DNA from: Oscillospiraceae bacterium
GTDB lineage: Bacteria; Bacillota; Clostridia; Oscillospirales; Oscillospiraceae
Assembly: GCA_021203045.1 (NCBI GenBank)
Contig: JAJQBY010000105.1
Location: forward strand, 1 to 58,538
Direction: 5' to 3'
DNA: 58,538 nt
Position numbers and translations under genes: made by a program. This document shows positions 1 to 58,538 of the stretch, one piece after another. Below the pieces are notes generated by a model. It searched no databases, was not told the origin of the DNA, and was given only the letters and a program-made list of their open reading frames with translations. How positions within the stretch are numbered: the first letter of the stretch is position 1; every line of letters starts with the position of its first letter.

Positions 1-1
1 G

Positions 2-598
2 TCCGGGCTGGTCCGGGGGGAGCGGGTGCTGGTGGGCTCCGCCAGCTTCATGAACCTGATGGGCATACGCCTGCCCCAGAACATATCCGTGAAAAACACC
101 ATCTGCACCGCCTTCGGCCAGGAGCTGGTCGCGGTGTTCGTGCTGGACTATACCCCCACCTCCAGCGTGCAGGAGGCCCTTGTGACCCTGCTCCAGGGCC
201 GGACTCAGCCGGTGTTCGCCATCCGGGACTTCAACATCACCCCCCTGATGATACGCCAGCTTTTCCGCATGCCCACGGATAACTTCAACTTCCCCAGCTT
301 CCGGGAGCGGTACCGCCTGGCAAGCGCCGCCGACCGGGAGGGCTGCCCCATGGCGGCCATCGTCTACCGGGCGGGCATGGGCCCCATGGTGGACGCGGTG
401 GAGGCCGGACGCCGGCTTTATAACACCTGCCGCATCGGCACCATCCTGTCCCTGCTGGGCTCCATTACCGGCATGCTGGTCATGTTCCTTCTGTTCCGGG
501 CCGGGTCCTTCGATACCGCCACGGCGGAGAACGTGCTGTCCTATATGATTCTGTGGGCCATGCCCGTGGTGATTCTTTCCTTCGGACAGGGCCGGTAG
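2..598 (+). CDS. P-type ATPase-like membrane protein, C-terminal part (5' end outside window)
   Basis: The reading frame is open from base 2, so the gene begins upstream of the window. The visible part starts with SGLVRGERVLVGSASFMNLM, which resembles the nucleotide-binding-domain stretch of P-type cation ATPases (VLVG.. followed by a Met-rich turn). The phosphorylation motif DKTG and most membrane segments would lie upstream and cannot be checked. The C-terminus carries two hydrophobic stretches, around GTILSLLGSITGMLVMFLLF and YMILWAMPVVILSF, as expected for terminal membrane helices. It ends at a TAG codon. Function is inferred from this limited resemblance. It could also be a degenerate ATPase-like protein without pump activity. 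Confidence 0.5.
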   Translation, partial: SGLVRGERVLVGSASFMNLMGIRLPQNISVKNTICTAFGQELVAVFVLDYTPTSSVQEALVTLLQGRTQPVFAIRDFNITPLMIRQLFRMPTDNFNFPSFRERYRLASAADREGCPMAAIVYRAGMGPMVDAVEAGRRLYNTCRIGTILSLLGSITGMLVMFLLFRAGSFDTATAENVLSYMILWAMPVVILSFGQGR

Positions 599-643
599 GC
601 CGGGAAAAATCATTGACAATTTTGCCAAATTTAAAATTAACAG

Positions 644-672
644 TTGTGAACCTTTTTGTAATCGTGTATAAT
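644..672 (+). promoter_or_regulatory. Promoter of the EF-G-like gene
   Basis: TTGTGA (644-649), 17-bp spacer, TATAAT (667-672), preceded by GTG as in an extended -10. It lies in the A+T-rich gap 599-722. A TTGACA at 613-618 has no good partner. A strong ribosome site AGAAGGAGA lies at 705-713, nine bases before the ATG at 723. Confidence 0.7.
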
Positions 673-722
673 TTTAATTTAGGAGTACCGAGTACTAGAG
701 TACCAGAAGGAGAACGCACCAA

Positions 723-2753
723 ATGAGCTATGCACTGAATAACATCCGCAGCATTTGCCTGCTGGGTCACGGCGGCAACGGTAAGACCTCTCTGGCCGAG
801 AGCATCCTCTCCGTAGCCGGTATGACCGACCGCCAGGGCCGCGTGGCCGACGGCAACACCGTTTCTGACTTTGACCCGGAGGAAATCCGCCGTCAGATCA
901 GCATCGCCTCCGCCACCATGTACGCCGACTGGCAGGGCTACAAAATCAACATCATCGACACCCCGGGCTTTTTCGACTTCGCCGGCGAGGTATACCAGGC
1001 CCTGCGCGTGGCCGACTGCGGCGTGATCTGCGTATCCGCCAAGGACGGCCTGAACGTGGGCGCGGAAAAAAGCTGGAAATACCTGAAGGACGCGGGCAAG
1101 CCCCGGGCCATATACATCTCCAAGCTGGACGAGGAGCATGCGGACTTCGACCGCACCTTCGACGCCCTGCGGGAGAAGTTCGGCCACTCCGTCTGCGCCA
1201 TGTCCGCCCCCATCAAGGAGGGGGACAAATACGTGGGCATCGTGGACGTCATCACCAAAAAGGCCTATAAAATGGAAGGGGCCAAGCGGGTGGAGATCCC
1301 CGTTCCCGATTCCATGACCGCCCGGCTGGATGAGCTCTATACCGAGCTTGCGGAGTCCGCGGCGGAGACCAGCGAGGAGCTGATGGACAAATACTTCGAG
1401 ACCATGGAGCTCAGCCCGGAGGAAATCTCCGGCGCCCTCAGCGGCGGCGTGGCCGAGGGCGGCATCTGCCCGGTCTACTGCGGCAGCGCCTTCACCGGTC
1501 TCGGCACCCGGGTTCTGCTGGACGCCGTCATCAGCATCTTCCCCCAGCCCTCCGAGGGCGGCCAGGCCCTGGACCCCAACGGCCCGGCCAAGGCCATCGT
1601 ATACAAGACCGTCTCCGACCAGTTCGGCAAATTCTCCCTGTTCAAGGTGGTCTCCGGCAAGGTGACCCCCGATATGACCCTCACCAACGCCCGCAGCGGC
1701 GCGCAGGAGAAGCTGGGCCACATCTACATCATGCAGGGCAAGAAGAACATCGAGGTCACGGAGATCGCCTGCGGCGACTTCGGCGCCGTTTCCAAGCTCA
1801 GCGACACCAAAACCGGGGATACCCTCTGCGCCGCCGGCGCGGTGGAGGCCCTGCCCGGCATCACCTTTGACGTTCCCTGCTACCAGATGGCCATTTCCCC
1901 CAAGGTAAAGGGCCAGGACGACAAGGTAGCCCAGGGCCTGACCCGACTGAACGAGGAGGACCCCTCCTTCACCGTCACCCTGAACGCGGAGACCCACCAG
2001 CAGGTGGTGGCCGGCGCCGGCGATATGCACATCGACGTGCTCTGCTCCAAGCTGAAAAGCAAATTCGGCGTGGAGGTGGAGCTCTCCCCCGCCCGCGTGG
2101 CCTACCGGGAAAAAATCCGCAAGACCCTGGACACCCACGGCCGCCACAAGAAGCAGACCGGCGGTCACGGCCAGTTTGCGGACGTGAAGATCCGCTTCGA
2201 GCCCCAGAGCGAGCAGGAGGATATGATCTTCGCCGAGGAGGTGTTCGGCGGCAGCGTGCCGAAGAACTTCTTCCCCGCCGTGGAAAAGGGCCTGCGGGAC
2301 TGCTGCACCAAGGGCGTGCTGGCCGGCTATCCCATGGTCTATCTGAAGGCCGTGCTGTACGATGGCGACTTCCACCCCGTGGACTCCTCCGAAATGGCCT
2401 TCAAGACCGCAGCCGGTCTTGCCTATAAGGAGCTGGTAAACGCCAACCCCGTCATCATGGAGCCCATCGGCCTGCTGAAGGTCACCGTGCCGGACGCGAA
2501 CCTTGGCGACATCATGTCGGATATCCCCTCCAAGCGCCGGGGCACCGTGCTGGGCATGACCGCCAGCGACGGCATGCAGGTGGTGGAGGCTGAGGTCCCC
2601 ATGGCGGAGATGACCACCTACGCCATCGACCTGCGCAGCATCACCCAGGGCCGCGGCTCCTTCACCCTGGACTTCATCCGCTACGACGAGACCCCCGCCA
2701 ACGTCCAACAGAAGATCATTGAGGAAGCCAAGGCGCAGGCTGACGCCGAGTAA
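723..2753 (+). CDS. Elongation factor G-like translational GTPase
   Basis: A 676-residue protein with the domain order of EF-G: GTPase domain, beta-barrel, then domains III-V. The P-loop GHGGNGKT is at residues 15-22. The switch II motif is DTPGF (79-83) instead of DTPGH, so the His that triggers GTP hydrolysis in canonical EF-G is Phe. The base-specificity motif reads SKLD (133-136) instead of NKxD. These changes are typical of the EF-G-like (EF-G2-type) paralogues rather than the housekeeping fusA product. Its job could be accessory translocation, ribosome rescue or regulation; the sequence cannot decide. It is transcribed alone from its own promoter and closed by a strong terminator. Confidence 0.85.
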   Translation: MSYALNNIRSICLLGHGGNGKTSLAESILSVAGMTDRQGRVADGNTVSDFDPEEIRRQISIASATMYADWQGYKINIIDTPGFFDFAGEVYQALRVADCGVICVSAKDGLNVGAEKSWKYLKDAGKPRAIYISKLDEEHADFDRTFDALREKFGHSVCAMSAPIKEGDKYVGIVDVITKKAYKMEGAKRVEIPVPDSMTARLDELYTELAESAAETSEELMDKYFETMELSPEEISGALSGGVAEGGICPVYCGSAFTGLGTRVLLDAVISIFPQPSEGGQALDPNGPAKAIVYKTVSDQFGKFSLFKVVSGKVTPDMTLTNARSGAQEKLGHIYIMQGKKNIEVTEIACGDFGAVSKLSDTKTGDTLCAAGAVEALPGITFDVPCYQMAISPKVKGQDDKVAQGLTRLNEEDPSFTVTLNAETHQQVVAGAGDMHIDVLCSKLKSKFGVEVELSPARVAYREKIRKTLDTHGRHKKQTGGHGQFADVKIRFEPQSEQEDMIFAEEVFGGSVPKNFFPAVEKGLRDCCTKGVLAGYPMVYLKAVLYDGDFHPVDSSEMAFKTAAGLAYKELVNANPVIMEPIGLLKVTVPDANLGDIMSDIPSKRRGTVLGMTASDGMQVVEAEVPMAEMTTYAIDLRSITQGRGSFTLDFIRYDETPANVQQKIIEEAKAQADAE

Positions 2754-2769
2754 TATATAACCAGTATGC

Positions 2770-2804
2770 AAAAGGGGTCGTATCCTGATACGGCCCCTTT
2801 TATA
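2770..2804 (+). terminator. Rho-independent terminator after the EF-G-like gene
   Basis: Arms 2770-2784 and 2787-2801 pair over 15 bp with one G-T wobble (AAAAGGGG..CGTATC against GATACGGCCCCTTTT). The A-run on the left and T-run on the right are part of the stem. Confidence 0.85.
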
Positions 2805-2831
2805 CCGACTGCGGCGGGCCTTTTTCCGTCC
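2802..2831 (+). repeat. Fragment of dispersed repeat family 2 (left end)
   Basis: The segment ACCGACTGCGGCGGGCC followed by TTTTTCCG matches, with about three differences, the left end of the repeat at 43393-43504. The rest of the element is missing here. It abuts the terminator directly. Confidence 0.5.
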
Positions 2832-2858
2832 TTGTGCGTATAAACAGGAGATACTTTC

Positions 2859-3206
2859 TTGAGCAAGAAAACCAAAGACAGCTTCTATTCCCTGTGGACA
2901 CTGGCCATCCTCCTCTGCCTGGCCCTGTCCGTATTCGCCCTTCTGTTCGCCTCCTGCTCTAAGGGCGGGACGGCGGAGACGGCGACAGAAACGGAGACCG
3001 AAACCGGAACGGAGGCGGAGCCCCTCATCATCGACGGCACCGCCGTCACCTTCACAGAGGACACCGCCGGAGACGATACCGCCACGGAGGCCGAAACCAC
3101 GGACGATACCGCCGGGGATAGCGAAGATGCCGAGACCGGCACGACGGACGAAGAAGCGGAAGAAGCAGAAGTGGAAACAGAGACCGGAGACGAGACCACG
3201 GACTGA
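2859..3206 (+). CDS. Small acidic Thr/Glu-rich putative lipoprotein
   Basis: A 115-residue protein starting at TTG (2859), chosen because AGGAG lies 9 bases upstream at 2845-2849. Residues 12-32 form a hydrophobic segment that ends in LLFASC, which reads as a lipobox with Cys at about residue 33, so an exported lipid-anchored protein is likely. The remainder is low-complexity, built from Thr, Glu, Ala and Asp (ETETETGTEAE and similar), with no recognisable fold. I do not recognise a family. The acidic tail may be a spacer or a cation-binding surface (inference). It sits between the EF-G-like gene and the riboflavin operon, each with its own signals. Confidence 0.6.
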   Translation: MSKKTKDSFYSLWTLAILLCLALSVFALLFASCSKGGTAETATETETETGTEAEPLIIDGTAVTFTEDTAGDDTATEAETTDDTAGDSEDAETGTTDEEAEEAEVETETGDETTD

Positions 3207-3307
3207 CCCGGCAGAGGCCGCCTCCGCACACGCTCCGGTTTTTATGAAAATCCAAAGTCCGCTAATATTTTTTCATAAAACCGCCATCACCCCCTCCCAT
3301 CCCCCTA

Positions 3308-3336
3308 TTGACAACGCCACGGGGGTGGTGTATACT
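3308..3336 (+). promoter_or_regulatory. Promoter of the riboflavin operon
   Basis: TTGACA (3308-3313), 17-bp spacer, TATACT (3331-3336). It lies about 20 bp upstream of the FMN aptamer, so the transcript starts just before the riboswitch. Confidence 0.85.
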
Positions 3337-3357
3337 CATTGCTGTCAACTGAATCAG

Positions 3358-3467
3358 GATCTTCAGGGCGGGGTGAAAGTCCCCACCGGTGGTTACAGCC
3401 CACGAGCCGCAAGGCATGACCTGGTGTGATTCCAGGGCCGACAGTACAGTCTGGATGAAAGAAGATC
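3358..3467 (+). ncRNA. FMN riboswitch aptamer (RFN element)
   Basis: The conserved RFN core is plain: GGGCGGGGTGAAAGTCCCC near the 5' side, CCGGTGG, and GATGAAAGAAGATC at the 3' end. P1 is formed by GATCTTC (3358-3364) with GAAGATC (3461-3467). It sits in the leader of ribD and is followed by an intrinsic terminator at 3505-3534. That is the usual arrangement in which FMN binding favours termination and switches off the riboflavin genes. Confidence 0.95.
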
Positions 3468-3504
3468 GCATACCGCAATCCCCTGCGTCAATGCGTATGA
3501 GCCG

Positions 3505-3534
3505 CCCTGGAATGGACATCATTCCGGGGTTTTT
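3505..3534 (+). terminator. Riboswitch-controlled terminator
   Basis: CCCTGGAATG (3505-3514) pairs with CATTCCGGGG (3520-3529) across a 5-base loop, followed by five T. It lies between the FMN aptamer and ribD and is the expected expression platform. Confidence 0.85.
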
Positions 3535-3614
3535 GCATTTCCCGCCGGCGGCGGGCGCGATCGCCCCGGAAGCCTCCTTCGGATATTTTCGCTGTAAAGG
3601 TCGATGATACAGAT

Positions 3615-4718
3615 ATGAACGACAAGGACTATATGACCCTGGCCATCTCCCTGGCGGAGAAGGGCCTGGGCTGGACGAACCCCAACCCCATGGTGGGGGC
3701 CGTCATCGTGAAGGAGGGCCGCATCATCGGTCAGGGCTATCACGCCCGGTGCGGCGAGCTCCATGCGGAGCGCAGCGCCCTGCAGGACTGCACGGAGGGC
3801 CCCCGGGGCAGCACCATATACGTCACTCTGGAGCCCTGCTGTCATCAGGGCCGCCAGCCCCCCTGCACGGACGCCCTCCTGGAGGCCGGCATCCGCCGGG
3901 TCGTGATCGGCTCGGACGACCCCAACCCCCTGGTGGCCGGCAAGGGCATCGAAATCCTCCGCAGCCACGGCCTCCGGGTGGAGACCGGCCTGCTGAAGGA
4001 GCAGTGCGACGGGCTGAACTATGTGTTCTTCCACTATATCCAGACCGGCAGGCCCTATGTGGTGATGAAATACGCCATGACCATGGACGGCAAGATCGCC
4101 ACCTATACCGGGGCCTCCCAGTGGATCACCGGGGAGGCGGCCCGGGCCCGGGTCCATCAGGACCGCCACCGCTATGCCGCCATCATGGCGGGGGTGGGCA
4201 CCGTCCTGGCAGACGATCCCATGCTGACCTGCCGCATCCCCGGGGGCCACGACCCCCTCCGGGTCATATGCGACAGCCGCCTGCGCATACCGCCGGACAG
4301 CAATATCGTGAAAACCGCCGGGGACGTGCCCACCGTCATCGCCGCCGTACAGCCTGATGAGACCAAACGGGCCGTCCTGGAGGCCGCCGGGTGCCGGGTG
4401 TGGGACCTGCCGGAGAGGGACGGCCACGTCAGCCTTCCCGCCCTGATGGACCGGCTGGGCCGGGAGCGCATCGACAGCGTCCTTCTGGAGGGGGGCGGGA
4501 CCCTGAACTGGTCCGCCCTGGAAAGCGGCGTGGTCCAGCGGGTGCAGGCGTATATCGCCCCCAAGCTTTTCGGCGGCCCGGGCAAGGCCCCTGTGGGGGG
4601 CGCGGGCGTGGCCCTGCCGTCCCAGGCCTTTATGCTGAAAAGCACCACCGTCACCCCTTTGGGGGACGATTTCCTGCTGGAAAGCGAGGTGGAACAGGAT
4701 GTTCACCGGAATCATTGA
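3615..4718 (+). CDS. ribD: Bifunctional pyrimidine deaminase / uracil reductase
   Basis: RibD performs the second and third steps of riboflavin synthesis: deamination of the diaminopyrimidine made by GTP cyclohydrolase II, then NADPH-dependent reduction of its ribosyl chain. The 367-residue protein has the N-terminal deaminase domain with zinc ligands His50 (HAE, 50-52), Cys75 (EPCCHQG) and Cys84 (PPC). The C-terminal reductase domain starts near residue 146 with YVVMKYAMTMDGKIA. The length is normal for the family. The ATG at 3615 follows a weak AAAGG. It is the first gene behind the FMN riboswitch and overlaps ribE by 20 bases. Confidence 0.95.
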   Translation: MNDKDYMTLAISLAEKGLGWTNPNPMVGAVIVKEGRIIGQGYHARCGELHAERSALQDCTEGPRGSTIYVTLEPCCHQGRQPPCTDALLEAGIRRVVIGSDDPNPLVAGKGIEILRSHGLRVETGLLKEQCDGLNYVFFHYIQTGRPYVVMKYAMTMDGKIATYTGASQWITGEAARARVHQDRHRYAAIMAGVGTVLADDPMLTCRIPGGHDPLRVICDSRLRIPPDSNIVKTAGDVPTVIAAVQPDETKRAVLEAAGCRVWDLPERDGHVSLPALMDRLGRERIDSVLLEGGGTLNWSALESGVVQRVQAYIAPKLFGGPGKAPVGGAGVALPSQAFMLKSTTVTPLGDDFLLESEVEQDVHRNH

Positions 4719-5349
4719 GGAAATGGGCGTCGTCCGGGCCGTGAAGCGGGGGGCCAACTCCTCCCTTCTCTCCATCGGGGCCGATGTGGTCCTGGCCGAT
4801 CTGAAAATCGGGGACAGCGTAGCCGTGAACGGGGTGTGCCTCACCGCCACCACCGTGGACAGCGGCGGCTTCACCGCCGACGTGATGCACGAGACCCTGA
4901 ACCGCTCCTCCCTGGGTGCCCTGTCCGTGGGCAGCCCTGTGAATCTGGAGCGGGCCATGGCCGCCAACGGCCGCTTCGGGGGCCATATCGTCTCCGGCCA
5001 TATCGACGGCACCGGCCGTATCCTGTCCGTCCGGCGGGACGACATCGCCCTGTGGTACACCATAGAGGCGGCCCCCGCCCTGCTCCGGTATATCGTGGAA
5101 AAGGGCTCCATCGCCATCGACGGCATCAGCCTGACCGTGGCCGCCGTCACGGACAGGGATTTTTCCGTCTCCCTGATACCCCATACCGCCAGCGTCACCC
5201 TTCTGGGCCGGAAGCGCCCCGGGGACATCGTGAACCTGGAAACGGATATCATCGGCAAATATGTGGAAAAGCTGATGCAGCCCCAGGAGCCCGCCGCACA
5301 GCAATCAGGCGGCATAACATTAGAATTTCTGGCCGAAAACGGCTTTTAA
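4699..5349 (+). CDS. ribE: Riboflavin synthase (alpha subunit)
   Basis: This enzyme dismutates two molecules of 6,7-dimethyl-8-ribityllumazine to riboflavin. The 216-residue protein begins with the family hallmark MFTGIIEEMG. It consists of two lumazine-binding barrels, the second starting around GGHIVSGHIDG (near residue 95). The start lies inside ribD, so translation of the two is probably coupled. The next 250 bases hold repeat copy R1 rather than a gene. Confidence 0.95.
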   Translation: MFTGIIEEMGVVRAVKRGANSSLLSIGADVVLADLKIGDSVAVNGVCLTATTVDSGGFTADVMHETLNRSSLGALSVGSPVNLERAMAANGRFGGHIVSGHIDGTGRILSVRRDDIALWYTIEAAPALLRYIVEKGSIAIDGISLTVAAVTDRDFSVSLIPHTASVTLLGRKRPGDIVNLETDIIGKYVEKLMQPQEPAAQQSGGITLEFLAENGF

Positions 5350-5354
5350 GCAAT

Positions 5355-5602
5355 CGCCAAAGGCAGGCCTTTGGCGAGGGGGGCAGCGGCCCGACCCGCG
5401 CACTCGGCGTCCGCCGTTGGCGGCCACCTCGCACACTGCACGCGCTAAGAGCCGCGCTTCGCACGGTTGCGCGTTTGCACACCGCCTGCGGGCGGTAGTC
5501 CCGGGCCGATAAGAGTTTTTGTCCACGTACACGCCGCGGCCAAAAACAGATTTAGATTTTATTTCGCCGCTGCGGCGGCGAAACTCTGCGAGGCTTTTTG
5601 CC
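5355..5602 (+). repeat. Structured repeat family 1, copy R1
   Basis: The first of three related elements in the riboflavin locus. It opens with a hairpin CGCCAAAGGC-AG-GCCTTTGGCG (5355-5376). Then come the conserved GCGGCCCGACCCGCGCACTCG, a variable insert, CCCGGGCCGA, CCACGTACACGCCGCGG flanked by T and A runs, a hairpin TTTCGCCGC-TGC-GGCGGCGAAA, and CTCTGCGAGGCTTTTTG. The element ends about 16 bases before the ribBA ribosome site. This copy is longer than the others because of extra inverted sequence at about 5426-5500. Confidence 0.85.
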
Positions 5603-5633
5603 AACCATGATATACTCCAAGGAGGAAATCGCA

Positions 5634-6845
5634 ATGTCTCAATCCCAGTTTCAGTACAACACCATCGAGGAGGCTTTGGAGGAGCTGCGCCAGGGGCGCA
5701 TGATCCTCTGCACCGACGACCCGGACCGGGAGAACGAGGGGGACCTGATATGCGCCGCCCAGTTCGCCACCACGGAAAACGTAAACTTCATGGCCAGTCA
5801 CGCCAAGGGCCTGATCTGCATGCCCATGTCGTCGGCCTATATCCATAAGCTGAACCTGCCCCAGATGGTCTCGGACAACACGGACAACCACGAGACGGCC
5901 TTCACCGTCTCCATCGACCATGTGTCCACCACCACGGGCATATCCGCGGCGGAGCGCTCCATCACCGCCATGAAGTGCGTGGAGGAGGGGGCCAGGCCCG
6001 AGGACTTCCGCCGTCCCGGCCATATGTTCCCCCTTCAGGCCAGGCCCAACGGCGTCCTGGAGCGGAACGGCCATACGGAGGCCACCGTGGACCTGCTGCG
6101 CCTGGCGGGCCTGGAGGAATGCGGCCTGTGCTGCGAGATCATGCGGGAGGACGGCACCATGATGCGCACCACGGAGCTTCAGCAGAAGGCCGTGGAGTGG
6201 GGCGTCAAGTTCATCACCATCCACGACCTGCAAAGCTACCGCAAGCGCCATGAAAACTTCGTGGAGCAGGTGGCCGTCACCCGGCTGCCCACCAAATACG
6301 GAGAATTCACCGCCTACGGCTATCGGAACACCCTGAGCGGGGAGCATCATGTGGCCCTGGTGAAGGGGGATATCGGCGACGGCCGGGACGTGCTGTGCCG
6401 GGTCCACTCCGAGTGCCTGACCGGGGACTGCTTCGGCTCCATGCGCTGCGACTGCGGCGATCAGCTTCACGCCGCCATGACCCAGATACAGGCCGAGGGC
6501 CGGGGCATCCTGCTGTATATGCGTCAGGAGGGCCGGGGCATCGGCCTGCTGAACAAGCTGAAGGCCTACGCCCTTCAGGACCAGGGGCTGGACACCGTGG
6601 ACGCGAACCTGGCCCTGGGCTTTGCCGGGGACCTGCGGGAGTATTACATCGGCGCGCAGATTCTGCGGGACCTGGGGGTAAAGACCCTGCGGCTGCTGAC
6701 CAACAATCCGGACAAGGTCTATCAGCTCTCTGACTACGGCATGGAGATCGTGGAGCGGGTGCCCATCCAGATGGAGGCCACCAAGGAGGACCTGTTCTAC
6801 CTCCGCACCAAGCAGCACCGCATGGGACATATTTTGAACTATTAA
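5634..6845 (+). CDS. ribBA: Bifunctional DHBP synthase / GTP cyclohydrolase II
   Basis: RibBA makes both precursors of the pathway: 3,4-dihydroxy-2-butanone 4-phosphate from ribulose 5-phosphate, and the diaminopyrimidine from GTP. I chose the ATG at 5634 (403 residues) because AAGGAGG lies at 5619-5625. The frame is open further upstream only into the repeat. The N-terminal half has the DHBP synthase motif [11 protein letters not shown] (residues 28-38). The C-terminal half has the GTP cyclohydrolase II zinc cysteines in [17 protein letters not shown] and the arginine-rich [13 protein letters not shown]. It sits between repeat copies R1 and R2. Confidence 0.95.
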
Positions 6846-6847
6846 CT

Positions 6848-7027
6848 CATTCGGGATAAAAAGCGTTGCTTTTTATCCCGAATGAAGGGGTTGCGGCCCG
6901 ACCCGCGCACTCGCTTGCGCTCGCACACTCCCGGGCCGAGAAGAATTTTTTGCCACGTACACGCCGCGGCAAAAAATGATTTAACTTTATTTGCGCCTGC
7001 GGGCGCAAACTCTGCGAGGCTTTTTCC
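6848..7027 (+). repeat. Structured repeat family 1, copy R2
   Basis: It opens with a perfect 17-bp stem: CATTCGGGATAAAAAGC (6848-6864) against 6868-6884, loop GTT. No T-run follows, so it is a poor terminator. The conserved core follows: GCGGCCCGACCCGCGCACTCG, CCCGGGCCGA, CCACGTACACGCCGCGGC within a T6/A6 stem, hairpin TTTGCGCC-TGC-GGGCGCAAA, and CTCTGCGAGGCTTTTTCC. It fills most of the ribBA-ribH gap. Confidence 0.88.
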
Positions 7028-7102
7028 ATTAAAGCTCCGATTTCTGCAAATAACCTGCATAGGCATAAACAAACTATTAATTTCTAAGGAGGACTTTTTA
7101 TC

Positions 7103-7573
7103 ATGAATACCTTTGAAGGCAAGCTCATATCCAATAACGACATACGGGTGGGCGTGGTCGCCTCCCGGTTCAACGAGTTCATCGTTTCCAAGCTGGTATC
7201 CGGCTGCGAGGACGGGCTTCTGCGCCATGGGGTGCAGGGGGAGAACATCGACCTGGCCTGGGTGCCGGGGGCCTTTGAGATCCCCCTGATCGCTTCCAAA
7301 ATGGCCCAGAGCGGCAAATATGACGCAGTCATCGCCCTGGGGGCGGTCATCCGCGGCTCCACCAGCCATTACGACGTGGTGTGCAGCGAGGTCTCCAAGG
7401 GCATCGCAAACGTGGCCCTGAACAGCGGCGTCCCCGTTCTGTTCGGCGTTCTGACCACGGACACCATCGAGCAGGCCATCGAGCGGGCCGGCAGCAAGGC
7501 GGGCAACAAGGGCTCCGAATGCGCCCAGAGCGCCATCGAAATGGTGAACCTGATCCGGACCATAGAGGCGTGA
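7103..7573 (+). CDS. ribH: 6,7-dimethyl-8-ribityllumazine synthase
   Basis: Lumazine synthase condenses the ribitylaminopyrimidine with dihydroxybutanone phosphate. It is the penultimate enzyme of the pathway and normally assembles into pentamers or icosahedral shells. The 156-residue protein shows the family landmarks SRFNEF (21-26), VPGAFEIP (54-61) and [12 protein letters not shown] (80-91), with the catalytic His at about 89. The ATG at 7103 follows AAGGAGG at 7086-7092. Its stop overlaps the start of the HAD gene in a GTGA arrangement, so the two are translationally coupled. Confidence 0.95.
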
Positions 7574-8238
7574 GCACAGCCACCATTATCCTGGATTACG
7601 ACGGCACCCTCCACGACTGCATCCGGGTCTACGCCCCCGCCTTCCGCCTGGCCTATGACGGGCTGGTCCGCCGGGGCCTGATGCCCCCCAGAGCATGGCA
7701 GAACAGGGAGATCGAGGGCTGGCTGGGCCTGACCGCCGTGGAGATGTGGGACAGCTTCGCCCCCGATCTCTCCCAGGAGGACAGAGACGCCGCCAGCGCC
7801 CTGGTGGGGGAGGAGATGGTCCGGCAGATACGCGCCGGGAACGCCCGGCTCTACCCCGGCGCGCCGGAGGCGCTGGACGAGCTGAAGGCCGCCGGCCATC
7901 GGCTGATTTTCCTCAGCAACTGCCGCCGGAACTATATGCAGGCCCATAAGGAGGCCTTCCCCCTGGACCGCTGGTTTTCCGGCCTTTACTGCGCGGAGGA
8001 CTACGGCTGGCGTCCCAAGACGGAGATATTCCTCTCCATCCGGGACCGGTTCCCCGGCCCCTATATCGCCGTCGGCGACCGCTATAAGGATATGGAGCTG
8101 GCCCGCGCCCACGCGCTGCCCGCCATCGGCTGCGCCTATGGCTACGGCAGCGAGGCGGAGCTGGCCGGGGCGGACGCCGTCATCCGCTCCCCCGCAGAGC
8201 TCCCCGCCGCCGTGGACACGCTGCTGACCCGGCAATGA
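7570..8238 (+). CDS. HAD-family phosphatase coupled to ribH
   Basis: A 222-residue HAD hydrolase. Motif I is DYDGT with nucleophile Asp9, motif II is the Ser in FLSNC, motif III is the Lys of RPKTEIF, and motif IV is GDRYKDME. The roughly 90 residues between motifs I and II are a helical C1 cap. The start is GTG at 7570, overlapping the ribH stop (GTGA). An ATG alternative would lose motif I. Position and coupling suggest it could be the phosphatase that dephosphorylates the ribitylaminouracil phosphate before RibH, a step done by HAD enzymes in other bacteria. That role is inference. Other sugar-phosphate or nucleotide substrates are possible. Confidence 0.85.
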
Positions 8239-8248
8239 TATGAAGCAT

Positions 8249-8294
8249 AAACCCCTCCCCGCCCTTTCGCATAGAATGGGCCAGGAGGGGTTTT
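8249..8294 (+). terminator. Terminator of the riboflavin operon
   Basis: AAACCCCTCC (8249-8258) pairs with GGAGGGGTTTT (8284-8294), with an inner GCCC/GGGC extension. It follows the HAD stop by 10 bases and is directly followed by repeat copy R3. Confidence 0.8.
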
Positions 8295-8297
8295 ACT

Positions 8298-8495
8298 CAT
8301 CTGGAAAAAGCTGCGCTTTTCCCAGATGAAGGGAAGCGGCCCGACCCGCGCACTCGGCGTCCGCCTGCGGCGGCCACCTCGCACACTCCCGGGCCGAAAA
8401 GTATTTTTTGCCACGTACACGCCGCGGCAAAAAAATGATTTAGATTTTATTTGCGCCTGCGGGCGCAAACTCTGCGAGGCTGCGGAGCTTCTTCC
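8298..8495 (+). repeat. Structured repeat family 1, copy R3
   Basis: The opening hairpin is CATCTGGAAAAAGC (8298-8311) against GCTTTTCCCAGATG (8315-8328). The core then runs GCGGCCCGACCCGCGCACTCG, CTCGCACACTCCCGGGCCGA, CCACGTACACGCCGCGGC in a T/A-flanked stem, hairpin TTTGCGCC-TGC-GGGCGCAAA, and CTCTGCGAGGCTGCGGAG. It lies outside the riboflavin terminator, in the leader of the next gene. Confidence 0.88.
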
Positions 8496-8534
8496 ATCTT
8501 ATCACATTTTATATCATAGGAGGTCGATATCATC

Positions 8535-9047
8535 ATGGACACAGACCAATCGATACAGGAGAGCCTGGCGGGGTTTGACGCCCTGTGGCAGCGGGTAAGG
8601 GGGACGGACCGGCCCCGGGATGCGACAGAGGAAACTGCACCTGCCCCCCGCTTCCAGGAGGAGCAGACCCTGCAGGCCTTCATCCGGGAGGAGCTGTGCG
8701 CCGCCGCCTTCGACAGCGCCCTGGCCAGAATGCTCCAGGGCAGCGGCCGAACCGTCCTGCTGGCCCAGGCCGGGGAGGCCAAGCGCCGGGCCCACCGCCT
8801 CCAGGCGGAGTATTTCATTCTCACCGGCCTTTCCTGCGCGCCGGGAAACGGCGGCCGGCCGGTCTCCGGTAAGCTTGCCTCCCTCCGGGACGCCATGCTG
8901 CGGGAGGAGCGGCTTTCCCGGCGCTATGCGCAGGCCGCCGCCCTGACCGCCGTCCCCGGCATACAGCCCCTGTATACAGACTATGCCGCCGCCAGCGCCG
9001 CCCACGCCCAGGCCCTGCGGGGCCTTCTCATCGACGCCTTCGCCTGA
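8535..9047 (+). CDS. Hypothetical helical protein, possibly ferritin-like
   Basis: A 170-residue, Ala-, Glu- and Arg-rich protein that appears wholly alpha-helical. The ATG at 8535 follows AGGAGGT at 8518-8524. Stretches such as EEQTLQAFIREELCAAAF, LAQAGEAKRRAHRLQAEYF and HAQALRGLLIDAFA look like long amphipathic helices. Scattered Glu and His residues give a weak resemblance to ferritin-like four-helix proteins, but I cannot place a clear ExxH pair. It has no signal peptide or membrane segment. It lies alone between repeat R3 and the sulfotransferase remnant, with no obvious partner. Function unknown. Confidence 0.65.
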   Translation: MDTDQSIQESLAGFDALWQRVRGTDRPRDATEETAPAPRFQEEQTLQAFIREELCAAAFDSALARMLQGSGRTVLLAQAGEAKRRAHRLQAEYFILTGLSCAPGNGGRPVSGKLASLRDAMLREERLSRRYAQAAALTAVPGIQPLYTDYAAASAAHAQALRGLLIDAFA

Positions 9048-9188
9048 TAAAGCAGCCCGGCGGCACGCTTCCACACATTTACAAAAGCTTCACAGTTTGT
9101 TCACTCTCCCGTATAGTAAAGAGGATATATTAACATTTATTAATTTGAATATTGCGTTTCATTTATTCTTCATATTCCTCTGCTATAC

Positions 9189-9222
9189 TTCCGGTGGGCT
9201 GGAAATCTCGAGACCACCGGAA
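9189..9222 (+). promoter_or_regulatory. Leader hairpin upstream of the broken sulfotransferase
   Basis: TTCCGGTGG (9189-9197) and CCACCGGAA (9214-9222) form a perfect 9-bp inverted repeat. It lies between a TATACT -10 candidate (9184-9189) and the ribosome site AAGGGAGA (9225-9232). It could be a leader stem or an operator. Confidence 0.45.
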
Positions 9223-9241
9223 ACAAGGGAGACCCAAATCC

Positions 9242-10218
9242 ATGAAAGCATCACAAACTGTCAAGCATGATTTTTTGTGCGTGGGCTTCGCCAAGTGCGG
9301 GACCTCCACGCTGCAAAAGATCTTCAAGGATCACAAGGACATCTACCTGCCCGCCATCAAGGAGACCTATCTGTATTTCTCCAAGGGCTACGACTGGTAT
9401 CTGAACCGGTATTATGACAAGACCATCACCAAAAAGGTCGTAGGGGAGTTCAACCCCTGCTACACCATGGCGGTAAACACCCGCAGCACGGACGACATCG
9501 CCCGCCAGATACGCCAGGATTTCGGCCCGGACCTCAAGCTCATCTTTATTTTCCGCAATCCTGTGGATAAGCTGTTTTCCTGGTACAAATACGCCCTGCC
9601 CTACGGCTGGATATACGAAAAGCCGGCGGACAATATCGTCCCCGATATCGGCGCCGGCTTCGACGAATATGTACGCTCTCAATTTCATTACGACCGGAAC
9701 GGCCAGCCGGGAAGTGCCGTCCTGGACCTGGGGGAAACCCCCGCACCTGCTACGCCCTGGAGGGAGAATATTCCAAATTCATCCAGTCCTTCCTGAAATT
9801 CTTCCCCAGGGAAAATATGATGTTCATCCTGTTTGAGGAATTCATCCAGGACGAGGAGGCCTGGTGCCGGGACATCATGGACTTTATCGGCGTGGAGCCA
9901 GACCCGGCCCTGAACTACAACGACATCGCAAACGAGGGGAACCGGGCCCCCAAAAGCGCCCGCTCCATCTGGTGCATGAAGGCCGTCAACAAGCTGCGCC
10001 ACTGGTACAACAAATATGTCCCCTACATCAGCTATGGCACGGACTACGCCGCCATGCGGCTGACGATGAAGCTGGAATGCCGTCTGACCCGGCCCCTGAC
10101 CGACCACAGCAAAATGTCCCCCGAGACCCGCAGGCTCCTGGAGGACTTCTACCGCAAGGACAAGCAGGCCGTGGAGCAGCTCCTGAACAAGGACCTGTCC
10201 CGGCTCTGGTTCGAATAA
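9242..10218 (+). pseudogene. Sulfotransferase interrupted by a frameshift
   Basis: Two frames together encode one PAPS-dependent sulfotransferase of about 325 residues. The first part (9242 to about 9733) begins with the 5'-phosphosulfate loop VGFAKCGTSTLQKIF and contains the 3'-phosphate motif IFRNPVDKLFSWYKY. The second part, in the -1 frame, resumes with GNPRTCYALEGEYSKF and runs to 10218 (LFEEFIQDEEAWCRDIMDF, then SRLWFE). The switch point is the run of five G at 9730-9734, and one additional G there would restore a single reading frame. This resembles carbohydrate-type sulfotransferases and differs from the intact one at 45.7 kb. It may be a decayed gene, a phase-variable tract or a sequencing error. 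Confidence 0.8.
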
Positions 10219-10242
10219 AGCAGATAAATTTATTTTGATTGC

Positions 10243-10289
10243 AAAAGACCCTCCGCCCCCGTGCAGGCGCACGGCGGCGGAGGGTCTTT
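10243..10289. terminator. Bidirectional terminator between sulfotransferase and tetR
   Basis: AAAAGACCCTCCGCC (from 10243) pairs with GGCGGAGGGTCTTT (ending 10289), with an inner CCGTGC/GCACGG stem. Its A-run and T-run allow it to serve both converging genes. Confidence 0.85.
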
Positions 10290-10319
10290 ATCATAAAACG
10301 AAGGTAAACGGCCCGGCCG

Positions 10320-10904
10320 CTATTGCGGCCCGGGCGCCGGGTCGCCGGCGTTTTCTGTCATCTCCGGCCAATACCAGCTTTCGAACAGCCGCTGTATCAT
10401 GTCCAGCAGGTCCTCGTCGGAAAGCGCGTCCCGGCTTTGGAGGTTTATGGACAAGGCGTAAAAAATCCCGTAAAAATATATATCCCGCACCACCTGCTTT
10501 TTGGGGGTGTCATTGCCCAGCCGGGATACGTTGTGCGTTACATTTTCCCGTATTCTTCTCAAAAAGTGGGAGCGGTTCTGCTCCGACAGCAGGATGGACG
10601 CCCGTTCCTTATTTTCATGAAAGCAGCGGATGACGATCTCAAAAAACTGCCGCTGTCCCACCTGTCCCTCCCCATGCTGGGGCTCAAGGGCCTCCCGTAT
10701 GCCTTGCAGGAGCTGGTCCTCCGCATATTCCATCAGGGCAAAAACGTCCTGAAAATAACGATAAAAGGTGGTCCGGTTGTATCCGGCCAGGTCCGTTATC
10801 TCCTGAATGGTGATCTTATAGATGCTCTCCCTTTTTGCCAGCTGAAAGAAAGCGTTGACAAAGGCCTCCCTGGTCGCCTCTGTGACCTCCGGCTGCTTTT
10901 TCAT
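10320..10904 (-). CDS. TetR/AcrR-family transcriptional regulator
   Basis: A 194-residue protein whose N-terminal 65 residues are a TetR-type helix-turn-helix: ITIQEITDLAGYNRTTFYRYF, with the usual short recognition helix before FYRYF. The C-terminal two thirds are helical and form the variable ligand and dimer domain. It is transcribed divergently from the ABC exporter genes starting at 11164. Three near-identical palindromic boxes lie in the shared 259-bp gap, one of them inside its own promoter spacer. It therefore probably represses both itself and the exporter and is released by an exported drug or metabolite (inference). The ligand cannot be read from the sequence. Confidence 0.9.
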   Translation of the reverse strand: MKKQPEVTEATREAFVNAFFQLAKRESIYKITIQEITDLAGYNRTTFYRYFQDVFALMEYAEDQLLQGIREALEPQHGEGQVGQRQFFEIVIRCFHENKERASILLSEQNRSHFLRRIRENVTHNVSRLGNDTPKKQVVRDIYFYGIFYALSINLQSRDALSDEDLLDMIQRLFESWYWPEMTENAGDPAPGPQ

Positions 10905-10971
10905 CGGTGCTCTGCCTTTCTGATCTCCGGACGGGTGATGTTTCCCCCGCCGATTTTGATTTTACGACGAT

Positions 10972-11000
10972 ATTATACAACACGTGTCGCGGCAAAACAA
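10972..11000 (-). promoter_or_regulatory. tetR promoter
   Basis: On the - strand: TTGTTT (10995-11000), 17-bp spacer, TATAAT (10972-10977). Operator box 1 occupies the spacer, which implies autorepression. Confidence 0.6.
10977..10990. promoter_or_regulatory. TetR operator box 1
   Basis: ACAACACGTGTCGC, a near-perfect palindrome around CACGTG. It matches boxes 2 and 3 in the pattern RCRACAnnTGTCGY. Confidence 0.7.
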
Positions 11001-11018
11001 GCATCAAAGGGCCATCAT

Positions 11019-11032
11019 GCGACACTTGTCGT
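11019..11032. promoter_or_regulatory. TetR operator box 2
   Basis: GCGACACTTGTCGT, centred 42 bp (four helical turns) from box 1. It lies just upstream of the exporter promoter candidate. Confidence 0.7.
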
Positions 11033-11042
11033 AAATTGTTGC

Positions 11043-11071
11043 TTGATGAATGCCTCCCGGAGGAGTATCAT
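11043..11071 (+). promoter_or_regulatory. Candidate promoter of the first ABC exporter
   Basis: TTGATG (11043-11048), 17-bp spacer, TATCAT (11066-11071), flanked by operator boxes 2 and 3. An alternative -10, TATAAT at 11126-11131, has no clear -35. Either would leave box 3 close enough to block transcription. Confidence 0.45.
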
Positions 11072-11078
11072 TAATCAT

Positions 11079-11092
11079 GCAACAGATGTCGT
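11079..11092. promoter_or_regulatory. TetR operator box 3
   Basis: GCAACAGATGTCGT, the third copy of the palindrome. It sits at the predicted transcription start of the exporter genes. Confidence 0.65.
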
Positions 11093-11163
11093 GCATGGAT
11101 TCATCCGGAGTCCATGGCGACATATTATAATATCATGTTAATAAAATTTTTCAGGAGGTATAT

Positions 11164-12960
11164 ATGCTACACATCTTCAGTAACATGAAGGCCAAGGACA
11201 GATGGCTGGCGCTTTTGTGCGTGCTGTTTGTCTGCGGCCAGGTTTATTTTGACCTGCGGCTGCCGGATTACACGGCGGAGATCACCGTGCTGATAAGCAG
11301 CGAGGTGACCGAGATGTCCCAGTACTTCACGGCAGGCGGAAAAATGCTGGGCTGCGCTCTGTGCAGCGCCGGCTTAACGGTGATCGTCGGCTATATGGCG
11401 GCCCTTATCGCGGCGGATTTCTCCTTTGACATCCGCGAAAAGCTGTTCAACAAAGTGACGGCCATGGGCAGCGCCGAGATCAAGAAATTTTCCATCGCAA
11501 GCCTGATCACCCGCACCACCAACGATGTCACACAGATACACATGATTATCGCCATGGGGCTTCAGATGCTGATTCGCGCCCCCATCATGGCGATCTGGGC
11601 CATCATCAAAATCGTGGGCAAGAGCTGGCAGCTCTCCGCAGTTGTCCTGGCGGCGGTGGTGATCGTGGTAGGCTCCATGATCGTGCTGCTTGCCATCATG
11701 ATTCCGAAGTTCCGCATTGTCCAGCGGCAGATCGACGACGTGAACCGGCTCACGGAGGAAAACCTCAGCGGCATCCGAGTCGTCCGTGCGTTCAACGCGG
11801 AAAAATATCAGGAGGATAAGTTTGAAACGGCAAACAGCGCCCTGATGAAGACCCAGCTGTTCACCGGCAGAGGGATGGCGTTCCTGTCCCCCATCATGAT
11901 GTTCGTCCAGAGCTGTGTGTCCGTGGCTATTTATTATGTGGGCGCTGTGCTCATTAACGCCATCGACGTGCCCCTGACCGGCACGGCGGCTGAGATTGCC
12001 ACCGCCATCTCCGACCGCTCGGTAATGCTGGGCGAGGTGGTCTCCTTCAGCTCCTATGCCCTGTATGTGATCATGTCCTTCGTGATGCTGCTGATGATCT
12101 TCATGCTGCTGCCCCGTGCGGCGGTAGCTGCCAATCGTATCAATGAGGTCATCGATTCCGACATCACCGTAAATGAGGGGACAGAACATAAATCCGACGA
12201 GGTCGGGAGCATTGAATTTAAGAACGTATCCTTCCGCTATCCCGACGCCTCGGAGGACTGCCTGAAGCATATCACGTTTTCGGCGAAGCAGGGGGAGACC
12301 GTGGCCTTTATCGGCGCAACCGGCTCCGGAAAATCCACCCTGGCCGGGCTCGCCGCCCGCCTGTACGACACCACGGACGGAACCGTCCTGCTGGACGGGA
12401 AGGACATTTCCAAATACAGCTTTGAAACGCTCTACGATAAGGTCGGCTATATTCCCCAGAGGGCGACCCTGTTCTCCAATACCGTGGAAGGCAACATCAC
12501 CTTCGGAGACAGCGGACACGCCATAACCGTGGCCGCTGTGGAAAACGCCCTGGACATCGCCCAGGCAACGGATTTTGTCTCCGCTATGGACGACGGCGTG
12601 AACAGCTGGATAGCTCAGGGCGGTTCCAACGTATCCGGCGGGCAGAAGCAGCGCCTTTCCATCGCCCGGGCCATTGCCAGAAAGCCGGAAATTCTGATTT
12701 TCGACGATTCCTTCTCAGCCCTGGACTATAAGACAGACCGCACCCTGCGGCAGCGTATCAAAACCGATCTGAAGGACACGACCTGCCTGATCATCGCCCA
12801 GCGTATCGGCACCATCCGCCATGCGGATAAAATCGTAGTGCTGGATGACGGCGCGGTGGCCGGTATCGGGACCCACGACGAGCTGATGAAAAACTGCCCG
12901 GTTTACCAGCAGATCGCCCTGTCGCAGCTCTCTGCCGATGAGCTTGCGGCCAATGCGTAA
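11164..12960 (+). CDS. ABC exporter half-transporter A (degenerate catalytic site)
   Basis: A 598-residue type IV ABC exporter subunit with about six membrane helices in residues 1-330 and a nucleotide-binding domain after that. The Walker A motif is GATGSGKST and the signature is NVSGGQKQR. Walker B reads ILIFDDSFSALD, so the catalytic Glu is Asp. This substitution is typical of one subunit of heterodimeric multidrug exporters (TM287/288, BmrCD, LmrCD). The gene is preceded by AGGAGG at 11153-11158 and followed after 14 bases by its partner. Its promoter region carries the TetR boxes. Drug or metabolite export is inferred from the family. Confidence 0.92.
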   Translation: MLHIFSNMKAKDRWLALLCVLFVCGQVYFDLRLPDYTAEITVLISSEVTEMSQYFTAGGKMLGCALCSAGLTVIVGYMAALIAADFSFDIREKLFNKVTAMGSAEIKKFSIASLITRTTNDVTQIHMIIAMGLQMLIRAPIMAIWAIIKIVGKSWQLSAVVLAAVVIVVGSMIVLLAIMIPKFRIVQRQIDDVNRLTEENLSGIRVVRAFNAEKYQEDKFETANSALMKTQLFTGRGMAFLSPIMMFVQSCVSVAIYYVGAVLINAIDVPLTGTAAEIATAISDRSVMLGEVVSFSSYALYVIMSFVMLLMIFMLLPRAAVAANRINEVIDSDITVNEGTEHKSDEVGSIEFKNVSFRYPDASEDCLKHITFSAKQGETVAFIGATGSGKSTLAGLAARLYDTTDGTVLLDGKDISKYSFETLYDKVGYIPQRATLFSNTVEGNITFGDSGHAITVAAVENALDIAQATDFVSAMDDGVNSWIAQGGSNVSGGQKQRLSIARAIARKPEILIFDDSFSALDYKTDRTLRQRIKTDLKDTTCLIIAQRIGTIRHADKIVVLDDGAVAGIGTHDELMKNCPVYQQIALSQLSADELAANA

Positions 12961-12974
12961 GGAGGTGCTTTATC

Positions 12975-14837
12975 ATGCCTGAAAGAAACAACAACAGCTC
13001 ATCCGCGCGGGCCGGCGCCCCCATGAGGAGAGGCCCCATGGGCCGGGGTCCCATGGGCGGCGGTCCGGGCGCCGGCGGAAAAGCGAAAAACATGAGGGGC
13101 GCGCTGATGAGCCTTATGTCCTACATCAGGGGCCAGGCGGGCATCGTTATCTTTGCCCTGGTGTTGGCCGCCGCCGGCGCGGTATTTACCATCATCGGGC
13201 CGAACCAGCTCAGCCGGCTGACGGACTATATTTACGACGGCCTTTCCACCACCATTGACATGGACGGTATCCTGCGGGTGGCGCTGCTGCTGGTGGGGAT
13301 ATATCTTGCCAGCGCGGTGTTCAATTTCATCCAGCATTTTATCATGCAGACCGTGACCCAGCGCACCACCAGACGTTTGCGCGGGGACATTGACACCAAA
13401 ATCAACCGTCTGCCCCTGAAATATTTCTCCGGCAACGCCGCAGGGGATGTGATGTCCCGCATGACAAACGACGTGGACATGATCAGCCAGGCCATGTCGA
13501 ACAGCCTGTCGAACCTGGTCACCGCCGCGGCCCAGTTCATCGGCTGCCTGATCATAATGTATTACACCAACTGGATTATGGCCTCCACCACTGTTGTGGC
13601 GACCCTTGTCGGCATTATCCTGATGGTGGTCATCATGAGCCACTCTCAGAAATACTTCATCGCCCGACAGGAGAGCATTGGTGACCTGAACGGCTATATT
13701 GAGGAAATGTACAGCGGCCACGACGTCATCCGCATTCTGAACGCCGAGAACGAAGTGACCGGCAAATTCTCCTCCCTGAGCCGGGCGGTGCGGAAGGCGG
13801 AGTTTCGCTCTCAGTTCCTGTCCGGCCTGATGCAGCCGCTGATGACGTTTATCGGCAACCTTGGCTATGTGGCGGTCTGCGTGGTGGGCGCATGGCAGAT
13901 CATCGAGGGCAATACCACCTTCGGCGTGATCACGGCGTTTCTTATCTATACCCGCCTGTTTGAGTCCCCCCTGCGGCAGATTTCCATGGCCATGACCCAG
14001 GTTCAGTCCTGCGCCGCCGCCTCCGAGCGTGTCTTTGAATTCCTGGGCGAGGAGGAGATGGAGGACGAATCCGACAAGACCCAGCGCATTGATACCGTAC
14101 ACGGCGAGGTGGAGTTCCGGCATGTGAAATTCTCCTATCCCAGCGCCCCCGAAAAGGAGATCATCCACGACTTCAACGTGAAGGTAGCGTCGGGACAGAA
14201 GGTGGCCATCGTCGGCCCCACCGGCGCGGGCAAGACCACTATGGTCAACCTGCTGATGCGGTTCTTCGAGCCCACGGGCGGCGAGATCCTGATCGACGGC
14301 GTTCCCACCTCGAACATTCCCCGGAGCAACGTACACAGCCAGTTCGGCATGGTTTTGCAGGACACCTGGCTGTTTGAGGGGACCGTCCGGGAGAACCTTC
14401 TCTATAACACGGAGGGCGTCACGGACGCGCAGATGATCGAGGCCTGCAAGGCCTGCGGCATACACAGCTTTATCCAGGCGCTGCCCCAGGGCTATGACAC
14501 CGTCCTGAGCGACAACACGGCCATCTCCGCCGGCCAGAAGCAGCTAATGACCATCGCCAGGGCCATGATTCAGAACAGCCCCATGCTGATTCTGGACGAG
14601 GCCACCTCCAGCGTGGACACCAAGACGGAGATGCTGACCCAGCAGGCCATGGATACGCTGACGAACAAGCGCACCAGCTTCGTCATCGCCCACCGCCTTT
14701 CCACCATCAAAAACGCCGACATCATCCTGGTCATGCGGGACGGCGATATTGTGGAGCAGGGCGATCACGAGCAGCTTCTGAAGCAAAACGGCTTCTATGC
14801 GGAGCTGTATAACAGCCAGTTCGAGGAGGTGTCCTGA
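12975..14837 (+). CDS. ABC exporter half-transporter B (catalytic site intact)
   Basis: A 620-residue partner of the preceding subunit. It has an unusual N-terminal extension of about 40 residues rich in Gly, Pro, Met and Arg (MRRGPMGRGPMGGGPGAG). Six membrane helices follow, then a nucleotide-binding domain with Walker A GPTGAGKTT, Walker B MLILDEATSSVD with the catalytic Glu, and H-loop IAHRLS. The signature is altered to ISAGQKQ, as expected when the degenerate site is formed with the other subunit's Asp-type Walker B. AGGAGG is at 12960-12965. A terminator follows at 14917. Confidence 0.92.
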   Translation: MPERNNNSSSARAGAPMRRGPMGRGPMGGGPGAGGKAKNMRGALMSLMSYIRGQAGIVIFALVLAAAGAVFTIIGPNQLSRLTDYIYDGLSTTIDMDGILRVALLLVGIYLASAVFNFIQHFIMQTVTQRTTRRLRGDIDTKINRLPLKYFSGNAAGDVMSRMTNDVDMISQAMSNSLSNLVTAAAQFIGCLIIMYYTNWIMASTTVVATLVGIILMVVIMSHSQKYFIARQESIGDLNGYIEEMYSGHDVIRILNAENEVTGKFSSLSRAVRKAEFRSQFLSGLMQPLMTFIGNLGYVAVCVVGAWQIIEGNTTFGVITAFLIYTRLFESPLRQISMAMTQVQSCAAASERVFEFLGEEEMEDESDKTQRIDTVHGEVEFRHVKFSYPSAPEKEIIHDFNVKVASGQKVAIVGPTGAGKTTMVNLLMRFFEPTGGEILIDGVPTSNIPRSNVHSQFGMVLQDTWLFEGTVRENLLYNTEGVTDAQMIEACKACGIHSFIQALPQGYDTVLSDNTAISAGQKQLMTIARAMIQNSPMLILDEATSSVDTKTEMLTQQAMDTLTNKRTSFVIAHRLSTIKNADIILVMRDGDIVEQGDHEQLLKQNGFYAELYNSQFEEVS

Positions 14838-14916
14838 CCCATCGGGACGGAGCGTCCCACGCTTATCCGCTTACCCGGTATTTTTTCCTTATAAGCTTCC
14901 CATACCCCAGCAGCGG

Positions 14917-14954
14917 AAGGCCCCGCCGCCCCCATCAGGACGGAGGGGCCTTTT
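14917..14954 (+). terminator. Terminator after the first ABC exporter
   Basis: AAGGCCCC (14917-14924) pairs with GGGGCCTT (14945-14952) and continues into TTTT. The loop contains GCCGCCCCCATCAGGACGGA. Confidence 0.7.
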
Positions 14955-15000
14955 GCATACGCTTTACAGCAGGCGCACAGACAATAAAGGGATATTTTGC

Positions 15001-15029
15001 TTGACTTTTCACAATCCGGCACCTATAAT
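15001..15029 (+). promoter_or_regulatory. Promoter of the 5'-nucleotidase
   Basis: TTGACT (15001-15006), 17-bp spacer, TATAAT (15024-15029). The leader of about 105 bases ends in AAGGAGA at 15129-15135. Confidence 0.8.
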
Positions 15030-15143
15030 TGAGAGGAAGGAAGGAGCGCGGCCGCGGCGCTGAAGCTACCCCGCCTCCCAGCCGCCGGAACGCAAGACCT
15101 ACGGTACGCCAAAGCCTATAACAAAGAAAAGGAGAACCTCACC

Positions 15144-18100
15144 ATGAAGAAGACCCTGCACAAACGGGCCCTGTCGCTGCTGCTGGCGCTGATGCTGTGC
15201 ATCTCCCTGCTGCCGCTGAGCGCCATGGCCACCAACGAGCCGGCGTCCGCCGGTGAAGGCGCGTCCTCGGAGGAGATGTCCGAGGCGGCGGAAGACAGCG
15301 CCGAAAGCGTCGCCGGACAGTTCGTCATCATGTCCACCACCGACGTACACGGAAAGATCTGGGACGCCAATCTTCTCAACGACACCGGCGTGAGCAACAG
15401 CCTTCTGAACGTATCCACGGCGGTTACCGCCTATCGAGAGGCCTATGGGGAGGAAAACGTCGTCCTGCTGGACGCCGGCGATCTGTATCAGGGGACCCCT
15501 GTCTCCACCTATCAGATCACCCAGTACACCCAGTATGTCAAGGGCGCGCTGAGCCTTTCCGATATGGGCGAGATGTATCTTGTCAACCCCACGGCCATGT
15601 CCATGGCCTATATCGGCTATGACGCGCTGATTCTGGGCAACCACGAGTTCAACTACGCCTGGGACACCATGAGCGATATCTATGAATACCTGGAGGGCGA
15701 GGGCGTGCCCATCGTCGTGGCGAATCTCTACTATGAGGACACCGGCGAGCGGGTGTTCTCCCCCTATCTGCTGAAAACCATCACCGTGGGCGATCAGGAG
15801 GTCACCATCGGCGTGATCGGCCTGGAGAACACGGACTGCACCCGCTGGGACGTGGCGGACAACTACCCCGGCATGATCTTCGCCTCTCCGGAAAATGAGA
15901 GCCTGGATTTGGCCTATGAGGTCCAGAAGGTGCAGGACGAGTGGGCGGAGGCCGGCATCGACCCGGACTTCGTCATCGTCTGCTACCACGGGGCCCTGGG
16001 CACGGAGAGCGATACCCTGACCTATGGGGTCAACACGGAAAACCAGGTGCTTCATATCATCCGGAATACCACCGGGGTCGATATGGTCATCTCCGGACAC
16101 GACCACTCCACCGCCTATTCCAATAACACCTACACCAACGCCGCCGGCGAGGAGGTGCTGGTGGTCAACGGCGGCGGCACCCAGCTGACCGCCTCCGTAT
16201 GGAACGTCTCCGTAGATCAGGCCACCGGGGAGACCAGCCTGTCTCTGGATAACGCCACCTATATCGATATCGAGCTCTCCACCAGCGAAAATCTGAACCT
16301 GGCCGAATACGCCGTCGACGAGGACCTGAAATCCCTGGTGGAGCCCTATGCCGAGGACGCCGCGGAATACGTCGGCACAGAGGTGGGCATGCTCCTGGAC
16401 TGGGACGGCGTATCCAACGACCGCAACCGCTATTATCTGGAGCAGACCGATACCGTAGACCTGATCAACCGGGCGCAGATCGCGGAGGGCGCCATATATC
16501 TCAACGAGAAATACGGCAGCCTCGATGAGCTGAACGCCATGCTCCGGGATATCTACGGTGAGGACACGGAAAAGCAGCTCACCGAGGACGACCTGATCGA
16601 CGGCGCGCTGACGGTGGACCTGTCCTCCACCTCCGTGGTCACCACCACCTCCCCCGCCGCCGGGGACAGCGAGCTGAGCATGAAGGACATCTACGGCTTT
16701 TATAAATACGATAACTCCCTGTACCTTCTGGCCCTGACAGGCTCGGAGATCAAGGAGCTGCTGGAGTATAACGCCTCGGAGCGCATCACCGTCACCGTCA
16801 CGGACGGGGAGGCGGTCATCTCCGATACCGGCGATGGCAACGCCAACTTCACCTTCCCTGTTTTCTACGGCCTGAACTATACCATCGACATGGCCAGAGA
16901 GGAGGGGGACCGGGTCATCATCGACGGCTTCTCCAACGGAAAGGCCTTCAGCGAGGACGCCGTCTATATCTTCGCCATCAACAACTATCATCTTGGCAAC
17001 ACCTATAACGAGATTCTTGGCCGGTACAGCACCGACGACGCCATCTGGTCCCAGACCGACGACCTGGGCGGCGGCTATGTACAGGACCTGATCGCGGAGT
17101 ACGTCAGCGCCCTCACAGAGGAATACGGCGGTGTATACGGCACCGCCAGAGCGGACGAGAACGGGGAGAACAGCTGCTCCTGGTCCATCGTTTACGGCAG
17201 CGGAGAGGAGACGGGAGACGCCTATACCCTGAAGGTGTTCGAGACCTCCGATGTTCACGGCTACCTGCTGGACAGCTCCTCCGGAGACAGCGAAACCTAT
17301 CAGTACCGGCTGGCGTATATCGCCGACAAGGTGAACGACGCCCGTGCGGAGAACGAGGCGGATGATGTCATTCTGCTGGACACCGGCGATATTTATCAGG
17401 GCAACGTGATCTCCAACCTGCAGGACGGGGAGCCTCTGATCGCCGCCTTCGATCTGATGGATTACGACGTACTCTCCATCGGCAACCACGAGTTCGACTG
17501 GAGCTATGAGACGGTCATCGATGAGGACGCCACCGCCGGCGACTATGCGGTGGGCGACTATGAGGGAGACAGCGATATCCCCATCATCGCCTCCAACCTC
17601 TATCAGGACGGAGAGAAGGTCACCTTTGCCGACGACTACATCATCCTGGAAAAATCGGCGGTGGACGCCGACGGCAACGCCATCACCGTGAAGATCGGCG
17701 TCATCGGCCGGATCGCAAGCTACGCCTCCGATATCATGTATGCCGAGTTCACCGGCCGGGGCTTCACTGTGGATATGGACTATGACGCGCTGGAGGCCCT
17801 GGCGGTGGAGCTGGAGACCGAGCTGGGCTGTGACGCCACCATCCTTCTGTGCCATGCGGACGCCGCCGAGACGGCGGAGAACCTGAACAGCGGCACGGTC
17901 ATAGACCTGGTCTGCGGCGGACACTCCCACAGGGCCCAGACCGGGGATACCGGGGATGTGGTCTATATGGAACCCTCCAGTCAGGCGGCCACCTATGCCT
18001 ATGCCGAGCTGGTATTCGAAACTGACGACACCGGCGCGGTCACCGGCGTCACCGTGGCGGTGAGCGAAACCGTCCCCGTCACGGAGGACAAGACCCTCCT

Positions 18101-18821
18101 CTATGACACGGAGGAGAACGAGGACGAGCTGGATCAGGAAATCGTGGCCCTGTCCAAGGCCGCCGTGGAAAACGTCTCCGATGTGCTGAACGAAACCCTT
18201 GGCTATATCTCCGTCGATGCGACCAAATCCGAGCTCGACGGCAACCGGATGTCCTCCACCGCCGGCAACTGGATGGCAGATCTGATGGCCCGCTCCGTGG
18301 GCGCGGATGTGGCCTTCACCAACAACGGCGGCATCCGCACGGAATTCACCGTGGACGAGGAGACCGGCTATCGCTATATCACCGCAGGGGATATCTACAC
18401 CATCTCCCCCTTCTGCAACGCCATCTACGCCTATGAGGTCACCTATGCGGAGCTGCTGGAGCTGCTGGACTTCGCCCTTAACGACGGGGAGTCCATGAGC
18501 CTGCGGATGTCCGGCATCGACTGCTATTACACCGGCGGCACCGTGACCGCCCTGGTGACGGAGGACGGCACCCTGATCTATCAGGACGGGGAGTGGACGG
18601 ACGACTGGGCCGGCAGGACCCTGGTGGTGGCCACCAACGAATATGTAGCCACCTCCGACACCCCCTTCGCGGACTGGAACGACACCGATAAGCTCCTGAG
18701 CAAAAGCGTCATCGACAACGAGGGCGCCATCGCCGCCCTGAAGGAGGAGGCGGAGGAGACCGGCGGCGCCCTGTATGTGGACACAGAGGCCCACCTGATC
18801 GACGGCGCATATGCCGGCTGA
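15144..18821 (+). CDS. Secreted double-domain 5'-nucleotidase / cyclic phosphodiesterase
   Basis: A 1225-residue exported protein with a signal peptide (MKKTLHKRAL, then a Leu-rich core ending at SAMAT near residue 30). It contains two full UshA/CpdB-type units in tandem. The first has metal-binding motifs TTDVHG (Asp67, His69), DAGDLYQG, GNHEFN, YHGALG and SGHDHS. The second starts near residue 699 with TSDVHG, DTGDIYQG, GNHEFDW, CHADAA and GGHSHR. It ends in a nucleotidase C-domain with NNGGIRTE. Known relatives hydrolyse extracellular nucleotides or 2',3'-cyclic nucleotides to scavenge phosphate and nucleosides. I see no sorting signal or surface-layer repeat, so it is probably released. 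It is monocistronic. Confidence 0.9.
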   Translation: MKKTLHKRALSLLLALMLCISLLPLSAMATNEPASAGEGASSEEMSEAAEDSAESVAGQFVIMSTTDVHGKIWDANLLNDTGVSNSLLNVSTAVTAYREAYGEENVVLLDAGDLYQGTPVSTYQITQYTQYVKGALSLSDMGEMYLVNPTAMSMAYIGYDALILGNHEFNYAWDTMSDIYEYLEGEGVPIVVANLYYEDTGERVFSPYLLKTITVGDQEVTIGVIGLENTDCTRWDVADNYPGMIFASPENESLDLAYEVQKVQDEWAEAGIDPDFVIVCYHGALGTESDTLTYGVNTENQVLHIIRNTTGVDMVISGHDHSTAYSNNTYTNAAGEEVLVVNGGGTQLTASVWNVSVDQATGETSLSLDNATYIDIELSTSENLNLAEYAVDEDLKSLVEPYAEDAAEYVGTEVGMLLDWDGVSNDRNRYYLEQTDTVDLINRAQIAEGAIYLNEKYGSLDELNAMLRDIYGEDTEKQLTEDDLIDGALTVDLSSTSVVTTTSPAAGDSELSMKDIYGFYKYDNSLYLLALTGSEIKELLEYNASERITVTVTDGEAVISDTGDGNANFTFPVFYGLNYTIDMAREEGDRVIIDGFSNGKAFSEDAVYIFAINNYHLGNTYNEILGRYSTDDAIWSQTDDLGGGYVQDLIAEYVSALTEEYGGVYGTARADENGENSCSWSIVYGSGEETGDAYTLKVFETSDVHGYLLDSSSGDSETYQYRLAYIADKVNDARAENEADDVILLDTGDIYQGNVISNLQDGEPLIAAFDLMDYDVLSIGNHEFDWSYETVIDEDATAGDYAVGDYEGDSDIPIIASNLYQDGEKVTFADDYIILEKSAVDADGNAITVKIGVIGRIASYASDIMYAEFTGRGFTVDMDYDALEALAVELETELGCDATILLCHADAAETAENLNSGTVIDLVCGGHSHRAQTGDTGDVVYMEPSSQAATYAYAELVFETDDTGAVTGVTVAVSETVPVTEDKTLLYDTEENEDELDQEIVALSKAAVENVSDVLNETLGYISVDATKSELDGNRMSSTAGNWMADLMARSVGADVAFTNNGGIRTEFTVDEETGYRYITAGDIYTISPFCNAIYAYEVTYAELLELLDFALNDGESMSLRMSGIDCYYTGGTVTALVTEDGTLIYQDGEWTDDWAGRTLVVATNEYVATSDTPFADWNDTDKLLSKSVIDNEGAIAALKEEAEETGGALYVDTEAHLIDGAYAG

Positions 18822-18856
18822 GCGGGAATACGATACAGCTATACCCCATTTTCCGG

Positions 18857-18885
18857 AAAGGGCAGAGCCTGTGCTCTGCCCTTTT
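18857..18885 (+). terminator. Terminator after the 5'-nucleotidase
   Basis: AAAGGGCAGAGC (18857-18868), loop CTGT, GCTCTGCCCTTTT (18873-18885). A perfect 12-bp stem. Confidence 0.92.
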
Positions 18886-18932
18886 CTGTCCTTTTTTGAA
18901 TATAACATTTTTGTAACAAACCAAGAAACCGG

Positions 18933-18961
18933 TTGCTTTTGGAATATCAATATTATATAAT
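18933..18961 (+). promoter_or_regulatory. Promoter of the sugar ABC importer operon
   Basis: TTGCTT (18933-18938), 17-bp spacer, TATAAT (18956-18961), within a strongly A+T-rich stretch. Confidence 0.7.
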
Positions 18962-19002
18962 ATTATCCAGTATAAGCACAATTTTAACAGGAGGTGAGCC
19001 TG

Positions 19003-20544
19003 TTGCCTGAAAACACTGGCCCGCTGATCGAGCTGCGGAACATCACAAAGATCTTTCCCGGCGTGAAGGCTCTTTCGGACGTGTGCTTTGACATCTATCC
19101 CGGAGAGGTGCATGCCCTCTGCGGAGAGAACGGCGCGGGAAAATCCACGCTGATCAAGGTCATGACCGGCGCCCACCCGGCCGGCAGCGGCGAATACTTC
19201 ATCGACGGGCAGGAGGTCCATATCCGCTCCACCCAGGAGGGCATCGCCCTGGGCGTCTCCTGCGTGTATCAGGAGCTGTCCATCGCGCCCCAGCAGGATG
19301 TGGCCCACAATCTTTTCATCGGCCAGCTGCCCATGAAAAAGGGCCTGGTGGACCACAAAACCCTTTACAGCGAGACCCAGCGCATCCTGGACCAGCTGGA
19401 TATGCCCATCTCCCCCCGGGATATCGCAGGGGACCTGTCCGTAGGCCAGCAGCAGATGATCGAGATCGGCCGGGCCCTGATACGGAACGCCCGCTGCATC
19501 ATCCTGGACGAGCCCACCTCCTCCCTTTCCGAGAAGGAGACGGAGACCCTTTTCCAGATCGTCCGGGAGCTGAAAACAGAGCATAACATCGCCATCGTCT
19601 ATATCAGCCACAAGCTGGACGAGGTCATGGAGCTGTCCGACCGCATCACCGTCATCCGGGACGGGGAGAACATCTGCACCATGAAAACCTCGGAAACCAC
19701 CCAGGACGAGCTGATCACCAATATGATCGGACGCCCCCTGGAAAGCCAATACCCCGAAAAGACCGGCCGCCAGCAGGGGGAGGTCATCATGGACGTGCAG
19801 CACCTGACCGGCGCGGCCTTTGAGGACATATCCTTCCAGCTCCGGGCGGGCGAGGTTCTGGGCTTCTTCGGACTGGTGGGCGCGGGCCGCAGCGAGATCA
19901 TGCGCGCCATTTTCGGTGTGGATAAGACCCTGGGCGGCTGCGTGAAGGTGGATGGCAAGACCCTGAAGAAAAACAGCACCCCCGCCGCCATCGAGGCCGG
20001 CATCGGCTTCTGCACGGAGGACCGGAAAAAGGAGGGCCTGGCCCTGGGCCTGACCATCCTCCTGAATTCCACCTCCGCCAAGCTGAACCAGCTGGCCCGC
20101 ATCGGCGTCATCAACCGCCAGCGCCAGCTGGAGGACGCGGACAAATACGTCAAGGCCATGCGCACCAAGACCCCCTCCCTGACCCAGCTGGTGGGGAACC
20201 TCTCCGGCGGCAACCAGCAGAAGGTGGTCCTGGCAAAATGGCTGACCCTGACCCCGAAAATCCTCATCGTGGACGAACCCACCCGGGGCATCGACGTGGG
20301 CTCCAAGGCGGAGATCTATGAGATCATCAACGACCTGGCCCGGGAGGGCATGGGCATCATCATGGTCTCCTCGGAGATAGAGGAGATTCTGGGCGTGTGC
20401 GATTCCGTCATCACCGTGTACGAGGGCCGCAAGACCGCCCAGCTCCCCATAGACGAAAATCTCACCAGCGAGACCGTTCTGGCCTGCTCCATCGGCAAGA
20501 AGGACGTGCTGGAAAGGGTCAATAAAGGGGGTGCTTCCGAATGA
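19003..20544 (+). CDS. Sugar ABC importer ATP-binding protein (RbsA/MglA type)
   Basis: A 513-residue protein made of two fused nucleotide-binding domains. The first has GENGAGKST and LSVGQQQM with ILDEPTSSLS. The second has the degenerate loop GLVGAGRSE typical of RbsA/MglA, LSGGNQQK and VDEPTRGID. I chose TTG at 19003 because AGGAGG (18989-18994) is eight bases upstream; the in-frame GTG at 18994 overlaps that site. It is the first gene of a four-gene operon and overlaps the next by four bases (ATGA). It energises uptake of a sugar or related small molecule. The substrate is not evident. Confidence 0.92.
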   Translation: MPENTGPLIELRNITKIFPGVKALSDVCFDIYPGEVHALCGENGAGKSTLIKVMTGAHPAGSGEYFIDGQEVHIRSTQEGIALGVSCVYQELSIAPQQDVAHNLFIGQLPMKKGLVDHKTLYSETQRILDQLDMPISPRDIAGDLSVGQQQMIEIGRALIRNARCIILDEPTSSLSEKETETLFQIVRELKTEHNIAIVYISHKLDEVMELSDRITVIRDGENICTMKTSETTQDELITNMIGRPLESQYPEKTGRQQGEVIMDVQHLTGAAFEDISFQLRAGEVLGFFGLVGAGRSEIMRAIFGVDKTLGGCVKVDGKTLKKNSTPAAIEAGIGFCTEDRKKEGLALGLTILLNSTSAKLNQLARIGVINRQRQLEDADKYVKAMRTKTPSLTQLVGNLSGGNQQKVVLAKWLTLTPKILIVDEPTRGIDVGSKAEIYEIINDLAREGMGIIMVSSEIEEILGVCDSVITVYEGRKTAQLPIDENLTSETVLACSIGKKDVLERVNKGGASE

Positions 20545-21566
20545 CCGAGACCACCGAATCCAAGGGCAGGGCCCTGGTGAAAAAATTTTTCAGCATGAAC
20601 GGCGCGGCCGTGTTCGTGGCCATGATCGTGATCGCCGTGGTGTTTGAGATCGTCCTTCAGATCACCCACGCCGGGAGCAGCTCCGGCCTGCTGTTCATTA
20701 CCCCCTCGAACCTGATGATGATCCTGCGCCAGCAGGTATACATCGGCATCATCGCCTTCGGCATGACCCTGGTCATGCTCACCGGCAACATCGACCTGTC
20801 CGTGGGCTATATGCTCACCTTCCTCTGCTCCGTCACGGCGAAGGTCATGATGAGCACCAACAACACCCTCCTTACGGTGCTGGCGGTGCTGGGCGTGGCG
20901 CTCCTGTGCGGCCTGTTCAACGGCGTTCTGGTAAGCTATGTGCGCCTGAATTCCTTCATCACCACCCTGGGCGCCAGCTCCATATACAGCGCCCTGGCCC
21001 TGATCGTGTCCTCCGGCACGGTGCTGGTCATTGACTCCAACTGCGCCCCCTCCTTCCGGGCGCTGGGCACCGCCTCCCTCGGGCCCATACATATTCTGAT
21101 CGTCTGGTTCGTACTCGTGGCCGTGGTGCTGGGGCTGCTGCTTTCCAAAACCGTATACGGCCAGCAGCTCTATATGATCGGCGCAAACCCTGTGGCGGCC
21201 CGGTTTTCCGGCATCCGCTTCAAGAAGAACACCACCATCGCCTATGTGATACTGGGCCTGTGCGTGGGTCTGGCCGCTATCGTCATGATGGCGAATTCCC
21301 TGAGCTCCAACCCTCAGTCGGCCTCCGGCACGGAGATGGAAGTCATCCTCTGCGTGGTGCTGGGCGGCTGTGCCGTCAGCGGCGGCAAGGGCTCCGTCTG
21401 GGGCACCATCATCGGCGTCCTGTTCTATGGCATCCTGTCCACCGGATTCACCAGCCTGCATATGTCCCAGTATTTGCAGTGGGTGGTCATGGGCGCGATC
21501 ATGCTCTTTGCACTGTCGCTTGACGTGCTCCAGTCAAAGGGGGTCAAACTGTGGAAAAGAAAGTAA
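20541..21566 (+). CDS. Sugar-type ABC importer permease 1
   Basis: A 341-residue membrane protein of the RbsC/branched-chain permease family with about 8-10 hydrophobic helices. It carries the family signature MLTGNIDLSVGYML after the second or third helix and a cytoplasmic loop GANPVAARFSGI that contacts the ATPase. It overlaps the ATPase gene by four bases and the next permease gene by 16, so all are co-translated. The operon has two different permeases, which suggests they form a heterodimeric channel. Confidence 0.92.
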   Translation: MTETTESKGRALVKKFFSMNGAAVFVAMIVIAVVFEIVLQITHAGSSSGLLFITPSNLMMILRQQVYIGIIAFGMTLVMLTGNIDLSVGYMLTFLCSVTAKVMMSTNNTLLTVLAVLGVALLCGLFNGVLVSYVRLNSFITTLGASSIYSALALIVSSGTVLVIDSNCAPSFRALGTASLGPIHILIVWFVLVAVVLGLLLSKTVYGQQLYMIGANPVAARFSGIRFKKNTTIAYVILGLCVGLAAIVMMANSLSSNPQSASGTEMEVILCVVLGGCAVSGGKGSVWGTIIGVLFYGILSTGFTSLHMSQYLQWVVMGAIMLFALSLDVLQSKGVKLWKRK

Positions 21567-22561
21567 AAGAGACCACGGCCGGGGATAAAAGGCGTTTCAC
21601 ACGCTTTTTCAAGGACAACAACTCCATCCTTATTCTGGTCATCATGCTGTTCGTAGCCTTCGTTTTTGTGGACGGCTACCGCAACAGCTTCTATAACGTC
21701 ATCAAATACACCGCCATGTACGGACCGGTGTGCCTGGGCCTGGCCCTGGTGATGATAACCGGCAACATCGATCTCTCCGCCGGATTCCAGGCGGGCCTGT
21801 CCGGGGTGACACTGGTCATCGCCTTCAACGCCGTCTACGGCGTCACAGGAAACGGCGCACTGGCCCTGGTTGTGGGCATCATCGTGGCCATCCTGACCGG
21901 CGCGCTCTGCGGCGTTATCAACGGCTTTTTCGTGGCAAAGGTGGGTATCCCCGCCCTGATCGCCACCATCGCGTCCAACTACGCCTTCCAGGGCATTGTG
22001 TATTACTTTGCCAGAAGCTCCTTCGCCCCGGAGGATGCGAATATTGTGAAGCTCTTTGCCCAGACGAAAATATTCGGCCTGCGCTGGTTCGCCCCCTCGG
22101 TGATCGTCTTTTTGATCGTGGTCGCGCTGGTGTTTTTCTGGATGCGCAAAACCCGGTTCGGTAACCGGCTCCATGTGGTGGGCGATAACCCGGAAGCTGC
22201 GTCCTATGCGGGCATCAATGTGCAGAACACCGTATGGGTGGCCTATGTGCTGTGCGGCATTCTCTCCGCGCTGACCGGCTTCGTCATGGTCTCCCAGGCG
22301 GGATACGCCATCTATACTCAGGGCAGCAGCCTTTCCACCCTGACCATCTCCTGCTGCGTCATCGGCGGCATCAAGATGACCGGCGGCAAGGGAACCGCCG
22401 TCCATGTGCTGATCGGCGTGCTGATCATGCGGGTCATCTCCCAGATGATGACCTCCCTGTTCCTGCCCCAGTATTGGGTCAACTTTATCACCGGCGCTCT
22501 GCTGATCGTGGTGCTCATCATCGACCGCTTCACCAGCAGCAAGAGCGTGGATGAGCTGTAA
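21551..22561 (+). CDS. Sugar-type ABC importer permease 2
   Basis: A 336-residue paralogue of permease 1. It has MITGNIDLSAGFQAG in the same place, a coupling loop GDNPEAASYAGI and about 8-10 membrane helices. The start is GTG at 21551, behind AAAGGGGG and inside the preceding gene. It probably pairs with permease 1 to form the transport channel. It is followed after 66 bases by the binding-protein gene with no terminator between. Confidence 0.92.
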   Translation: MEKKVKETTAGDKRRFTRFFKDNNSILILVIMLFVAFVFVDGYRNSFYNVIKYTAMYGPVCLGLALVMITGNIDLSAGFQAGLSGVTLVIAFNAVYGVTGNGALALVVGIIVAILTGALCGVINGFFVAKVGIPALIATIASNYAFQGIVYYFARSSFAPEDANIVKLFAQTKIFGLRWFAPSVIVFLIVVALVFFWMRKTRFGNRLHVVGDNPEAASYAGINVQNTVWVAYVLCGILSALTGFVMVSQAGYAIYTQGSSLSTLTISCCVIGGIKMTGGKGTAVHVLIGVLIMRVISQMMTSLFLPQYWVNFITGALLIVVLIIDRFTSSKSVDEL

Positions 22562-22627
22562 CCCAACTTGTTGATAGCCGCGCCCGGCGCGGATGTCATA
22601 AAATCAAACTGAAAGGATGAATCCAAA

Positions 22628-23689
22628 ATGAAGAAACTTCTTGCCCTGCTCCTGGCCCTGGTCATGGTGCTGTCCCTGGCGGCCTGCTCCGGCAGCTCCG
22701 ACGCGGACACCGCCGCCGACACGACCGAGGACGCTTCCACTGCCGAACAGTCCGGCGCTGCCGCTGCGGAGGGCGCTCAGGAGGGCTGCAACGTCGACTA
22801 CTCCGATGTTGACCTGTCCGGATACACCATCGGCTATGTGACCATCAACTCCTCCGCCCCCTGGGGCGGCCGCGTGGGCACTGAGCTGGAACGCATCGCC
22901 GAGGAGTGCGGCGCCACGGTCAAGAGCCTGGACGCCCAGACCGTCGCGGACGATGTGACCAACTACTGCATGCAGATGATCGACGCCGGCGTGGATGCTC
23001 TGGCCGTGTTCGGCGGCGACCCCACCGCCATGGTGGACGTGGCCAAGGCCTGCTCTGAGGCCGGCATTCCCCTGTTCCTCTGCGCCCTGGATGTGGCTGA
23101 GGAGGGCCGTGAGTACGCCACCGCCTGCATCGGCCCCGACCAGGAGGAGATGTGCTATCAGATCGGCCAGTACGTCATCGAGCAGAACGGCGCGGACGCA
23201 GGCCTGGACGTTGTCCAGATCTCCGGCGTGCCCTTCCTGATGGACTATCAGTATCGTGAGGCCGGCTTCGCCCGGGCCATGGAGGAGACCAACTATAACC
23301 TCTATGAGCCGGATTATGCTTATTCCTCCCGTACCGACGCCAAGACCTTCATGGAGCAGCACATCACCGCCGACGGCGATGAGATCGACATCGTCATGGG
23401 CTATGACGACGACCTGACCATGGGCGCTGTGGCCGCCATTCAGGAGGCCGGTCTGGGCGACCAGATCAAGGTCTACTCCCTGACGGGCCAGAACGACGCC
23501 ATCCAGGCCGTGGCTGACGGCCAGATGGAGCTGACGGTCATGAACCGGGCCGACGACATCGCCGCCGAGACCTGCGTGGCCATGGCCGAGTATCTGAACG
23601 AGGGCTCCACCGAGTATTATCACTACACCCAGCTGACCTACATCACCGCCGAGAACGTCTCTGACTACATCGGCCAGGGCGAGTTCTGA
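22628..23689 (+). CDS. Sugar-type ABC importer substrate-binding lipoprotein
   Basis: A 353-residue lipoprotein. The signal peptide MKKLLALLLALVMVLSLAAC places the lipidated Cys at residue 20, followed by a Ser/Asp/Thr/Ala-rich linker to about residue 55. The rest is a two-lobed periplasmic-binding-protein fold of the ribose/galactose family (YVTINSSAPWGG, ALAVFGGDP, VMGYDDDLTMGAVAA). AAAGGATG precedes the ATG at 22628. It captures the substrate at the cell surface and hands it to the two permeases. The family binds sugars and also autoinducer-2 or purine nucleosides, so the ligand stays open. Confidence 0.9.
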   Translation: MKKLLALLLALVMVLSLAACSGSSDADTAADTTEDASTAEQSGAAAAEGAQEGCNVDYSDVDLSGYTIGYVTINSSAPWGGRVGTELERIAEECGATVKSLDAQTVADDVTNYCMQMIDAGVDALAVFGGDPTAMVDVAKACSEAGIPLFLCALDVAEEGREYATACIGPDQEEMCYQIGQYVIEQNGADAGLDVVQISGVPFLMDYQYREAGFARAMEETNYNLYEPDYAYSSRTDAKTFMEQHITADGDEIDIVMGYDDDLTMGAVAAIQEAGLGDQIKVYSLTGQNDAIQAVADGQMELTVMNRADDIAAETCVAMAEYLNEGSTEYYHYTQLTYITAENVSDYIGQGEF

Positions 23690-23741
23690 TACGCGCCGTA
23701 CAAAGGACCATAAAGCCCGTGTAACGGGCGATCACAGCAAG

Positions 23742-23771
23742 GAGCGTGCCGCCAAAACGGCACGCTCTTTT
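23742..23771 (+). terminator. Terminator of the ABC importer operon
   Basis: GAGCGTGCCG (23742-23751), loop CCAAAA, CGGCACGCTC (23758-23767), then TTTT. A smaller stem GCCCGT-GTA-ACGGGC lies just upstream at 23715-23729. Confidence 0.9.
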
Positions 23772-23781
23772 CCGCTCCCGA

Positions 23782-23810
23782 TTGACGACACCCGGCCAAA
23801 AGTATATAAT
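23782..23810 (+). promoter_or_regulatory. Promoter of the adenylation-enzyme cluster
   Basis: TTGACG (23782-23787), 17-bp spacer, TATAAT (23805-23810), directly behind the preceding terminator. Confidence 0.8.
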
Positions 23811-23850
23811 AGCACCGATCAATCCACGGAAAAGCGGAGACAAAACGGCT

Positions 23851-25365
23851 ATGATTACAAATATACTGGAATACCTGGACGCCTCGGCGGCCCGGGTTCC
23901 TGATAAAATTGCTTTCGGAGACGAGAAAACAGCCCTGACCTTTGCCCAGCTGCGGGAGAAGGCCCGCCGGGCGGGAAGCTGGCTGACGAAGCGCATCGGC
24001 CGGGGCCTGCCCGTGGCGGTGTTCATGGAAAAGACGCCGGACTGCCTGGCCGCCTTTTTCGCGGCGGTCAGCGCCGGATGCTTTTATGTGCCCCTGGACA
24101 CCAAAATGCCCCCCGACCGGGTGCGGCTGATATTCGATACCCTCCGGCCCGCTCTGGTGTTCTACGACGGAAAAAACGCAGAAGCGGCCCTGGCCCTGGC
24201 GGGAGACGCTCCCGCCGCCCTCTTTGACGACGCCTGCCAGGCCCCGGAGGACGAGGCGGCCCTGGCGGCCGTCCGGGCGGCCCATGTGGACACGGATCTG
24301 CTGTATGTCCTGTTCACCAGCGGCTCCACCGGCGTTCCCAAGGGCGTCACCATCAGCCACCGCAGCATGATCGACTATGCCGAGTGGCTCCACGACGCAT
24401 TGGGGATAGACGAGCGCTGCGTTTTCGGGAACCAGGCCCCCTTCGTGTTCGATAACTCCACTCTGGATATATACAGCACCCTGAAAAACGGGGCCACCAC
24501 CTGGATCATCCCCCGGAAATGCTTCTCCTTCCATAAATCCATGATGCGGTTTCTGGCGGAGCATGAGATCAACACCATCTTCTTCGTGCCCTCGGCCCTG
24601 ATCGCCATCGCAAACTCCGGCATTCTGGACACCGTCCGGCCCACAAGCCTGGAACGGGTGTACTTCTGCGGGGAGGTCATGCCGAACCGGCAGCTGAACC
24701 AGTGGCGGCGGGCCCTGCCGGAGGCCAGCTTCTGCAATATGTACGGCCCCACGGAGATCACCGATGTCTGCGCCTATTATGTCGTGGACCGCCCCTTCGG
24801 GGACGATGAGCCCCTGCCCATCGGCAAGGCCTGCGGGAACACCCGGATACTGCTCCTGAATGAAAATGATCAGCCCGCAGGCGAGGGAGAGACGGGAGAG
24901 ATATGCGTTCTGGGCACCTGCCTGTCCATGGGGTATTATAATAACCCGGAGCAGACGGCCCGGGCCTTCGTCCAGAACCCCCTGAACCGGGCCTTTGCGG
25001 AGCGGATGTACCGCACCGGGGACCTGGCCCGGTATAACGAGCGGGGGGAGCTGCTGTTCCTGGGCCGGAGTGATTTCCAGATCAAGCACCAGGGCTGCTA
25101 CCGGGTGGAGCTGGGAGAGATAGAGAACATCCTGCTGTCCATCCCCTCCGTGTCCAACGGCTGCTGCCTGTTCGATGAGACGCGGGATGAGATATACTGC
25201 CTCTATGTAGGCGGGGAGGACGAGGCCGCCATGGTGCCCCAGCTGCGGGAAAAGCTGCCGTCCTATATGATGCCGAACCGCTATGTGCGTCTGGACCGGC
25301 TGCCCATGACCATCAACGACAAAATAGACCGGGTCGCCCTGCGGAAGGCCCATATCGCACCATAA
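23851..25365 (+). CDS. Stand-alone amino-acid adenylation enzyme (DltA/NRPS A-domain-like)
   Basis: A 504-residue member of the AMP-forming ligase superfamily. The P-loop A3 is LFTSGSTGVPKGV, A5 is YGPTEITD, A7 is YRTGDLARY, the hinge is GRSDFQIKHQGCYRVELGEIE, and the catalytic A10 Lys lies in NDKIDRVALRKA. These are the motifs of domains that activate an amino acid for transfer to a carrier protein. No carrier or condensation domain follows, and none is encoded next door. ATG 23851 is chosen over upstream frame extensions because it follows the promoter. It is followed after 10 bases by a prolyl-tRNA-editing-type gene. The acceptor and the amino acid are unknown. Confidence 0.85.
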   Translation: MITNILEYLDASAARVPDKIAFGDEKTALTFAQLREKARRAGSWLTKRIGRGLPVAVFMEKTPDCLAAFFAAVSAGCFYVPLDTKMPPDRVRLIFDTLRPALVFYDGKNAEAALALAGDAPAALFDDACQAPEDEAALAAVRAAHVDTDLLYVLFTSGSTGVPKGVTISHRSMIDYAEWLHDALGIDERCVFGNQAPFVFDNSTLDIYSTLKNGATTWIIPRKCFSFHKSMMRFLAEHEINTIFFVPSALIAIANSGILDTVRPTSLERVYFCGEVMPNRQLNQWRRALPEASFCNMYGPTEITDVCAYYVVDRPFGDDEPLPIGKACGNTRILLLNENDQPAGEGETGEICVLGTCLSMGYYNNPEQTARAFVQNPLNRAFAERMYRTGDLARYNERGELLFLGRSDFQIKHQGCYRVELGEIENILLSIPSVSNGCCLFDETRDEIYCLYVGGEDEAAMVPQLREKLPSYMMPNRYVRLDRLPMTINDKIDRVALRKAHIAP

Positions 25366-25375
25366 GGAGGATACG

Positions 25376-25939
25376 ATGGAGCTTATACACGGTTCGCCCC
25401 CGGATATGACCGGGCGGCTGGAAAAGGAGATACGGGCCTATCGGCTGCTGGACAGCCAGGGCGTGGAATTCGACCGCACCGACCACCCCGATCAGCCCGC
25501 CACCAGCATGGAGGTATGCGCCAGCGTGGACGCCATATTGCAGGTGCACATCTGCAAAAACCTGTTTCTGTGCAACCGGCAGAAAACCAGCTTCTATCTG
25601 CTCATCATGCCCGGGGATAAGCCCTTCCGCACCAAGGAGCTGTCCCACCAGCTGGGAGTGGCGCGGCTGTCCTTCGCCGATGCGGAGCATATGGAGGCAT
25701 ATCTGGACGTGACCCCTGGCAGCGTTTCCGTGCTGGGCCTGGAAAACGACCGGGAGAATCATGTCCAGCTGGTCATAGACGAGGACGTGCTGCGGGAGGA
25801 GATGTTTGCATGCCACCCCTGCGTGAACACCAGCTCCGTCCGCTTCCGGACGGCGGACCTGCTGGAAAAGCTCCTGCCTGCCATGGGTCATGAATACATC
25901 TCCGTCCACCTGGACGGGGACACGGGAGAGAGCCAGTGA
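25376..25939 (+). CDS. Prolyl-tRNA editing (YbaK/ProX-type) deacylase
   Basis: A 187-residue single-domain protein resembling ProX/PrdX trans-editing enzymes, which hydrolyse mischarged Ala-tRNA(Pro) or related species. Recognisable parts are EVCASVDAILQVHICKNLFL, a YLLIMPGDKPFRTKEL strand-helix block and GSVSVLGLENDRENHVQLVID, the last being typical of the family's second half. The start follows AAGGAGG at 25366-25372. It lies in one transcript with the adenylation enzyme upstream and overlaps the transglutaminase-like lipoprotein gene downstream. Whether it serves general translation quality control or this cluster is open. Confidence 0.85.
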   Translation: MELIHGSPPDMTGRLEKEIRAYRLLDSQGVEFDRTDHPDQPATSMEVCASVDAILQVHICKNLFLCNRQKTSFYLLIMPGDKPFRTKELSHQLGVARLSFADAEHMEAYLDVTPGSVSVLGLENDRENHVQLVIDEDVLREEMFACHPCVNTSSVRFRTADLLEKLLPAMGHEYISVHLDGDTGESQ

Positions 25940-27105
25940 GACGGGCCCTCGCCCTGGCCGCCGCCGCGCTGCTGATACTATCCCTGTCCGGCTGCGTTCT
26001 GGCGGATATCGCGGCGGAGGTATCGGGCATATCCTATCAGGAGGAGGAACAGGAGGCAGACGTGAGCTTTTTCGTAAGGAACAGCGCCTCCACGGCAACG
26101 GCCGCATCAACCCCGACACCGGCGCCGGCACAGGAGGAGACCCTGTATGACCGGATACTGTCCTCCCTGGAAAATTACGAGACGGAGCTGGTCCTAACCG
26201 GCTATGACCCGGAGGATATCGCCGCCGCCTATGACCGGGTGATCGCCGAGCATCCGGAGATATTCTGGGCCACCAGCGGCTATAAATGGTCCTCCGTCAC
26301 CAGCGGCAGCACGGTGACCGTGACCTTCACACCCACCCTCTCCAGGGATACGGCGGAGCAGACGGCAGCCAAAAAGGCGCAGCTGGACAGCGTGGTCTCC
26401 CAGGTGCTGGCCCGGATATCCCAGACCGCCTCGGACTATGAAAAGGCGCTGTACATCCACGACTATCTGGTCAGCGCCGTGGACTATGACCAGCAGGAGG
26501 CCGCCCTGATCTCCTCCGGCTATTATCAGAACGCCGTCCCCGACTGCGTAACGGCCTATGGGGCGCTGGTGAACGGCAGCGCGGTCTGCTCCGGCTACGC
26601 CAAGGCCTTCCAGCTTCTGGCGAAGGAGCTGGGGCTGGAATGTATCCGGGTGTCCGGCGTGGGGCTGGGCGGCGGCGCTCATGAGTGGAACGCCGTGGCC
26701 CTGGGCGGAGACTGGTACCATGTAGACGTGACCTGGGACGACCCGATATACGCGGGCCTTTCCACCAGCGTGCTGTCCCATGAGTTTTTCGGCATCACCA
26801 CGGCGGAGCTGCTGCTGACCCATACCATAGACGACGGCCAGGATATCCCGGACTGCACGGCGGTCACATACGATTATTTCCGGTATAACGGGCTCTATTT
26901 CGAGACTTATGACCGGTCGGCCCTGGCGTCCATGGACCTTGGCACGGCCTTCCAGATCAAGTTCGCCTCGGCGTCCCTTCTGGAGCAGGCGGCCCAGGAT
27001 CTGTTCTCCGGTCAGGGCGTGTTCGACCTGGCCCCCTCCTGGGCCGGCAGCGTCCAGTATTCCCAGGGCACCGCCGGCCTGGTGCTGACCGTTGAATTCA
27101 GCTGA
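25936..27105 (+). CDS. Transglutaminase-like lipoprotein
   Basis: A 389-residue exported lipoprotein. It starts at GTG 25936, overlapping the stop of the preceding gene. The signal peptide ends in LSLSGC, which lipidates Cys16. A Ser/Thr/Ala/Pro-rich linker precedes the folded part. The transglutaminase-like catalytic triad is visible as Cys218 (GSAVCSGYA), His249 (GAHEWN) and Asp264 (YHVDVTWDDP). Bacterial proteins of this fold act as cell-surface peptidases or crosslinking enzymes. The target is unknown. It may act on the cell wall or on surface proteins. Confidence 0.85.
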   Translation: MRRALALAAAALLILSLSGCVLADIAAEVSGISYQEEEQEADVSFFVRNSASTATAASTPTPAPAQEETLYDRILSSLENYETELVLTGYDPEDIAAAYDRVIAEHPEIFWATSGYKWSSVTSGSTVTVTFTPTLSRDTAEQTAAKKAQLDSVVSQVLARISQTASDYEKALYIHDYLVSAVDYDQQEAALISSGYYQNAVPDCVTAYGALVNGSAVCSGYAKAFQLLAKELGLECIRVSGVGLGGGAHEWNAVALGGDWYHVDVTWDDPIYAGLSTSVLSHEFFGITTAELLLTHTIDDGQDIPDCTAVTYDYFRYNGLYFETYDRSALASMDLGTAFQIKFASASLLEQAAQDLFSGQGVFDLAPSWAGSVQYSQGTAGLVLTVEFS

Positions 27106-27161
27106 GGCCCGCCTGCCATACCCCTGTATAAACCATTTCTTTTCCAAAGGAGAAAACGACT

Positions 27162-28118
27162 ATGCTGCAGCGATATGCCTCCGGAAGCGAGACCCTGGCC
27201 AAGGCAAGACTGGCGGAAAATAAGCCCCGGCCGATATTTCAGCTTCTCATTTTCATTGCGGTCCTGCTGGCCTCCGACGTGGGCATGGTCCTGCTGGCCG
27301 GCGTGGCCCTGTGGGTCATGCTCGAGCTGGGCGCGGTGGGCGCCATAACCTGGTCCACCGTCCTGTCCCTGGCGGCCTGCGCGGAGGAGATCGCCCTGCC
27401 CATCCTCTACTGCACCTACATCGAGCGGCGGTCCCTCCGCTCCATGGGCTGCGCCCGAAAGGGCTGGCTGCGGGAATATATCGCGGGCTTCGCCCTCGGC
27501 GCCGCCGCCCTGTGCGCAGCGGCGGGGCTGGCCTGGGCCTGCGGGACCATGTCCTTCCGGCCGGTCAGCGGCGTCTCATGGGGGATGCTGGCCCTGTTCC
27601 TGCTGGGATTTCTCATCCAGGGGGCGGGAGAGGAGTTTCTGCTCCGGGGCTATTTTATGGTCTCCCTGGCAAACCGCGTCCCCCTGGCGGCCGCCGTGGG
27701 GATAAGCTCTGTGGTTTTCGCCCTGCTGCACCTGGGCAACAGCGGAATAACGCCTCTCGCTATCGTGAACTTGACCCTGTTCGGGGTCTTTGCCGGGGTA
27801 TATATGCTCCGGCGGGACAGCATCTGGGGCATATGCGCCTTTCACAGCGCCTGGAATTTCTTCCAGGGGAACGTCCTGGGCGTCCAGGTCAGCGGCGGGG
27901 ATATGGGCCCGTCCCTGTTCGCCGCCTCCTCCGGCGGCAGCACCCTGATAAACGGGGGCAGCTTCGGCCTGGAGGGCGGTCTGGCGGTAACGGCGGTGCT
28001 GATCGCCGCCATCGCCCTGGTCCTGCTGCTGCCGGGAAAAAGAGGCGGATACAGCGGCTCCCCTGACAATACGGAAGGCACAGGGACCACAGCCGGTACC
28101 GAAGCCGACGGCACCTGA
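27162..28118 (+). CDS. CPBP-family intramembrane metalloprotease
   Basis: A 318-residue membrane protein with about eight hydrophobic helices. The CPBP/Abi motifs are clear: GEEFLLRGYF (the EExxxR motif near residue 157), FALLHLGN with its His, and CAFHSAWNF (HxxxN). Members cleave prenylated or other membrane substrates and include bacteriocin-immunity proteins. AAAGGAG precedes the ATG at 27162. The hydrophilic Gly/Thr-rich C-terminus is short. It follows the transglutaminase-like gene by 57 bases with no terminator, so it may share that transcript. Confidence 0.88.
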   Translation: MLQRYASGSETLAKARLAENKPRPIFQLLIFIAVLLASDVGMVLLAGVALWVMLELGAVGAITWSTVLSLAACAEEIALPILYCTYIERRSLRSMGCARKGWLREYIAGFALGAAALCAAAGLAWACGTMSFRPVSGVSWGMLALFLLGFLIQGAGEEFLLRGYFMVSLANRVPLAAAVGISSVVFALLHLGNSGITPLAIVNLTLFGVFAGVYMLRRDSIWGICAFHSAWNFFQGNVLGVQVSGGDMGPSLFAASSGGSTLINGGSFGLEGGLAVTAVLIAAIALVLLLPGKRGGYSGSPDNTEGTGTTAGTEADGT

Positions 28119-28155
28119 CAGCGCCCCGGAAGCCGACTGAGAACATACAGAAACG

Positions 28156-28189
28156 GGCCCGTGCCGGAACAGCTGTTCTGACACGGGCC
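28156..28189. terminator. Bidirectional terminator between CPBP and CBS genes
   Basis: GGCCCGTGCCGGAACAG pairs with CTGTTCTGACACGGGCC with one mismatch, giving a long hairpin in the 74-base gap between converging genes. The flanking T-run is short (TTCT). Confidence 0.7.
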
Positions 28190-28192
28190 TTC

Positions 28193-28624
28193 TCATTCCC
28201 ACCGCCGGATATTGGCGGATATATCCCCCAGCGCCTCCGCCGCCTCCATGGAGCAAGCGTCCCGCCTGGCCAGATCGCACAGGCTGACCATGCCCACAAG
28301 CCTTCCCCCGTCCATGACCGGCAGGCGGCGTATCTGCTGCCGGCGCATGGTCATGGCGGCGGCGTCCACATCGTCCCCGGCGGCGCAGGTATTCACGCCC
28401 CGGCTCATGACCTCCCGGACCTGGGTGCTCCCCGCCGGCATATCCACCGCCACGCAGCGGGTCACGATATCCCGGTCCGTGACGATGCCCAGCAGACGGC
28501 CCCCGTCATCGCAGACCGGCAGCGCCCCCAGATTATGCCGCTTCATCAGCCGCGCCGCGGTGGAGACGGGCTCCTGCTGCCCAATGGAAACGATGCTGTC
28601 CGTCATGATATCCCATACTTTCAT
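28193..28624 (-). CDS. CBS-domain pair protein
   Basis: A 143-residue protein consisting of two CBS domains. The first is KVWDIMTDSIVSIGQ..LPVCDDGGRLLGIVTDRDI, the second REVMSRGVNTC..RRLPVMDGGRLVGMVSLCDL. Such pairs bind adenine nucleotides and act as energy or second-messenger sensors. The start is ATG 28624 rather than the frame extension to 28765, because it gives the standard N-terminus and has a GGGGGG ribosome site in front. There is no attached effector domain, so it must act on a partner protein, which I cannot identify. It is oriented with spoIIP behind it on the - strand. Confidence 0.85.
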   Translation of the reverse strand: MKVWDIMTDSIVSIGQQEPVSTAARLMKRHNLGALPVCDDGGRLLGIVTDRDIVTRCVAVDMPAGSTQVREVMSRGVNTCAAGDDVDAAAMTMRRQQIRRLPVMDGGRLVGMVSLCDLARRDACSMEAAEALGDISANIRRWE

Positions 28625-28721
28625 TTGCTGCCCCCCGGTGGTATAATAATATATGATAGCCCTGCGGCTATACAGGGGCCGCTCCGCGTCCCGGGGATAG
28701 TATGCCCGGCACCGGAGGCTT

Positions 28722-29765
28722 CTATTCCACCATCCCCAGCAGGGTGGGCGCGATGGCGTCGGCAAAAAGCTGCACCGCCGTGATGGCCTCCTGCAGGGTG
28801 TTGCCTGCCGTGCCCACCTCCATCAGCAGGCTTCCCGGGGTGAGCTGCTGATTATAGCGGTAATCGCACAAAACCGTGGGCCGCATCAGCGTCTCATAGC
28901 GAAGGGAAACCGTCTGCTGAAGGGTCAGGGCCAGAGCAAGATTTTTCCGCCAGTCGGGGTGGGACAGATTCACATCCGAGCCCATGACCAGCATAATCTG
29001 GGCCACGGTCTCCCCGGCGGCCTGGGTCACCGTTTTATAGATCGTGTCACCCTCCCCCAGAGCGTCCCGGTGCAGGTCGATGACCAGGGCAATGCCGGGG
29101 TTTTCCGCCAGATACGCCTCGATAGCCGCGCCGGAGCGGGCGTAGGAGCCGTTATAGCTGGGGTAGTCATACAGCTCCGTATCGTGCAGCACCTGCAGCC
29201 CATAGGCGGAAAGGGTGTCCGCCAGGGCCTGCCCCACCCGGACCACGCTGTAATTTATATCCGTGGTGCGGTATTCGGCGGTGGCCTGATATACGTCGCT
29301 CCCCTCCGGGGTATAGGCCTCCGTTCCGTGGGTATGTATGATGAGTATCTGATATCCCTCCGCCGGAAGGGTCAGGGACGGTCCCTCCTCCAGCAGGGCG
29401 GATACGTCCACCTCATAGGCGGTGTCATTATCCAGCATGTCGCCGGTGATAGTGGTGGAGAGGACCGTGGTCTCCAGACTCCAGGCCGGCATATCGGGAA
29501 TGGCGGTGGCCGTCGGCCCGGGCGTGGGCGTACAGGTCGCCTCCGGCGTTGCTTCCGCCTCCGGCGTCGGCTCGGCCGCGGCCTCCGTCTCCCCCGTACA
29601 GGCGGGCGTGGGCGCAGCGGCGGCTTCCTCCTGTATAGTGGTCTCCTCCGCCTCCGCCGCAGCCTGGGGCTCCTCCTGGGCCAGCACGGGGATGGCTCCG
29701 GACAGGATGGCCAGCGCGCCGAAGCAGCACAGCAGAAGCAGGGCGGAGAACAGCTTGTTTCCCAT
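28722..29765 (-). CDS. spoIIP: Stage II sporulation protein P-type amidase
   Basis: SpoIIP is an N-acetylmuramoyl-L-alanine amidase that works with SpoIID and SpoIIM to thin septal peptidoglycan during engulfment. The 347-residue protein starts at ATG 29765 (MGNKLFS), with AAAGGGGA at the right distance. The ATG at 29771 is too close to it. A membrane-spanning signal is followed by a Glu/Ala/Pro/Thr linker (roughly residues 30-90). The catalytic domain has IIHTHGTEAY, YRTTDINYSVVRVG, VIDLHRDA and LLMEVGTAGN. The gene stands alone here, without gpr, and marks the host as spore-forming. Confidence 0.9.
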   Translation of the reverse strand: MGNKLFSALLLLCCFGALAILSGAIPVLAQEEPQAAAEAEETTIQEEAAAAPTPACTGETEAAAEPTPEAEATPEATCTPTPGPTATAIPDMPAWSLETTVLSTTITGDMLDNDTAYEVDVSALLEEGPSLTLPAEGYQILIIHTHGTEAYTPEGSDVYQATAEYRTTDINYSVVRVGQALADTLSAYGLQVLHDTELYDYPSYNGSYARSGAAIEAYLAENPGIALVIDLHRDALGEGDTIYKTVTQAAGETVAQIMLVMGSDVNLSHPDWRKNLALALTLQQTVSLRYETLMRPTVLCDYRYNQQLTPGSLLMEVGTAGNTLQEAITAVQLFADAIAPTLLGMVE

Positions 29766-29901
29766 GAACATTTCCCCTTTCTATCGTATAAATAGTGCAT
29801 GATATACCTATATGTAGTATATGCGGGGAAATTTCTGAATATGAATTTTTTTGCCCAAAAATTTTTTGCCGGTTACGGCACGGAAGGAGAAAACATAAAA
29901 A

Positions 29902-30144
29902 ATGGTCGTTACTTACAAGCCGAAGGGCGTATGCTCCCGTCTGATGCGGGTGACAGCGGAGGACGGTATCATCAAAAGTGTGGAGGTAGTGGGGGGCTGC
30001 GACGGAAATTTGCAGGGTATTTCCCGCCTGGTGGTGGACATGCCGGTGCAGGAGGCGATCTCCCGCCTGGAGGGGATACGCTGCGGCGGCAAGCCCACCT
30101 CCTGCCCCGATCAGCTGGCTCAGGCCATGAAACAGTTGACATAA
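29902..30144 (+). CDS. TSCPD-domain protein (TIGR03905-type)
   Basis: An 80-residue protein with the small TSCPD fold: YKPKGVCSRLM, VGGCDGNLQGISRLV and GIRCGGKPTSCPDQLA. The C-terminal TSCPDQL motif gives the family its name. The same fold occurs at the C-terminus of some ribonucleotide reductases. The three or four conserved Cys suggest metal or redox chemistry, but no function is established. GAAGGAGA lies just before the ATG. It has its own A+T-rich upstream region and is followed by a 330-base gap. Confidence 0.85.
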   Translation: MVVTYKPKGVCSRLMRVTAEDGIIKSVEVVGGCDGNLQGISRLVVDMPVQEAISRLEGIRCGGKPTSCPDQLAQAMKQLT

Positions 30145-30307
30145 AATGACGGAAAAATTTTTATTTTTTTTACGTAATATATTATTATGACAACTGGATA
30201 AAAAACAGTTTTTTAAATTTTTTTGTCGAATCAAAAGTGGAAAGTAAATTTTTTCCAATTTCAGGACACAAGATGTAGATTTTTATTGGGCATAAACACC
30301 CAAACGG

Positions 30308-30323
30308 GGCACAAGTTCTTGTG
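30308..30323. promoter_or_regulatory. Palindrome in the gap before the SleB-like gene
   Basis: GCACAAGTTCTTGTGC is a 16-bp inverted repeat (seven-base arms, TT centre) at about 30308-30323. The gap 30145-30477 is very A+T-rich and otherwise holds only the promoter at 30375-30404. The palindrome lies about 50 bp upstream of that -35, a possible operator. Confidence 0.4.
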
Positions 30324-30374
30324 CATTTGTCACAATTCCCAGTTTGAGAAGCTCTCATTTAGACACAATGCCGA

Positions 30375-30404
30375 TTGCATTCGACAATTTCCATTCGCTA
30401 TAAT
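30375..30404 (+). promoter_or_regulatory. Promoter of the SleB-like hydrolase
   Basis: TTGCAT (30375-30380), 18-bp spacer, TATAAT (30399-30404). The leader of about 67 bases ends with AAAGGAGG at 30463-30470. Confidence 0.65.
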
Positions 30405-30477
30405 AAGAATGTACCCAATGAAAGTTGGGCCATTCTATCCTGCAAAAACCAAATGCAGGTCCAAAGGAGGCGGCTGG

Positions 30478-31419
30478 ATGAAGAACAGACGGCTGGAGAA
30501 GATCCTGGCGGTAGTATGCGCCCTGGTCTTGACGATCGCGGTGATGAGCAAACCTGTCTTTACCCAGGCGGAGGCGGCGGAGGCATCGGCAGAGGAAACG
30601 GCTCCGGATGAGAGCTATGTGGTCTTTGACGGCAGCTCCGGGGAGATATCCCAGCCTGAGGTGACGGATAACCGCACCACTGTCCCCTATTACGCGGGCG
30701 AGACGGAGTGCGGCACATGTACTTTGATAGACGGAACGCCCTATGTGAACGCAGCCGAGTTTTTGTCCGCTCTGGGCGTGAGCGGCACGGCCTATGACAG
30801 CGGCAGCAGCCTGACCCTGTCCGGGGATACGCTTACCCTGACGGCAGAGGCCGGGGCGATCTATTTCACCTGCAACGGCCGGTATTTATATGTGGAAAAC
30901 GGCGTGCAGAGCATAGACGGCGGCATATGCCTGCCGGTGGATTCGCTGGTGAAGTGCACAGGCGCTTCCGTGACATGGGATCGGACGGCCTGGCAGATTA
31001 CCATAGAGAAGGCCGAGCTGGTCCCCCGGACCGGCGGAGACAGCTATTACAGCGAGACGGATGTCTATTGGCTCAGCCGGGTGATCTATGCCGAGGCCGG
31101 AGGCCAGTCTCTGGAGGCCCAGGCCGCCATCGGCAGCGTCATCATGAACCGGGTGGCGGACGAGTCCTTCCCCGATACGGTATACGAGGTCGTTTTTGCG
31201 AAGAACCAGTTCGACGTGGTCATCAACGGCATGGTCTATATGACGCCGGACGATATGTCCGAGATCGCGGCAAAGCTGGCCCTGGAGGGCTATGATCTGG
31301 CCTCCGGCGCCACCTATTTCACCCGGGAAGGCTCCTTCATAAGCGGCGACCTCCCCGATGAGGAGAGCTATGAATGCGTGGCCCAGATAGAGGACCTCAG
31401 CTTCCTAGCGCTGTCTTGA
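30478..31419 (+). CDS. SleB-type cell wall hydrolase with copper-amine-oxidase-like N domain
   Basis: A 313-residue exported protein starting at ATG 30478 (MKNRRLEK), with AAAGGAGG seven bases ahead. A signal peptide spans residues 1-35. Residues about 75-180 resemble the copper-amine-oxidase-N/stalk domain often attached to clostridial wall hydrolases. The C-terminal Hydrolase_2 domain contains YWLSRVIYAEAGGQSLEAQ with the catalytic Glu, IGSVIMNRV and NQFDVV. Relatives are lytic transglycosylases that open the spore cortex during germination or remodel vegetative wall. Which applies here is not clear. It is monocistronic. Confidence 0.85.
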   Translation: MKNRRLEKILAVVCALVLTIAVMSKPVFTQAEAAEASAEETAPDESYVVFDGSSGEISQPEVTDNRTTVPYYAGETECGTCTLIDGTPYVNAAEFLSALGVSGTAYDSGSSLTLSGDTLTLTAEAGAIYFTCNGRYLYVENGVQSIDGGICLPVDSLVKCTGASVTWDRTAWQITIEKAELVPRTGGDSYYSETDVYWLSRVIYAEAGGQSLEAQAAIGSVIMNRVADESFPDTVYEVVFAKNQFDVVINGMVYMTPDDMSEIAAKLALEGYDLASGATYFTREGSFISGDLPDEESYECVAQIEDLSFLALS

Positions 31420-31473
31420 AAGATGGCACGGGGTGTGATACAATAACAGAAAGGCAAAAAAAGCAGATCATAT

Positions 31474-31505
31474 AAAGGATGCGCCTTGTGCGCATCCTTT
31501 TTCGG
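31474..31505 (+). terminator. Terminator after the SleB-like gene
   Basis: AAAGGATGCGC (31474-31484) pairs with GCGCATCCTTT (31490-31500), followed by TTTTTCGGTTTT. It lies only 16 bases before the rsmG start. Confidence 0.88.
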
Positions 31506-31520
31506 TTTTAAGGAGACGCT

Positions 31521-32228
31521 ATGGAAAACATCCTGACAGAGGGATTACAGGCCCTGGGCATCCCTGCGGAGCGGGAGGCCGTTAAGACGCTGGCGGCCTA
31601 TGGCCGGCTTCTGGCGGACGCCAACAGGGTCACGAACCTGACCGCCATCACCGACCCGGCGGATATGGCCCGGCTGCACTTTCTGGACAGCGCCGCCCTG
31701 CTGACCGCAGCGGATTTTTCCGGCAGGCGGGTGGCGGATATAGGTTCCGGGGCCGGCTTTCCCGGCGTTCCCCTGCGGGTGCTCCGGCCGGATATGCACC
31801 TGACGGTGATCGACAGCGTTGGCAAAAAGGTGGACTTCGTGGACGCCTCCTGCCGCCGTCTGGGCATCGAGAACGTAAACTGCATATGGGGCCGGGCGGA
31901 GGAGCTTCCCCAGCTCCGGGAGCGGTTCGATATCGTGGTCAGCCGGGCCGTGGCGGAGCTGGACGTGCTGGCGGAGCTGTGCCTGCCCCTGGTGACGCGA
32001 AACGGCCTGTTCATCGCCATGAAGGGCCCGGACTGCCGGGAGGAGGCGGAGCAGGCGGAGCACGCCATCCGCACCCTGGGCGGCCGGCTCCGCGAGATAC
32101 GGCCCTATGTCATCCCCGGCACGGACATCACCCATACGGCCCTGATCGTGGAAAAGATCGCCCCCACCCCCATGCGCTATCCCCGGCGGTACGCCCAGAT
32201 CAAAAAGAATCCCCTCCGGGGCAGCTGA
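31521..32228 (+). CDS. rsmG: 16S rRNA (guanine-527-N7)-methyltransferase
   Basis: RsmG (GidB) methylates G527 of 16S rRNA using S-adenosylmethionine. The 235-residue protein has the typical N-terminal helix bundle (NRVTNLTAITDPADMARLHF, then LDSAALL) and the SAM-binding motif VADIGSGAGFPGVPLRV. It also has DSVGKKVDFV, NCIWGRAEELP and VVSRAVAELDVL, and ends in a basic tail PRRYAQIKKNPL. AAGGAG precedes the ATG. Usual neighbours such as mnmG or parAB are absent, so it is isolated here. It is closed by a 16-bp stem that also contains part of the next promoter. Confidence 0.95.
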   Translation: MENILTEGLQALGIPAEREAVKTLAAYGRLLADANRVTNLTAITDPADMARLHFLDSAALLTAADFSGRRVADIGSGAGFPGVPLRVLRPDMHLTVIDSVGKKVDFVDASCRRLGIENVNCIWGRAEELPQLRERFDIVVSRAVAELDVLAELCLPLVTRNGLFIAMKGPDCREEAEQAEHAIRTLGGRLREIRPYVIPGTDITHTALIVEKIAPTPMRYPRRYAQIKKNPLRGS

Positions 32229-32263
32229 AAAGCCGCCCGACAGGAAAATATGAATAAATTGAA

Positions 32264-32301
32264 AAATCAAACGCCTGCTATTGACAGCAGGCGTTTGATT
32301 T
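32264..32301 (+). terminator. Terminator of rsmG
   Basis: Arms 32264-32279 and 32286-32301 form a perfect 16-bp stem (AAATCAAACGCCTGCT against its complement), loop ATTGAC, with T-rich end GATTTG. Confidence 0.8.
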
Positions 32302-32309
32302 GCTACACT
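32281..32309 (+). promoter_or_regulatory. Promoter of marR and the second exporter, nested in the rsmG terminator
   Basis: TTGACA (32281-32286) sits in the terminator loop. After a 17-bp spacer comes TACACT (32304-32309). A TATAAT at 32312-32317 is 25 bp away, too far from this -35. Confidence 0.6.
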
Positions 32310-32346
32310 TTTATAATTTGAAGCAGCGAACGGTGGCCTGACACGA

Positions 32347-32802
32347 ATGATGGACGAAGGGTGCTTCCTTGGGCCGAATGGCGAGGTGCATTTTGGCGCG
32401 CTGATAAAGCGCATCAACGATACCATGGAAAAGCATGCCAACAATGCTCTCCAGCAGCACGATATCACCTCCTTCCAGCTGAAAATGCTGATCATCCTGG
32501 TCATGTCAGAGGACGGCACCGCCACGCTGAAGGAGCTGGAGCGGGGCTTCGGGGTGGCCCAGTCCACCGCCGCCGGGGTAGCTGTCCGGCTTGAAAAGAA
32601 GGGGCTTATCACCAGCTTTTCCGATGTCCGCGACCGGCGGGTCAAGCGGGCGCAGATAACCCCCGCGGGCCGGACGCTGTGTATGAACCACCGGGAGGAG
32701 ATGGACCGGGACGAGGCCCGTCTTACCAAGGCCCTGTCGCCTGAGGAGCAGGAGCAGCTGAAAGCCCTTCTCCTGCGGGTGTATGACTCCCTGGCGGAAT
32801 AA
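32347..32802 (+). CDS. MarR-family transcriptional regulator
   Basis: A 151-residue winged-helix protein. The N-terminal helices (FGALIKRINDTMEKHANNAL) form part of the dimer interface. The DNA-binding part is ATLKELERGFGVAQSTAAGV followed by VRLEKKGLI and the wing DVRDRRVKRAQITPAG. C-terminal helices complete the dimer. It is the first gene of an operon with two ABC exporter subunits, the usual place for a MarR repressor that senses the exported compound. It probably autoregulates through the promoter at 32281-32309. No clear operator palindrome is visible there beyond the terminator stem itself. Confidence 0.9.
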   Translation: MMDEGCFLGPNGEVHFGALIKRINDTMEKHANNALQQHDITSFQLKMLIILVMSEDGTATLKELERGFGVAQSTAAGVAVRLEKKGLITSFSDVRDRRVKRAQITPAGRTLCMNHREEMDRDEARLTKALSPEEQEQLKALLLRVYDSLAE

Positions 32803-32879
32803 CCCGGCAGTCCCTGCCTTCAGATCGTACAAAAAGAACAAATGAATGGAGCTTATTTGGAGGGATGAAATAACATACT

Positions 32880-34631
32880 ATGAATACCATAAAAACCCTT
32901 GGCCGTCAGGTGAAGGAGTATAAACGGGACTCCATCCTCTGCCCGGTGTTCACGGCACTGGAGGTGCTGATGGAGATACTGATACCCTTCGTCACGGCGG
33001 CGATCATCGATTCCGGCATCCAGGGAGGCAGCATGAACAAGGTGCTGCTCTATGGCGCGCTGATGCTGGTCATGGCGTTTTTGAGCCTGTTTTTCGGGAT
33101 GAAAGCCGGCAACTACGGGGCCTCTGCCTCCTCCGGTTTTGCCTGCAACCTGCGGGACGCCATGTATGAGAATATCCAGACCTTTTCCTTTTCGGATATC
33201 GACAAATACAGCACCGCCGGTCTTGTGACCCGCATGACCACGGACGTGACCAATATACAAAACGCCTATCAGATGATCCTGCGCATTGCTGTGCGCGCCC
33301 CGCTGATGCTGATATGCAGCATGGTCATGTGCTTTCTCATCAGCCCGAGGCTGAGCTCGGTGTTTCTGGCAGCTCTCATATTTCTGGGTGTTGTGCTGTT
33401 TTCCATCGCGGCAAAGACCATGCCCATGTTCCGGCGGGTGTTCGATAAATACGACGACCTGAACGCCAGCGTCCAGGAAAACGTCTCCGGCATCCGGGTA
33501 GTGAAGGCCTACGTCCGGGAGGACTACGAGGACAAGAAGTTCACCAAAGCCTCTGAGAACATTTATAAGATGTTCGTGAAGGCGGAGTCCATTCTGGCCT
33601 TCAATAACCCGGTCATGATGCTGACCATTTACGGCTGCATCATCGCCCTGAGCTGGTTCGGCGCACGGTTCATCGTGGCCGGCTCCATGACTACGGGCAA
33701 TCTTACCAGCCTGTTCAGCTATGTTATGAGCATGATGATGAGCCTGATGATGCTGTCTATGATCTTCGTCATGGTGTCCATGTCCGCCGCCAGCGCCCGC
33801 CGTATCGCCCAGGTGCTGGACGAGAAGACCGATCTGACAAACCCCGCCGAGCCGGTGACGGAGGTCCCCAGCGGGGATATCGACTTCGACCACGTCAGCT
33901 TTTCCTATAAGAAGGGCAGCGGGGAGGATGTTCTCCACGACATCGACCTGCACATTAAGGCCGGAGAGACCATCGGCATCATCGGCGGCACCGGCTCCGG
34001 AAAATCCAGCCTGGTGAGCCTGATCAGCCGCCTGTACGATGTGACCGGCGGCGCCGTCCGGGTCGGAGGCCGGGACGTGCGGGAGTACGACCTGGAGACC
34101 CTGCGCAATCAGGTGGCCGTGGTACTGCAGAAGAATGTGCTGTTTTCCGGCACCATCCTGGATAACCTGCGCTGGGGCAAGGAGGACGCCACTCTGGAGG
34201 AATGCCAGGAGGCCTGCCGCCAGGCCTGCGCCGATGAGTTCATCCAGCGGATGCCGAATCAATACGACACCTGGATAGAGCAGGGCGGCACAAACGTCTC
34301 CGGCGGCCAGCGCCAGCGGCTCTGCATCGCCCGGGCTCTGCTGAAAAAGCCCAGGGTGCTGATTCTGGACGACTCCACCAGCGCGGTGGATACCGCCACA
34401 GACGCTAAGATACGCGAGGCCTTCGCCCAGCGCATCCCCGGCACCACGAAGCTGATCATCTCCCAGCGCATATCCAGCGTGCAGGACGCGGACCGCATCA
34501 TGGTGCTGGACGACGGCCAGGTGAACGGCTTCGACACCCACGAGAATCTGCTGGCGTCGAACCGGATCTATCAGGAGATATACGAGGCTCAGATGGCCGC
34601 CGGCGGCGACTTCGACGAGCATACCGCCTGA
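32880..34631 (+). CDS. ABC exporter half-transporter C (degenerate catalytic site)
   Basis: A 583-residue type IV ABC exporter subunit, paralogous to the one at 11164. Six membrane helices lie in residues 15-310. Walker A is GGTGSGKSS, the signature NVSGGQRQR, and Walker B VLILDDSTSAVD with Asp in place of the catalytic Glu. GGAGGG lies upstream of the ATG at 32880, which is 77 bases behind marR. It forms a heterodimer with the next gene product, as in TM287/288-type exporters (family knowledge). The exported compound is unknown. Confidence 0.92.
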   Translation: MNTIKTLGRQVKEYKRDSILCPVFTALEVLMEILIPFVTAAIIDSGIQGGSMNKVLLYGALMLVMAFLSLFFGMKAGNYGASASSGFACNLRDAMYENIQTFSFSDIDKYSTAGLVTRMTTDVTNIQNAYQMILRIAVRAPLMLICSMVMCFLISPRLSSVFLAALIFLGVVLFSIAAKTMPMFRRVFDKYDDLNASVQENVSGIRVVKAYVREDYEDKKFTKASENIYKMFVKAESILAFNNPVMMLTIYGCIIALSWFGARFIVAGSMTTGNLTSLFSYVMSMMMSLMMLSMIFVMVSMSAASARRIAQVLDEKTDLTNPAEPVTEVPSGDIDFDHVSFSYKKGSGEDVLHDIDLHIKAGETIGIIGGTGSGKSSLVSLISRLYDVTGGAVRVGGRDVREYDLETLRNQVAVVLQKNVLFSGTILDNLRWGKEDATLEECQEACRQACADEFIQRMPNQYDTWIEQGGTNVSGGQRQRLCIARALLKKPRVLILDDSTSAVDTATDAKIREAFAQRIPGTTKLIISQRISSVQDADRIMVLDDGQVNGFDTHENLLASNRIYQEIYEAQMAAGGDFDEHTA

Positions 34632-34652
34632 GGAAGGGAGATGTGATACCAT

Positions 34653-36584
34653 ATGGCAAACGAAAAAGCGCCGAGATCGGGCCCGGACCGCGGCCCACGG
34701 CCCGCGAGCATGAAGATCAGTAAGGATCAGATGCGCTCCCTTGGGCGGGCCATCGGCTATGTATTCAAAAACTATAAGGGCTGCTGCGCCATCGTGATCG
34801 TGTGCCTGGTGTGCACAGTGCTGTCCACCCTGGCCGGCACCCTGTTCATGCAGACCCTGATCGATGATTACATCACGCCCATGCTGTCAGCCGCCGTGCC
34901 GGACTTCGCACCCCTGGCTCAGGCCCTTCTGAAGCTGTGCGCCATACTCCTGTGCGGCGTCGCATGCTCCTATGCCTATAACCGCATCATGGTGAGCGTG
35001 ACCCAGGGAACACTCAAGCGCCTGCGCGTCGATATGTTCACCAACATGGAGTCCCTGCCCATCCGGTACTTTGACACCCACGCCCACGGGGATATCATGT
35101 CCGTCTATACGAACGACGTGGATACCCTCCGCCAGATGATAAGCCAGAGCCTGCCCCAGCTTCTGAACTCTGTTATTACGCTGGTATCGACCTTCGTCAG
35201 CATGATCGTTCTGAGCCCGGCCCTGACGGCGGTGTCCGTGTGCATGGTAGCGGTGATGCTGCTGGTCACCACAAAGCTCAGCAGCCGCTCCGGGGCCTAT
35301 TACGTCCAGCAGCAGAAGGACCTGGGCGCTGTCAACGGCTATATCGAGGAGATGATGGAGGGCCAGCGCGTCGTCAAGGTCTTCTGCCACGAGGAAAAGA
35401 GCCTGGAGCAGTTCAAGGAGCTGAACCACAAGCTGCGGGACAGCGCCAACAACGCCAACCGCATCGCCAATATCCTTATGCCCATCAACGCAAACCTGGG
35501 GAACATCAGCTATGTGCTGTGCGCCGTGGTAGGCGGCGTGCTGGCCCTGGGGGGCGGCGGGGCGCTTACCATCGGCACTCTGGTCTCCTTCCTGAGCCTG
35601 AATAAGAGCTTCACCCAGCCCATCACCCAGGTCAGCATGCAGCTGGGCAGCGTGGTCATGGCCGCCGCCGGCGCCGACAGGCTATTCGACCTGCGGGATG
35701 AGACCCCGGAAACGGACGAGGGCTATGTAGAGCTGGTGAACGCCGTGGAGCAGCCGGACGGCACCCTGACCGAGACTCCGGACAAGACCGGCGTCTGGGC
35801 CTGGAAGCACCGGCATCAGAGCACCGGCGAGACGGAATATATCAAGGTGGAGGGCGGCGTCACCTTCGACGGGGTGGACTTCGGCTATACGGAGGATAAG
35901 CCCGTCCTGCACGACATACATATCTATGCCACACCGGGCCAGAAGATCGCCTTCGTGGGCTCCACCGGCGCGGGCAAGACCACCATCACCAATCTGATAA
36001 ACCGGTTTTACGACATCCAGGACGGCAAGATACGCTACGACGGCATCAACATCAACAAGATAAGAAAGGCCGACCTGCGCCGCAGTCTGGGCATGGTGCT
36101 TCAGGACACCAATCTTTTCACCGGCACAGTTATGGACAACATCCGCTACGGACGGCTGGACGCCACGGATGAGGAGTGCATCGCCGCCGCGAAGCTGGCG
36201 AACGCTCACGGCTTCATCAAGCGCCTGCCTGACGGCTATCAGACCATGCTGACCGGCAACGGCAGCAACCTGAGCCAGGGCCAGCGCCAGCTGCTGTCCA
36301 TCGCCCGGGCCGCTGTGGCCGACCCGCCCGTGCTCATCCTGGACGAGGCCACCAGCTCCATAGACACCCGCACGGAGGCCCTGGTGCAGAAGGGCATGGA
36401 CGCCCTGATGAAGGGCCGCACCAGCTTTGTCATCGCCCACAGGCTCTCCACCGTGCGCAGCTCCGACTGCATCATGGTCATGGAGCAGGGCCGCATCATA
36501 GAGCGGGGCACCCACGACCAGCTCATGGAGAAGAAGGGCCGGTACTACCAGCTGTATACCGGCAACAGCATCGGCATGGAGTAA
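34653..36584 (+). CDS. ABC exporter half-transporter D (catalytic site intact)
   Basis: A 643-residue partner of half-transporter C. The N-terminus is basic and Pro-rich (EKAPRSGPDRGPRPASM), then come six membrane helices. An insertion of about 40 residues (around VELVNAVEQPDGTLTETPDK) precedes the nucleotide-binding domain. Walker A is GSTGAGKTT, Walker B is VLILDEATSSID with the catalytic Glu, and the H-loop is IAHRLS. The signature is LSQGQRQ rather than LSGGQ, complementing the degenerate Walker B of the other subunit. A terminator follows after 26 bases. Confidence 0.92.
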   Translation: MANEKAPRSGPDRGPRPASMKISKDQMRSLGRAIGYVFKNYKGCCAIVIVCLVCTVLSTLAGTLFMQTLIDDYITPMLSAAVPDFAPLAQALLKLCAILLCGVACSYAYNRIMVSVTQGTLKRLRVDMFTNMESLPIRYFDTHAHGDIMSVYTNDVDTLRQMISQSLPQLLNSVITLVSTFVSMIVLSPALTAVSVCMVAVMLLVTTKLSSRSGAYYVQQQKDLGAVNGYIEEMMEGQRVVKVFCHEEKSLEQFKELNHKLRDSANNANRIANILMPINANLGNISYVLCAVVGGVLALGGGGALTIGTLVSFLSLNKSFTQPITQVSMQLGSVVMAAAGADRLFDLRDETPETDEGYVELVNAVEQPDGTLTETPDKTGVWAWKHRHQSTGETEYIKVEGGVTFDGVDFGYTEDKPVLHDIHIYATPGQKIAFVGSTGAGKTTITNLINRFYDIQDGKIRYDGININKIRKADLRRSLGMVLQDTNLFTGTVMDNIRYGRLDATDEECIAAAKLANAHGFIKRLPDGYQTMLTGNGSNLSQGQRQLLSIARAAVADPPVLILDEATSSIDTRTEALVQKGMDALMKGRTSFVIAHRLSTVRSSDCIMVMEQGRIIERGTHDQLMEKKGRYYQLYTGNSIGME

Positions 36585-36610
36585 AGCCGCTCCAACCAAA
36601 AAAAGAAGAG

Positions 36611-36655
36611 CCGGGGACAGGCGTCCGCAAGGGATACGCCTGTCCCCGGTTTTTT
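36611..36655 (+). terminator. Terminator of the marR-exporter operon
   Basis: CCGGGGACAGGCGT (36611-36624) pairs with ACGCCTGTCCCCGG (36636-36649), then TTTTTT. It probably also serves blaR1 from the other side, given A-rich sequence at 36598-36605. Confidence 0.92.
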
Positions 36656-36671
36656 CAGATATTCCGTTGAC

Positions 36672-38387
36672 TTACCTGCCCGCCTGCTCCGCCGCAAGGC
36701 CCCTGGCCCAGCTCAGCACGGCGTCCACCATCTCCCAGCCGGTCATGCTCTCGCTGTATATCCGCATGGTCACGTCCCAGTCGCTGAGAATATACATCTC
36801 GTCCGTATCCGGCAGGAAGTACAGAGCGGCGTCCTCCCCCGTCAGGACAAGGGCGGCGGCGCTCTCGTCTATCTCCACCGAACCGTTTTCATAGGCCTCG
36901 AACAGGAAGCTGTCCGTTTTGAACAGCATCTCCTCCAAAGTCAGTCCTGTGACCTTCGAGGCGGGGACATAGTCCTCCGGGACGTTCACCTGCACGGATA
37001 CCGGGTCGTAAAACTGGCTGAACAGGCTGGACAGCGTATCCCAATAGGAATCCACCGCCGTCCCCAGGACGATCTCCCCCTCTCCCGCCAGAGAATAATC
37101 CTCCGGGTCCAAATCGTCCCCCAGGGCTTCCGGAATCTGGCTGGTGTTCAAAAATACATACATCCGCTCATCTATCCGGCCCACGAAATAATAACACTGC
37201 TCCGCCTCCTGCTCCGGGAACTGCAGCTCCACCAGGAAGGCCCACAGGCTGTCGTTTACCTGCTCCATGTCCCACACGGCGGCGGACTCCAGGAGAGGGA
37301 AGGCCTCCGTAAACGTCTGCTCGTCAAAGTCGTTATAAAACCATATATATTCATCCCACGCCTCCCCGCCGGTTTCCCAGGCGCTGAGGCACTCCATCAG
37401 ATAGTCGTAATACTCGTTCGACTCCTCCGCCTGGGCGTCATCCGACGCGCCGGAGAAGGTGCAGCCAACGGCCAGGGCCGCGATGCAAAGGGCCAGCGCC
37501 CCCAGGGCGGCGGAGGTCCTGGGCTTTTCGGCGATGCGCCGTATCCGCTCCGCGATGGCACCCCGGCTGCCGGTCATGGTGGTGGCGGAGGACAGAAGCC
37601 CCCTGGGGCTGGGGTCAACGGCGGTCATATCCAGTAGGGTCCGGCCATAGTCATAGCGGCGCTCCTCCCCCATGATCTTCACCGTGGCAGCGTCGCAGAA
37701 CAGCTCGCAGTCCCGGCGGGACAGGGCCGCCGCCAGCCACACGAAGGGGTCGAACCAATATACGATCAGGCACAGCACCCGCAGAGCCGTCCAGATATGG
37801 TCCCAATGCCGCCGGTGGGTCTGCTCATGGAGGATGACGGTTCTGGCCCGGGCCGGGTCGGAGGCCGCCTGCTCCGTGAGATAAATCACCGGGGGAAGCA
37901 GTCCATACAAACAGGGGGAAGGGATGCCCTCTGCCACATAGACCTGCGTCCCGCCAAAGCGGGAATAGGGCCGCCGGCTGCGGCGAAGCTGCCGGGCCAT
38001 GCGCCCGTTCACCCAGAGAAACCACGCGCACATCCATACAGACCCGGCCGCCCAGAGGATTTTTAAAAGCTGGCCCAGGGAAATGGCGGTATCCGCCGTC
38101 CCGCTGTCCGCCGTCTCTGTTTCCATCGTCTCCTGAACCGTCTGAGCCTGTGTCTCCCCTGACCCCAGGGGCAGGCTGGCTGCGACCTCCACCCGGGCCA
38201 CCGCCTCCGACGTGACGGAGGCCACGCCCACCGGACTTTCAAACCAGCTCACCGGCACCAGCAGCCGCACCAGCACCGCCAGCCACAGGGCATATTGCAG
38301 CCCCGGCCCTATCCGGCCCCGCAGGACCAGCCGCAGCAGGGCCAGCACCATAATCAGCACGGAGGAGGCGATCAATGTCTCAGTCAT
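36672..38387 (-). CDS. BlaR1/M56-family membrane metalloprotease
   Basis: A 571-residue protein with four N-terminal membrane helices interleaved with the M56 peptidase domain. The zinc motif is HEQTH (HExxH), followed by ELFCDAATVKIMGEERRYDYG. In BlaR1/MecR1 systems this protease is activated by an external signal and leads to loss of the BlaI repressor. Here the extracellular part after residue about 320 (behind VGCTFSG) is Glu/Asp-rich and does not look like the penicillin-binding sensor of BlaR1, so beta-lactam sensing is doubtful. It overlaps blaI by 8 bases and is translationally coupled to it. Confidence 0.88.
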   Translation of the reverse strand: MTETLIASSVLIMVLALLRLVLRGRIGPGLQYALWLAVLVRLLVPVSWFESPVGVASVTSEAVARVEVAASLPLGSGETQAQTVQETMETETADSGTADTAISLGQLLKILWAAGSVWMCAWFLWVNGRMARQLRRSRRPYSRFGGTQVYVAEGIPSPCLYGLLPPVIYLTEQAASDPARARTVILHEQTHRRHWDHIWTALRVLCLIVYWFDPFVWLAAALSRRDCELFCDAATVKIMGEERRYDYGRTLLDMTAVDPSPRGLLSSATTMTGSRGAIAERIRRIAEKPRTSAALGALALCIAALAVGCTFSGASDDAQAEESNEYYDYLMECLSAWETGGEAWDEYIWFYNDFDEQTFTEAFPLLESAAVWDMEQVNDSLWAFLVELQFPEQEAEQCYYFVGRIDERMYVFLNTSQIPEALGDDLDPEDYSLAGEGEIVLGTAVDSYWDTLSSLFSQFYDPVSVQVNVPEDYVPASKVTGLTLEEMLFKTDSFLFEAYENGSVEIDESAAALVLTGEDAALYFLPDTDEMYILSDWDVTMRIYSESMTGWEMVDAVLSWARGLAAEQAGR

Positions 38388-38763
38388 GGCTCTCCTCCTC
38401 CGCCTTTTTCAGCAGGGCATAAAGCTCGTCGATCTCCTCCGCCGTCAGGCGCTTCCGCTCCAGCAGGGAGGTCATCAGAAGTCCGGCGCTGCCGTGATAT
38501 ACCTTCTCCAGCAGCCCGTCCGTCTCCCGGCCTGCGGCCTGCTCCCTGGTGACGGCGGGATAGACCTTTTTGGCCCGGCCTCCGTCCGATTCATAGCGGA
38601 GCAGGCCCTTGGCCTCCATCCGGGTCACCATGGTGGTGACGGTGCTTTTGGCCCAGCCCGTCCGCTCCCCCATGGCCCGGACGATCTCCATCACCGTCCG
38701 GGGGGCGGCTTCCCACAGAAGCTCCATGATTTTCCACTCTCCGGCGTATATCTGCTTATCCAT
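38380..38763 (-). CDS. BlaI/MecI-family transcriptional repressor
   Basis: A 127-residue winged-helix repressor: YAGEWKIMELLWEAAPRTVM, then AKSTVTTMVTRMEAKGLL and the wing YESDGGRAKKVYPAV. The C-terminal helices form the dimer, where the coupled protease usually triggers cleavage. The start is ATG 38763 (MDKQIYAGEW), behind AAAGGAGC; the longer upstream frame would run across the promoter. The operator dyad at 38809-38838 overlaps the -10 of its own promoter, so the pair is autorepressed. Targets other than this operon are not apparent in the window. Confidence 0.9.
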   Translation of the reverse strand: MDKQIYAGEWKIMELLWEAAPRTVMEIVRAMGERTGWAKSTVTTMVTRMEAKGLLRYESDGGRAKKVYPAVTREQAAGRETDGLLEKVYHGSAGLLMTSLLERKRLTAEEIDELYALLKKAEEESHD

Positions 38764-38789
38764 ACAAAAGCTCCTTTCCCGGAAAGTCT

Positions 38790-38807
38790 CAGCAGTGCGC
38801 ACTACTG
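38790..38807. promoter_or_regulatory. Second dyad downstream of the blaI promoter
   Basis: CAGCAGTGCGCACTACTG, an 18-bp palindrome with one mismatched pair. It is next to the main operator and inside the predicted 5' leader. Confidence 0.4.
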
Positions 38808-38808
38808 T

Positions 38809-38838
38809 TGTAGACCAACTATAGCATATTGGACTACA
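38809..38838. promoter_or_regulatory. BlaI operator dyad
   Basis: TGTAGACCAA (38809-38818) and TTGGACTACA (38829-38838) are inverted, with one mismatch and a 10-bp spacer. The TACA/TGTA ends match the BlaI/MecI operator style, and the dyad covers the -10 element. Confidence 0.75.
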
Positions 38839-38846
38839 CTTGTCAA
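38818..38846 (-). promoter_or_regulatory. blaI-blaR1 promoter
   Basis: On the - strand: TTGACA (38841-38846), 17-bp spacer, TATAGT (38818-38823). Confidence 0.8.
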
Positions 38847-38899
38847 CCAATTTTGCAAAAAAATCCGCGTCAAGGCCGAAGCCCTGACGCGGCCTTTTT

Positions 38900-40189
38900 T
38901 TACGCCGCATCCATTACCGTTCCCATAAATATCGGGGTGTTGGTCCCGCAGTCTATGAGAAGATATACAAACGGCCGGTTGAGATAGACGGTTTTGGTCT
39001 CCTCCGGGGCTTCCAGGGCGGTTTCCGCCACCATCTCCACCACAGTGGCAGCCCCGGCCTGGGTGCCTCGCTCGTCCACGGCGATATAGGTCTTGTGGAG
39101 CACCCGGGATATGCAGATGTTGCCGTCCTCATATTCCCCCAGGAGGGAGAAGTCGGCCAGGTCAATATCGAAAGCGTCCGTCATACCCATAGCAGCCAGG
39201 GCCTCGCTCAGCTCGGCACTGTATTCGCTGGTGAATTTTGGAATCGCCGCCTCCACAGTGATATCCTGGGCGTTCTCCAGCAGGGCGGTCAGGCCCGCTC
39301 CCGTCAGGGAGGCCACATAGTCGGCCACCGTGACCCCTTCATTGGGCAGCAGGGCCACAAAGGCATAGGCCCCATCCTTATAATATTTAATGAAGCCGGT
39401 GGCGTTTTCGTCCTCCAGATACACGGACTCCTCGGAATACATCAGCTCCGCCTCCCGCACTGTGCCGTCCTCCAGGGTGAAATCGCCGGAGCGCACCTCA
39501 TTTTCCTTATAAATGGTCTGCCACTGGGCATCGAAGGCCAGGGCGTTCACCAGATACATCACCGCGTCGTCGGAGATTTTATCCAGAATATCCTCCACCA
39601 TGCCGTCGGTGTGCTCGCTGACGTAAGAGTTTATCTCCTCAAGGGTCCCCTGGTCGAAGGGGGCCTGATAGATATCCGCGTTATAATAATTCGCGTTCGT
39701 CTGCAAAAATTCCTGCCGGACGGTCAGGCGCTCGTCCTCCCGGAACCAAATGGCGTTAGCCGCCGTCAGCTTATAGTCCTCCCCGCTGGGAAGATTCTCC
39801 ATATAGGCGGAGAGATAGGGGTTCAGGGTCTCCATGGATACCCCGAACACGGCCTCCATCTGGGCAAGGGTATTCTCCGCCGCGCCGTTTGCGGTCATGG
39901 CCAGGGCATACAGCACGGAGACAGGCGATACCAGCGTGTTATCCCCCGCCTGGGCGCACTGCTGAAACAGGCGCACGGCGAAATCCGTCACCGCCTGGGC
40001 CGCGTCCTCTGTTCCGGCGGTGCTGTCCGCGGCCTCTGTGACCATCGGCTCGGCAGTACTGTCCGCGGCCTCTGTGGCCATCGGCTCGGGAGCCACGTCC
40101 TCCATCAGGTCCGCAGCCTGGGTCCTGGCCCCGCATCCGGTCAGCGCCAGCGCCAGGAGCAGAAGCAGGGCAGTCAGTCGCATTTTCAT
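38900..40189 (-). CDS. Serpin-family lipoprotein
   Basis: A 429-residue bacterial serpin (serine or cysteine protease inhibitor) anchored as a lipoprotein. The signal peptide MKMRLTALLLLLALALTGC lipidates Cys19. The start is ATG 40189, with AAAGGAGG ahead at 40200-40207; the longer frame contains that site. A linker with two 12-residue repeats (TEAADSTAEPM type) precedes the serpin body. Family landmarks are NTLVSPVSVLYALAMTANGA, the hinge GTQAGAATVVEM and the terminal signature LNRPFVYLLID..PIFMGTV. The reactive loop lies between the hinge and LNRPF, so protease specificity could be tested there. Gut bacteria use such proteins against host or microbial proteases (inference). Confidence 0.92.
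   Translation of the reverse strand: MKMRLTALLLLLALALTGCGARTQAADLMEDVAPEPMATEAADSTAEPMVTEAADSTAGTEDAAQAVTDFAVRLFQQCAQAGDNTLVSPVSVLYALAMTANGAAENTLAQMEAVFGVSMETLNPYLSAYMENLPSGEDYKLTAANAIWFREDERLTVRQEFLQTNANYYNADIYQAPFDQGTLEEINSYVSEHTDGMVEDILDKISDDAVMYLVNALAFDAQWQTIYKENEVRSGDFTLEDGTVREAELMYSEESVYLEDENATGFIKYYKDGAYAFVALLPNEGVTVADYVASLTGAGLTALLENAQDITVEAAIPKFTSEYSAELSEALAAMGMTDAFDIDLADFSLLGEYEDGNICISRVLHKTYIAVDERGTQAGAATVVEMVAETALEAPEETKTVYLNRPFVYLLIDCGTNTPIFMGTVMDAA
40023..40094 (-). repeat. 36-bp tandem repeat in the serpin linker
   Basis: Two near-identical 36-bp units (40023-40058 and 40059-40094) encode the repeated 12-residue linker segment. This in-frame unit can change copy number without breaking the gene. 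Confidence 0.75.
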
Positions 40190-40265
40190 AGGAAAGAGCC
40201 TCCTTTTTCGTTTTGTCATCTCATAAGACGGAAAAAAGGCAAAAAGGTTCCCGGCCCCGGAAAAA

Positions 40266-41210
40266 TTATCCCATCACACGGAGCCAGTTGTTATAAAACA
40301 GATCCTCCAGCACACTCTCCTCATAGCCCCGGGCGGCCAGAGCGTTCCAGAGAAGATGGATGTCCTGGGCCCCCCTCATGTTCCCGGCAGCGGCGTCGCA
40401 GCCGTCCCAGTCGGCTCCCAGGGCCAGGGTCTTCGCCCCGTCCAGCTCCATGAAATGCTCCACATGGCGGAGGATATCGTCCATGCTGTACGCTCCGCCC
40501 ACAAAGTCCAGCCAGAAATTCAGTCCGGCCACCCCGCCGCTGTCCCGGATGACGATGAACATATCGTCCGTCAGGTTCCGGCTGTGGGGGCAGACGGCCC
40601 GGGCGTTGGAGTGGCTGGCTATCAGCGGCTGCGACCCCAGCCGCTCCAGGTCCCAGAAGCCCTGATCGGACAGATGGGACACATCCAGCAGTATGCCCAG
40701 CTCGTTGGCCCGGCGGACGAATTCCTTCCCCAAGGGGCCAAGGCCCCGGGCCGCCTCGTCCCGATGGGAGCCGGAGAGATAATTGGCGTGGTTCCAGGTG
40801 ATGTTCACAAGCTTCACCCCCCACTGGGCGGCGATGTCCAGCCGTCCCGGGTCGCAGCCCAGCAGCTCGCCCCCCTCGATGGACAGCAGCGCGGCTACCT
40901 TTCCCTCATCGTTGGCGGCCTGTATCTCCGCCCCGGAGCGGCAGGGCATGGCGATGTCCCGGTTTTTTTCCAGCTCCGAGACGAACACCTCCCGCTGGCG
41001 GCAGCATTCATCAAACAGCGTCCCCGGCGGGAATTTATCCCAGTCCGCGAAGATGGCGAACACCTGGGCCGCCTTTTTGAACCCGGTCAGACGGTTCAGG
41101 TCGAGCATCCCGTCGTTTGACCGCAGGCCGACTCCCCTGTTGGCGCAGCGGCTGATCGTATCGCAGTGGCCGTCAAAATAGGGTATCTCTCCTGCAGAAA
41201 AGCGTTTCAT
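40266..41210 (-). CDS. Membrane dipeptidase (peptidase M19)
   Basis: A 314-residue renal-dipeptidase-type metalloenzyme that hydrolyses dipeptides, in some members including D-amino-acid or beta-lactam-like substrates. Zinc ligands are His15 and Asp17 (FDGHCDT), the bridging Glu of LLSIEGGEL, the His of DVSHLSD and of ASHSNAR, and a final Asp in GADWDG. The start is ATG 41210 (MKRFSAGE), about 10 bases behind GGAGGGAGGAA. Upstream in-frame Met codons lack a ribosome site. No signal peptide is visible, so it is cytoplasmic. It follows the serpin's region on the same strand but with separate signals. Confidence 0.9.
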   Translation of the reverse strand: MKRFSAGEIPYFDGHCDTISRCANRGVGLRSNDGMLDLNRLTGFKKAAQVFAIFADWDKFPPGTLFDECCRQREVFVSELEKNRDIAMPCRSGAEIQAANDEGKVAALLSIEGGELLGCDPGRLDIAAQWGVKLVNITWNHANYLSGSHRDEAARGLGPLGKEFVRRANELGILLDVSHLSDQGFWDLERLGSQPLIASHSNARAVCPHSRNLTDDMFIVIRDSGGVAGLNFWLDFVGGAYSMDDILRHVEHFMELDGAKTLALGADWDGCDAAAGNMRGAQDIHLLWNALAARGYEESVLEDLFYNNWLRVMG

Positions 41211-41310
41211 ATTGAACAATTCCTCCCTCCTAATCCTCATAGGCAGTATATCAAACTGACGATTTTCCGTCAACGGCGGATAGCCCCTTTTCTTTTTGCG
41301 GATTTCCTGT

Positions 41311-41316
41311 TATAAT
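41311..41316 (+). promoter_or_regulatory. -10 element upstream of the enoate reductase
   Basis: TATAAT preceded by TGT (extended -10), about 60 bp before the ATG at 41376. No convincing -35 is present. Confidence 0.5.
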
Positions 41317-41375
41317 GTCTATGAGTGAACGTCATAAAATAAATTACCTGCATTGATTTAGGAGGACACGATGAT

Positions 41376-43391
41376 ATGAGCGCACCGAAGTACCCATACC
41401 TGTTTGAACCGCTGAAGATCCGGGGCTTCACCCTGAAGAACCGGCTGGAGGCGTCCAACTCCCTGCCCCACTTTCTCCAGGGACCGGAGCCGTATCCGGC
41501 GGAGAGCGTTATCGCCCACTACTGCAACAAGGCCCGCAGCGCCGGTATCGTCACCTGCATGGGCATCAACAACTTCACCCGGGGCAAGCAGCTGCCCATG
41601 GATATGGACTTCGGCCACTTCCCGGATTTCGATCTCTATGACACCAACTGCCAGAACTATCTGCTCCAGCTGTCGGACAATATCCACTACTATGACTCCA
41701 TCGCCTGCATGGCGATCTTCGTCGGCCCGCCCTCTGCCTATCCTCTGATGGTCCCCAAGGGCAACCAGGCCCACGCTTCCGCATTTGAGCAGACAAAGTC
41801 TCTCAACGCCCCGCCCCCGGCGGAATTTGACATCGAGCTGATTCCCGGCCACGACCCGGTGGAGTCCTATACCGAGGAGCAGCTGGAAAAGATCGCCCAG
41901 TCCTATGCGGAGCAGGCCGGTATCCTTCAGGTGCTGGGCTTCGATATGCTGTCCATCCATATGTGCTACCGGGCCAACCTCCCCGCACAGTTCTTCTCCC
42001 CCATCACCAACCACCCAACCCATAAGTTTGGCGGCAGCCTCGAAAACCCTATGCGCTTCCCCCTGATGTGCCTGGAGCGGGTGCGCCAGAAGGTGGGCAA
42101 GAACTTCCTGGTGGAGATCGAGTGGAGCGCCGTGGACGGGCCGGACGGCTTCTCCATCGAGGACAGCGCCGCCTTCCTGAATGAGGCCAAGAAATACATA
42201 GACATCGTCCAGCTCCGCACCGATGAGGTGGACGCGGCCCATCCCACCAGCTTCAACCTGGAGGAGACCCCCTTCCTGAAATACGGCGAATACATGAAGC
42301 AGCACGTCCCCGGCCTGGTCATCGGGGTCATCGGCGGCTTCCACTATCCCGACACCTGCGAGAAGGCCCTGGCCGACGGAAAGGCCGATCTGATCTGCGC
42401 CGCCCGCGCCTTCGTCTCCAACCCCAACTACGGCGACCTGCTCCAGGCCGGCCGGGCGGACGATATCGTCCCCTGCCTGCGGTGCAACAAGTGCCACGGC
42501 CGGGGCGAGCACGACCCCTTCGTGTCCGTCTGCTCCGTGAACCCCATGGTGGGCCTGGAGCACCGGCTGGGCCAGCTGGTGCAGAAGCCCACCCGCTCCA
42601 AGAAGGTAGCCGTCATCGGCGGCGGCCCCGCCGGCATGCGCTGCGCCCTGTATCTCAAGGAGCGGGGCCATACCCCTGTGCTGTATGAGGCGCTGCCCGT
42701 CCTGGGCGGCCAGATCGTCCATGCGGACTATGCCGACTTCAAGTGGACCCTGCGGGACTATAAAAACTGGCTGATCTATCAGCTGGACAAGCAGGGCATC
42801 GAATACCATGTGAACACCAAGGCCACCCCGGAGATGATCGCCGCGGCAGAGTTCGACGCCGTGGTGGTGGCAAACGGCGCGGAGATGCTAACCCTGCCCA
42901 TTCCCGGCGCGGACAAGGATAAGCTGGTCTACGCCCTGGAGGCCTTCGCCCATCCCGAAAAGCTGGGTGAGCGTGTCGTGGTCATCGGCGGCGGCGAGGT
43001 AGGCGTGGAGACCGCCCTTTACATCGCCAAGAAGGGCCACCACACCACCGTCGTGGAGATGCGGGATCAGCTCTCCGCCGACTCCACCGCCATCCACTAT
43101 TACTCCATGTTCAAGGAGGCCTGGGAGGCGGAGCCCAACTTCCATGGCATCACCGGCGTAAAGGTAGCCGCCATCGGCCCGGATTCCGTGTCCTATACGG
43201 ATAAGGAGGGCGCGACGCACTCCATCCCCGCCGATTCTGTGGTCATGTGCGCCGGCCGCGTGCCCCGTCAGGACGAGGCCCTGGCCTTCTACGGCGCCGC
43301 TCCGGAGTTCTATATGATCGGCGACTGCAAGAAGCCCGCCTCCGTGCAGCAGCTGAACCGGCACGCCTGGAGCGTTGCGAACAGGATATAA
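41376..43391 (+). CDS. NADH:flavin oxidoreductase / 2-enoate reductase family (BaiCD/BaiH-like architecture)
   Basis: A 671-residue three-part flavoenzyme. An old-yellow-enzyme barrel (about 1-365) is followed by an iron-sulfur segment with CLRCNKC and CSVNP. A FAD/NAD-binding module then contains VAVIGGGPAGMRCA near residue 414 and VVVIGGGEVGVETA. The barrel motif that normally reads HxxHGYL is IHMCYRANLPAQFFSP here, so an active-site residue differs. Relatives reduce activated C=C bonds of cinnamate, bile acid intermediates, steroids or isoflavones; the substrate cannot be assigned. AGGAGG (41360-41365) sets the start at 41376. No operon partner. Confidence 0.88.
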   Translation: MSAPKYPYLFEPLKIRGFTLKNRLEASNSLPHFLQGPEPYPAESVIAHYCNKARSAGIVTCMGINNFTRGKQLPMDMDFGHFPDFDLYDTNCQNYLLQLSDNIHYYDSIACMAIFVGPPSAYPLMVPKGNQAHASAFEQTKSLNAPPPAEFDIELIPGHDPVESYTEEQLEKIAQSYAEQAGILQVLGFDMLSIHMCYRANLPAQFFSPITNHPTHKFGGSLENPMRFPLMCLERVRQKVGKNFLVEIEWSAVDGPDGFSIEDSAAFLNEAKKYIDIVQLRTDEVDAAHPTSFNLEETPFLKYGEYMKQHVPGLVIGVIGGFHYPDTCEKALADGKADLICAARAFVSNPNYGDLLQAGRADDIVPCLRCNKCHGRGEHDPFVSVCSVNPMVGLEHRLGQLVQKPTRSKKVAVIGGGPAGMRCALYLKERGHTPVLYEALPVLGGQIVHADYADFKWTLRDYKNWLIYQLDKQGIEYHVNTKATPEMIAAAEFDAVVVANGAEMLTLPIPGADKDKLVYALEAFAHPEKLGERVVVIGGGEVGVETALYIAKKGHHTTVVEMRDQLSADSTAIHYYSMFKEAWEAEPNFHGITGVKVAAIGPDSVSYTDKEGATHSIPADSVVMCAGRVPRQDEALAFYGAAPEFYMIGDCKKPASVQQLNRHAWSVANRI

Positions 43392-43392
43392 A

Positions 43393-43504
43393 ATACCGAC
43401 TGCGGCAGGTCTTTTTCCGCCATGCCGCGCTGCGCCTCCTCGACGTACCACGGTACGCCTTCGTCGGCACATCACGACCTGACGAAAAAATCCCTCTCCC
43501 TGCA
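43393..43504 (+). repeat. Dispersed repeat family 2, copy A
   Basis: It begins TACCGACTGCGGCAGGTC and ends AAAAATCCCTCTCCCTGCA. In the middle lies a hairpin CGTACC-AC-GGTACG (43444-43457), and the outer ends are partly complementary (TTTTTCCG.. and ..CGAAAAAA). It shares order and motifs with copy B at 49695-49803. No gene is seen in the 270-base gap 43392-43661 apart from this element. Confidence 0.75.
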
Positions 43505-43661
43505 TGGACTGACTTCCCCATTTGGTCCGTCCGGCGCACCTTATTCTGCGTTTTGTATAGCGCGGGGCTTTTGGACTTATACAAATCACACAAATAGGCG
43601 GGTTTTTTGGCCCGCCTATTTTTCATTGCATTTCTCATCATAAGAAATTATAATAGCAGAC

Positions 43662-44381
43662 ATGGAATATTTTATCGTCTTCATAGGCTGCGTTTTCGGC
43701 AGCTCGCTGAATATGGTGGTGGGCTTCGGCTTTGGGATATTCTGCATGATGTTCTTTCCCTATGTCATCGGCTCCACCCTGGGGGCGGCGGCGGTCATCA
43801 ACATGGTAACGGCGGTGCAGGCCACCATCGCCACCATCCACTACCGGAAGCACGTCAACTGGCGGCTGCTCATCACGCCCCTGGCGACCTATTTTGTGGT
43901 GTCCTGGGTGGTCGTTCACATCGCCTCCGGGCTGAACAACGATATGCTGAAGCTGATGCTGGGCGTGCTGCTGATCGCCCTCAGCGTTTATTTCATCTTC
44001 ATCGCCAAGCGGGTGCGGATGAAGGCCAGCGTAGGAAACGGCATTCTGGCCGGCGGGCTGGGCGGGGTCATGAGCGCCCTGTTCGCCATCGGCGGGCCGC
44101 CGGTCAGCCTGTACTTCTCCTCCGCCACAGAGGAAAAGGAGGACTACCTGGCCACCATACAGGGATATTTCATGATCTCCAACACCTATGTGGTAATTCT
44201 GCGCTTCACCAGCGGCGTGGTCACCGGCCGCGTCCTCCTGTGCGCCGCCGTGGGTCTGGCCGGGATGCTGCTGGGAAGCCTGTTGGGGAACACCATCTTC
44301 AAAAAAATCAATGCCGACACCATGCGCAAGGCTATTTACGTCATGATGGCCGTCAGCGGCGTGGTAATGCTTCTTACATAA
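43662..44381 (+). CDS. TSUP-family membrane transporter (TauE/SafE type)
   Basis: A 239-residue membrane protein with about seven or eight hydrophobic helices. It shows the family's two-fold internal design, with GFGFGIFCMMFFP in the first half and GGLGGVMSALFAIGGPP in the second. TSUP proteins move sulfite, sulfoacetate, other organosulfonates or unrelated anions. Its location 1.3 kb before the sulfotransferase operon makes a sulfur-compound role attractive, but it is separated by its own terminator and another gene. No strong ribosome site is visible before the ATG. Confidence 0.85.
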   Translation: MEYFIVFIGCVFGSSLNMVVGFGFGIFCMMFFPYVIGSTLGAAAVINMVTAVQATIATIHYRKHVNWRLLITPLATYFVVSWVVVHIASGLNNDMLKLMLGVLLIALSVYFIFIAKRVRMKASVGNGILAGGLGGVMSALFAIGGPPVSLYFSSATEEKEDYLATIQGYFMISNTYVVILRFTSGVVTGRVLLCAAVGLAGMLLGSLLGNTIFKKINADTMRKAIYVMMAVSGVVMLLT

Positions 44382-44404
44382 CGCCTGCATATCCCGTCTC
44401 GTCT

Positions 44405-44435
44405 GGCGCCCCGCCTGGGGCGCCGGGCTTTTTTT
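44405..44435 (+). terminator. Terminator after the TSUP gene
   Basis: GGCGCCCC (44405-44412), loop GCCT, GGGGCGCC (44417-44424), then GGGC and a run of seven T. Confidence 0.85.
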
Positions 44436-44481
44436 GACGCAGACCCTCCAAGGATATTACATCCGCTTTTCAGACCCCATG

Positions 44482-44510
44482 TTGACAAATCTTCTTTTTC
44501 CCCTTATGCT
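44482..44510 (+). promoter_or_regulatory. Promoter of the DUF554 gene
   Basis: TTGACA (44482-44487), 17-bp spacer, TATGCT (44505-44510). A further TATAAT (44568-44573, preceded by TGTGC) and an inverted repeat GCTCATA-AATAC-TATGAGC (44590-44608) lie in the long leader. Confidence 0.6.
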
Positions 44511-44650
44511 AAGCAATAGTTTCCCTTTGCCGTCAAAAAATCAGTGTGCAAAGACCGGATTATGTGCTATAATAGATGGGATTGTGCTGGGCTCATAAAT
44601 ACTATGAGCTATAAGATTATTAAAACCATTATTTACCATCCGGAGAGAGT

Positions 44651-44704
44651 ATGAACAGACAACTGATTTATCCGGCTCCCGCGCACCCCCGGGGAGCGCT
44701 TTGA
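44651..44704 (+). CDS. Possible 17-residue leader peptide
   Basis: ATG 44651 to TGA 44704 encodes MNRQLIYPAPAHPRGAL, with GGAGAGAG directly upstream. It ends three bases before the DUF554 start. A GCTCCC/GGGGAGC stem spans its second half. It may be a translated leader controlling the downstream gene, or chance. Confidence 0.3.
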   Translation: MNRQLIYPAPAHPRGAL

Positions 44705-44707
44705 GCC

Positions 44708-45487
44708 ATGTGGAAATATTTCGGCGTTTTTTTGAATATGGCCACCGTCCTGCTGGGCGGGAGCATAGGGCTTTGCCTCCGCCGCCGGAAAAAGGCCCCC
44801 AGGCCGGCCCCTGACGGTCTGCCGGAGCGGGAGAAGCTGACGGACTCCATGATGGCCTGCCTGGGCCTGTGCACCATATTTGCCGGTGCCTCCGGGCTGG
44901 TGGGCATAGAGAGCGGCGTTCAGGCTCTCATCGCCGTGGCCTCCCTGGTGGGCGGCTATCTCATCGGCTGGCTGCTGCGCCTGGATGACCGGGTAAACCT
45001 GCTGGGGGACCGGGTGGTGGCCCGGATGGGCGGCGGTGACGGCCAGAACAGCCCTGCGGAGGGCTTTGTGACCGCCTGCATGCTGTTTTGCATCGGCTCC
45101 ATGACCGTTCTCGGCTCCTTTGAGAGCGCCGCCAATCCGGCGGGCTCCCTGCAGCTGGACTGCCACACCACCCTGCTGATAAAATCCCTGATGGACTTCG
45201 TCTCCTCCACCTGTCTTGCGGCCACCTTTGGCGTCTCCGTGCTGCTGTCCGCCGGATTCATCCTGCTGGTGGAGGGCTCCCTGGTGCTTCTGGCCTCCGC
45301 CATCCAGCCCTTTCTGGAGAGCATCGGCACGCTGCCCGTCATCGACTGCGTGGGAGCGCTGATTCTGCTGGCCATCGCCATGAACCTGCTGGGCATCCGG
45401 AAGCTGAAAACGGTGGACTATCTCCCCGCCCTGTTCCTCCCCATCCTGATCTGCTGGCTCCTGACCCTATGGGGCGTCGCCGTATGA
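44708..45487 (+). CDS. DUF554 family membrane protein
   Basis: A 259-residue membrane protein with about seven helices. It matches the DUF554 (YdfK/YqgA) pattern: an N-terminal GVFLNMATVLLGGSIG, the block FCIGSMTVLGSFESA, LLIKSLMDFVSS, and a C-terminal AIAMNLLGIRKLK. The family is conserved in many bacteria without an established function; a transport role is often assumed. GGGGAG precedes the ATG at 44708. It is transcribed from its own promoter and ends 48 bases before the sulfotransferase promoter. Confidence 0.88.
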   Translation: MWKYFGVFLNMATVLLGGSIGLCLRRRKKAPRPAPDGLPEREKLTDSMMACLGLCTIFAGASGLVGIESGVQALIAVASLVGGYLIGWLLRLDDRVNLLGDRVVARMGGGDGQNSPAEGFVTACMLFCIGSMTVLGSFESAANPAGSLQLDCHTTLLIKSLMDFVSSTCLAATFGVSVLLSAGFILLVEGSLVLLASAIQPFLESIGTLPVIDCVGALILLAIAMNLLGIRKLKTVDYLPALFLPILICWLLTLWGVAV

Positions 45488-45534
45488 TAATGTTAAGAAT
45501 ACGTAAATAATCGGGCCCTTTCCCCCCACGGGAA

Positions 45535-45563
45535 TTGACAAGCGCCTGTGACCCATGTATGAT
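45535..45563 (+). promoter_or_regulatory. Promoter of the sulfotransferase-cysD-cysNC operon
   Basis: TTGACA (45535-45540), 17-bp spacer, TATGAT (45558-45563). The predicted start near 45570 falls inside the palindrome at 45564-45579. The leader of about 146 bases contains hairpins at 45618-45639 (TATATTCTG/CAGAATATA) and 45687-45703 (GCGGG/CCCGC), the latter next to the ribosome site. Confidence 0.85.
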
Positions 45564-45579
45564 ATTAACGAACGTTAAT
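45564..45579. promoter_or_regulatory. Operator-like palindrome at the sulfotransferase promoter
   Basis: ATTAACG-AA-CGTTAAT, perfect 7-bp arms, immediately after the -10. Typical placement for a repressor site. No regulator gene is adjacent, and it differs from the TetR boxes at 10.98-11.09 kb. Confidence 0.7.
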
Positions 45580-45715
45580 TTTAGGAGCCTGGGTTTAGGT
45601 TGAGTTTAGATTCCCGGTATATTCTGCTCTCAGAATATAAAGCCCTTATCAGAACAAGATCAAACCCCGAAAAACACATATATTGAGCGGGTTTCATTCC
45701 CGCGCCGGAGCTTCT

Positions 45716-46882
45716 ATGAATAACGAAAAACGACCCCGAATTCTCTTTCTGTCCCACTATCTGCTGGGCGTCCGGTTCGACAACTGGATTCGCCTGCTGT
45801 GGCGCTGCCGGTTCCGCATCCGCCCCAGCAAAATCCCGGAGGCGCTTCTCATCACCCTGGTCAGCCTGGTTCTGTTTCCCTTCGCCCTGCTGGAGGGGCT
45901 GGTCTGCGCCATCCCCCTGCACCGGACGAAGATCACCAAGGACCCGGTGTTCGTCCTGGGCCACTGGCGCAGCGGCACCACCTTCCTGCAAAACCTGATG
46001 AGCCGGGACCCCCAGTTCGACTGGTTCAGCCCCATGAACACGGCCATGTTCTCAAACTATGTGCTCCTGGGCTGGATTCTGCGGGACGGGGTGAAAAGCG
46101 GCATCAAGGACGCCCGCCCCATGGATAACGTCCAGTACACCATGGACCTGCCCATGGAGGAGACCTTCGCCTTGGGGAATTTCACACCCTTCATTCTGGA
46201 CCATCTGCTGGCTTTCCCCCTGGTGTGGGAGAAATACGTGCCCTATGTGTTCGTAGATCAGCTGCCGCCCCGGCAGCAGCGGCACTACCGGCGGGCCTAT
46301 GCCCACATCCTGAAAAAGAAGTCCATGACCGGCGGAGGCCGGCAGCTGGTGCTGAAAAGCCCGGACAACACCGCCCGGACCGACATGCTCCGGGAGATGT
46401 ATCCGGACGCCAAGTTCGTAAATATCTACCGGGCCCCCTACGCCGTGGTGGACAGCACGGTGAACATGATAAAGAGCCAAATAAATCTGGTAACGCTGAC
46501 AAAGCTGCCCGATGTGGACGTGGACGATCTGCTGGAGGATATGGTCATCCATCGCATGACCGTGCCCATGTATAAAAAGCTGATCGCCGAGGAGCCCACC
46601 TTCAAGCCCCACCACTTCGTCAGCGTGAAATATGAGGACTTCGTCACCGACCCGGAGCGGTATCTGCGGTATATCTATCAGGAGCTGGAGCTGGACGGCT
46701 TTGAGAACGCCCTGCCCCGCCTGCGCTCCTTCATCGCCGGACAGAAGACCTATCAGACCAACCGGCGCAGCATCCGCCCCAGGCTGCGGGAGAAGATCAA
46801 TCAGAATCTTGGCTTTTACTTTGAACATTACGGCTATGAAATGGTGCCCAGCGACCCCATGAAAGCCGTGGAAGGACTGTAA
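45716..46882 (+). CDS. PAPS-dependent sulfotransferase (Sulfotransfer_3 type)
   Basis: A 388-residue sulfotransferase. The PAPS 5'-phosphosulfate loop is [14 protein letters not shown] (81-94), the 3'-phosphate motif is [13 protein letters not shown] with Arg239 and Ser247, and the characteristic [15 protein letters not shown] lies at about 211-225. A hydrophobic stretch at 41-66 may bind the membrane or a lipophilic acceptor. ATG 45716 is preceded by GGAG (45707-45710). Only two bases separate it from cysD, so PAPS supply and use are made together. The acceptor is unknown. Related gut-bacterial clusters sulfonate sterols, which is one hypothesis. Confidence 0.9.
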
Positions 46883-46884
46883 TT

Positions 46885-47763
46885 ATGGATCATTTGGACA
46901 AGCTGGAGGCAAAAAGCGTACATATCCTGCGGGAGGCCTACGCCGCCTTTGACAATATGTGTATGCTCTGGTCCATCGGCAAGGACTCCACCGTGCTGCT
47001 CTGGCTGGCACGGAAGGCCTTTTACGGCCATGTGCCCTTCCCCCTGGTGCATATAGACACCCACTATAAAATCCCCGAAATGATCGAATACCGGGACAGG
47101 CTGGCCAAGGAAATGGGCCTTTACATGATCTACGGCGAGAACAAGGAGGCCCTGGACAACAAGACCACCTTCCCGGACGGGACGGTGTCCCATGTGGAAT
47201 GCTGCCGCCTTCTGAAGACCGAGGCCCTGGCCCATACCCTGGACGGCTCCTGGCCCCGCTACCGGCTGAACCTCCAGACCGGGGAATACGAGCGGGACAC
47301 CAATACCGACCGGTACACCGGCGTCATCGTAGGCGCCCGGGCGGACGAGGAGGGTAGCCGCTCCAAGGAGCGGTATTTCTCCCCCCGGGACCAGAAAAAC
47401 GACTGGGACCTGGACGATCAGCCCCCGGAATTCTGGAATCAGTTCAAAACTGACTTCGCTCCCGGCACCCATGTGCGCATCCATCCCCTGCTGGACTGGA
47501 CGGAGCTGAACGTATGGGAATACATCGAGCGGGAGAACATCCCCGCCGTCAGCCTCTACTATAACCAGGGAGACGGCACCCGCTACCGCAGTCTGGGCTG
47601 CGCCCCCTGCACAAAGCCCATAAAATCGGAGTCCCACAACGTGCACGAGATCATCGAGGAGCTTCGCACCGGCGCGCTGTCCTCCATAGCGGAGCGCTCC
47701 GGCCGCGCCCAGGACGCCGAGGACGGCGGCCTTGAAACGCTCCGCCGCAACGGCTATATGTGA
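46885..47763 (+). CDS. cysD: Sulfate adenylyltransferase subunit 2
   Basis: CysD catalyses formation of adenylyl sulfate from ATP and sulfate, driven by the CysN GTPase. The 292-residue protein belongs to the ATP-pyrophosphatase group, with the loop SIGKDST (30-36). It also has [28 protein letters not shown] and the C-terminal [14 protein letters not shown], all typical of CysD. It starts two bases after the sulfotransferase stop and is followed by cysNC after 16 bases. No PAPS reductase or sulfite reductase gene is nearby, so the product is likely used for sulfonation rather than cysteine synthesis (inference). Confidence 0.95.
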
Positions 47764-47779
47764 GACGGAGGTGACTGCT

Positions 47780-49642
47780 TTGGACAACGAGGAAATACTG
47801 AACATCGTGACTGTGGGCCATGTGGACCACGGAAAATCCACCGTAGTGGGCCGCCTGCTGGCGGACGCCAACGGCCTGCCGGATGGGAAGCTGGAGGCTG
47901 TGCGGGAAAACTGCCGCCGCAACTCCAAGCCCTTTGAATACGCCTTTTTGCTGGACGCGCTGAAAAACGAGCAGGCCCAGGGCATCACCATCGACACCGC
48001 CCGCTGCTTCTTCCACACGGACAAGCGCCAGTACATCATCATCGACGCGCCCGGCCATATTGAGTTTTTGAAAAACATGGTCACCGGCGCCTCCCGGGCG
48101 GAGGCCGCTCTGATGGTCATAGACGCGGCCCGGGGCGTGGAGGAGAACACCCGCCGCCATGGCTATTTTCTCTCCATGCTGGGCATCCGGCAGGTCTCCG
48201 TGCTGGTGAACAAAATGGATCTGGTCGGCTACGAGCAGCGGGTCTTTGAGGATATCAAGGCGGAGATGTCCACCTTCCTGGATAAAATAGACATCCACCC
48301 CCTGTCCTTCATCCCCGTCTCCGGCATGGAGGGAGACAACATCGCCAACCGCTCCCAGCGGATGAGCTGGTACAGCGGCCCCACCATGCTCCAGCAGATG
48401 GACGATTTCGCCACCGTTCCCCCGCCGGAGCGGGCCAGCTTCCGCATGCCGGTGCAGGGGGTATACAAATTCACCGCCAACAACGACAGCCGCCGCATCG
48501 TGGCGGGGACCGTGGAATCCGGCTCCGTCCGGGCCGGGGATGAGATTGTGTTCTATCCCTCCGGCAAAAAGACCAGCGTCAAGAGCCTGGAGGTGTTCAA
48601 CGCCCCCACGCCGGAGCGCTTCGAGGCAGGCATGGCCGCAGGCTTCACCATGAACGAGCAGATATTCGTCCGCCGGGGAGAGATCGCCTGCCGCCGGGAT
48701 GAGCCCGCCCCCCAGGTGGGCGTCCGCCTGAAGGCAAATGTGTTCTGGCTGGGCAAGCAGCCCTTTGACCGCAGCCGCCGGTACTACTTCAAATGCGGCA
48801 CCGCCAAGGTGGAGATGGCTCTGGAGAGCATCGAGCGCATCGTGAACGCCTCCACCCTGTCCGCCGGACAGCGGCAGTACTGCGAGAAAAACGAGGTATG
48901 CGAGTGCGTCATCACCCTGGAACGGCCCGTGGCCTTTGACCTGGCCGGGACAGTGGACGCCACCAGCCGCTTCGTCATCGTGGATGGGTATGAGATCGCC
49001 GGGGGCGGCATCATCACCCAGGCCATGGAGGAATATGACTACAACACCCGGAACATCCGCTGGTCCTCCGGCGGCGTCACCGGGGAGGAGCGCCGCCGCA
49101 TGTCCGGCATGAAGGGCCTGGTGGTCTGGATGACCGGTCTCTCCGGCGCGGGCAAGACCACCATCGCCCAGGAGGTGGAGCGCCGCCTGCTGGATGCGGA
49201 CGTGCTGGCCTATGTGCTGGACGGGGACAGGGTCCGCCGGGGCCTGTGCGCCGATCTGGGCTTTTCCGATGCGGACAGGACGGAGAATATCCGCCGGGTG
49301 GGCGAGCTCTCGAACCTGTTCCGGGACGCCGGCATGGTGACCCTGGTGACCCTCATAAGCCCCTTCGCCGCCAGCCGGGAACAAGCCCGCAAGATCGTTG
49401 GCCGGGACTTCATGGAGGTCTATGTAAAGGCCAGCGTGGAGACCTGCAAGGCCCGTGACCCGAAAAATCTCTATAAAAAGGCCCTGGATGGCCATATCCC
49501 CAACTTCACCGGCCTGTCCTCCCCCTATGAGCCCCCCACGAACCCCGATCTGGTACTGGATACGGAGAAATGGAACGAGGAGGAATGCGTGGAGGCCCTG
49601 ACCGCAGCCATAATGGCTCGTCTGGAAGACAAAACAATTTAA
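47780..49642 (+). CDS. cysNC: Fused sulfate adenylyltransferase subunit 1 / APS kinase
   Basis: A 620-residue fusion. The N-terminal CysN GTPase has GHVDHGKST (13-21), DAPGH (89-93) and NKMD (144-147). The C-terminal CysC kinase, from about residue 444, has the P-loop [10 protein letters not shown], then DGDRVRRGL and [11 protein letters not shown]. Together with CysD it converts sulfate to PAPS. The start is TTG 47780, eight bases behind GGAGG (47767-47771). An in-frame GTG at 47771 overlaps that site. It is the last gene of the sulfotransferase operon and is followed by a strong terminator at 49652. Confidence 0.95.
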
Positions 49643-49651
49643 AAAGCTAGC

Positions 49652-49695
49652 GAGGGATTATATCAAAACAGCGGTTTTGACATAATCCCTCTTTC
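49652..49695 (+). terminator. Terminator of the sulfotransferase operon
   Basis: Arms of 18 bp (GAGGGATTATATCAAAAC against GTTTTGACATAATCCCTC) with one mismatch, loop AGCG, then TTTCG. Directly followed by repeat copy B. Confidence 0.85.
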
Positions 49696-49803
49696 GTACT
49701 GCGGCGGGTCTTTTGTCCGCTGGACGTCGTTGCGGCTCCTTGACGTACTGATGTACGCCTGCGTCGCCGCGCCTAGCCAGCGAACAAAATCCCTCGCCCT
49801 GCA
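49695..49803 (+). repeat. Dispersed repeat family 2, copy B
   Basis: It begins GTACTGCGGCGGGTCTTTTG and ends AACAAAATCCCTCGCCCTGC. The outer arms TTTTGTCCGCTGG and CCAGCGAACAAAA pair. An inner hairpin CGTAC-TGAT-GTACG (49744-49757) replaces the CGTACC/GGTACG of copy A while keeping the pairing. The rest of the gap to 49987 is A+T-rich with a TATACT -10 candidate at 49938-49943. Confidence 0.75.
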
Positions 49804-49987
49804 TAATCGGACAGCCTGAATTTTGGGATTGGGGGGTATAATTTCTCGCTGTTCGTAATCGAACACTCTAATATTAGTCACAATACTTTTTTACTATAAC
49901 CCATCTTTTTCTTTTAGCATCTTTTTGGGGTTTGTGGTATACTGACCCTATCCTGTTAAAAAAGTAATGAAATTAGGAGGCTATCAT

Positions 49988-50986
49988 ATGAAACGAATCA
50001 TTGCGACTGTATTAGCGCTGACTCTGTGCCTTTCCGGCCTGGCGCTGGGGGCCTGGGCCTCATCAGAGGAACCGTCCGCATCCGGGGAATTCAGTCTCAC
50101 CGACCGGCAGAACGGCCGGACAGGGGGCGGCTCCGTGGACAAGAGCGACGACGAGGAGCTGGCCGCCCTGTTGGCGGAGGTAGAGGAAAAATTCCAGCAG
50201 CTCGACTATCAGGACGAGGAGACAGGCAGGAGCTTTTCCTATAATCTGTTCGTGCCGGAGGACTACGACGAGACCCAGGCCTATCCCCTGGTGCTGTTCA
50301 TCCCCGATTCCAGCGTGGTCGGCGGCGAGACCACGGACGCCCTGGAGCAGGGCTACGGGGCCCTGGTATGGGCCACGGAGGAGGATCAGGAAAAGCACCC
50401 CTGCTTCGTTCTGGCCCCGGAATACCCGGAGAACATCCTGGACGGTGAGGAGGACGTGACAGACTATGTGGCGGCCACCCTGAATCTGCTCGCCGCCCTG
50501 CAGGAGACCTACAACATCGACGAAAACCGCCTTTACATCACCGGGCAGTCCATGGGCTGCATGACAGCCCTGTATCTCAACGGCACCTATCCCGATCTGT
50601 TCGCCGCCAGCCTCTATGTGGACGGCCAGTGGCCGGTGGAGATCCTTGCCGCCCTGGAGGAGCAGCCCTTCTTCTATTTTGCGGCGGAGGGAGATGAAAA
50701 GGCCTCCCAGGGCATGGCCAACGTCATGGCCATGTTCGATGAGGACGGCGTGGCCTACGGTCAGGCCCGGCTGAACGCCAAGGACGATACTGAGGTTATT
50801 GAGGAGACCGTCCAGACCCTGATCGACGAGGGATATCTGGCAAACTTCATCGCCTGGGAGGAGGGCAGCGTGTTGCCGGACGGCATGGATGCCGCCTCCA
50901 CCGGCAGCGAGCATATGTATTCCTTCGACCATGCCTATAAGATCAGCGCCGTCCGGGACTGGCTGTTCCAGCAGGTGAAGGAGTAA
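49988..50986 (+). CDS. Secreted alpha/beta-hydrolase (esterase-like)
   Basis: A 332-residue exported protein with a signal peptide (MKRIIATVLALTLCLSGLAL..GAWA) and a charged linker. The alpha/beta-hydrolase domain resembles feruloyl-esterase/PHB-depolymerase or peptidase-like esterases (YNLFVPEDYDETQAYPLVLF). The nucleophile elbow is GQSMGC, and a candidate catalytic His lies in SFDHAYK near the end. ATG 49988 is preceded by AGGAGG (49976-49981); the longer frame contains that site. It is monocistronic. The natural substrate (plant esters, peptides or polyesters) is not readable from sequence. Confidence 0.85.
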   Translation: MKRIIATVLALTLCLSGLALGAWASSEEPSASGEFSLTDRQNGRTGGGSVDKSDDEELAALLAEVEEKFQQLDYQDEETGRSFSYNLFVPEDYDETQAYPLVLFIPDSSVVGGETTDALEQGYGALVWATEEDQEKHPCFVLAPEYPENILDGEEDVTDYVAATLNLLAALQETYNIDENRLYITGQSMGCMTALYLNGTYPDLFAASLYVDGQWPVEILAALEEQPFFYFAAEGDEKASQGMANVMAMFDEDGVAYGQARLNAKDDTEVIEETVQTLIDEGYLANFIAWEEGSVLPDGMDAASTGSEHMYSFDHAYKISAVRDWLFQQVKE

Positions 50987-51009
50987 GGACCAAAAAATAG
51001 TATAGCTGA

Positions 51010-51045
51010 GAAAAGGGGCGGTTTTTCGGGACCGGCCCCTTTTCT
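51010..51045 (+). terminator. Terminator after the secreted hydrolase
   Basis: GAAAAGGGGC and GCCCCTTTTC form the outer stem, with an inner GGT/ACC stem and TTTT within the right arm. Confidence 0.85.
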
Positions 51046-51121
51046 GTTCAGGGCAGGATAGCAAGATAGCTAAAATTTTCATTTTCATGCGCTGAGGTAT
51101 TGCAATTCAGGGCAAAATATG

Positions 51122-51137
51122 CTTAAATATATTTAAG
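51122..51137. promoter_or_regulatory. Perfect palindrome upstream of the E2-like gene
   Basis: CTTAAATATATTTAAG, a 16-bp perfect palindrome. It overlaps a possible -10 (TAAATA) of a weak promoter whose -35 is TTGCAA (51100-51105). A likely operator. Confidence 0.5.
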
Positions 51138-51165
51138 TTTTTTCCCTGCAAAGGAGGCTATTAAA

Positions 51166-52023
51166 ATGGGCAGAGTTGACGGTACCCGCGTAAGAGATGA
51201 AGGGCCGATGTATTACCTCATCCCCCACTTTATGACCGAACGCCATGACTCCATGAACATGACCACGATCGACATTCCCATAGAGCCAATGCGGAAATAT
51301 CTGAATGCCAAGCGGCGGGAGGGCATCCGCATCAACAACATGACACTAATCCTGGCGGCGTACGTCCAGATGGTATCGGAGTTTCCCTCCCTGAACCGCT
51401 TTGTGGCCCGGCGGCGGATATTCCAGCACAACGACATCGCTGTTTCCCTGGTGGTGCTGCGTCCCGGCGAGCGGGCCAACAACAGCACCATGGGCAAGCT
51501 CTACTTCGACCCGGAGGACACAGTCTTCGACGTTCAGCGGAAGATGGACGAATATATGGAGAAAAACTCCTCCAATGCAGAAGAAGATGCAAACGGTCTG
51601 GATAAGACCATGGGAGTACTGTGCAGACTGGGCGGCCTGCTGGATGTGGCCGGATGGCTGCTTAGATTCATGGATAAGCACGGACTGCTGCCAAAGTTCC
51701 TGGTAGATGTCAGCCCCTTCCACGCCAGCCTCCTGCTGACGAACCTGACCAGCATCCGCACGAACCACATCTATCACCACGTCTATGACTTCGGCACCAC
51801 CTCCATTGCCCTGGCCATGGGCAATATACGGGATGTGCCAAAGCGGGGCAAGGGCGGGGAGATCGAGCTTGTCCGCTGCCTGCCCATCGGCGTGGTCATG
51901 GACGAGCGCATCTGCTCCGGCCATTACTTCGCCCTGGCCTTCGCCCGGCTGAAGGAGCTGCTGTCAAATCCGGAGATCATGGAGCAGCCTGTCAGCGCCC
52001 GCCACCTGAAGGTAGTAAAGTAA
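51166..52023 (+). CDS. E2/chloramphenicol-acetyltransferase-fold protein with altered catalytic motif
   Basis: A 285-residue protein similar to the catalytic domain of 2-oxo acid dehydrogenase E2 subunits, but without lipoyl or peripheral-binding domains and without E1 or E3 neighbours. Recognisable parts are MTLILAAYVQMVSEFPSLNR, GKLYFDPEDTVFDVQRKMDE, NLTSIRTNHIYHHVYDFGTT and the C-terminal DERICSGHYFALAFARLKE. In E2 enzymes that last motif is DHRxxDG. Here the catalytic His is Glu and the Asp is Ser, so ordinary acyltransfer is unlikely. Similar stand-alone proteins occur in Clostridia without known function. AAGGAGG (51151-51157) supports the ATG at 51166. Confidence 0.75.
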   Translation: MGRVDGTRVRDEGPMYYLIPHFMTERHDSMNMTTIDIPIEPMRKYLNAKRREGIRINNMTLILAAYVQMVSEFPSLNRFVARRRIFQHNDIAVSLVVLRPGERANNSTMGKLYFDPEDTVFDVQRKMDEYMEKNSSNAEEDANGLDKTMGVLCRLGGLLDVAGWLLRFMDKHGLLPKFLVDVSPFHASLLLTNLTSIRTNHIYHHVYDFGTTSIALAMGNIRDVPKRGKGGEIELVRCLPIGVVMDERICSGHYFALAFARLKELLSNPEIMEQPVSARHLKVVK

Positions 52024-52034
52024 AAGCATACAAA

Positions 52035-52081
52035 AAACACGCGGCCGGGGCCTGATTTTTGGCTCCGGCTGCGCCGCGTTT
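52035..52081 (+). terminator. Terminator before folC
   Basis: AAACACGCGGC and GCCGCGTTT form an outer stem, with CCGG pairing inside. It closes the E2-like gene 12 bases after its stop. Confidence 0.65.
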
Positions 52082-52086
52082 CATGC

Positions 52087-52092
52087 TATAAT
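52087..52092 (+). promoter_or_regulatory. -10 element abutting the folC start codon
   Basis: TATAAT ends six bases before ATG 52099, so transcription would start at or next to the start codon. No Shine-Dalgarno sequence is visible. See the finding on a leaderless transcript. Confidence 0.5.
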
Positions 52093-52098
52093 AAGTCT

Positions 52099-53349
52099 AT
52101 GAACGAGAAGCAGATCACATCCTATTATACCGATACGCCCAAGGACACCCACGAGCCGGGACTGGCCGTCATGGAGGCGCTGATGGCCCGGCTGGGGGAG
52201 CCGCAGGCGTCCCTCCGGTGCGTCCACATTGCGGGCACCAACGGCAAGGGCTCCTGCGCCGCCATGCTGGCCGCCGTGCTGCGGGCCGCAGGATACAAAA
52301 CCGGACTGTTCACCTCCCCGGATCTGAACAGCCTGCGGGAGCGCATACAGATCGACGGGACATGCATCCCCCTGTCCGCGCTGGCCGCCGTGACCGAACT
52401 GATACGGCAGGCCGCCGTCGGGCTGCCGGAGCCCAGCTTTTTTGAAAAGCTGACCGCCGCCGCGTTTTTATATTTTCAGCAGGAGCGCTGCGACTATGTG
52501 GTGCTGGAAACGGGCCTGGGGGGACGGCTGGACGCCACGAACGTCATCGACGCCCCCGTCTGCTCCGTCATCATGCCCATCGGACTGGACCACATGGACC
52601 GGCTGGGGCCGGATATCCCCGCCATCACCGGGGAGAAGGCGGGCATCATAAAGCCGGGCTGCCCCGTCGTCTGCGCCGGACAGTCTCCGGAGGCGGAGGC
52701 CGTCATCCGGGCCGCATGCCGGGAGCGGGGCGCTCCCCTGCGCCTGACCCGGGAGGACCGGCTCACGGTCCTTTCCCAATCCCCGGCCGGGCAGGTCATA
52801 GCCTATGACGGGATGGACGGCATATCCCTGTCCCTGGTGGGGACATATCAGAGCCGGAACGCGTGCGCGGTGATAGAGACGGCCCGCGTCCTGGATATCG
52901 GAGAGGCGGCCCTGCGGAAGGGGCTGGCGGAGGCCAGATGGCCCTGCCGGTTCGAATACTTCCCCGGGCAGCCCCCCTTCCTGCTGGACGGCGCCCACAA
53001 CCCCCACGGGGCGGCGGCCCTTGTCCAGGGGCTGAAACGTTATTTCCCCAAAGCCCGGTACACGTTTATCCTGGGCACCATGGCGGACAAGGACTGTCAG
53101 GGCATCGTGGACACGCTGGAGCCTCTGGCGGCCCGGTTCATCTGCCTGGCCCCGGACAGCCCCCGGGCCATGGCCCCGGAGGCCCTGGCCGCCCTGGTCC
53201 GCTCCGCCCCCGCCCGGTGCGCCGCCTCCCGGGAGGAAGCCATAGCCATGGCCCGGCAGCATCCGGAGCCCGTTTGCGCCTGCGGCTCGCTCTATTATGT
53301 GGGCGTGCTGCGAAAAATTTTGATGGGAGAGACGGAAGATGGCCTTTGA
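52099..53349 (+). CDS. folC: Folylpolyglutamate synthase / dihydrofolate synthase
   Basis: FolC adds glutamates to folates and, in folate-synthesising bacteria, makes dihydrofolate from dihydropteroate. The 416-residue protein has the Mur-ligase-type P-loop AGTNGKGSCAA (residues 45-55) and LFTSPDLNSLRERIQIDG. It also has VLETGLGGRLDATN, GLDHMDRLG and LLDGAHNPHGA, all standard. The ATG at 52099 has no ribosome site, and the N-terminus before the P-loop is slightly short. It is the first of three folate genes and overlaps fchA by 11 bases. Confidence 0.93.
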   Translation: MNEKQITSYYTDTPKDTHEPGLAVMEALMARLGEPQASLRCVHIAGTNGKGSCAAMLAAVLRAAGYKTGLFTSPDLNSLRERIQIDGTCIPLSALAAVTELIRQAAVGLPEPSFFEKLTAAAFLYFQQERCDYVVLETGLGGRLDATNVIDAPVCSVIMPIGLDHMDRLGPDIPAITGEKAGIIKPGCPVVCAGQSPEAEAVIRAACRERGAPLRLTREDRLTVLSQSPAGQVIAYDGMDGISLSLVGTYQSRNACAVIETARVLDIGEAALRKGLAEARWPCRFEYFPGQPPFLLDGAHNPHGAAALVQGLKRYFPKARYTFILGTMADKDCQGIVDTLEPLAARFICLAPDSPRAMAPEALAALVRSAPARCAASREEAIAMARQHPEPVCACGSLYYVGVLRKILMGETEDGL

Positions 53350-53962
53350 AGCGACGACCCTTTCGGAATTCACCCAGGCCCTGTCCTCCAAGGCGGCCAC
53401 ACCGGGCGGCGGCGGAGCGGCGGCAGTAGCCGGAGCCCTGGCTGCGGCGCTGGGGGCCATGGTGGGGAGCCTGACCATAGGAAAGAAAAAATACGCGGCG
53501 GTGGAGGCGGAGATATCCGCCCTGACGGAACGGGCCCGGACCCTGAGCCATCGGCTGCTGGAGCTGGCAGAGGAGGACGCCGCCGCCTTCCGGCCCCTGA
53601 GCCGGGCCTACGCTATCCCAAAGGATGACCCGTCCCGGGAGGAGGTCATGGAGGCCTGCCTGCTCCGGGCGGCGGCCCCGCCCCTGGACATCCTCCGCTG
53701 CTGCTGTCAGGCAGTGGAGCTGCTGGAGGGCTTTGCCCGGAAGGGCAGCGTTCTGGCGGTATCGGATGCGGCCACCGGCGCGGCCCTGTGCCGGGGCGCT
53801 ATGGAAGGCGCGGCCATGAACGTGCGGGTGAACACCCGCTCCATGAGGGACCTGGCCGCAGCCGGAGCCCTGGACAGGGAGACGGACGCCCTGCTGGATG
53901 AATACGTCCCCCGGGCGCAGCGGATATTCGATGATATTTATAAAAAGGAGGGCCTGAGCTGA
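53339..53962 (+). CDS. fchA: Methenyltetrahydrofolate cyclohydrolase (FTCD-C / FchA type)
   Basis: A 207-residue helical protein of the cyclodeaminase/cyclohydrolase family. Its N-terminal signature is KAATPGGGGAAAVAGALAAA, followed by GKKKYAAVEAEI and a C-terminal NVRVNTRSM segment. In Clostridia such stand-alone proteins hydrolyse methenyl-tetrahydrofolate to formyl-tetrahydrofolate. It starts inside folC and its stop overlaps the folD start (TGATG), so the three proteins are co-translated. The overlap with the cyclohydrolase function of FolD is notable. It may instead act on a formimino-folate. Confidence 0.88.
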   Translation: MAFEATTLSEFTQALSSKAATPGGGGAAAVAGALAAALGAMVGSLTIGKKKYAAVEAEISALTERARTLSHRLLELAEEDAAAFRPLSRAYAIPKDDPSREEVMEACLLRAAAPPLDILRCCCQAVELLEGFARKGSVLAVSDAATGAALCRGAMEGAAMNVRVNTRSMRDLAAAGALDRETDALLDEYVPRAQRIFDDIYKKEGLS

Positions 53963-54813
53963 TGGCCGTAGCATTGAAAGGCGGGCCTGTGGCCTCCGCC
54001 CTGACGGAAAAGACGATCGCCCTGGCCGGAGATCTGGCCGCCCGGGGCGTCACCCCCACCCTGGCCGTCCTGCGGGTCGGCGAGAGGCCGGAGGATATGT
54101 CCTATGAGCGGGGAGCCGCGAAGCGGTGCGCTGCCGCCGGAGTGATCGTCCGGTCCGCCGCCCTGCCGGAGGATGTGACCCAGGAAGCTCTGATGGATGC
54201 TCTGGAGGCCCTGAACCGGGACGAGAGTGTCCACGGCATTTTGCTCCTCCGCCCCCTGCCGGCCCATCTGGACGGAGAAGCCGCCCGCCGCGCACTCCGG
54301 CCGGAGAAGGACGTGGACGGGGTGACGGACGGCTCTCTGGCCGGGGTATTCACCGGCAGCGGCCGGGGCTTCGCCCCCTGCACCGCCCAGGCGGTGGTGG
54401 AGATACTGGACCATTACGGCATCGGGATACAGGGCAGGCGGGCCGTCGTCATAGGCCGCTCCCTGGTGGTGGGCCGCCCGGCGGCCATGCTGCTGATGGC
54501 CCGGGGGGCCACCGTCACCATCTGCCACAGCGGGACGGAGGCTCTGCCGGAGATCACCCGGCAGGCGGATATCCTCGTGGCCGCCGCCGGACGCATGGGC
54601 ATGATCGGGCCGGAGCATCTGACCCCGGGGCAGACGGTCATAGACGTGGGCATCCATCAGGACCCGGAGACAAATACCCTGCGGGGAGACGTCCGCTCCG
54701 ATGCGGCGGAGCCGATCGCGGCGGCCCTGACCCCCGTCCCTGGCGGCGTGGGAGCCGTCACCTCCGCCATCCTGGCCCTGCACACCGCCCAGGCGGCGAA
54801 AAGGCAGCTCTAA
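53962..54813 (+). CDS. folD: Methylene-THF dehydrogenase / methenyl-THF cyclohydrolase
   Basis: FolD interconverts methylene- and formyl-tetrahydrofolate with NADP. The 283-residue protein shows VGERPEDMSYERGAAKRC with the Tyr-x-x-x-Lys pair, PLPAHLD and PEKDVDGVTDGS. It also has PCTAQAVVEIL, the NADP loop VIGRSLVVGRPAAMLL and the terminal PVPGGVGAVTSAILA. All catalytic elements appear intact. It ends the folC-fchA-folD operon and is followed by a hairpin at 54827-54856. Confidence 0.95.
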   Translation: MAVALKGGPVASALTEKTIALAGDLAARGVTPTLAVLRVGERPEDMSYERGAAKRCAAAGVIVRSAALPEDVTQEALMDALEALNRDESVHGILLLRPLPAHLDGEAARRALRPEKDVDGVTDGSLAGVFTGSGRGFAPCTAQAVVEILDHYGIGIQGRRAVVIGRSLVVGRPAAMLLMARGATVTICHSGTEALPEITRQADILVAAAGRMGMIGPEHLTPGQTVIDVGIHQDPETNTLRGDVRSDAAEPIAAALTPVPGGVGAVTSAILALHTAQAAKRQL

Positions 54814-54826
54814 TTTCACGGAAAGG

Positions 54827-54864
54827 CGCTGGATAAACCGGGAGGCTTATCCAGCGTCAATCTT
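54827..54864 (+). terminator. Hairpin after folD
   Basis: CGCTGGATAA (54827-54836) pairs with TTATCCAGCG (54847-54856). The T-run is imperfect (TCAATCTTT). It lies 13 bases after the folD stop and faces the converging COG0523 gene. Confidence 0.65.
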
Positions 54865-54874
54865 TATGCTTTGA

Positions 54875-55828
54875 TTATGTCCTTTGCAGAAGCCACTCCC
54901 GCAGGGAGGCGCGGGAGGAGCCGTCGGATGACAGGAGAAAGCGGCGGAGCCTGCTGCGGCGGATGACTTTTCCGATGAACACCCCGCTGGTCTCCCCCTC
55001 TCCGCCTGTGACGTTCCATGCGCCGTCCACCAGATCAAACCGCAGAAGCACCCCATTGCCGCAGTCCGCCGTCCCCTTGGCCCGGAGAATCTGGCCGTAC
55101 TCGCCGCGGACCATGTCGTCCAGCAGAAGAAACAGATGGGCCGGGGATTGCAGGCGGAGATTTCCCAGGGTGAGCTGCTCCATCCCCTCCGCCAGAGGGG
55201 ACGCCACCGCCTGACCGCCGGGCTGGGCGGGGCCGGACGAGCCGCAGGGAGCGGACAGAAGCCGCTCCCACCAGGAGAGAGGCTGCTGGGAATAGGGCTG
55301 GGTAAAAATTTCCGCTTTGGGATTGCGCCGGGCCAGAAGGGCCGCAAGCCGGGCCTGCTCCTCCGGCTGGAGACTCTCCCCCTTGGTGCAGAGAATTGTC
55401 CCGGCGGCGCGCACCTGATCCTCCCACAGCTCCTGGGCGCTGCGGCGCTGGGAAGCGAAGCTGCGGCTGTCCACCAAGGTGATAGGCCGCAAAAGGCTGA
55501 TGCGGTCATAGCACACCCGCCCGATGGCCTCCAGCACCCCGCTGAGCCGGGCGGCCCCGCTTGGCTCCACCACCAGATATTCCGGGTCCAGGGCGTTGGA
55601 GATAGTCAGCACGGCGCTGGCAAGATCCGCCTGGCCTGTGCAGCAAACGCAGTTTTCCGTGGACTCCCATATGCTCAGCTCCTCCCGCCGGAGGGCCTCC
55701 CCGTCTATATTGCGCTGGCCCAGCTCGTTTTCATAGACGGCGAAATCCCGTCCCGTCCGGCTGGCCAGGGCTTGAATGAAGGTGGTTTTCCCGGCCCCCA
55801 GAAAGCCGGATATAATCAGTATTTTCAC
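54875..55828 (-). CDS. COG0523 (CobW/P47K-type) metal-handling GTPase
   Basis: A 317-residue G3E GTPase. Walker A is GFLGAGKT (8-15), the metal-binding motif is NCVCC (CxCC), and EPSGAARL lies in the switch region. The C-terminal domain is shorter and more divergent than in CobW. The start is GTG 55828 (KILIISGFLGAGKT), behind GAGGA. The ATG at 55852 lies inside the terminator hairpin of the upstream gene. Family members deliver zinc, cobalt or iron to target enzymes. Its position downstream of a zinc-type alcohol dehydrogenase is suggestive but not proof of partnership. The metal cannot be assigned. Confidence 0.88.
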   Translation of the reverse strand: MKILIISGFLGAGKTTFIQALASRTGRDFAVYENELGQRNIDGEALRREELSIWESTENCVCCTGQADLASAVLTISNALDPEYLVVEPSGAARLSGVLEAIGRVCYDRISLLRPITLVDSRSFASQRRSAQELWEDQVRAAGTILCTKGESLQPEEQARLAALLARRNPKAEIFTQPYSQQPLSWWERLLSAPCGSSGPAQPGGQAVASPLAEGMEQLTLGNLRLQSPAHLFLLLDDMVRGEYGQILRAKGTADCGNGVLLRFDLVDGAWNVTGGEGETSGVFIGKVIRRSRLRRFLLSSDGSSRASLREWLLQRT

Positions 55829-55840
55829 GGTGCTGTCCTC

Positions 55841-55881
55841 AAAAAACGCCATGCAGCGGGGAACCTGTCCCCCTGCATGGC
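55841..55881 (-). terminator. Terminator of the SDR-ADH operon
   Basis: On the - strand, GCCATGCAG.GGGGA and TCCCC..CTGCATGGC form a strong stem (55848-55881), followed by GTTTTTT. It separates the dehydrogenase genes from the COG0523 gene. Confidence 0.85.
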
Positions 55882-55899
55882 GCTGCATTTTCCTTAATG

Positions 55900-56958
55900 T
55901 CAGTCGAGAATGACCACCGGCTTAATCAGGTCGGCGGGCTTGGCTCTCATGAGCTGAAGGGCCTCGTCGATGTGATCCCAGCCGTGGAAGACGTGGGTAC
56001 TCAGGGGGGACACGTCCAGCCGTCCGCAGGACACCAGAGAACCCAGCTTCTCCATGCGGAGCCGTCCGCCGGGCATCAGGCCGCCGCTGATAACCTTGTG
56101 GCCCATGCCCGCGCCCCATTCCACCCGGGGGATGGTGACAAACTCGCCGGAGCCAAGATAGTTCACGTTTCCAATCCGTCCGCCGGGTTTCAGGGCCTTC
56201 ACCGCCTCCTCAAAGGTGGACACGGTGCCGCCGGCCATGCAGACCCGGTCAACGCCCTTTCCGCCGGTCATTGCCATGACCTAGTCGGAAATGCTGCCGT
56301 TTTTGTAGCTGATGAAGTCGGTAGCGCCGTATTTTTTGGCCGCCTCCACGCAGACAGGGCGGGTGCCGACGGCGATAATCCGGGAGGCGCCCCGGAGGTT
56401 GGCCCCGGCCACGGCCATCAGACCCACCGGGCCAATGCCAATGACCAGCACCGTGTCACCAAACTGCACGTCGGCCTGCTCCGCCGCGTGGAAACCGGTG
56501 GGAACCATGTCGGAGAGCATACAGGCGTCCGCGAGGCTCATTCCCTCCGGCATCAGGGCCAGGTTTCCGTCCGCGTCGTTTACGTGGAAGTATTCCCCGA
56601 AAACCCCGTCCTTGAAGTTTGAAAACTTCCATCCGGCCAGCATACCGCCGGAGTGCATGGAAAATCCAGCCTGGGCCTCCAGTGAGTTCCAGTCCGGGGT
56701 GATGGCGGGAACCAGCACCTTGTCGCCGGGCTTAAAGTCCTTGACCTCGGAGCCGACCTCCACCACCTCGGCGCAGCACTCGTGGCCGAGAATCATGTCG
56801 TGCCGGTCGCCAATGGCACCCTCGTATACGGTGTGAATGTCAGACGTGCAGATGGCCACCGCCAAGGGGCGGCAGATGGCGTCGATAGGCCCGCAGACCG
56901 GGCGATCCTTCTCGATCCAGCCCGTCTCGCCGATTTTCAGCATGGCATAACCCTTCAA
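55900..56958 (-). pseudogene. Zinc-dependent secondary alcohol dehydrogenase with in-frame TAG
   Basis: A 352-codon frame closely resembling the NADP-dependent isopropanol/secondary alcohol dehydrogenases of Clostridium (MKGYAML, CTSDIHTVYEGAIGDRHDMI, GHECCAEVVEVGSEVKDF, GVFGEYFHVNDADGN, VIGIGPVGLMAVAGA, LDVSPLSTHVFHGWDHIDEA). It is interrupted by one TAG at 56281-56283, between SYKNGSISD and VMAMTGGKGVDRV. Relatives have Gln at this spot, so a single CAG-to-TAG change explains it. No frameshift or further damage is seen. The start is TTG 56958 behind AGGAGG. Either a very recent pseudogene, a sequence error or readthrough. Confidence 0.85.
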
Positions 56959-57026
56959 GTTGTGTTTCCTCCTGATAAATGAATAATTTTTTAATATGTG
57001 TAATATATAATGGTGGGTGTGAAGCC

Positions 57027-57806
57027 TTACATGCAGGTGTAGCCGCCGTCCACGGGGACAACGCAGCCGTTGACGTAGGTGCTGTAGGGAGAGGAGAGGA
57101 ACAGCACGGCGCTGTCCAGCTCGCCCTCACGGCCGTACCGGGACATGGGGATCATGGTATGGGCGTAATCCTGGAACATCTGGGAGTTCAGGGTATCCGC
57201 CGTCAGGGGGGTCTCGAAGTAGCCGGGGCAGATGGTGTTCACCACGATGCCGTGCTCGGCCCACTCCGCCGCCAGGGCGCGGGTCAGGTTCACCACGCCG
57301 CCCTTGGCCGCGTGATAGGGGGCGCAGGGGGCGATCTTGTTGCCCACCAAGCCGTACATGGAGGCGATATTGATGATGCGGCCGTAGTTTGCGGGAATCA
57401 TGGCCTTGGACACCACAGCCCGGGACATTTTGAAGGTGCCGAACAGGTCGATGTTCACCTCGTTGAAGAACTGGTCGTCGGTCATGTTGACCGCCAGGCC
57501 CACCGCGCCGGTACCGGCGTTATTCACCAGGATATCGATGCGGCCAAACTTGCCCATGACGATATCGATGGCGTTGTCGATGGCCCAGGTGACGGTGATA
57601 TCGCAGACGATGCCGATAGCCTCCACGCCGTATTTCTCTCGGATCTCCTGGGCGACCGCCTCCACCTTCTCCTTGCGGCGGGCCAGGGCCACGATGTTGG
57701 CTCCCTGATTCGCCAGGGCGTGAGCCATCTGCACACCGATGCCGCCGGAGCACCCGGTAACAATGGCCACCTGTCCGGTCAGGTCGAAATAGTTTTTCTT
57801 TTCCAT
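57027..57806 (-). CDS. Short-chain dehydrogenase/reductase
   Basis: A 259-residue classical SDR. The cofactor motif is TGCSGGIG (18-25), with NNAG, the catalytic Ser in IINIASMYG and YHAAK. ARRKEK after the second strand suggests NADP preference. The C-terminus VNGCVVPVDGGYTCM is typical. It resembles gluconate 5-dehydrogenase and hydroxysteroid dehydrogenase types, so a polyol, keto acid or steroid could be the substrate. GAAAGGATC precedes the ATG. It is the first gene of a two-gene - strand operon with the interrupted alcohol dehydrogenase. Confidence 0.88.
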   Translation of the reverse strand: MEKKNYFDLTGQVAIVTGCSGGIGVQMAHALANQGANIVALARRKEKVEAVAQEIREKYGVEAIGIVCDITVTWAIDNAIDIVMGKFGRIDILVNNAGTGAVGLAVNMTDDQFFNEVNIDLFGTFKMSRAVVSKAMIPANYGRIINIASMYGLVGNKIAPCAPYHAAKGGVVNLTRALAAEWAEHGIVVNTICPGYFETPLTADTLNSQMFQDYAHTMIPMSRYGREGELDSAVLFLSSPYSTYVNGCVVPVDGGYTCM

Positions 57807-57891
57807 AATTTTTGATCCTTTCTGCCGCCCAAAATGGGCATAGCTATACCATTAGAATCTCTTATTTTTTATGTATTTATCGTCTAATGAT

Positions 57892-57920
57892 ATGATACAG
57901 GATATTTTCACCGTTGTCAA
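57892..57920 (-). promoter_or_regulatory. Promoter of the SDR-ADH operon
   Basis: On the - strand: TTGACA (57915-57920), 17-bp spacer, TATCAT (57892-57897). CATTAG/CTAATG inverted hexamers lie in the leader region. Confidence 0.8.
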
Positions 57921-57991
57921 TAGTTTTTTGATATTTTGCACAATAATCTTTCTTTTGACGATGTTGTTTTTGTGCAAAATAAATAAACAAA

Positions 57992-58057
57992 TTCTTGTGC
58001 CTTGTGGGGTAATCCAACACCTTCACAGGGGTTGGATTACCCCACAAGGCACAAGAA
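57992..58057. repeat. 27-bp perfect inverted repeat
   Basis: Arms 57992-58018 and 58031-58057 are exact reverse complements (TTCTTGTGCCTTGTGGGGTA.. and back), with a 12-base loop. Neither side has a clean T-run on the + strand; the - strand side is T-rich. It lies upstream of the SDR promoter. Confidence 0.85.
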
Positions 58058-58098
58058 AGCCAACAGCACCCCACAAATCAGGAACGAATCCCGCAAAA

Positions 58099-58126
58099 AA
58101 GGACCGGGTCGAGCCCCGGTCTTTTA
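58099..58126. terminator. Bidirectional terminator-like hairpin
   Basis: AAAAGGACCGGG and CCCGGTCTTTT pair around TCGAGC. A-run and T-run on the two sides. No gene is visible immediately to the left on the + strand, so it may stop transcription coming from the right. Confidence 0.6.
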
Positions 58127-58235
58127 AACTTACACAAAAGCCAGTGTTATAATCCCAAATACACGGACATAATAACCAAAATACGCCCGACCGGCCTGCC
58201 AGAATGTTACCCGTCCTCTCATTCGGGGCGTCAGA

Positions 58236-58291
58236 CGATGCGCGGCGAGGGATTTTGCTCTCTGGCGAAGCAGGCCGACGAAGGCGTGCCT
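58236..58291 (-). repeat. Dispersed repeat family 2, partial inverted copy C
   Basis: Read on the - strand it gives GGCACGCCTTCGTCGGC and GCAAAATCCCTCGCC, matching the right half of copy A (GGTACGCCTTCGTCGGC, AAAATCCCTC). The stretch 58127-58538 shows no convincing gene. Confidence 0.55.
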
Positions 58292-58446
58292 CCGGGGCTC
58301 CCGCAAAGCCTGCTTCGCGGGGGAGAGGAGGCGCAAAGGGAGCGTGCGGATGCTCTTTTGAAAAAAGAGCGTAGCTACGCGGACTTTGTGTTGACGATGT
58401 CAAGGAATTCCAGCGGGCAAAAGACTCGCCGCACCTCGTATATACA

Positions 58447-58484
58447 GGGTCAGGGACAAGGCCGGACGGTCTTGTCCCTGACCC
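58447..58484. repeat. 14-bp perfect inverted repeat near the window end
   Basis: GGGTCAGGGACAAG (58447-58460) and CTTGTCCCTGACCC (58471-58484), loop of ten bases. No T-run follows, so termination is unlikely. It may be the end of a mobile or repetitive element continuing beyond the window. Confidence 0.6.
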
Positions 58485-58538
58485 AGTCTGTCAAAGAAAG
58501 CGCTATTAAGTAAGGCAAGAACAGATGCAAGATGGCGA

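Follow-up and report, generated by a model that had tools for sequence, protein, structure and literature searches.

The window analysed here comprises 58,538 nucleotides, positions 1 to 58,538 of contig JAJQBY010000105.1 from an Oscillospiraceae bacterium (GCA_021203045.1). Within it, the genes for a PAPS-dependent sulfotransferase of the Sulfotransfer_3 family (45716–46882, from an ATG at 45716 to a stop ending at 46882, 388 aa), for CysD, the ATP sulfurylase small subunit (46885–47763, 292 aa), and for a fusion of CysN, the ATP sulfurylase GTPase subunit, with CysC, the APS kinase (47780–49642, 620 aa), follow one another on the + strand and, by sequence and open reading frames, form an operon spanning 45716–49642. 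The genes are separated by 2 and 16 bases, the CysNC start being a TTG at 47780 with a GTG at 47771 as the alternative. The original prediction had this gene order, strand and spacing right, while its single promoter is probably an incomplete description, given the direct repeat at 45593–45609. Profile searches agree with its family calls, including CysN with a fused CysC: the sulfotransferase scores 104.6 bits against PF13469 (cut-off 27), CysD 348 bits against NF003587 (cut-off 195) and the third protein 205.7 bits for APS_kinase and 152.2 bits for GTP_EFTU, although CysD lies under the cut-off of the narrower TIGR02039 model (243.7 vs 396.6) and the third protein under that of the fused model PRK05506 (615 vs 715). 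Judged by these families, the CysD and CysN parts would convert sulfate and ATP to APS, and the CysC part would convert APS to PAPS.

In the sulfotransferase, residues G82, R85, G87, T88 and T89, together with R239 and S247, are invariant across 53 homologous sequences. These we take to be the 5'-phosphosulfate and 3'-phosphate binding motifs, so that the two PAPS-binding motifs first read from this protein hold. Its structure is predicted with a pLDDT of 91.4, and a fold search returned 17 PDB matches with E <= 0.001, all described as sulfotransferases, the best solved structures being mycobacterial STF9 (2z6v, TMq 0.62) and STF1 (2zq5, TMq 0.56). A hydrophobic segment, originally placed at residues 41–66 and read as a sign of a lipophilic acceptor, is real and is predicted in the structure model as a single long helix (residues 37–63). 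As a pointer to the acceptor it is only suggestive, being common to the clostridial sulfotransferase family, and the helix may be packed inside the protein instead of the membrane.

The operon had been proposed to be dedicated to sulfonation, and searches of its genome (97.6% complete) with PF01507 and PF01077 found no cysH/cysI-type genes elsewhere: the sole match to the PAPS-reductase family PF01507 is CysD itself, and sulfite reductase PF01077 has no match. Since neither a PAPS reductase nor a sulfite reductase accompanies it, PAPS from the operon probably serves sulfonation, as predicted. Among 35 genus genomes, PF01077 occurs in one, which is 77% complete with 6% contamination.

Recurrence and neighbourhood of the cassette

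All three genes are present in 21 of the best 80 related loci, all of them in Clostridia/Bacillota, as well as in the window and in two further genomes (G015 and G051). An equivalent in a Clostridia member had been expected to be notable; the cassette is indeed there, but it is recurrent instead of singular, and this spread led us to reject an origin within a single genus. Seventeen of the 19 cassettes from beyond the subclade have a sulfotransferase 40–52% identical to this one and a CysD 77–90% identical to its counterpart here. Of 15 cassettes compared, 11 have a CysD that is closer to this one than their L11 is, and four have one that is less close, slightly so in L026 and L057, while L029 and L030 carry another CysD. 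This comparison suggests transfer or strong constraint, which it does not separate.

The operon sits in an inserted block bordered on the left by a DUF554 protein (44708–45487, + strand) and on the right by a CAT/E2-fold protein (51166–52023, + strand; PF00198) whose HxxxDG motif is replaced. The block also holds, outside the operon, an esterase-like alpha/beta-hydrolase (49982–50986, + strand; PF00756, PF00326) with a signal peptide by sight and 92–95% identity in the other five subclade genomes. The CAT-fold gene lies near 13 of 24 cassettes, unrelated ones included, and has no match at the other 59 loci. It or a paralogue occurs in 74 of 99 relatives, however, and adjoins DUF554 without the cassette in 21 of 29 congeners outside the subclade; we therefore regard it as a neighbour and not as a cassette-specific partner. 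Two further candidates were dropped: the TauE-family gene at 43662–44381 as the operon's sulfate transporter, for which related loci show no match, and the flavoenzyme at 41376–43391 as a steroid partner, which is BaiCD-like (299 bits, below the cut-off of 825) and has no match in the stretches from seven relatives, only some of which reach far enough upstream. A different TauE-like gene lies 3' of CysNC in L049 and L056, with a Pfam match for the L056 gene.

Promoter region and apparent two-component control

Promoter P1 (TTGACA-17-TATGAT, 45535–45563, + strand) has 11 of 12 consensus bases, and its TTGACA is kept, by eye, in all five subclade relatives (G031, G015, G004, G027 and G028). P1 is unlikely to be the sole control, and a second regulatory element probably lies between it and the sulfotransferase. 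The palindrome ATTAACG-AA-CGTTAAT (45564–45579, no strand assigned), just 3' of the P1 -10 box, is a possible, weakly indicated second operator; it recurs as ATTAACA-TC-TGTTAAT in G031 and G004, was not seen in the aligned G015, G027 and G028, and was rejected as the main operator because it is present in only three of six subclade genomes. The proposed response-regulator box is instead a direct repeat, GTTTAG-N5-GTTTAG, with an 11-bp period (45593–45609, + strand), which matches once within the window and in none of 100 shuffles. A putative activated promoter, P2, would have its -10 box within 45618–45625 on the + strand, as TATATT (45618–45623) or TATTCT (45620–45625), a poor match placed by likeness to the repeat-10 bp-TATGAT arrangement ahead of the response regulator. 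A hairpin at about 45618–45639 folds, but was dropped as it is not kept, by eye, in aligned relatives. Beyond the 3' end of the operon lies a terminator-like hairpin (49652–49691, no strand assigned; z = -6.2), replaced by a hairpin of changed sequence at the same place in G027, G015 and G028; the terminator scan detected it on the - strand, which has the better T-run.

The host genome carries GTTTAG-N5-GTTTAG twice, 5' of the operon and 5' of a response-regulator/histidine-kinase pair on contig C24, consisting of a Response_reg + Trans_reg_C regulator (4920–5609, - strand) and a HisKA/HATPase kinase (3853–4923, - strand). A search of 11 genomes gave nine matches to the pattern, and every one falls in a genome whose sulfotransferase is assembled, of which there are five. 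Five matches lie on the operon side and the other four 62–64 bp ahead of the regulator match; as a control, the reversed pattern has three matches across all 11. Three cassette-bearing relatives show the same two places and a fourth shows one, the repeat and the sulfotransferase being on separate contigs in G027 and G028. The pattern is absent from five cassette-free congeners and from G004 (64% complete). A C24-type regulator accompanies the assembled sulfotransferase in five of five genomes; the incomplete G004 shows no match to it, and in each of the five cassette-free congeners the best match is 39–43% identical. As the presence of the regulator follows the subclade, co-occurrence alone is weak. 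In a regulator tree, a 100/99 branch separates the cassette regulators and the C24 and C64 types from 13 further genus regulators; one more of the genus, G026_C66, falls among the former. The G026 genome thus carries a same-branch regulator and shows no sulfotransferase match.

Outside the subclade, two-component genes lie close to 13 of 19 cassettes; none was seen near 11 of all 24, some of them on short contigs. Weak kinase or regulator matches (24–28%) also occur in three of 59 other loci. With a motif picked by eye and the better of two tests taken, repeats reach p < 0.05 upstream of the sulfotransferase in 16 of 19 cassettes and in three of three subclade members vs two of 28 solitary clostridial sulfotransferases. 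A held-out matrix, trained on four loci and applied to 14 others, placed the best site of the locus 5' of the sulfotransferase in ten, the second best in three, and missed one.

The repeats are shared, they stand at two places per genome, and the regulators are related; with the held-out motif, this backs the earlier description of the operon as regulated. From these patterns we infer regulator binding, activation and a signal: a two-component system whose genes lie at another place in the genome seems to control the operon, and its regulator would bind the GTTTAG repeats ahead of its own gene and of the operon. Many other Clostridia encode a system of this kind close to the cassette. The C24 kinase, which lacks a ligand domain, has a hydrophobic N terminus and hardly any extracytoplasmic loop, and on the latter two grounds it probably senses a state of the membrane.

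Candidate acceptors and rival explanations

We consider it probable that the operon is an inducible, two-component-controlled unit that makes PAPS and sulfonates a lipophilic acceptor. The sulfotransferase would transfer sulfonate to a hydroxyl of that acceptor, located at or within the membrane. The neighbouring genes that were identified do not reveal the acceptor; our best guess is a membrane lipid or membrane-dissolved amphiphile, and a lipid from the envelope of the cell itself, or an amphiphile dissolved there, would be likelier than a free sterol.

Sulfonation of sterols or bile acids, by a BT_0416-like enzyme acting on host or dietary steroids from the gut, seems unlikely. Yao et al. 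reportedly described in 2022 a Bacteroides steroid sulfonation cluster, BT_0411–BT_0416, and the original prediction drew the parallel, which finds some support: the operon logic is the same, with PAPS genes beside a PAPS-dependent sulfotransferase, the enzymes are homologous with shared sequence (15 protein letters), the clostridial one has its hydrophobic segment, and many kin are MAGs with goat, sheep, deer or rumen samples mentioned in their titles. However, the sulfotransferases of two Bacteroidota loci with the BT_0411–0416 gene order (L214 and L215), which stand in for BT_0416, are only 29–30% identical to this one, below some planctomycete and archaeal enzymes (33–35%), and they lack the helix. 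In a quick tree of 61 rows the clostridial branch (36 rows, support 97) stands apart from these BT-type rows, so that the suggested phylogeny against gut sulfotransferases also speaks against the parallel. The gene order differs, the operon contains neither permease nor CysQ, and free-living planctomycetes, cyanobacteria and archaea also have remoter homologues (30–37%).

Detoxification, in which a soluble phenol or some other small molecule would be sulfonated, is in our judgement quite unlikely. Inducibility through a sensor kinase would fit a stress response, and the sulfotransferase has diverged much more than CysD, which would be expected of enzymes with different acceptors. Yet the conserved hydrophobic helix and a membrane kinase lacking a ligand domain fit a membrane acceptor better, and cytosolic SULT structures match the fold less well (TMq 0.27–0.36 among the matches listed) than do STF9 and STF1.

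Constitutive expression from P1, with the repeats serving something else and no two-component control, we hold to be improbable: P1 is near-consensus with a conserved -35 box, but two repeat sites per genome, at the operon and regulator promoters, and the held-out motif argue against it. A glycan or protein acceptor, such as envelope polysaccharide or tyrosine, is very improbable, for although TPST structures rank next in the fold search after STF9, STF1 and two polyketide-synthase domains, they and 3-OST structures reach a TMq of only 0.32–0.40, and none of eight Pfam-searched cassette neighbours from five loci, most neighbours not being identified, is a glycosyltransferase or capsule gene.

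Returning to the inducible membrane-directed unit, we tentatively extend it into a wider speculation, which may well prove wrong. Gut and rumen Clostridia might share a horizontally spread sulfonation module, in which a two-component sensor of the membrane, responding to an envelope-active amphiphile or to the state of the envelope, calls up a private PAPS supply and a membrane-associated sulfotransferase. Such a module would amount to an inducible lipid-sulfonation response in Bacillota. The acceptor would have diversified between lineages, and operator and recognition helix would change together (GTTCAC repeats with RTVDxHIKRLREK helices, GTTTAG repeats with ETVTVHIGRLRRR).

Significance and comparison with known systems

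No paper on the clostridial cassette or its two-component control was found in a search of titles and the starts of abstracts, which left most subscription papers uncovered. The gut PAPS-linked sulfonation cluster characterised in the literature searched is that of Bacteroides (PMC9417993), and PAPS-dependent sulfotransferase homologues are reported by BLAST across further gut genera (PMC10932419). What appears new here is two-component control of a sulfonation operon. If true, a recurrent, sensor-controlled clostridial cassette would add a second phylum potentially making sulfated lipids or steroids. Experiments would have a handle in the defined candidate operator, the named pair of regulator and kinase, and the three genes, which can be expressed as a unit in a laboratory host; the inducing signal, once found, would hint at the acceptor.

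The operon differs from one for assimilatory sulfate reduction in that its genome has neither PF01507 beyond CysD nor PF01077. It shares its CysD subtype with other clostridial CysD-CysN operons (69–78% identity in the 27 fullest matches), in which a PAPS-reductase-like stretch adjoins CysD in 11 of 29 loci compared; the present genome shows no such reductase gene, and its CysC is part of a fusion. The closest solved folds, mycobacterial STF9 and STF1, are also the top sequence matches, at 17% identity. According to PMC9417993, the Bacteroides cluster BT_0411–BT_0416 is ordered CysQ-permease-CysC-CysD-CysN-ST. In both systems dedicated PAPS synthesis genes adjoin a PAPS-dependent sulfotransferase, and the two sulfotransferases belong to one broad family, whereas Bacteroides has separate CysC and CysN with CysQ and a permease, and the clostridial operon reads ST-CysD-CysNC with neither; the N-terminal hydrophobic helix and the apparent two-component control are likewise clostridial features. 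Perhaps the nearest regulatory likeness is to OmpR/PhoB-type regulons, which have the same regulator and kinase domains and direct repeats at one helical turn ahead of a -10 box, but here the target is sulfonation and, by exact pattern, only two promoters in the genome carry the repeat.

Gene content and the destination of PAPS

The operon is a genuine, dedicated sulfonation unit of a recurrent clostridial kind. It comprises a sulfotransferase (ST; 45716-46882; Pfam Sulfotransfer_3, 104.6 bits against a cut-off of 27), CysD (46885-47763; NF003587, 348 bits against 195, with the narrower TIGR02039 scoring under its own threshold) and a CysN-CysC fusion (CysNC; 47780-49642), for which NCBIfam/Pfam models give CysN 340.7 bits (cut-off 336) and APS kinase 226.7 bits (cut-off 138.7). 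All three genes lie on the forward strand, 2 and 16 bases apart, as in the layout originally predicted. Sequences corresponding to the promoter and terminator claimed for it are also present: a promoter-like TTGACA-17-TATGAT from 45535 and a hairpin at 49652-49691 whose shape is retained, with changed letters, in three relatives.

The original prediction was that the cluster, lacking PAPS and sulfite reductase genes, seems dedicated to sulfonation, and neither reductase was found in the window's genome (2.59 Mb in 144 contigs, 97.6% complete): the single match to the PAPS-reductase family is CysD itself, and sulfite reductase gave zero matches. Within the genus, sulfite reductase occurs in 1 of 35 genomes, one that is 77% complete with 6% contamination. 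Since the reductive branch is not in sight in the genome, the PAPS is most simply destined for the sulfotransferase. Neither CysD nor CysNC accompanies other clostridial STs in the fetched loci, for instance in Eubacterium ramulus and E. oxidoreducens. An APS kinase scores above cut-off in 23 of the 25 genomes carrying such a solitary ST, and 14 of the 25 fetched loci hold a distant CysNC (35-38%), so PAPS could be supplied in trans; in the genomes of two loci, L031 (82%) and L066 (76%), a cassette-like CysD lies elsewhere.

Recurrence and genomic location

In a scan of a species-genome collection, CysD and CysNC share the locus of the ST in 21 of the best 80 of 590 relatives (counting L025, in which the contig end truncates CysNC), which with the window and genomes G015 and G051 makes at least 24 cassettes. 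Where record titles name the carriers, these are Oscillospiraceae, Eubacterium, Roseburia, Clostridiales, Clostridia or Bacillota. For the 19 cassettes outside the subclade of six genomes that includes the window's, identity to the window is 40-52% for the ST and, save in L029 and L030, 77-90% for CysD; ribosomal protein L11 identity is 55-90% across the 15 of these genomes compared. L029 (10004-12705) and L030 (5809-8510) combine an ST, a CAT-fold gene and a two-component system with a CysD/CysNC of another type (36% identical), which looks like an exchange of the PAPS part. Over the class, CysD matches at E 1e-30 or better occur in 40 of 391 genomes. In three clostridial loci (L227, L234, L239), a CysD-CysN operon has a separate CysC-like gene adjoining CysD, and L227 also has a small reading frame with an ST-like start, judged by sight.

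Judged from coordinates, a DUF554 gene (44708-45487) adjoins a CAT-fold gene (51166-52023) in 21 of the 29 congeners that lie outside the subclade; within it, about 5.7 kb comprising the operon and an esterase-like gene is inserted between the two. The ST was found in five of the six subclade genomes. The sixth, G004 (64% complete), probably carries it too, since its CysNC match is at 95% and one contig terminates within the promoter repeat. In another relative, G028, contigs break just 5' of the ST start codon (outer end of L012; L100, 8675-8725); each side shows, by eye, inverted ends resembling GTGTCAATAG...GTGTAAAC, which would fit an insertion sequence lying between promoter and gene. In the aligned family, the CAT/E2-fold protein has DERIC[SGD]G (DERIASG in one member) in place of the usual HxxxDG motif, which makes catalysis of the usual type look doubtful; L039 has a repeat site also before the divergent CAT-fold copy. 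Elsewhere in the window lie a gene whose product looks, by sight, like a secreted serpin (38900-40219, reverse strand), and a BaiCD/bilirubin-reductase-like flavoenzyme (41376-43391; 299 bits, cut-off 825) with zero matches in the fetched stretches of seven relatives, some of which reach far enough upstream.

Promoter repeats and a candidate regulator

The aligned promoters of G000 (the window's genome), G031 and G015 have GGTTTAGGTTGAGTTTAG in common, followed by G in the latter two, and other cassettes show, by eye, GTTCAC-like direct repeats with 11-bp spacing. With this motif, picked by eye on the same data, and taking the better of two tests at p < 0.05, the repeat beats shuffles in 16 of 19 cassettes and in 3 of 3 subclade members; L021, L030 and L057 fall short of that threshold. 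Two of 28 clostridial loci without CysD/CysNC pass the same test, L031 among them. Four loci near contig ends (L019, L020, L058 and L063) were excluded from this comparison. Because the motif came from the data on which it was tested, a separate matrix was trained on four loci and applied to 14 other cassette loci, G051 excepted, each scored whole on both strands. The best site lies at most 230 bases before the ST in 10 of these 14; the site before the ST ranks second in three (L029, L035 and L057), and L030, a near copy of L029, is missed. In L057 the top site precedes its divergent regulator gene. The margin in L021 is thin (10.6 versus 10.4). Between 40001 and 52000 of the window, the best two-unit site is at 45593, with a score of 16.9 and the next at 12.3.

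The operon is apparently sensor-controlled. Thirteen of the 24 cassettes, none of them in the subclade, have response-regulator or kinase genes in the same locus; weak matches (24-28% identity) also appear in three of the 59 other loci. Since the window has zero such genes, genomes were searched. Regulators 49-50% identical to that of L029 occur as two types, C24 and C64 (named after G000 contigs), in G000, G015, G027 and G028, and as one in G031; the best match is at most 43% in five congeners without the cassette, and G004 has none better. The exact pattern GTTTAG-N5-GTTTAG, derived from operon promoters alone, has nine matches across 11 genomes. Five are on the operon side (in G027 and G028 on the DUF554 contig, not the ST contig) and four at 62-64 bp before a C24-type regulator match; the G031 regulator has a two-mismatch form. 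Chance expectation is roughly 0.1-0.3 per genome, and the reversed pattern gave three matches in all.

In a tree of 35 regulators, a 100/99 branch separates those of the cassettes, C24 and C64 from 13 other genus regulators; one regulator of G026, a genome without an ST match, falls inside the cassette side on a long branch. The recognition-helix region of C24, the proposed regulator, is unlike that of the cassette regulators and the repeat differs too; the two may have changed together. Cassette kinases with complete N-termini have two hydrophobic segments separated by a short gap; the C24 kinase profile merges both (residues 14-83), the short loop being read by eye. The C64 regulator (L166, 2758-3414, reverse strand) shares the tree branch, and GTTTAG repeats were not found in its aligned 260 bases upstream.

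The sulfotransferase and known systems

The favoured candidates for the acceptor are a lipid of the membrane and an amphiphile dissolved in it. The AlphaFold2 model of the ST (53 sequences, pLDDT 91.4, pTM 0.90) has a helix at residues 37-63, and its hydrophobic segment, with a best 19-residue Kyte-Doolittle mean of 2.38, is common to clostridial sequences (1.2-2.5) and a number of others. Among solved structures, the nearest folds are the mycobacterial STF9 and STF1.

The suggested parallel with Bacteroides sterol clusters fared less well. ST matches occur in 18 of 395 Bacteroidota genomes, a sample drawn around one known homologue carrier, and the best (34%) is that seed genome. Two loci, L214 and L215, have the order CysQ-permease-CysC-CysD-CysN-ST (named by sight from translations, with tblastn also identifying CysN and ST), matching the order described for the steroid sulfonation cluster BT_0411-0416 (PMC9417993). 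Their STs are 29-30% identical to the window's, and their hydrophobicity before the DPVF motif peaks at 0.47 and 0.57. In a quick tree they group with further Bacteroidota STs and one archaeal sequence; the clostridial branch, of 36 rows, excludes them and also one clostridial ST (L062). The Bacteroides cluster, in which we take BT_0411 to be CysQ, has separate CysC and CysN with CysQ and a permease, whereas the window has ST-CysD-CysNC.
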